Shown: piece after piece, positions 1 through 24,452 of the stretch | How the letters are laid out: every line of letters begins with the position of its first letter | Numbering within the stretch: the stretch's first letter is position 1 | Source of the DNA: Deltaproteobacteria bacterium GWA2_38_16 | Lineage (GTDB): Bacteria > Bdellovibrionota > JACOXK01 > 2-02-FULL-40-11 | Direction: 5' to 3' | Assembly (NCBI GenBank): GCA_001797335.1 | Contig: MGPE01000007.1 | Location: 1-24,452 of the forward strand | Length of the DNA stretch: 24,452 bases | Notes under the pieces: generated by a model | The model's input: the letters and a program-made list of their open reading frames with translations, nothing else | Told to the model about the DNA's origin: nothing | Database searches by the model: none | Position numbers and translations under genes: made by a program

Positions 1-26
1 ATCTTTTTCTTAAGTGGAGCCATCAT
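1..26 (-). CDS. possible 5' end of a gene running off the window
   Basis: On the minus strand two consecutive ATG codons at 26 and 23 open a frame reading M-M-A-P-L-K-K-K before the window ends. The short basic start could be a real N-terminus, and it lies downstream of tRNA-Pro in the same direction. No clear Shine-Dalgarno precedes it and only eight codons are visible, so this is a guess. The bases between it and the tRNA (27-97) hold one loose inverted repeat (TAAGATTC at 38-45, GAATCTTA at 82-89) and no convincing terminator. Confidence 0.25.
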
Positions 27-97
27 TTATTTTTTACTAAGATTCTTAAAGAAAAAAACATCTCTATTAGATCTTAATGGGGAATCTTAATAAATAG

Positions 98-176
98 TGG
101 TCGGGGTGAGCCGATTCGAACGGCCGATCTCTCGCACCCCAAGCGAGTGCTCTAGACCAGGCTGAGCCACACCCCG
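98..176 (-). tRNA. tRNA-Pro (anticodon GGG)
   Basis: The minus strand folds as a full cloverleaf. The acceptor stem is CGGGGTG/CACCCCG, the D stem GCTC/GAGC, the anticodon stem CTCGC/GCGAG around the loop TTGGGGT (anticodon GGG), and the T arm carries TTCGAAT. The 3' CCA is encoded in the DNA. The gene starts 6 bases after the stop codon of the MerR-like gene with no visible promoter between them, so it is probably co-transcribed with ihfA and merR and released by processing. Confidence 0.95.
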
Positions 177-182
177 GATAAG

Positions 183-554
183 TTAATTAGAACGAAGGAC
201 GCGGACAAGATCTTTGAGTTCTTGTTTTACTTGCTGTAACTTCACATTGGCAGTTGATTTGGCTTCCGTAAAACGCTTAGAACGTTGTTCTCGTTTTAAT
301 TCTTTTATTTTTAATCTGGCCCCTTCAATACTATATCTTTCTTGCCACAACAGTTGTTTAATCAAAAGAACGGTTTCAATATCTTTTTTTTCATAAACTC
401 GTTGATTGGCCTTTGATTTTTGAGGAGAAAGTGCCTCAAATTCTGTTTCCCAGTAACGCAATACATAGGGTTTAATCCCTGCAATCTTACATACTTCCCC
501 TATCTTAAAATACATCCTATCTGGGATGATGGGCACTGAAAAGGTATTAGCCAT
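183..554 (-). CDS. MerR-family transcriptional regulator
   Basis: This 123-residue protein has an N-terminal winged helix-turn-helix of the MerR type. Residues about 15-50 (YFKIGEVCKIAGIKPYVLRY) are the recognition region, followed by the wing around NQRVY and a helical tail rich in Lys, Arg and Glu (about 80-120) that should dimerise. There is no C-terminal effector domain and no metal-binding cysteine cluster, unlike classical metal-sensing MerR proteins. Short regulators of this kind are commonly found directly downstream of ihfA in delta-type proteobacteria; their target is generally unknown. It starts 6 bases after the ihfA stop, and AAAGGG at the end of ihfA could be its ribosome binding site. 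An internal Met at residue 14 is a less likely start. It probably shares the ihfA promoter. Confidence 0.85.
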   Translation of the reverse strand: MANTFSVPIIPDRMYFKIGEVCKIAGIKPYVLRYWETEFEALSPQKSKANQRVYEKKDIETVLLIKQLLWQERYSIEGARLKIKELKREQRSKRFTEAKSTANVKLQQVKQELKDLVRVLRSN

Positions 555-560
555 AAAATT

Positions 561-851
561 TTATACACCCTTTCGATCAGGATTTAATTGTACTTTTAAA
601 ACTTGACTTGGGCGAAAGGTTAATACTTTTCGTGCTGAAATTTCGATGGTTTGGCCTGTTTGAGGATTTCTTCCTACTCTGGCTCTTTTTTGTCTTACTA
701 TAAAATTTCCAAACCCGGATATTTTAATTTTTTCGCTTTTTTCGAGAGCTTCTTTCATTACATTGAAAATAAGTTCAACCAAATCTGATGAGTCTTTTTT
801 AGAAAAACCCACTTTTTCATATACATTTTCAATGAGTTCTGCTTTTGTCAT
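561..851 (-). CDS. ihfA: integration host factor subunit alpha
   Basis: This 96-residue protein belongs to the HU/IHF family of DNA-bending nucleoid proteins. IHF-alpha pairs with IHF-beta and bends DNA sharply at specific sites in promoters, recombination sites and origins. Diagnostic elements are the N-terminal helices (MTKAELIENV), the alpha-type motif KISGFGNF (43-50), and GRNPQTG at 60-66 in the DNA-binding arm with the intercalating proline at 63. Its place downstream of pheST is the conserved position of ihfA in proteobacteria. A strong Shine-Dalgarno (AAGGAG) lies 5-6 bases before the ATG. The 95-base gap to pheT contains a good sigma70-type promoter, so ihfA can be expressed apart from the synthetase genes. 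A beta-type partner lies at 12128-12406. Confidence 0.93.
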   Translation of the reverse strand: MTKAELIENVYEKVGFSKKDSSDLVELIFNVMKEALEKSEKIKISGFGNFIVRQKRARVGRNPQTGQTIEISARKVLTFRPSQVLKVQLNPDRKGV

Positions 852-892
852 GAAAGCTCCTTCCTTTCCAACTACTTAAAAATACTAATGAA

Positions 893-921
893 ATGCTAAC
901 AAAGCCCTATATTCTTGTCAA
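893..921 (-). promoter_or_regulatory. sigma70-type promoter for ihfA-merR-tRNA-Pro
   Basis: The minus strand carries a perfect -35 TTGACA (916-921), a 17-base spacer and -10 TAGCAT (893-898, 4 of 6). Transcription would start near 886, giving a leader of about 35 bases that includes the AAGGAG site of ihfA. Confidence 0.7.
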
Positions 922-946
922 ATAGAATTGATGATTTCAAAACTTT

Positions 947-3337
947 TCATCGAATTTGAGCCTGACAGTCTTTAACCAAAGCCTTGCACACGGTATCGTG
1001 AGCTGTATTAACCTCTTGATCGGTCAGGGTGCGTTCTAAAGATTGATACACCAAAGAAAATGCAAAGCTCTTATACCCTTTTGGGATAGGTTCTCCTCGA
1101 TATACATCAAAAAGAGAAATACCTTTTACAATCCCCCCACTTTCTTTTTGAATGACTTCATACACCTTTTCATAAGACATTTCTTCTGAAATTAAAATAG
1201 ATAAGTCTCGTTTTACAGAAGGAAATTTTGGGAGAGATGCACAGTGAATGGCTTGGGGTTTTAAATGCTCTAAGAGATCAACATTCATTTCAAAAATAAA
1301 CACATTTTTTTCAATATCAAAAGCTTCTTGAGTTTTTGGATGAAGTTTTCCAAAATATCCCACTAGACAACCTTTAATCCAAATTTCTAAAAACCATACA
1401 GGATGTAAATAAGCTCTTGATCCTTCTTTTTTAAGAAACTGAACTTCTTTATCAAAATGTAACCCTTCTAGAAGAAGAACCATAACCGCTTTAAGATCAT
1501 AAAAATCTATTTCCTTGGGAGAAATTGCCCACTGTGTAGGTAATCGAGTCCCACAGAGTAGCCCCCCTAGCCAGGGCGTTTCCTTTCCCTTGGCATCATA
1601 GGTATGACGAAGTTCAAAAAGACGAACCCTCTCTTCTCCATGATGAAGATTATAAAGACAGGTTTTAAGCAAAGAAGGAACCAAAGAAGGACGCATGATG
1701 GAATTTTCTTCTCCTAAAGGATTTTGTATTTTTAAAACATCATCAGCATATCCTATTTTTTTAAGATCCTGGGGAGAACAAAAACTTAAATTCACAATTT
1801 CTGTTAAACCACTGCTCACTAACAGTGATTTTATTTTTGGAGCTAAGGCATTTTTTCTTTCAATGGATTTATCTAAAAAACTCTGCCCAGAAAGTTCTTG
1901 GGCGGGAATTTTATTGTAGCCCTGGGATCTCGCAATTTCTTCAATCAAATCCACATCACATGAAATATCTGCATATCGAAAACTGGGTACTTGAAATATT
2001 CCTCTTTGTTGATTAAGCGAAATGCAAGAAAACCCAAGTTTTCCAAGTGTTTCTTTTACTGTTTTTGAGGATACTTTATATCCCAAGTATTGTTCTAAAC
2101 GTTTTAAAGAAAGAGCAATTCGTTTTTTAAGAAATTTTTTAGGATAAATGTCGCTGTATCCTTGAGCAATGGATCCTCCAGAAATTTGAGTTATTAAATC
2201 CGCTGCCCGATGTAGAGCCTTTTCTACTCCTTCAATATCCACTCCCCGCTCAAATCGTTTTGAAGATTCTGAAGAAAGACCCAGTCGTTTAGACGTTTTT
2301 CGAATTGTGGTGGGGTTAAAATACGCGCTTTCTAAAAGAATATTTACCGCTGTTTCAGAAACCTCAGAAGTAACACCTCCCATGATTCCAGCCAAAGCAA
2401 TGGGCTTTTTAAGATCTGAGATGACCAAATCTTGGGGAGTTAGGAGATATTCTCCTCCATCCAATGTTATCATTTTTTCTCCAGATGAAGCTTTTCGAAT
2501 CACAACCACTCCTCCTTCAATTTTATCAACATCAAAGGCATGAAGGGGTTGTCCCCATTCCATGAGGACAAAATTAGTGACATCAACCACATTATTGATT
2601 GATCGTAGCCCAACTGATTCTAAAGCCTCTTTTAGCCATGTAGGAGAAGGGCCAATCTTGACTCCTTGAATGAGCCTCGCCATATATCGGGGACATTCTT
2701 TGGAAGCCTTTACATAGATTTTTATTCTTTTTTGAATTTTTTCTGTTTTAGATTCTTTTATATTTGTCTTTGGATATAAAACTTTTTTTCCAAAAGCAGA
2801 TGAAAGCTCCCGGGCAATACCCATAAAACTTAAACAATCAGGTCTATTGGGAGTAATATTAAGCTCAAAAAGCGTATTTCCAAGACCTAAGATTTTTCGG
2901 ATATCATCCGTAAGAGAAACTTCTTTGGGCAAAATTAAAATTCCTTCGGAAGAGTCTAAAAAGCCCAGTTCTGTTTGAGAACACAACATTCCTTGAGATG
3001 CTTCCCCTCGAATGGTGCTTTCTTTGATCTTAAGCCCCTGAGCGAGCTCTGCTCCAGGCAATGCTAAAATAACTTTGTCCCCTTCTTGATAATTTTTGGC
3101 ACCACACACCACTCGATACTCTTCATCTTGTGTCTTCACTCGGCATAAAGACAATCGGTCAGCATTGGGATGTTTTTTGCTCTCTAAAATTTGAGCCACT
3201 TTTAAAAACTGTGTATTGAGTTCTCGTTTTCGAACAGACTCCACTTCAAAACCCAAGTGAGAAAGTTTATCTAAAATAACGGACATGGATCCCCGAAGAG
3301 CAATATATTGTTTTAACCATTGCGCTGAGAATAACAT
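947..3337 (-). CDS. pheT: phenylalanyl-tRNA synthetase beta subunit
   Basis: This is the large subunit of the (alpha-beta)2 cytoplasmic PheRS, which charges tRNA-Phe. At 796 residues it is the usual bacterial length. Domains run in the standard order: an EMAP/OB-fold tRNA-binding domain at about 40-150 (KHPNADRLSLCRV, QGMLCSQTELG), the B3/4 editing region at about 210-380 (RYMARLIQGV, NNVVDVTNFV), the B5 domain at about 400-475, a catalytic-like core, and a C-terminal ferredoxin-fold anticodon-binding domain from about 700 (FPSVKRDLSILI to LERTLTDQEVN). The ATG follows the pheS stop with no gap (TAAATG), with GAGG about 9 bases upstream inside pheS. That implies coupled translation of the two subunits. 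No truncation or frameshift is seen. Confidence 0.97.
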   Translation of the reverse strand: MLFSAQWLKQYIALRGSMSVILDKLSHLGFEVESVRKRELNTQFLKVAQILESKKHPNADRLSLCRVKTQDEEYRVVCGAKNYQEGDKVILALPGAELAQGLKIKESTIRGEASQGMLCSQTELGFLDSSEGILILPKEVSLTDDIRKILGLGNTLFELNITPNRPDCLSFMGIARELSSAFGKKVLYPKTNIKESKTEKIQKRIKIYVKASKECPRYMARLIQGVKIGPSPTWLKEALESVGLRSINNVVDVTNFVLMEWGQPLHAFDVDKIEGGVVVIRKASSGEKMITLDGGEYLLTPQDLVISDLKKPIALAGIMGGVTSEVSETAVNILLESAYFNPTTIRKTSKRLGLSSESSKRFERGVDIEGVEKALHRAADLITQISGGSIAQGYSDIYPKKFLKKRIALSLKRLEQYLGYKVSSKTVKETLGKLGFSCISLNQQRGIFQVPSFRYADISCDVDLIEEIARSQGYNKIPAQELSGQSFLDKSIERKNALAPKIKSLLVSSGLTEIVNLSFCSPQDLKKIGYADDVLKIQNPLGEENSIMRPSLVPSLLKTCLYNLHHGEERVRLFELRHTYDAKGKETPWLGGLLCGTRLPTQWAISPKEIDFYDLKAVMVLLLEGLHFDKEVQFLKKEGSRAYLHPVWFLEIWIKGCLVGYFGKLHPKTQEAFDIEKNVFIFEMNVDLLEHLKPQAIHCASLPKFPSVKRDLSILISEEMSYEKVYEVIQKESGGIVKGISLFDVYRGEPIPKGYKSFAFSLVYQSLERTLTDQEVNTAHDTVCKALVKDCQAQIR

Positions 3338-4378
3338 TTAAAATTGCCTCAAAAATCTTAAATCATTTTCAAAAAAAAGTTTAATGTTATCAATTCCGTA
3401 TCTTAGCATCGTAATTCGTTCTATTCCCATGCCAAATGCGAAACCAGAAAAAATCTGAGGATCATAGTTTACGGCTTCAAATACCTTTGGATGAACCATC
3501 CCACATCCTGCTACTTCTAACCAACCACTGTTTTTACACACTGAACACCCTTTTCCATTACACAAAACACATTCAATATCGAGCTCTGCGCTGGGTTCCG
3601 TAAAAGGAAAAAAGCTGGGCCGAAAGCGTACCTTTGTTTTGGAAGAAAAAATCTCATGCACAAAATACGTCAAAATTCCTTTTAAATGTGCAAAAGAAAC
3701 CTCGCGGTCTACCAAAAGCCCTTCTATCTGATGAAACATGGGAGAATGAGAAGTGTCATCATCATGACGATACACAACTCCAGGTACAATGATTCGAAGG
3801 GGAGGTTTAAATTTTTCCATTACATGAATTTGAACAGGAGACGTATGCGTTCTCAGTACCACATCCTCTGAAATATAAAACGTATCCTGCATGTCTCTAG
3901 CCGGATGGTGCTTGGGTATATTTAAAGCTTCAAAATTATAATAATCTGTTTCAATTTCAGGACCTTCGGCCACTTGGAATCCATATCTAGAAAAAATATG
4001 GCTAATTTCTTCCATGGTTTGAATCAGAGGGTGCCGTTTTCCAATATCCAAGGTTCTGGAAGGAAGGCTTGTATCGCACATTTTTTGAAATTCTTTTTTC
4101 TGGCCTTCTTCTTTTAAAGAATAAAGCAAAGAATTTATTTTTTCAGAAAGTGTTTTTTTAATACCATTGGCCTGCTGGCCAATTTTTGGACGATCTTCTT
4201 CGGATAATCCACCAATATCTTTTAAAACCTCTGTCAGTTTTCCATTTCGCCCTAAATAGCGTATTTTTAATTCTTCTAAATTTTTTTCATTAATAGCCGG
4301 AGAAATAGCAAGAGAGGAGAGTTCTTTAAACGCTTCTTCTTGAATAAGTTTTAACTTCTGCGATAACGCATCGAACAT
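3338..4378 (-). CDS. pheS: phenylalanyl-tRNA synthetase alpha subunit
   Basis: This is the catalytic alpha subunit of PheRS, 346 residues, complete. The N-terminal 90 residues form the tRNA-binding coiled coil. The class II core follows, with THTSP at 177-181, motif 2 (RHDDDTSHSPMFHQIEG, 204-220) and motif 3 (FGMGIERITMLRYG, about 315-328). Four cysteines at 270, 273, 278 and 281 form a CxxC...CxxC knuckle before GCGMVHP, as in many bacterial PheS proteins. Like pheT, its ATG abuts the preceding stop codon (rplT TAA then ATG), so rplT, pheS and pheT are likely translated as a coupled series. Confidence 0.97.
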   Translation of the reverse strand: MFDALSQKLKLIQEEAFKELSSLAISPAINEKNLEELKIRYLGRNGKLTEVLKDIGGLSEEDRPKIGQQANGIKKTLSEKINSLLYSLKEEGQKKEFQKMCDTSLPSRTLDIGKRHPLIQTMEEISHIFSRYGFQVAEGPEIETDYYNFEALNIPKHHPARDMQDTFYISEDVVLRTHTSPVQIHVMEKFKPPLRIIVPGVVYRHDDDTSHSPMFHQIEGLLVDREVSFAHLKGILTYFVHEIFSSKTKVRFRPSFFPFTEPSAELDIECVLCNGKGCSVCKNSGWLEVAGCGMVHPKVFEAVNYDPQIFSGFAFGMGIERITMLRYGIDNIKLFFENDLRFLRQF

Positions 4379-4729
4379 TTATGCAGCTTTAACTTGTTGA
4401 ACAATCGTTTCAAAAGATTTTGGATCAGAAATAGCTAATTCTGACAACATTTTACGGTTTAAACTAATGTTAGCTTTTTTAAGTTTAAACATAAATTGGC
4501 TATATGAAATATTAAAAGGTTGAACAGCGGCGTTAATACGTGTAATCCAAAGTTGTCTAAAAGCTCTTTTTCTAACTTTTCGATCGCGATAGGCAAATAC
4601 CCAAGCTCTTTCAACGCCCTCAGATCCACGACGGAAAATAGTTTTTTTACGCCCATAATACCCTTTGGCGTGTTTCATGACTCGGGCTCGACGTCTTCTA
4701 GCTTTAAATCCTCGTTTTACGCGTGGCAT
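4379..4729 (-). CDS. rplT: 50S ribosomal protein L20
   Basis: This 116-residue, very basic protein matches L20 throughout. It begins MPRVKRGFKARRRR, continues through GYYGRKKTIFRR and AYRDRKVRKR, and ends with the globular domain containing LWITRINAA and LNRKMLSELA. L20 is an early 23S rRNA-binding assembly protein and, in well-studied bacteria, represses its own operon by binding the mRNA. I cannot identify a specific L20 operator here. A clear Shine-Dalgarno (AAGGAG) lies 6 bases before the ATG, in the 21-base gap after rpmI. Confidence 0.98.
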   Translation of the reverse strand: MPRVKRGFKARRRRARVMKHAKGYYGRKKTIFRRGSEGVERAWVFAYRDRKVRKRAFRQLWITRINAAVQPFNISYSQFMFKLKKANISLNRKMLSELAISDPKSFETIVQQVKAA

Positions 4730-4750
4730 GGCTACTCCTTTTTAAAATGC

Positions 4751-4948
4751 TTATCCATAAGGCATCATTCGACGGATACGATGAATTTCAGCAGAACTCA
4801 CCTGAGCGCTCCCTCTTAAATGGCGCTTCTGACCGGACGATTTACCCGTGGTTAATAGATGTCTTAAACCTGCTCGTTTTCGCTTTATTTTTCCAGATTT
4901 TGTAAAACGAAAACGTTTCTTAAGTCCACTTTTTGTTTTAAGTTTCAT
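4751..4948 (-). CDS. rpmI: 50S ribosomal protein L35
   Basis: This is a 65-residue basic protein of the usual L35 length, with the family signature MKLKTKSGLKKRFRFTKSGK and the LRHLLTTKS-like segment (LRHLLTTGKSSGQKRHLRG). The start codon overlaps the infC stop by four bases (ATGA), indicating translational coupling with IF3. AGGAAA just upstream, inside the end of infC, is a modest ribosome binding site. Confidence 0.97.
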   Translation of the reverse strand: MKLKTKSGLKKRFRFTKSGKIKRKRAGLRHLLTTGKSSGQKRHLRGSAQVSSAEIHRIRRMMPYG

Positions 4949-5463
4949 GGGTGTTTCCTAGCCGGAGCAACTACCGAAAAGAGCATTTTCCCTTCCTGCT
5001 TCGGCATCTGCTCAATAACCGCGATATCTTTGAGTTTTTCCGTTATTTTGTCAAGGACTATTTTGCCTAATTCCTTGTGTTCCATCTCTCGTCCTCGAAA
5101 AACAACCGTTAATTTTACTTTGTCCCCTTTGGTCAAGAATTCATGAATTTTACGAAGCTTATGATCGATGTCGTGTTCATCGGTACCAATCCCAAATTTA
5201 ATCTCATGAAGTTTAATCACCACCTGCTTTTTCTTGGCCTTTTGTTGCTCTTTTTTAAGCTCATACAAATATTTTCCATAATCAATGATTTTGCACACCG
5301 GCGGTTTTGCCTGAGGCGCTACCTCTACTAAATCTAACCCCTGATCCATCGCCATGTTCAAGGCTTCTTTGGTGGCTAAAACTCCTATTTGTTGACCATC
5401 ACTCCCAATAACGCGGACTTGCGAAACAAAAATAGATCTGTTTCGTCTAGGTTCTCGTGCGAT
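4945..5463 (-). CDS. infC: translation initiation factor IF-3, non-AUG start
   Basis: IF3 binds the 30S subunit and discriminates against wrong start codons and initiator tRNAs. The N-domain (about 8-75) contains VRVIGSDGQQIG, LDLVEVAP and PPVCKIIDYGKYLYE. The C-domain (about 85-172) contains VVIKLHEIKFGIGTDEHD and ends with VIEQMPKQEGKMLFSVVAP. No ATG, GTG or TTG exists early enough: the first such codon (TTG at 5361) would remove the first 34 conserved residues. Homology continues upstream to 5463-5466, where the frame reads ATT ATC GCA CGA GAA. I choose ATC at 5463 (172 residues, 5 bases after GGAGG). ATT at 5466 would overlap the thrS stop and sit only 2 bases from GGAGG. Rare initiators (AUU in E. 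coli) let IF3 repress its own synthesis, so the start itself implies autoregulation. The stop overlaps rpmI. Confidence 0.93.
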   Translation of the reverse strand: MAREPRRNRSIFVSQVRVIGSDGQQIGVLATKEALNMAMDQGLDLVEVAPQAKPPVCKIIDYGKYLYELKKEQQKAKKKQVVIKLHEIKFGIGTDEHDIDHKLRKIHEFLTKGDKVKLTVVFRGREMEHKELGKIVLDKITEKLKDIAVIEQMPKQEGKMLFSVVAPARKHP

Positions 5464-5465
5464 AA

Positions 5466-7382
5466 TTACCTCCTCTCCTCCACCTCTTGGTGGAGTTTTT
5501 GAATAAATGCGTGAATAGACATGGGGTCTAACATATTTCCCCTTCTTTCCCGAACAGAGATCGTTTTGGAAGCTACCTCTTTATCTCCAATGACAATCAT
5601 GTACGGAATCTTTTGAAGCTGGGCTTGGCGAATTTTAAATCCTAATTTTTCATTACGCGAATCAAATTCTACTCGAATGCCTGCTTTTTTAAGATTTTCA
5701 TAAATTTCCTGCGCATAAGAAGCATGAATATCTGTGACATTTAAAATAGTCACTTGCACTGGAGAAAGCCAAAGTGGAAAATGCCCAGCATAATGTTCAA
5801 TGAGAATTCCAATAAACCGCTCAGGACTTCCTAAAATTGCACGGTGGATCATGACCACTCGATGCTTATTCCCATCCGTCCCAATATAATCTGCATCAAA
5901 ACGTTCAGGCATTGAAAAATCTAGCTGAATGGTTCCACACTGCCAGGTTCGGTTGAGACTATCTTTAATATGAAAATCAATTTTAGGACCATAAAAAGCG
6001 CCATCTCCAGGATTAAGCTTAAATTGAATATTGGATTTCTGAAGGGCATTCTCTAACATCGCCTCTGCTTTTTTCCAAAGCTCATCTGATCCAATCGATT
6101 TTTTTGGGCGAGTTGAAAATTCAATATGAACATCTTGAAACCCAAAATCTTTATAGGTTCTTAAAATATCTTGAATGAGCGCATGCACTTCACTTTCAAT
6201 GTGATCCTCTGCACAAAAATGATGTGCATCGTCTTGAGCAAACGCTCGAACTCGGAATAGTCCGTGGACCACACCCGAGCGTTCATAGCGATGAACAAAT
6301 CCAAATTCAGCTATTCGAATGGGAAGTTCTCGATAAGAATGTTGCGCATTTTTGTAAACTAAAACATGCCCCGGGCAATTCATGGGCTTAACCGCCATCG
6401 ACATTCCTTCTTGAGTCGTAAAATACATATTGTCTTTATAATTTTCGTAGTGACCACTTTTTTTCCATAGCTCATCAGAATAAATAAGAGGAGTCTTAAC
6501 AATTTTATACTTTGTCCTATTTAAAATATTGTCATAACAGTATTTGACGATTTGTTCATAAAGTATCATCCCCTTTTCATGAAAAAAAGGCATCGCTGGA
6601 GCTTCTTCATGAAAACTAAAAAGATCAAGCTCTTTACCTAGTTTTCGATGGTCTCTTTTTTTGGCTTCTTCCAATTGATAAAGATATTGATCTAAATCTT
6701 TTTTGAAAAAAAATGCAGTCCCATAAATTCTTTGGAGCATTTTATTTTTTTCATCCCCTCTCCAGTAGGCTCCCGCAATAGATAATAATTTAAATGCCTT
6801 TACCCAGCCTGTATTGGGGAGGTGAGGCCCTCGACACAAATCTTCCCATTCTCCTTGTTTATAAATACTGACTTTTTCATCAGGAATTGCTTGAATAATT
6901 TCTACTTTATAATTTTCATGAAGTTTTTTAAATTTTTGAATCGCTTGTGGTTTTGATGTTTCTGTACGGACAAAAGGTCTTTGGGCTTTAATAATTTCAG
7001 CCATTTTCTTTTCAATCGCCTCTAAATCTTCAGGCGTAAATCCTTTGTCGTACTCGTAATCGTAATAAAATCCCTCCTCGGTGGCAGGACCAATCGTCAC
7101 TTTGGCCCCTTTAAAAAGCGATTGAACCGCTTCACTCATAATATGTGCTGTTGAATGACGTAAGACTTTCAGAGATTCTGGATCTTTTTCTGTGAGTACC
7201 TTTAAGCGGCAATCTTTGGACAAGGGGGTCACTAAATCCAAAATAACCCCATCATCTATTTTTAAAGCAATCGCTTCTTTTGCTAAACGAGGACCAATTT
7301 TTTTAACAACGTCGAGTCCAATAACGCCGGGTGGAAATTCAAGGTAAGCACCATCTGGCAAGGTCAATCGAATGTTATTCAT
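5466..7382 (-). CDS. thrS: threonyl-tRNA synthetase
   Basis: This is a full-length 638-residue ThrRS, close to the E. coli enzyme in length and domain order. It has a TGS domain (1-62), then an editing domain that removes mis-charged serine, with H76, H80, C183 and H187 matching the known HxxxH and C/H zinc-like set. The class II core has MNCPGH (C336), RYERSG (366-371), QDDAHHF (H387) and GDGAFYGPKID. The C-terminal anticodon-binding domain runs from PLWLSPVQVTIL to the end. It is the first gene of the operon. I find no T-box or convincing promoter in the 60 bases between it and the upstream phosphoesterase gene, and no clear Shine-Dalgarno before the ATG. Confidence 0.98.
   Translation of the reverse strand: MNNIRLTLPDGAYLEFPPGVIGLDVVKKIGPRLAKEAIALKIDDGVILDLVTPLSKDCRLKVLTEKDPESLKVLRHSTAHIMSEAVQSLFKGAKVTIGPATEEGFYYDYEYDKGFTPEDLEAIEKKMAEIIKAQRPFVRTETSKPQAIQKFKKLHENYKVEIIQAIPDEKVSIYKQGEWEDLCRGPHLPNTGWVKAFKLLSIAGAYWRGDEKNKMLQRIYGTAFFFKKDLDQYLYQLEEAKKRDHRKLGKELDLFSFHEEAPAMPFFHEKGMILYEQIVKYCYDNILNRTKYKIVKTPLIYSDELWKKSGHYENYKDNMYFTTQEGMSMAVKPMNCPGHVLVYKNAQHSYRELPIRIAEFGFVHRYERSGVVHGLFRVRAFAQDDAHHFCAEDHIESEVHALIQDILRTYKDFGFQDVHIEFSTRPKKSIGSDELWKKAEAMLENALQKSNIQFKLNPGDGAFYGPKIDFHIKDSLNRTWQCGTIQLDFSMPERFDADYIGTDGNKHRVVMIHRAILGSPERFIGILIEHYAGHFPLWLSPVQVTILNVTDIHASYAQEIYENLKKAGIRVEFDSRNEKLGFKIRQAQLQKIPYMIVIGDKEVASKTISVRERRGNMLDPMSIHAFIQKLHQEVEERR
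5469..5474 (-). promoter_or_regulatory. infC Shine-Dalgarno inside the thrS C-terminus
   Basis: The final thrS codons GAG GAG AGG AGG (Glu-Glu-Arg-Arg) contain AGGAGG, followed by the thrS stop TAA and then ATT/ATC. A near-perfect ribosome binding site compensates for a poor start codon and forces thrS and infC to be translationally linked. Confidence 0.8.
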
Positions 7383-7442
7383 GAAGAAAATTTAATATCA
7401 TACGTATTATCAAAAACGTTCTTACTATATCGTAAATAAGGT

Positions 7443-9863
7443 TTAATTTGCAAGAGAGATAGTAACATAATGAGAGACAGAATTTTGGGCAGGTAGTTCC
7501 AGTCCCATGCTTCCCCACCGCCCTTCTTGGGTTTTATAGGTTTGACTGTTGATTACATGACTTTCAACAAGATTCCATTCTGAAGAGTAAGTTGAGAGCA
7601 TCACTTCTTTTCCCATTTCATATCGAATAGGAAATTCTAAGATGCCATTTACAGAAACAGCATTACCATTGTATATGAGAATCTTCTTTGCCAGTTCATC
7701 TTTACCCACCTCATCTAAGACTGAAAAATAAAGATGGCTAAAAGCATCAGAGATTGTATCTCGCTGAGTTTGGTCCCAAAGCGTAGGTAAGGGTAATAGT
7801 AAGAGTGGCCTTAGTTTGTCTTTTAAATTTGGATTTAAAAGAGCATAGAAAGAAATAATGGGATCACCATGGGAAAATAAAAATGGTAAAGCTTTTTCCT
7901 TTGCAACACGATGAATGACATCTGAATATGGCAACCATGTTGGCAAAGGACGTTTTGGGGAGATAATTCCTCCCAATTGAGAACGATAGGTAGAATCTAT
8001 CCCCACTGAAATTCGAAGTTTTCCTAATTCTAAATCGGAAAATTCTCTTAAATTCCCATCTAGATCTATTTCAAACATTCGGTATCCCCAGTGTGCAGGT
8101 TTCGCTTCTCCTTCTCCTGTTTTTTGATGATAGTCTTCTGTATTTCTCACAGAAGTTGGTTGAGCACTCAAAGCCGTGGTATGAATAAAGCGAACCACTC
8201 GTCCATTCATCTTCACTTCGTCTTCATAGCCTGCATGAACATGGCCTAAAAAAACATGAGTGACAGGATATTCTGAAATAAGCTTCAATAATTCTTTGGC
8301 AGAATCATATGTGGGATCAATAATTCCTTCGGTATCTCCTTGGGCTTTTACTCCTGCCCATTCTTGGCCAGCATAAAGCATGTCCTCTTGATACTGTTTA
8401 TATTGATACCAAAGCGCATCTCCTAAGCGCAACAGCGTACGTCTGGGATATCGACGAGTTTCATCATCAAAAAACATGCCATGGACTCCTCCTCGAGGAT
8501 CGTGATGACCAAATAAAATAATTTTTTTTCCACTTTGGCGAGCCGCTTCAAGATCAGATTTTAACCACTCCATCTGTTCTTCAGAAATCCATCCCCCATT
8601 GTTGGCTCCGAAATTAGAATAATGAATACGATAAAAACGATAATGATCAAACGTATCCATCGCCACAAAATGCCAAGGGCCAAAATCAAAAGAATAATAT
8701 CGAGGACCAATCATTTTTCTCCAAAAATGTTTTCCATCATATAAAATAGGTTCCGAATCTACTCCCACCCTACTTTTGGTTAAAGACAGTTGAGGCAACG
8801 TACGTACTTCATTTTGTTTCACATAGGCAGCATAGCCATCGTGATTTCCAACGGCATTAAAAGTGGGAAAAGAAAGTTCTCTTAAAAATTGAACAATGCT
8901 TTGATATTCATTCCAATAGGATGATTTTTCTAAGTAGTAGTGGCTATTATCATTATAGGGTTCAAAAATCATCTCCATCCCAGCAAAGAAAGCTCCCATA
9001 GACCCTGAGTTATAGTAGTTATTTCCTCCTTCTACGAGATCTCCGCTCATAACACCAAAATCGGGGCGTAAAAAATTTAATTCTTTGACAGCTTGTTCTA
9101 GAGCGAATTCCTGAGTATTTAAATCATCTGGACGATTAAATTTATTCCCATAAAATTGAAACCCAAGATTATTAATTTGAGGATCGGCCAAGTGTACAAA
9201 TCGAAAAGTTTCCTTTTTTTCTAAAACTCCCACGCTGTGCCGTTGAATGTCATGAATAACTTGCTGATCTCCAATAAAAATTCTCACTTCTAAATCATGA
9301 ACCCGATATAGATGCGATGAAACTTCTTTGGGAAGGCGTACGGTTAAAAATAATTTATGATCAGACAATCGATAATATTCCCATTGAGCAAACATTTCTT
9401 GCTGCATTTTTCGAGGTTTCAAAGGGTTTGTACGGAAATAAGGAACAAAGGGCTTTGCTCCCGTAGCTTGATGTTCTTCAAAATCATTATAATTTCTATA
9501 ATAAGATTCAAGCCCCGTGGGGATACCTCTTGAAACCCCATGCCCAATATAAGGAGAAAGGGCAATGACAGGATAAATTTTATTTATATTTTCTTGAAGA
9601 ACTTTGGCCTGTTCATCAGACAATTGCAAAATAATTGAAAAGGTATCCCCGGGAAAAACCAAAGAAGGAAATCCCAGAGTTGGGAAAATAATTTCATGAA
9701 TGCGGGTTGGAATGGGCAAAACTTGAATAGCTTCATTGTTATTTACATCTGCATAATTTAAATCTTCCAGCTGAATATTGGAAAGAGCCGCCTGCACTCC
9801 TCCACCAAAGAGATGAAAGAAGAACACTGCAATGCAAAGAATTTTAAATATCTTTAACTTCAA
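7443..9863 (-). CDS. exported calcineurin-like metallophosphoesterase
   Basis: This 806-residue protein has a Sec signal peptide (basic MKLK, hydrophobic 5-22, probable cleavage after VQA at 23-25). A beta-rich region (about 50-215) precedes the dimetal phosphoesterase domain. Metal-ligand motifs appear in order: DPQ (227-229, Gln where many relatives have His), GDLV (274-277), GNHD (339-342), GHH (452-454) and GHVH (540-543). The domain is long, and about 200 residues of C-terminal extension are probably beta-rich. The substrate is unknown. The protein should be periplasmic or surface-located. The start is TTG at 9863: an in-frame TAA lies immediately upstream, no ATG or GTG occurs before residue 13, and TTG gives an intact signal peptide. 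It begins 9 bases after the 3' end of tRNA-Met with no Shine-Dalgarno, so it may be transcribed through the tRNA. Confidence 0.88.
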   Translation of the reverse strand: MKLKIFKILCIAVFFFHLFGGGVQAALSNIQLEDLNYADVNNNEAIQVLPIPTRIHEIIFPTLGFPSLVFPGDTFSIILQLSDEQAKVLQENINKIYPVIALSPYIGHGVSRGIPTGLESYYRNYNDFEEHQATGAKPFVPYFRTNPLKPRKMQQEMFAQWEYYRLSDHKLFLTVRLPKEVSSHLYRVHDLEVRIFIGDQQVIHDIQRHSVGVLEKKETFRFVHLADPQINNLGFQFYGNKFNRPDDLNTQEFALEQAVKELNFLRPDFGVMSGDLVEGGNNYYNSGSMGAFFAGMEMIFEPYNDNSHYYLEKSSYWNEYQSIVQFLRELSFPTFNAVGNHDGYAAYVKQNEVRTLPQLSLTKSRVGVDSEPILYDGKHFWRKMIGPRYYSFDFGPWHFVAMDTFDHYRFYRIHYSNFGANNGGWISEEQMEWLKSDLEAARQSGKKIILFGHHDPRGGVHGMFFDDETRRYPRRTLLRLGDALWYQYKQYQEDMLYAGQEWAGVKAQGDTEGIIDPTYDSAKELLKLISEYPVTHVFLGHVHAGYEDEVKMNGRVVRFIHTTALSAQPTSVRNTEDYHQKTGEGEAKPAHWGYRMFEIDLDGNLREFSDLELGKLRISVGIDSTYRSQLGGIISPKRPLPTWLPYSDVIHRVAKEKALPFLFSHGDPIISFYALLNPNLKDKLRPLLLLPLPTLWDQTQRDTISDAFSHLYFSVLDEVGKDELAKKILIYNGNAVSVNGILEFPIRYEMGKEVMLSTYSSEWNLVESHVINSQTYKTQEGRWGSMGLELPAQNSVSHYVTISLAN

Positions 9864-9872
9864 TTATAAATT

Positions 9873-9945
9873 TGGCGGTGCAGGGACTCGAACCCCGGAC
9901 GCAAGGATTATGATTCCTTCGCTCTACCAACTGAGCTACACCGCC
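9873..9945 (-). tRNA. tRNA-Met (anticodon CAT)
   Basis: The minus strand forms a cloverleaf with acceptor GGCGGTG/CACCGCC, D arm GCTCAGTTGGTAGAGC, anticodon stem AAGGA/TCCTT around ATCATAA (CAT), and T loop TTCGAGT. CCA is not encoded (AAA follows), unlike the other two tRNAs here. The GGCGG acceptor and the GGAATCATAATCC anticodon arm match elongator Met tRNAs. A C1-A72-type initiator is excluded because G1 pairs with C72. A lysidine-modified tRNA-Ile with the same anticodon cannot be fully excluded. A weak promoter candidate (TTGAAA, 17 bases, TAGTTT) lies 20-60 bases upstream. Confidence 0.93.
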
Positions 9946-9992
9946 ATACCTTTCAAAAGAAATAAAAAACTACAATAATTTCACCCATCTTT

Positions 9993-10016
9993 CAATTAAA
10001 ATTGCAATTAAAATTC
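9993..10016. repeat. two tandem 12-bp AT-rich units
   Basis: CAATTAAAATTG is followed directly by CAATTAAAATTC. The pair lies in the 163-base divergent gap between tRNA-Met and the CnaB-like gene, just upstream of the -35 for the plus-strand gene. It could be an UP-like or protein-binding element or chance in AT-rich DNA. Confidence 0.5.
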
Positions 10017-10018
10017 AC

Positions 10019-10047
10019 TTGAGATCCTTCTCCCAATTCGATATAGT
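10019..10047 (+). promoter_or_regulatory. sigma70-type promoter for the CnaB-like operon
   Basis: TTGAGA (10019-10024), a 17-base spacer and TATAGT (10042-10047) lie 60 bases before the ATG at 10109. A second AT-rich -10-like TATATAAA lies nearer the gene, so a shorter leader is also possible. GGAG lies 7 bases before the ATG. Confidence 0.65.
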
Positions 10048-10108
10048 ACGTTTGGTATCGTTTTTTAGCACTTCACAAACGTATTCTATATAAAAGCTGG
10101 AGAAAAAA

Positions 10109-11662
10109 ATGAAAAAGAACTTTTGGGCATTCTTTTTTATGGTGTTTTTCCTTTTTCCCTCTCACTCTGTTCAGGCATTTTCCCTTGCACATACTCAAAA
10201 ATCCACCGTTTATAAATTTTTAGAACCTCTTTTTCGAGCCATGGGGTACCGGGAATTTAAAGTCCATGTCTATGATCAAGAAACTGGGATTTCTTTGGAA
10301 AATGCCGTTGTCATGATGGGTGAAGAAAATTGGTCTAAAACAGATCAAGATGGCAATGTTTCTTTTGATGGGTTTACCCTTCCCCAAGGTCCCCTTACCA
10401 TTACCGCAGCTCACAAAGATTATTCTCGCTATACGATCTTCGATACCGAAGCCACTTCTTTAAATATTCCCATTTCTCCTTTGACCCTAGAACATCCTAA
10501 ATCGACATTGCATGGAGAGTTCACAGGATGGCCTCCGATTGAAGATCATGATGGTATTGTAGATGTCGGATTTGTCCTTCCTTTTGTAGATATTGTGTCT
10601 TTAGTGAATTTTAGTTCTGAAAAATTAGTCGCTCCTTATGTGAAGGCCCATATTTATAAGGATGTCTATGTGCCTGGAAATTTGATTATGCCAGATCAAG
10701 AAGAGCGCTATTTTATTTTTCCTGTATATCTTTCTAAACCTACATACCAAATGCCTTTTACGGTGGGTTCACAACAAAATCTGATTGCGCTTTCAGGCCA
10801 GCTGCCTTTTTCAAAGATGGCCAATGGGTTTATCAATAAAGAACCTTTATCCAAATTATTAAATCTGGTCTCTATTAACCAATTGGGGTTTATTCAAAAC
10901 CTCTCTATCCCCAATCAAAATACTACTTTGGATATTCCTTTGAGCTATACCCTAAAGCCAAAATTTAATGTCACTGTGAATAATCCCCCCCAAAACACAG
11001 AGATTATTTATGTGGCGACTGGATTTTTCAAAGATAATCCCAATGCCTTATTCCCTCTGGACTTCAAAATGAATGGTCGAGAGGACAAAGCCAAAACCGG
11101 TGCTTTAAAATCCTTGGGGGCCTCTAATTTATTTCCTCCTCTTCAAGAAATGATTCTCACGGTGGCGGCTGATTTGTCCCAAAACTCTGGATCTAAAAAA
11201 CGAGATACCTCTATTGTGGGATCCATTAAAAGGCCGTTGGATACAAATCCCATTTATATTAATAGCTTTTCAAATCCGATTGATCTTTCTCAAGCCGAAC
11301 CTCTCAACCAATTTTCCTATCAGGAACGATACCCTTCTGCCCAGCCCATTGCCTCACACTTAAGCATTTCTTTTATTCAAATTGCTCAAAAAGGAACGGA
11401 AAATAAAAAAGGCACTGCTAAAACCTGGTGGACGGTGGTCGCTCCTTCTCAGGTGAAAGAATTTAAACTGCCTACTTTGCCCCAAGATCTTTCGAAAATG
11501 CCTCCTCTGGCCCCCGATCAATCATTGGAATGGACGGTCAATGTCTTTGGGTTGAATGAAAATAACTATATCTTTGATTATGATAACTTAAATAGCACTA
11601 TCTTAGCTCAAAACTTAACGCATTTTTCAATGAACACGATGAATATTGCCCCTGTACCATGA
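10109..11662 (+). CDS. exported protein with N-terminal CnaB-like domain
   Basis: I do not recognise a named family for the whole 517-residue protein. It has a Sec signal peptide (MKKN then hydrophobic 5-19, probable cleavage after VQA at 21-23). Residues about 49-123 look like a carboxypeptidase-regulatory/CnaB beta sandwich, with V-x-V-x-D-x-x-T-G at 52-60 and T-D-x-D-G-N-V-x-F at 78-86. The remainder is beta-rich, with many Pro, Asn and Ser residues, no transmembrane anchor, no catalytic motif and no cysteine in the mature part. An extracellular or periplasmic structural or binding role is plausible but unproven. It has its own promoter, a good Shine-Dalgarno (GGAG), and a stop overlapping the next gene by four bases, so the two products probably act together. 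Confidence 0.8.
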   Translation: MKKNFWAFFFMVFFLFPSHSVQAFSLAHTQKSTVYKFLEPLFRAMGYREFKVHVYDQETGISLENAVVMMGEENWSKTDQDGNVSFDGFTLPQGPLTITAAHKDYSRYTIFDTEATSLNIPISPLTLEHPKSTLHGEFTGWPPIEDHDGIVDVGFVLPFVDIVSLVNFSSEKLVAPYVKAHIYKDVYVPGNLIMPDQEERYFIFPVYLSKPTYQMPFTVGSQQNLIALSGQLPFSKMANGFINKEPLSKLLNLVSINQLGFIQNLSIPNQNTTLDIPLSYTLKPKFNVTVNNPPQNTEIIYVATGFFKDNPNALFPLDFKMNGREDKAKTGALKSLGASNLFPPLQEMILTVAADLSQNSGSKKRDTSIVGSIKRPLDTNPIYINSFSNPIDLSQAEPLNQFSYQERYPSAQPIASHLSISFIQIAQKGTENKKGTAKTWWTVVAPSQVKEFKLPTLPQDLSKMPPLAPDQSLEWTVNVFGLNENNYIFDYDNLNSTILAQNLTHFSMNTMNIAPVP

Positions 11663-12120
11663 AGAATCGGCTCTATTTTATTTTTATTATTTTAGGAGGG
11701 ATTATATCCTGTAGCAGTTCATCTCCCCCTCCTCCTGATCCTTCTCAAACCAACACGTTATCTCAAACCTATAAGGCATCTTATGATGCAGCTTGGAGTG
11801 CTACTCTAAAAGCTCTTTCCAAATACCAAGTTACTATTTCAAATAAAGATACTGGCCTCATTAAAACAGATTTTATAATAAGCCACGCTCCCAAAGAAAC
11901 AAAATGGAAATTAGAGTTAAGGCTTCTTGCCTCCGAAGCGGAAGAAACGGTTAAAGTTCGTGTTGAAAAAGAAGCCTATATAAGCCCTGGATTTTTGGAA
12001 GCATGGGAACCGCTTCAAACCGATTTTTGGGTTGAAAAGGCTCTTCTTTACAGAATTGGACGGATCATTGAATTAGATGCCCGTGTGGATAAACTTACAA
12101 CACCACCCGCCACTCCATAA
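11659..12120 (+). CDS. BamC-like outer-membrane lipoprotein
   Basis: This 153-residue protein starts at ATG overlapping the preceding stop (ATGA). Residues 1-18 form a lipoprotein signal with the box I-I-S-C (lipidated Cys18), followed by a Ser/Pro-rich linker. The domain that follows begins YKASYDAAWSATLKALSKYQ and continues ISNKDTGLIKTDFI. This resembles the helix-grip domain of BamC/NlpB, where a 'Y..AW..v...L.......D...G.i.T.w' pattern is characteristic. BamC is an accessory lipoprotein of the outer-membrane protein assembly machine. Here there is only one such domain, and the linkage to a CnaB-like exported protein is not the usual dapA-bamC context, so a different envelope role is equally possible. 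The gene converges on the IHF-beta-like gene with a 7-base gap and no recognisable terminator. Confidence 0.75.
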   Translation: MKNRLYFIFIILGGIISCSSSSPPPPDPSQTNTLSQTYKASYDAAWSATLKALSKYQVTISNKDTGLIKTDFIISHAPKETKWKLELRLLASEAEETVKVRVEKEAYISPGFLEAWEPLQTDFWVEKALLYRIGRIIELDARVDKLTTPPATP

Positions 12121-12127
12121 AATAGAA

Positions 12128-12406
12128 TTATTTTTTATCGACGATTTCTTTAAGTTCTTTTCCAACTTTAAAGAAAGGAAGACGCTTAGGGGTTACAGAA
12201 ATGGTTTCACCCGTTCTGGGATTTCGGCCTTGATAACTGCCATACTGCTTATTGACAAAACTTCCAAACCCTCTGATTTCAATCCGATCATTGCCAATCA
12301 ACGCTTGAGACATGGAATCAAATACGATGTTCACAACTGTTTCTGCTTTTTTCTTAGTAATATTGGCTTTTTCTGAAATTTTTTCAATAAGTTGCGACTT
12401 ATTCAT
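12128..12406 (-). CDS. ihfB: HU/IHF-family DNA-binding protein, IHF-beta-like
   Basis: This 92-residue nucleoid protein begins MNKSQLIEKISEKANITKKK and carries the beta-type core RIEIRGFGSF (41-50), then GRNPRTGE with the intercalating Pro63 and the terminal FFKVGKELKEIV. IEIRGFGSF favours IHF-beta over HU and over the alpha subunit, so it is the natural partner for the ihfA product in this window. HU cannot be fully excluded without a tree. No Shine-Dalgarno lies upstream. A strong promoter places the transcription start about two bases before the ATG, so the mRNA may be leaderless. It is a separate unit from the upstream gene, which ends 48 bases earlier. Confidence 0.88.
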   Translation of the reverse strand: MNKSQLIEKISEKANITKKKAETVVNIVFDSMSQALIGNDRIEIRGFGSFVNKQYGSYQGRNPRTGETISVTPKRLPFFKVGKELKEIVDKK

Positions 12407-12414
12407 ACTTTTAA

Positions 12415-12443
12415 TTTTTACAGGTTATGCTTTTTACTGTCAA
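12415..12443 (-). promoter_or_regulatory. sigma70-type promoter for the ihfB-like gene
   Basis: On the minus strand, -35 TTGACA (12438-12443) is followed by a 17-base spacer and -10 TAAAAA (12415-12420, 4 of 6). Initiation 7 bases downstream falls near 12408, two bases before the ATG at 12406. Confidence 0.6.
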
Positions 12444-12454
12444 GCAGAAACACA

Positions 12455-13438
12455 TTATCGTCTGTATTTTAGAAAATGATCCTGAGAAGATGAGGGTGGT
12501 TCACTTTCCTCTTCTTTATTTTCTCCTAAAAGATCTATTCTATCGTAAAGAATATGACCTGAAGCATCTAAAATCCCCCGCTGAATCAAAAACTCTTGTA
12601 CATAGCGGGCATGAGCCACAATTTTTTCATTATGAGATTCAAGTTCTTCTTTAAGGTCATCCACTAAGATCTGAGTTTTAAAAGAAGAAGGATATACTAA
12701 ATTCACCCGTTGTGAAACTTCACAGATTTTCCTAGTTTCAGAAGATCTGGCTAAATCATCCGTTGAGGCAATGGCTGTGGGAGGGTAATATTTATTTAAA
12801 ATTTTACTCACTCCCGGAATAAAATTCCACCAGGACGTTATGGCATCATCATAGGCATAACTCACAAAATCCGCGCAGGTTCCCATCTGTCCATATTCTT
12901 CGCGCGACTTTTCATCTTTCATTCTTTCTAAGGCATTTTCTCGTACCAAAAGAGAACCTTCTAAAGGTGTTACTCGATAAATGGCAAAATCCCTTCGATA
13001 GGTAGAACTATGATTAGCATATCGCCTCAAGGTCTCTTCATCTTCAGGAATACTTTCACCCTCTTCCTCGCCTTCCTCCTCATCATCTTCTCCTTTCGGC
13101 TGCTTTCTAAAAATAGGAGGATAAAAACTCCAGGTCACTATATTTTTCCCTTGTTCAATATCGGTAATAAATTCTGAGTGTGAAAAGTGAAGAGGTAGGG
13201 GAACCGTAAAATTAAACACATCTTTTGTTCGGGTAAGAGCGACAATCCCTCCGCCAAATTCCAAATAATCACTTGAATCATCCGTAATACGCTGAAGAAT
13301 AAAATCTCCAGGAGATGCTAAGAGAGCACACACTTCAAGAGGATAAATATTGGTGAGTTGATAAGAACCGCTCTCTGCTCCTACACTAAAAAGTAAGAGC
13401 AGAGAGGAAAAAACAAATTTCTTCGTGGGATCCCCCAT
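12455..13438 (-). CDS. exported permuted papain-like (YiiX/NlpC-P60-type) protein
   Basis: This 327-residue protein starts at ATG 13438. A TTG one codon upstream would add one residue, and no clear Shine-Dalgarno separates the choices. The signal peptide covers about 1-24. The order of motifs suggests a circularly permuted papain-like fold of the YiiX/DUF830 kind: PGDFIL (43-48), F-S-H-S (85-88, candidate catalytic His87), IYRV (153-156), C-A-D-F-V-S-Y-A-Y (188-196, candidate nucleophile Cys188) and S-T-D-D-L-A (225-230), which resembles the usual T/S-P-D-D-L-A. Family members include amidases and peptidases acting on cell-wall or lipid substrates; the substrate here is unknown. A strongly acidic insert (117-135, almost all Asp, Glu and Gly) lies between His and Cys. 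The gene is 11 bases behind the large repeat protein and shares its promoter. Confidence 0.6.
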   Translation of the reverse strand: MGDPTKKFVFSSLLLLFSVGAESGSYQLTNIYPLEVCALLASPGDFILQRITDDSSDYLEFGGGIVALTRTKDVFNFTVPLPLHFSHSEFITDIEQGKNIVTWSFYPPIFRKQPKGEDDEEEGEEEGESIPEDEETLRRYANHSSTYRRDFAIYRVTPLEGSLLVRENALERMKDEKSREEYGQMGTCADFVSYAYDDAITSWWNFIPGVSKILNKYYPPTAIASTDDLARSSETRKICEVSQRVNLVYPSSFKTQILVDDLKEELESHNEKIVAHARYVQEFLIQRGILDASGHILYDRIDLLGENKEEESEPPSSSQDHFLKYRR

Positions 13439-13449
13439 CAAAGAAAAAG

Positions 13450-15690
13450 CTATTTTTTAAGCTTTTTCTTATGAATCTCGGGGGAAAATTCCATAATAAC
13501 TTGGCTATAGGCTTTTCGAGTAGATCCTTTATCAATCTTACCCCGAAGTTTCCATAGCGTTTCTCCTAAATCCTGATATTGAGCCTGAGCTCGTCCTTTT
13601 ACCTGAGGATCTGAAGAGAAGGCCTGAGTTTTATATTTTTGAGCCAGTTGTCCTGCCATGGTATCGGCAGGGCGATTTTCCCATACCGATGAATTATGGT
13701 ATTTATTCACTTCATCTTGGGCAATGGCTAGAACGCGATCTTGTACGGCTCCCAATCGAATTTCTGTCTCACTTTGGCTTAGCCCTTCAACTTGTTGGTT
13801 CACCAATGCATGAAAGTATGAAGCCAAAGAGGAAGAACGATCGATGGTTACACTATCGCTTCCAGAATGCATTTCTTCATCTCCCATGACCAAGACCGCT
13901 CGTATATTAAATGTCCCTTTATCAATTAAATGCAACGGATCTAAACCTGAGAAAGAAATATCCACAGGTTTTTTCTTGGTACCGGCTTCCAGCGGAGGAA
14001 GATTTCGTTCAATCACATCGATTTCAGGAATTTCAACTCTCAGTATCAAAGACGAAGGCGTTGGATTTTTTGAAGGATTGCTCAGATAAATTCTAAGCTG
14101 TCCTGATCCTCGTACCACATCTAAAGAAGATAAAACAACGTTATCTACTTCCGCAATCTTATTGACTTCAAAGCGATTGTAGAGAACTAATCCATCCACA
14201 GAAACACCAATGTTGGCTTGCTCTCTGGCTTGAAGACGCGTGTCGATTCGAGCGATAAAGTCTGTTTCTAACATCTGTCTAGAGATTCTAGGCACATTTT
14301 TATTTTCCTCTGTATCAGATCCTGCTTCAATATCTCCAACCAGTCGAACTTTTACGTCTTTCCCTACCCCGCCTAAGTTTGTTACCAAGGCCTGGGAACG
14401 AATCCACTCACCAGGAGTAAAAATACCATCTTCTTCTGTCTTTCCAATAAAAGTTACTTTATTAATTTCTAATTTTGGATGGCTCATATAATCTTCAAAA
14501 GTGGAATGAAAATTCCCATCGTACTCACCTCTAAAGGTTTCTCGATAACTGTCTCTAGAAACTTCTTGGTATCGACGATTAAATTCTCTCACTTTACCCA
14601 CTTGCATGGCATATATTTTTCCAGTTTCCGTTCCCAGTGCAAGTCCTAAGCCATACCCTCTTTGTATATTTTGATGATAAGCCAAAGAAAAATAATGGCT
14701 CACATAAAATTCATAAGATCCCATAAAGCCATCTGCCCAAATCCGTTGAACTTCATCTCGGGTGAAAATTACTTTTTTCACTTGGCGTATTTCTCGAACC
14801 ACTTTTCCTGTGGCAGGATCTACATGTTCGCTGACTTCTTCAACCATTACATAAGATTCACGCAGATTATCGTATTCGGCTTTGGCTACATCGGGAAGAG
14901 TTTGCCACACAGACCATGCTCGTCGGCTATTTCCCCATCCGTACTCAGCAAAAGATCTGGCTTCCCCTCGTTTGGTATAAAGATCCCAGAAACTAATATT
15001 TCCTAATCCATCAAACGTGGTCGAATTGACATCATGAAAAATAGGGGTTTGGCCTAAATTAGCCGTTGCTTCTCGCAACAATGTTTGCTCATCTTTCATT
15101 CCAAAACCAGATTTTGAATAACCATCAGGAACACCAGCATAGCGATTAATCACTTCTAAAACACTTCTTTCATCATAAACAGGCTTAGGTTCTTGGGCAT
15201 CTTCAACAGCTTGTCTGAAAAGAGCAATCACATCACTTTGAGCCATGGTTTTAGCTTCTCCGCTCGCCGCCTTGATCCCATCTCCTTTAGCTCTTTGAAA
15301 ATCTCCAGTAACCCCTTGTTCCCCTAATTTTACATATTCATCTTTATCTTTGCTGCCTTCAAATGCGTTAAATAACCCTCGGGTATATCCCATCAGAAGC
15401 CCTAATACTTCTCCATTGCCTTGGCCAAAACGCTCTGCCATCCGTCTGGCTTCAGTGGTTCCGCGCTCGCATGCCTTATAGGCTTGAAGATTATTCTCTC
15501 TGGGGTCACTACTTCCTTGGTGTTCATATCGATCACAATAAGGATAGCGCTCTGCAGGGGCATGAATTTGGTTAATATCAATGACGGAACCATCATATTG
15601 ATCCGGCCATGACCAACCCAGTGGGCTCCAAAGTAGTCCTGCTGTTACAAAAGCATAAAAGATTTTCTGAGAAATATTATTAAATGACAT
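13450..15690 (-). CDS. large exported protein with GX3/tetrad repeats and beta domains
   Basis: I do not recognise this 746-residue protein. It has a signal peptide (about 1-27, ending around GWSW). Two segments show strict four-residue periodicity. Residues 89-109 have Gly at 89, 93, 97, 101 and 105 and Ala at 109. Residues 321-398 form about twenty tetrads, mostly small residue then aromatic or hydrophobic (F322, Y326, V330, F334, Y338, I342, Y346 and so on to F398), with Gly at 345, 349, 353, 357 and 365. This suggests tightly packed long helices. Residues about 405-630 look like Ig/CARDB-type beta sandwiches (FTPGEWIRSQALVTNLGG). The C-terminus is helical and very basic (HKKKLKK). It starts with GGAGGT 5 bases before the ATG and is the first gene of an operon with the papain-like protein. 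A cell-surface or periplasmic role is inferred. Confidence 0.82.
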   Translation of the reverse strand: MSFNNISQKIFYAFVTAGLLWSPLGWSWPDQYDGSVIDINQIHAPAERYPYCDRYEHQGSSDPRENNLQAYKACERGTTEARRMAERFGQGNGEVLGLLMGYTRGLFNAFEGSKDKDEYVKLGEQGVTGDFQRAKGDGIKAASGEAKTMAQSDVIALFRQAVEDAQEPKPVYDERSVLEVINRYAGVPDGYSKSGFGMKDEQTLLREATANLGQTPIFHDVNSTTFDGLGNISFWDLYTKRGEARSFAEYGWGNSRRAWSVWQTLPDVAKAEYDNLRESYVMVEEVSEHVDPATGKVVREIRQVKKVIFTRDEVQRIWADGFMGSYEFYVSHYFSLAYHQNIQRGYGLGLALGTETGKIYAMQVGKVREFNRRYQEVSRDSYRETFRGEYDGNFHSTFEDYMSHPKLEINKVTFIGKTEEDGIFTPGEWIRSQALVTNLGGVGKDVKVRLVGDIEAGSDTEENKNVPRISRQMLETDFIARIDTRLQAREQANIGVSVDGLVLYNRFEVNKIAEVDNVVLSSLDVVRGSGQLRIYLSNPSKNPTPSSLILRVEIPEIDVIERNLPPLEAGTKKKPVDISFSGLDPLHLIDKGTFNIRAVLVMGDEEMHSGSDSVTIDRSSSLASYFHALVNQQVEGLSQSETEIRLGAVQDRVLAIAQDEVNKYHNSSVWENRPADTMAGQLAQKYKTQAFSSDPQVKGRAQAQYQDLGETLWKLRGKIDKGSTRKAYSQVIMEFSPEIHKKKLKK

Positions 15691-15701
15691 GAGATACCTC
15701 C

Positions 15702-15730
15702 TTGAAAAAATTTATATTAGAAGCTATATA
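15702..15730 (+). promoter_or_regulatory. promoter for the barrel gene, shared -10
   Basis: TTGAAA (15702-15707), a 17-base spacer and TATATA (15725-15730). The predicted transcription start near 15737 leaves a 24-base leader before ATG 15761. The -10 hexamer is the same six base pairs used by the opposing promoter. Confidence 0.65.
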
Positions 15731-15753
15731 TATATTCCCCTCAGGTTGGTCAA
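15725..15753 (-). promoter_or_regulatory. promoter for the repeat-protein operon, shared -10
   Basis: On the minus strand, TTGACC (15748-15753) is followed by a 17-base spacer and TATATA (15725-15730). Transcription would begin near 15718, about 28 bases before the ATG at 15690, leaving GGAGGT in the leader. Confidence 0.65.
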
Positions 15754-15760
15754 GCAATAT

Positions 15761-16867
15761 ATGAATCGAATACTGTTTTTTTTAATGCTTCTTTTCTTTC
15801 CCCTTTATGCCTTTTCAAATGATGCCCAAAATGCAGGCCATTTTGATGACTCCCCCTCCCGTGCACGTTTGCCCAATATTTCTCTTCCCACAGGCTATGT
15901 TATTTCGAAGGGTACTCCTATTTTTAGCCATATCGAAATTCAGGATAAGTCTGTTTATTCTTCTAAAACATCTTCTTTCCATAATTTATTCTTAAGAATG
16001 GGAGTGCAATTTAAATCTCTAGATTCTGGACTGCAGCTTAATTTAATGGATGCATTATCTCAAGATAGTGTCATTCGAAATGGCCTCGTTCAAAAACCCA
16101 CCCCAGAGTTTCTAGAAAAACTGTGGGTTTCGTGGGAAGCATTTTCTGTGGGAGATTCAAAAGATCCCTGGCTCGCCTTTTCCCTTCAGGTGGGGCGCCA
16201 AGCCGCCACTCCTTTTGGAGTTTTTGTGCTTCCTTATAGAAACAATATGTCCATTGTAGATGCCAATAAACTGGATCAAGTAGATCTGATCGCTTTAAAT
16301 GCCATGGTTTCACACAATACCGTCATTGAAGTAGTTGCTTTTATGGGGCAAGAACGCACGGCGGGTGCTCAAACAAAAACTCCCAGCATTGCTCTTAACA
16401 TGCTCCATACACTTCGAAATCAAAATATGAATATTTATCTTTCTTTTGCCAATACCCGTGAAGGGTTTATAAACCCCAATCATCTTTTTAATCCCAAAAA
16501 TAGCGCACTCCATCGCCAACGAGGAGAAGAAACCATTGTCGCTTCTGGCATAGAGTATATTAAAGGAAGCCTAACTTTTTCTCTGGAAAGTAGCTATGCT
16601 CATACTTTAGACCCCCTTTTTAAAGACGAATTTATTTTTTCTGCTCAAGTGGCATATGAAGTTCCCAATTCCTCAATGACCCTTTTTTGTTCCTATGAAT
16701 ATTTTGGGAGCACCTTTCAGAATGAAACCGGGCACCTCCTAAGTATTGGGGCCCAATGGAAAATTTTAGAAAATGTTTATTTTATGATTGAAGGCACAGA
16801 AATTTGGCCAACAGATCAAGAAGACATTTCCGCCATCTCCGCCGGACTTTTGATTACTCCTCACTAG
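15761..16867 (+). CDS. predicted outer-membrane beta-barrel (porin-like) protein
   Basis: This is a 368-residue protein counted from ATG 15761, where a textbook signal peptide begins (MNRILFFLMLLFFPLYAFS). An in-frame ATG at 15689 exists, but it overlaps the opposing gene's start and would place the promoter inside the coding sequence. The mature part consists of alternating-residue amphipathic strands (FLRMGVQFKSLDSGLQLNL, WLAFSLQVGRQAATPFGVFV, MTLFCSYEYFGSTF), with a G-R-x-x-x-P-F-G element as in trimeric porins. Barrel strands appear to continue to the end, although the last residue is His and not the usual Phe. A channel or adhesin role in the outer membrane is inferred; specificity cannot be read. 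It is divergent from the exported-protein operon and may be co-regulated through the shared promoter. Confidence 0.7.
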   Translation: MNRILFFLMLLFFPLYAFSNDAQNAGHFDDSPSRARLPNISLPTGYVISKGTPIFSHIEIQDKSVYSSKTSSFHNLFLRMGVQFKSLDSGLQLNLMDALSQDSVIRNGLVQKPTPEFLEKLWVSWEAFSVGDSKDPWLAFSLQVGRQAATPFGVFVLPYRNNMSIVDANKLDQVDLIALNAMVSHNTVIEVVAFMGQERTAGAQTKTPSIALNMLHTLRNQNMNIYLSFANTREGFINPNHLFNPKNSALHRQRGEETIVASGIEYIKGSLTFSLESSYAHTLDPLFKDEFIFSAQVAYEVPNSSMTLFCSYEYFGSTFQNETGHLLSIGAQWKILENVYFMIEGTEIWPTDQEDISAISAGLLITPH

Positions 16868-16929
16868 ATTTATTGAATAAAAAATTATACTTTGCAAACA
16901 TTATAAGTTTATGAAAAAGTATTAAAATC

Positions 16930-17949
16930 ATGAAAGTTTACGTCATTATCGTCAATTGGAATGGGCAAAAACTCTTACCAGATTGTCTTTCTTCATTACA
17001 GAAACAGTCATATTCAAATTTTAAAATTGTGGTTGTAGATAATGGCTCAACAGATGAAAGCATAAATCTAGTCAAAACTCATTTCTCCGATGTACACTTG
17101 ATTTCACTTCCCCAAAATTTAGGTTTTGGGAAATCGAATAATATTGGAATAAAATGGGCTTTAGAGCAAGGTGCTGAAGCTATTGCATTGTTAAATAATG
17201 ACTGTACAGCTACGCCTGATTGGCTTTCTCATCTAGTCCAGGGACTATCCCAAGATTCATCCATTGGAGCGTGCGCTTCACAGCTGCTTTTTAAAAATAA
17301 CCCATCCAAGGTTAATGGTATTGGCATTGAAATGGATGAATTAGGATATACAGGAGACAATTATTGCGATACCGATTTTAATCCGCATAGATTACCAGAG
17401 GAAACGATAGGTTTTACAGCAGGCGCTTGTTTAATTCGAAGAGAGGCACTACAAAAGGCCGGGCTTTTTGATGAATTTTATTTTATGTACGTAGAAGATG
17501 TTGATCTATCTCTTCGTATTTGGCAATCTGGTTTTAAAATTGTTACCGTTCCTCAGGCTATTGTTTTTCATCTTCATAATGCTACCATTAAACAATTCCT
17601 GCATAAGAAACATTATTTTACGGTCAGAAATCACCTATATTTTTCAGCAAAGTTTTTTTCATTTCCTCAATGCTTAGGCGTCTTAGCGCTTATTACATAT
17701 TTAAGAATCATCAAAAGTAAGAAATTATTATATCGAAGGCAATGGAAATTAGCTTTATACTATTATATGGGGCTATGGGCAGCGATAATGCAACTTCCAT
17801 CCGTATTGTTTAAGAAACAATCTTATCGAATTGATCCACGATTAAGAGAGAAAATGAAAAAAAATAAATCGTGGAGCAAAAGCTGTTGGAATTTAATGGC
17901 GGTCAAAAAAAGATTGATAGAAAGTTATGGTAGGCGCGAGGGGGATTGA
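16930..17949 (+). CDS. family 2 glycosyltransferase (WbbL/rhamnosyltransferase-like)
   Basis: This 339-residue GT-A enzyme transfers a sugar from a nucleotide donor to a cell-surface glycan, probably lipopolysaccharide or exopolysaccharide. Motifs are the start VYVIIVNWNG (3-12), DNGSTD (37-42), N-N-D-C (89-92, the metal-binding DXD equivalent), TAGACLIRREA (163-173) and the acidic catalytic region YVEDVDLSLR (187-196). A hydrophobic, aromatic stretch near 245-295 may associate with the membrane. The acceptor is unknown and no other polysaccharide genes lie nearby. No Shine-Dalgarno is obvious. Unusually, the last six codons and the stop lie antisense to tRNA-Val. Confidence 0.9.
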   Translation: MKVYVIIVNWNGQKLLPDCLSSLQKQSYSNFKIVVVDNGSTDESINLVKTHFSDVHLISLPQNLGFGKSNNIGIKWALEQGAEAIALLNNDCTATPDWLSHLVQGLSQDSSIGACASQLLFKNNPSKVNGIGIEMDELGYTGDNYCDTDFNPHRLPEETIGFTAGACLIRREALQKAGLFDEFYFMYVEDVDLSLRIWQSGFKIVTVPQAIVFHLHNATIKQFLHKKHYFTVRNHLYFSAKFFSFPQCLGVLALITYLRIIKSKKLLYRRQWKLALYYYMGLWAAIMQLPSVLFKKQSYRIDPRLREKMKKNKSWSKSCWNLMAVKKRLIESYGRREGD

Positions 17950-18002
17950 ACCCCTGACCCCTGCTACGTCAAAGCAGTGCTCTACCGCTGAGCTACACGC
18001 CT
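17928..18002 (-). tRNA. tRNA-Val (anticodon GAC)
   Basis: The minus strand gives acceptor AGGCGTG/CGCGCCT with one T-G pair, D arm GCTCAGCGGTAGAGC, anticodon stem CTGCT/AGCAG around TTGACGT (GAC), T arm AGGGG-TTCAATC-CCCCT, discriminator A and an encoded CCA. It is 40 bases downstream of the exported-protein gene on the same strand and overlaps the end of the convergent glycosyltransferase gene by 22 bases. Confidence 0.95.
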
Positions 18003-18042
18003 ATATTAAAAAATAATTTTTGGGAATACCACAGAACGTTTT

Positions 18043-18912
18043 TTAAGGAAACATAAATTCTGTATATGTTTTTTCTAGACGGACAATACCTTCAGGATCT
18101 ATCCACAGCTCTCTCTCATTAAACATATAATAGGCATCATAGGAAACGGTATTTTTAGGACGATTCATATCACCCTGAATTTTCATCTCCCGAGATAAAG
18201 GCAAAATGTGCCCTTCCGCACTAAACACTTCCACTGGCTCTTTAAATCCGGAAATTAATCTTAATTCCATTTTGCCAAATCGAACCACGCCTTCGGGATC
18301 ATCTTTAAATTTAAATCGAAAACCATCTGGATTGGCCGTATACTGAACAGAAGTTTCTCTCTCCTCTGGTTTTTCAATAAACCGTCTAAAATACATTTTT
18401 TGATCCCAGGGATCATAAAACACTTGATTCCAAAGTGTTAAATCAATCATCCCTACGTTGTCATGGGCTCCATTGAATCTTCCATCTTCATCAAACTCAC
18501 CAATATTAAATCCATGCACACGATGGACAATTTTTAAAGTTCCATTTTTTTCTTTTACTTCATACTCATTCATTATAGGCAATATTTCAGATTTATACGA
18601 TTGATGAAGAATGACTTCATAATTTAATGTATGTTCTCTAGATACCGGAGTGCGGTCTAAATAATCTTTAAAACTTTCAAAAATAGGACTGATGTCATCC
18701 CTTCGAACATAGGTAGCTTTAAAATGAGAGGTCGTAAACCGGGAAGCGTTAGACCACTGATCGTAAATTTGGCGGGGACGGACCCAATAAAAATCCAAAA
18801 GTTTTCCATGGTCATAATCAAAAAAGCTCATGATTTCTGGCGCCGTGGCTGAATAAACATTAGAAGAACACACAAAGAACACACCGATAGCAATGAAAAA
18901 GAGTTTTTTCAT
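18043..18912 (-). CDS. exported protein of unknown function
   Basis: This 289-residue protein has a clear Sec signal (MKKLFFIAIGVFFVCSS, probable cleavage near YSA at 20-22). The mature part is rich in aromatic and charged residues and looks like beta strands arranged as antiparallel hairpins (VSREHTLNYEVILHQS, GTLKIVHRVHGFNIGEF, FRFKFKDDPEGVVRFGKMEL). It has no cysteines after the signal and no motif I know. It could be an outer-membrane or periplasmic substrate-binding or lipid-handling protein, but nothing proves it. GGAGGT lies 9 bases before the ATG and a promoter lies in the gap to guaA. It may be co-transcribed with tRNA-Val downstream. Confidence 0.8.
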   Translation of the reverse strand: MKKLFFIAIGVFFVCSSNVYSATAPEIMSFFDYDHGKLLDFYWVRPRQIYDQWSNASRFTTSHFKATYVRRDDISPIFESFKDYLDRTPVSREHTLNYEVILHQSYKSEILPIMNEYEVKEKNGTLKIVHRVHGFNIGEFDEDGRFNGAHDNVGMIDLTLWNQVFYDPWDQKMYFRRFIEKPEERETSVQYTANPDGFRFKFKDDPEGVVRFGKMELRLISGFKEPVEVFSAEGHILPLSREMKIQGDMNRPKNTVSYDAYYMFNERELWIDPEGIVRLEKTYTEFMFP

Positions 18913-18933
18913 GATACGATACCTCCAGTGAAA

Positions 18934-18962
18934 AACTTAGTACGTAGTCAAAGTGATGTCAA
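18934..18962 (-). promoter_or_regulatory. sigma70-type promoter for the 18912-18043 gene
   Basis: A perfect -35 TTGACA (18957-18962), a 17-base spacer and a poor -10 TAAGTT (18934-18939) lie between guaA and this gene. Transcription from about 18927 would give a leader of about 15 bases carrying GGAGGT. Confidence 0.5.
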
Positions 18963-18980
18963 GAATTAGAGTGACTGGCT

Positions 18981-20533
18981 TTATTCCCATTCTATTGTAC
19001 TTGGTGGTTTAGAGGAAATATCATACACAACACGATTAACCCCTTTTACTTCATTAATAATACGATTGGAAATCTTTCCCAAAAGTTCATAGGGCAATTC
19101 ACCCCAATCAGCCGTCATCCCATCTTCACTTTTCACCACTCGAAGCGCAATCACATGTTCATACGTGCGCTCATCACCCATCACTCCCACCGTTTTAATG
19201 GGCAAAAGCACGGCAAAGGACTGCCACACTTTTCGATACCAGCCTGCTTTTTTAATTTCATCTACCACCACATGATCTGCCCGTCTTAAAAGTTCTAGTC
19301 GTTCTGGCGTAATCTCTCCTAAAATTCGAACCGCCAGTCCTGGCCCTGGAAAAGGTTGACGATAAATAAATTCTTCTTCTATCCCTAATTCTTTTCCCAA
19401 GCTACGAACTTCATCTTTAAAAAGTTCCCTAAGGGGTTCAATGAGTTCTAAATTCATACGAGCGGGTAGTCCTCCCACATTATGATGGCTTTTAATGGTC
19501 GCTGAAGGTCCCCCTTTAAATGTCACCGATTCAATCACATCTGGGTACAGAGTTCCTTGAGCTAAAAAATGAGCATTGGGAATTTTTTTAGCTTCCTCTT
19601 CAAAGACTTCAATAAATACTCGACCAATGATTTTTCGTTTTTGTTCTGGGTCCGTCACTCCTTTCAACTCTGACAAGAACTTTTGACTTGCATCCACATA
19701 CTTTAAATTCATCTGTTTTTGATTTTTAAAAAGATCCTGCACTTTTTGTTCTTCGTTAAGACGTAAAAGTCCATTATTCATAAAAATAAGAGTGAGCTGA
19801 TCCCCCAACGCCCTGTGAAGTAAAAAAGCAGTAACCGTAGAATCCACTCCCCCACTAAGCCCTAAAATAACATGACTATTTTTCACTTGATGCCGTACTT
19901 TTTCAATAGAGTGGTCAATAAAAGATTTCATCGTCCAAGAGGGTTTGGCTTTACAGACTTTAAATATAAAATTTGAAAGCATCTCTTTCCCCTGAGGCGT
20001 GTGATGAACCTCGGGATGAAACTGAAGAGCAAAGAGAGTTCCTTTTTTATTCTGGCACGTGGCAATGGGGGAATTTAAACTTTTAGCCGTAGGAATAAAA
20101 TCTTTAGGCAAAGTTTTAATTCGATCTCCATGACTCATCCATACAGAAAGTTTTTTCCCTTTTTTAAACCCTCGAAATAAATCGGCGTTTTCTAAAAGTG
20201 TGATCTGACTACTTCCATATTCCCGATGAGAAGCTTTTTCCACTTCTCCTCCCAAGAGCTTACACATAAGCTGCATCCCATAACAGATTCCTAAAATAGG
20301 AATGCCTAAGGAAAAAAGTTCTAAAGGCACGGTATAAGCATCAGAAGATAAAACCGAGGCAGGTCCTCCAGATAAAATAATGCCCTTAGGTTTCCAAGCT
20401 TTTATTTCTTCTAGAGAAAAATAATAGGGATGAATTTCTGAATAGACATTGAATTCGCGGATTCGTCGAGCGATGAGTTGTGTGTACTGAGACCCAAAAT
20501 CTAAAATGAGGAAACTGTCTTTAGGGCGCTCCA

Positions 20534-20534
<1 letters not shown>
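18981..20534 (-). CDS. guaA: GMP synthase (glutamine-hydrolysing)
   Basis: This converts XMP, glutamine and ATP to GMP, the last step of guanine nucleotide synthesis. The 517-residue protein has a class I amidotransferase domain (about 8-195) with nucleophile C84 in GICYGMQ and H173/E175 in FHPEVHH. The ATP-pyrophosphatase domain follows, with the P-loop SGGVDS at 227-232. The C-terminal dimerisation domain ends with [11 protein letters not shown]. Its ATG overlaps the guaB stop by one base (TAATG), so guaBA is a coupled operon. No defects are seen. Confidence 0.98.
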
Positions 20535-22077
<1,543 letters not shown>

Positions 22078-22089
22078 TGGGGCGGGTGG

Positions 22090-22160
22090 CATCGAAGGAG
22101 AGGCTCCATCGACGCGACCGGAACGAAGTGAGGACGAACGATGGAGAGCGTCCTTCGATG
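22090..22160. repeat. GC-rich imperfect inverted repeat (REP-like)
   Basis: Two 22-base arms (22090-22111 and 22139-22160) pair at 18 of 22 positions: outer CATCGAAGGA with TCCTTCGATG, inner CCATCG with CGATGG. They are separated by a 27-base loop containing GAACGAAGTGA. The block is much richer in GC than all surrounding DNA. It begins 15 bases after the miaB stop and ends just before the guaB promoter, so it may terminate or protect miaB mRNA. No transposase is nearby. Confidence 0.8.
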
Positions 22161-22175
22161 ACAGGACCCGGAAGA

Positions 22176-23477
22176 TTATGTAAGAGTCCCTAGGAATGAA
22201 TGGGGCATAGCTTTTTGAAGTGAGACATCCACAAATTTACCCATCAGAGAGGGATCCCCCTCAAAATGTACAATTTTATTGTTTGGAGTTCGTCCTTGAA
22301 GTCGCTGTTCTTTCGATACCGCCTCAACCAACACTTCTTGTGTTATCCCTACCAAGGTTTCATTGATTTCTTTTGAAATTTGCTCTTGAAGGCGCTGAAG
22401 TGAGGCAAGACGACTTTCCTTTTCTGGTTCAGACACATCATCGCTAAATTCTTCAGCCGCCCGGGTTCCTTGGCGGGAAGAATATTTAAAAGAAAAAACA
22501 AAATCATACCGAATTTCTTTTAAAAGGGAGAGCGTATCTTCAAACTCTTCTTTTGTTTCTCCCGGAAACCCCACAATAATATCTGTTGATAAAGCAATGT
22601 GAGGAATCCCTTTTTTTAATTTTTGAAGTCGTTCTTTATAATGTTCTATCGTATGCCACCGTCTCATTCTCTTTAAAACATCGTTATTCCCAGACTGAAC
22701 CGGTAAATGAAGATGGGGACACAGATGTTGGGCATTGATATAACACTCTATAAGTTCATCTGAAAAATCCTGAGGATGAGGGCTTGTAAATCGAATACGC
22801 TTGAGACCCGAAATTTGATCTACCATTCGAAGAAGTTTTGGGAAATTTATTCCCTCATACTGATAAGAATTCACATTTTGCCCTAAAAGCGTAATTTCTT
22901 TAGTCCCCTTTTTAACTTTGAGTTCAATTTCTTGCAAAATCTCCCTAGGAGATCTGCTTTTTTCTCGCCCTCGGGTAAAAGGCACAATGCAAAAAGAACA
23001 AAATTTATCACACCCCTTCATAATCGTAATAAAGCTAGACACCGGACTTTGATCGGGCACGGCATAGGCGAGAGAAAATTTTGGATCTGTATCAAACGCC
23101 GTGACAGAGAGACGGCGTTTATTTTTTTGAACTTGTTCTAAAAGATGCGGAAGCTCATCGACTTGATCAACCCCAAACACCAAATCTAAGTGAGGAACTC
23201 TCTTTAAGAGTTTCTCCCCCTCTTCCTGCGCCACACAACCCCCCATGCCAATAATGAGATTTTTATTTTTCTCTTTCATGGGTTTTAAAAATCCAAGATC
23301 ACTTAAAAGTTTATGCTTTGCTTTTTCACGCACCGTGCAGGTATTAAAAAGAATTAAATCTGCCTCATCCATATTTTCAGTAGGAGAATAGTGAAGCGGA
23401 CTTAAAAGAGCCACCATACGCTCGCTGTCATAGACATTCATCTGACAACCATAGGTTTTTAGGTAAAAGCTAGGCAT
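22176..23477 (-). CDS. miaB: tRNA-2-methylthio-N6-dimethylallyladenosine synthase
   Basis: This radical-SAM methylthiotransferase modifies i6A37 of tRNAs reading UNN codons. The 433-residue protein has the MTTase N-domain with cluster ligands C11, C47 and C81, then the radical-SAM core with C156-x3-C160-x2-C163 (GCDKFCSFC), and a C-terminal TRAM RNA-binding domain (about 370-433, ending SFLGTLT). MiaB-specific strings such as TYGCQMNVYDSE, CTVREKA and VPFTRGREKSR distinguish it from RimO and MtaB. It stands alone and diverges from a small gene across a 60-base gap. A weak promoter (TTGACT, 17 bases, TAAGAA at 23491-23519 minus) may serve it. Confidence 0.97.
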   Translation of the reverse strand: MPSFYLKTYGCQMNVYDSERMVALLSPLHYSPTENMDEADLILFNTCTVREKAKHKLLSDLGFLKPMKEKNKNLIIGMGGCVAQEEGEKLLKRVPHLDLVFGVDQVDELPHLLEQVQKNKRRLSVTAFDTDPKFSLAYAVPDQSPVSSFITIMKGCDKFCSFCIVPFTRGREKSRSPREILQEIELKVKKGTKEITLLGQNVNSYQYEGINFPKLLRMVDQISGLKRIRFTSPHPQDFSDELIECYINAQHLCPHLHLPVQSGNNDVLKRMRRWHTIEHYKERLQKLKKGIPHIALSTDIIVGFPGETKEEFEDTLSLLKEIRYDFVFSFKYSSRQGTRAAEEFSDDVSEPEKESRLASLQRLQEQISKEINETLVGITQEVLVEAVSKEQRLQGRTPNNKIVHFEGDPSLMGKFVDVSLQKAMPHSFLGTLT

Positions 23478-23495
23478 GATTTAAAGCACATTCTT

Positions 23496-23521
23496 AGTCA
23501 AATTGATCTTTAGAGTCAAAT
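23496..23521. repeat. direct repeat AGTCAAAT, 18 bases apart
   Basis: AGTCAAAT occurs at 23496-23503 and again at 23514-23521 in the divergent gap between miaB and the 23538 gene. Both copies overlap or flank candidate -35 elements, so they may be an operator pair or only repeated -35-like sequences. Confidence 0.5.
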
Positions 23522-23531
23522 CGTATATATA
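23503..23531 (+). promoter_or_regulatory. promoter for the 23538 gene, likely leaderless
   Basis: TTGATC (23503-23508), a 17-base spacer and TATATA (23526-23531). Initiation 7 bases later falls on or beside the A of ATG 23538. Neighbouring registers of the TATATATA run would shift this by two bases. Confidence 0.5.
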
Positions 23532-23537
23532 AAATGC

Positions 23538-23969
23538 ATGCTTTTGCCTAGAATTAAGACTTCTATTTTAAAACCGGCTACATTTCCAAAAGATTATATT
23601 GATCTCATTCATGAAACCTTTCAGGAAAGTTTTAAGTCTTATCTTGAACCCCATGAACAGATTTCTATTGAAGGAGCTATTTATCCCAAAGAAATGCTTA
23701 TTTCTATTGCCCTTACGGGAACTGTAAAATACACGACCTGCCTGGCGTCCATGGAGCTCAATACTAAAAAATATACTCTGGATAATCATGTACATATTAT
23801 GATTGATTCCATGGGAAGTTTTTTTGACGAATATTTTGAATCAGAGAGAGAAGTTACACTTCCAGAAGTATGGACAAAATATGAAGCAGGAGAGGACTAT
23901 GTCTATATGAGAATGTCTACTCAAAACGAAATTCTGGAAGCAAAGGCAGATGCGATATTAAAGACTTAG
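23538..23969 (+). CDS. small conserved-looking protein of unknown function
   Basis: This is a 143-residue protein without signal peptide, membrane segment or recognised motif. It appears as a compact alpha-plus-beta protein: an N-terminal helix (DYIDLIHETFQESFKSYL), beta strands around ISIEGAIYPKEMLISIAL and YTTCLASMEL, an aromatic and acidic middle (IDSMGSFFDEYFE) and a C-terminal helix. It is presumably cytoplasmic. No Shine-Dalgarno fits before the ATG, and the promoter is so close that translation is probably leaderless. The stop codon TAG overlaps the 26-base intergenic element. No function is offered. Confidence 0.75.
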   Translation: MLLPRIKTSILKPATFPKDYIDLIHETFQESFKSYLEPHEQISIEGAIYPKEMLISIALTGTVKYTTCLASMELNTKKYTLDNHVHIMIDSMGSFFDEYFESEREVTLPEVWTKYEAGEDYVYMRMSTQNEILEAKADAILKT

Positions 23970-23993
23970 ATTCTTCACTTCGTTCAGAATGAC
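23968..23993. repeat. 26-bp intergenic element filling a convergent gap
   Basis: The block runs from the stop codon of the plus gene to the base before the stop codon of the minus gene. It has ATTCT/AGAAT arms (23970-23974, 23986-23990) and the core TCACTTCGTTC (23975-23985), the reverse complement of GAACGAAGTGA in the loop at 22121-22131. A T-run follows at 24000-24005 on the plus strand, so it may act as a weak terminator. Confidence 0.6.
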
Positions 23994-24326
23994 TTAACTT
24001 TTTTTGATATTTTTTAAAAAATCCTGTACATCATCTAAAAAATCAATATCTTCCATATTTTCAATATCTAATTCTTGGACTGTCTTTTTAAAACTTTGCG
24101 GATTGGCTAAATCCTTTTTAATTACTTCCAGGTATTCATCTGGAAACCGTTTGGTTAGAGCCTTCACATAGCGGTCTAGCATTTTCTCTTTAGCTTCATG
24201 AGACCGTTTTTTTTCTCCCTGCCAATGGGCAATATAGTGAAGGCGACAATATTTACCCGTGGTGGCCGGTTGTCCGCATTCCTTTACAGGGCAATCTTTG
24301 TGGGCATGGGCTTTGGGGGTTGTCAT
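23994..24326 (-). CDS. small protein with N-terminal CCCH zinc-binding motif
   Basis: This 110-residue protein is counted from ATG 24326. An upstream TTG at 24347 is rejected because AAGGAG lies 5 bases before this ATG, inside the would-be extension. The N-terminus has C12-x4-C17-x9-C27-x2-H30, ending Y-C-R-L-H-Y, a pattern seen in short zinc-binding modules of phage and bacterial DNA-associated proteins. The rest is helical and charged: KKRSHEAKEKMLDRYVKALT is basic and ENMEDIDFLDDVQDF is acidic. No catalytic domain is visible. Nucleic-acid binding or a small regulatory role is possible. The 126 bases upstream to the window end contain no other recognisable gene. Confidence 0.72.
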   Translation of the reverse strand: MTTPKAHAHKDCPVKECGQPATTGKYCRLHYIAHWQGEKKRSHEAKEKMLDRYVKALTKRFPDEYLEVIKKDLANPQSFKKTVQELDIENMEDIDFLDDVQDFLKNIKKS

Positions 24327-24452
24327 GTTCGCTCCTTTTTCAAGCAAACTTCGTTCATATACTCTTATCGGTATTTCTTAGAAAAAATTTAAGATTTTTT
24401 AGTACCATATCAGGACATATAGAAGAGTGGGGGGAAAGGGTTGAGAGGGAAA

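Follow-up and report, generated by a model that had tools for sequence, protein, structure and literature searches.

Results

Organization of the locus

The window, i.e., the whole analyzed stretch of 24,452 nucleotides, comes from an assembly of 2.0 Mb in 19 contigs and encodes on its minus strand, at positions 13450 to 15690, a protein of 746 residues that we call the GX3 protein. The assignment is based on the open reading frame, the homologues, and an AlphaFold2 model. A basic start followed by a hydrophobic stretch was read by eye as a probable Sec signal peptide (about residues 1-29; 15604 to 15690, minus strand), a segment with pLDDT<50. The same stretch is the most hydrophobic 19-residue window of the protein; past it, no 19-residue segment has a mean hydropathy above 0.84, and there is no other transmembrane-like segment. 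This reading supports an initial annotation of the DNA, which had taken the protein to be exported. The sole two cysteines, Cys52 and Cys74 (15469 to 15537, minus strand), are kept in 32 of 33 homologues, and a disulfide between them would probably tether the N-terminal end to the first of the GX3 helices. In the homologues at L039, L044, and L045, a cysteine at 31 or 17 sits in a lipobox-like setting, and these proteins may be lipoproteins.

The remaining features lie on the same minus strand. Helix A (residues 68-113; 15352 to 15489), defined by periodicity, conservation, and AlphaFold2, holds a ten-unit GX3 run at 73-109. Helix B (residues 128-163; 15202 to 15309), defined by conservation and AlphaFold2, has a shorter small-residue tetrad run at 134-150. 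Helix C (residues 311-403; 14482 to 14760) is predicted as one helix of 93 residues from conservation, Fourier analysis, and AlphaFold2; its tetrads are hydrophobic at 314-342, small at 345-369, and aromatic at 370-398. Two tandem Ig-like beta domains (about 407-510 and 511-615; 13846 to 14472) were assigned from AlphaFold2 and structure matches. A C-terminal helical region (residues 618-746; 13453 to 13839), recognized from AlphaFold2 and the sequence, ends in the basic tail that had been described previously, and a basic C-terminus is common among the homologues.

Eight bases downstream on the same strand lies a partner gene (12455 to 13441) of 328 aa with an exported-looking N-terminus. Linkage, invariant residues, and a motif make its product a candidate permuted papain-like cysteine hydrolase. 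A divergent ORF of 392 aa, as listed at 15689-16867, overlaps the start of the GX3 gene by 2 bases; its true start is likely an ATG near 15758 (MNRILFFLML...), which would leave a short promoter region common to both genes. The region 10109-12120 contains two overlapping unannotated ORFs of 517 and 153 aa, the shorter of which has weak matches to DUF3576/DUF3568.

Conserved four-residue periodicity

The initial annotation had drawn attention to positions 14497-15430, which correspond to residues 87-398. The GX3 run that it placed at residues 89-109 is real, but this is the second half of a longer run, in which Gly or Ala occupies ten successive fourth positions from 73 to 109 (11 units with Ser allowed). 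None of 2000 shuffles reached this ten-unit run. Across 30 aligned homologues (an effective 17 at 60% identity), Gly/Ala/Ser account for 100% of the residues at positions 77, 81, 85, 89, 93, 97, 101, and 105, and positions 73 and 109 are 82% small.

For residues 321-398, described earlier as a repeat of mostly small then aromatic or hydrophobic residues, the continuous mod-4 register stands, but the units are not uniformly of that kind. Rather, hydrophobic residues occur at 314, 318 and so on to 342, small residues at 345-369, and aromatic or hydrophobic residues at 370-398, Ser378 being a conserved exception within the last stripe. Positions 349, 353, 357, 361, and 365 are 100% small among the homologues, and about 1 in 2000 shuffles attained the 20-unit score of this region for small plus hydrophobic residues. 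A third, weaker run, absent from the initial annotation, was observed at 134, 138, 142, 146, and 150 (88-100% small).

Fourier analysis of conservation gave a peak at period 4.0 for small residues in both the first run and that of helix C (column permutation p<=0.0002 and p<=0.0016), whereas hydrophobic residues across the whole of helix C peaked at 3.8, not 4.0. Over residues 128-163, the periodicity was not significant in this analysis. We looked for a DNA tandem repeat beneath the protein periodicity and found none. Homologues at 20-40% identity retain the pattern in the 30-protein alignment.

Predicted structure

AlphaFold2 with 13 homologues predicted the whole protein at a mean pLDDT of 83 and a pTM of 0.46, with helices at 68-113 and 128-163, a single helix at 311-403, beta domains at 407-615, and C-terminal helices. 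A prediction for residues 31-406 gave the same helices (pLDDT 75.5, pTM 0.54); it is not independent evidence since it uses the same homologues. The expectation that the periodic regions form long helices rather than disorder is thus borne out by prediction; we found neither loss of the periodicity among homologues nor a disordered or globular fold in these regions. The low pTM makes the packing of helices A, B, and C and the arrangement of the domains uncertain.

The beta part aligned with a GH2 Ig domain (VIA-align Z 12.5, rmsd 2.0, 100 residues) and with transglutaminase tandem barrels (Z ~11, rmsd 6.1, 192 residues). Foldseek matched the Ig-like domains to RbmA and SdrG/SdrD, this fold being very common. 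For the helical part alone, Foldseek returned no match at E<=0.001, which does not by itself mean a new fold. The best VIA-align match of this part was a designed three-helix bundle and was weak (Z 6.1, rmsd 9.9, 189 residues aligned). Computed geometry for a 4-residue repeat on a helix of 3.6-3.65 residues per turn gave a pitch of 54-63 Å and a crossing of ~36-41 degrees at 6.5 Å; the strict 4-residue repeat therefore implies a right-handed wrap. The known crossing angle of GxxxG contacts is close to this computed value.

Distribution of the family and its larger relatives

Matches to the GX3 alignment were found in 86 of 368 genomes of the phylum. The named relatives belong to Bdellovibrionota (Bdellovibrionales, Bacteriovoracaceae, Halobacteriovorax, and Oligoflexia), along with one MAG labelled Proteobacteria; the relatives from the 368-genome search are of the same phylum as the host of the GX3 protein. 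A wider contig scan relied on two peptide patterns and does not prove that the family is missing from other phyla. No match was found in plasmid and phage collections. As a family probe, a DNA pattern of ten spaced GG matched 253 of 358 genomes and was rejected, as many of the matches listed were Gly-rich low-complexity DNA.

Larger relatives of 650 to 1270 aa were also found. In some, long coiled coils are coupled to as many as 31 GX3 units in succession; one protein carries 16 hydrophobic/aromatic-X3 units in a row, and weak CARDB or DUF7932 (PF25560) matches occur in some of them. The combination of coiled coils with GX3 runs of 17 to 31 units, or the 16 aromatic-X3 units, makes these proteins look fibrous. 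One such relative (L080:2071-5880), an exported-looking protein of 1269 aa, combines a very long coiled coil with a 17-unit GX3 run. At four further loci of the same phylum (L131, L132, L136, and L137), runs of the GYxDGYxDG type with Gly at every fourth position apparently represent additional GX3 proteins.

Linkage to a candidate cysteine hydrolase

The initial annotation did not include the linkage of the GX3 gene to its downstream neighbor. The partner is present in 12 of the 368 genomes and adjoins a GX3 gene in 11 of these; in the twelfth genome, a fragment of it lies at the edge of a contig. Among the 11 adjacent cases, it lies downstream in seven, upstream in three, and divergent in one. 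The co-occurrence is significant (Fisher p 6.6e-7, genomes being treated as independent). In a tree of 33 GX3 proteins, the partner-linked ones fall in one half, which includes a nested partner-less clade; partner presence requires 2 changes on this tree, a number as low as which was seen in 0 of 500 shuffles. The other half of the family has no partner gene, and the basic function of the GX3 protein therefore does not depend on it.

His88 is invariant in all 10 partners covering it, as is Cys189 in all 11. With His before Cys, the order is that of a permuted papain, and we hypothesize a catalytic role for these residues in a secreted cysteine hydrolase-like enzyme. The motif C-[SA]-[DE]-hydrophobic followed by [ST]-P-[DE]-N-[LVI] occurred, among 763 distinct ORFs of the fetched loci, only in partners and PF05708 proteins; this count is not an independent test, since the pattern was written after seeing both families. 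The copy in the partner at 12455-13441 departs from the second half of the pattern. A Pfam search of seven partners gave no match, PF05708 included, and G000 likewise showed no PF05708 match. By hhalign, the motif columns of the partner and PF05708 align, but 5 to 11 of 60 column-shuffled decoys equalled the scores; therefore, we do not claim homology between them. No relatives of the partner were found in viral contigs. Separately, genomes of this phylum (L099-L105, L108, and L110) were seen to carry many exported proteins of ~500 aa with a C-terminal Peptidase_C92 domain, with up to 8 matches in one genome.

Discussion

The present study shows by computation a conserved four-residue periodicity, long helices and an Ig-like fold class in the predicted model, and a gene linkage in a protein for which no homologue of known function was found. 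The initial interpretation was right in kind and is supported in part, and the observation behind it is confirmed and extended here. We propose, at about even odds in our own judgement, that the GX3 protein is an exported scaffold of the envelope or surface, built from close-packed GX3 helices and working, in this subfamily, with the cysteine hydrolase-like partner. In this proposal, the N-terminal half would form long helices, whose stripes of Gly/Ala at every fourth position and of aromatic residues would allow very close packing. The stripes would bind helices A, B, and C to one another, and helix C would probably also pack on helix C of a second copy, giving a rigid rod that displays the two Ig-like domains and the helical tail. 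In the partner-linked subfamily, the GX3 protein could then be a scaffold, a targeting subunit, or a regulator of the co-encoded protein. We infer export from the N-terminus, and any contact between the two products is presumed. The partner's enzyme activity and the oligomerization are likewise presumed, and peptidoglycan as the substrate is guessed at from what enzymes of this kind generally do. Several findings count against the proposal: the low pTM of the whole protein and of its helical part, the better fit of the helix C hydrophobics to 3.8 than to 4.0, the lack of the partner in the other half of the family, the non-significant relation of the partner to papain-like families by profile comparison, and the lack of functionally characterized homologues.

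The tetrad helices might instead do no more than stabilize a three-helix bundle within a single chain, in a binding protein that stays monomeric and forms no oligomer or rod. The designed bundle is indeed the best structural match of the helical part, and helices A and B (82 residues together) could cover most of helix C (93 residues). However, that match is a weak one of the kind that common arrangements give, relatives with 31 GX3 units would require partner helices of equal length, and the Lto1 precedent is one of pairing between proteins (PMC4523923). We regard such a monomer as somewhat unlikely, though deserving serious weight. A surface adhesin or fiber subunit that binds ligands by its Ig-like domains, the hydrolase linkage being regulatory or unrelated, would agree with the Foldseek matches of the tandem domains to RbmA and SdrG/SdrD, with the fibrous look of the larger relatives, and with the absence of the partner from half of the family. 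Yet these matches fall on a very common fold, and the linkage survives rearrangements in all 11 intact cases, which leaves the adhesin doubtful.

Two further alternatives carry far less weight. Long helices could serve a pore-forming toxin of the alpha-PFT type, and Foldseek did relate the helical part to several alpha-pore-forming proteins; these hits are non-significant (E 0.7 to 4), and the hydropathy past the signal peptide is too low, so this reading was rejected as very improbable. That the periodicity is a product of chance or of compositional low complexity might be thought of, as Gly-rich stretches with Gly at every fourth position are common across these genomes. The absence of a DNA repeat and the failure of shuffles to reproduce the run argue against it, and its conservation in diverged homologues refutes it, leaving a negligible probability. 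Going beyond the scaffold proposal, Bdellovibrionota may possess a superfamily of exported fibrous proteins that follow a right-handed tetrad code. Gly/Ala stripes would interlock with aromatic stripes under a non-heptad rule outside the membrane, over ten to more than thirty units, and in one branch the proteins would be scaffolds devoted to a secreted cysteine hydrolase. We consider this broader idea speculative and, as it stands, unlikely.

Comparison with known systems

Searches of the GX3 protein against Pfam, NCBIfam, PHROGs, and the PDB, and of the PDB with a homologue profile, gave nothing significant, in agreement with the earlier view that no known family covers it. The Ig-like fold of its predicted model is shared with CARDB, other bacterial Ig-like domains, and DUF7932 (PF25560). 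The description of the beta domains as CARDB-like thus holds for the fold class (Z up to 12.5) but not for CARDB membership: the GX3 protein had no match to CARDB (PF07705) at E<=1, and the homologue values (0.065 in 1 of 14; 0.013 in the large relative L073) were below cut-off. The weak homologue matches to CARDB and DUF7932 are all under the curated cut-offs, and the GX3 protein itself has none.

Like the deca-GX3 proteins Yae1 and Lto1, the GX3 protein has about ten GX3 units (73-109) on one predicted helix. Its search with Yae1_N (PF09811) gave no match at E<=1; two of 14 homologues matched (best E 0.18), and the large relative L073 reached E 0.0056 with 16.8 bits against a cut-off of 27.5. 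Unlike the GX3 protein, Yae1 and Lto1 lack Ig-like domains and act in the cytosol as iron-sulfur adaptors. The deca-GX3 glycines of Lto1 are required for binding Yae1 (PMC4523923).

FliH and YscL, which are cytoplasmic flagellar/type III proteins, also carry a GxxxG-repeat run on a predicted helix. The signal-peptide-like N-terminus of the GX3 protein speaks against such a location, and the FliH profile gave no match to it at E<=1 (Pfam) or E<=0.1 (NCBIfam). Their runs have the form AxxxG(xxxG)mxxxA with m up to 12 in FliH, which forms a dimer (PMC2674601). In contrast, GX3 relatives reach 31 units, and FliH/YscL have no signal peptide, long aromatic tetrad helix, or Ig-like domains. In 2009, long GX3 helices were considered very rare, no PDB helix having >3 contiguous units (PMC2674601). 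A non-exhaustive literature search found no explanation for the packing of a strict 4-residue repeat along extended helices.

For the partner, the His-before-Cys order is common to Peptidase_C92/YiiX-type proteins (PF05708), and C92 proteins of the same phylum share C-[SA]-[DE] followed by [ST]-P-D-N-[LV]; the partners differ in having no profile match, and the profile comparison is not above decoys. Long GX3 helices are already known, and what is new is an uncurated exported family and its gene partnership. The exported proteins provide a conserved natural series of up to 31 GX3 and 16 aromatic-X3 units, which makes the long-range packing of strict 4-residue repeats directly testable, and the close linkage of a gene for a possible cysteine hydrolase provides a tangible starting point for studying function in a phylum known for preying on bacteria.
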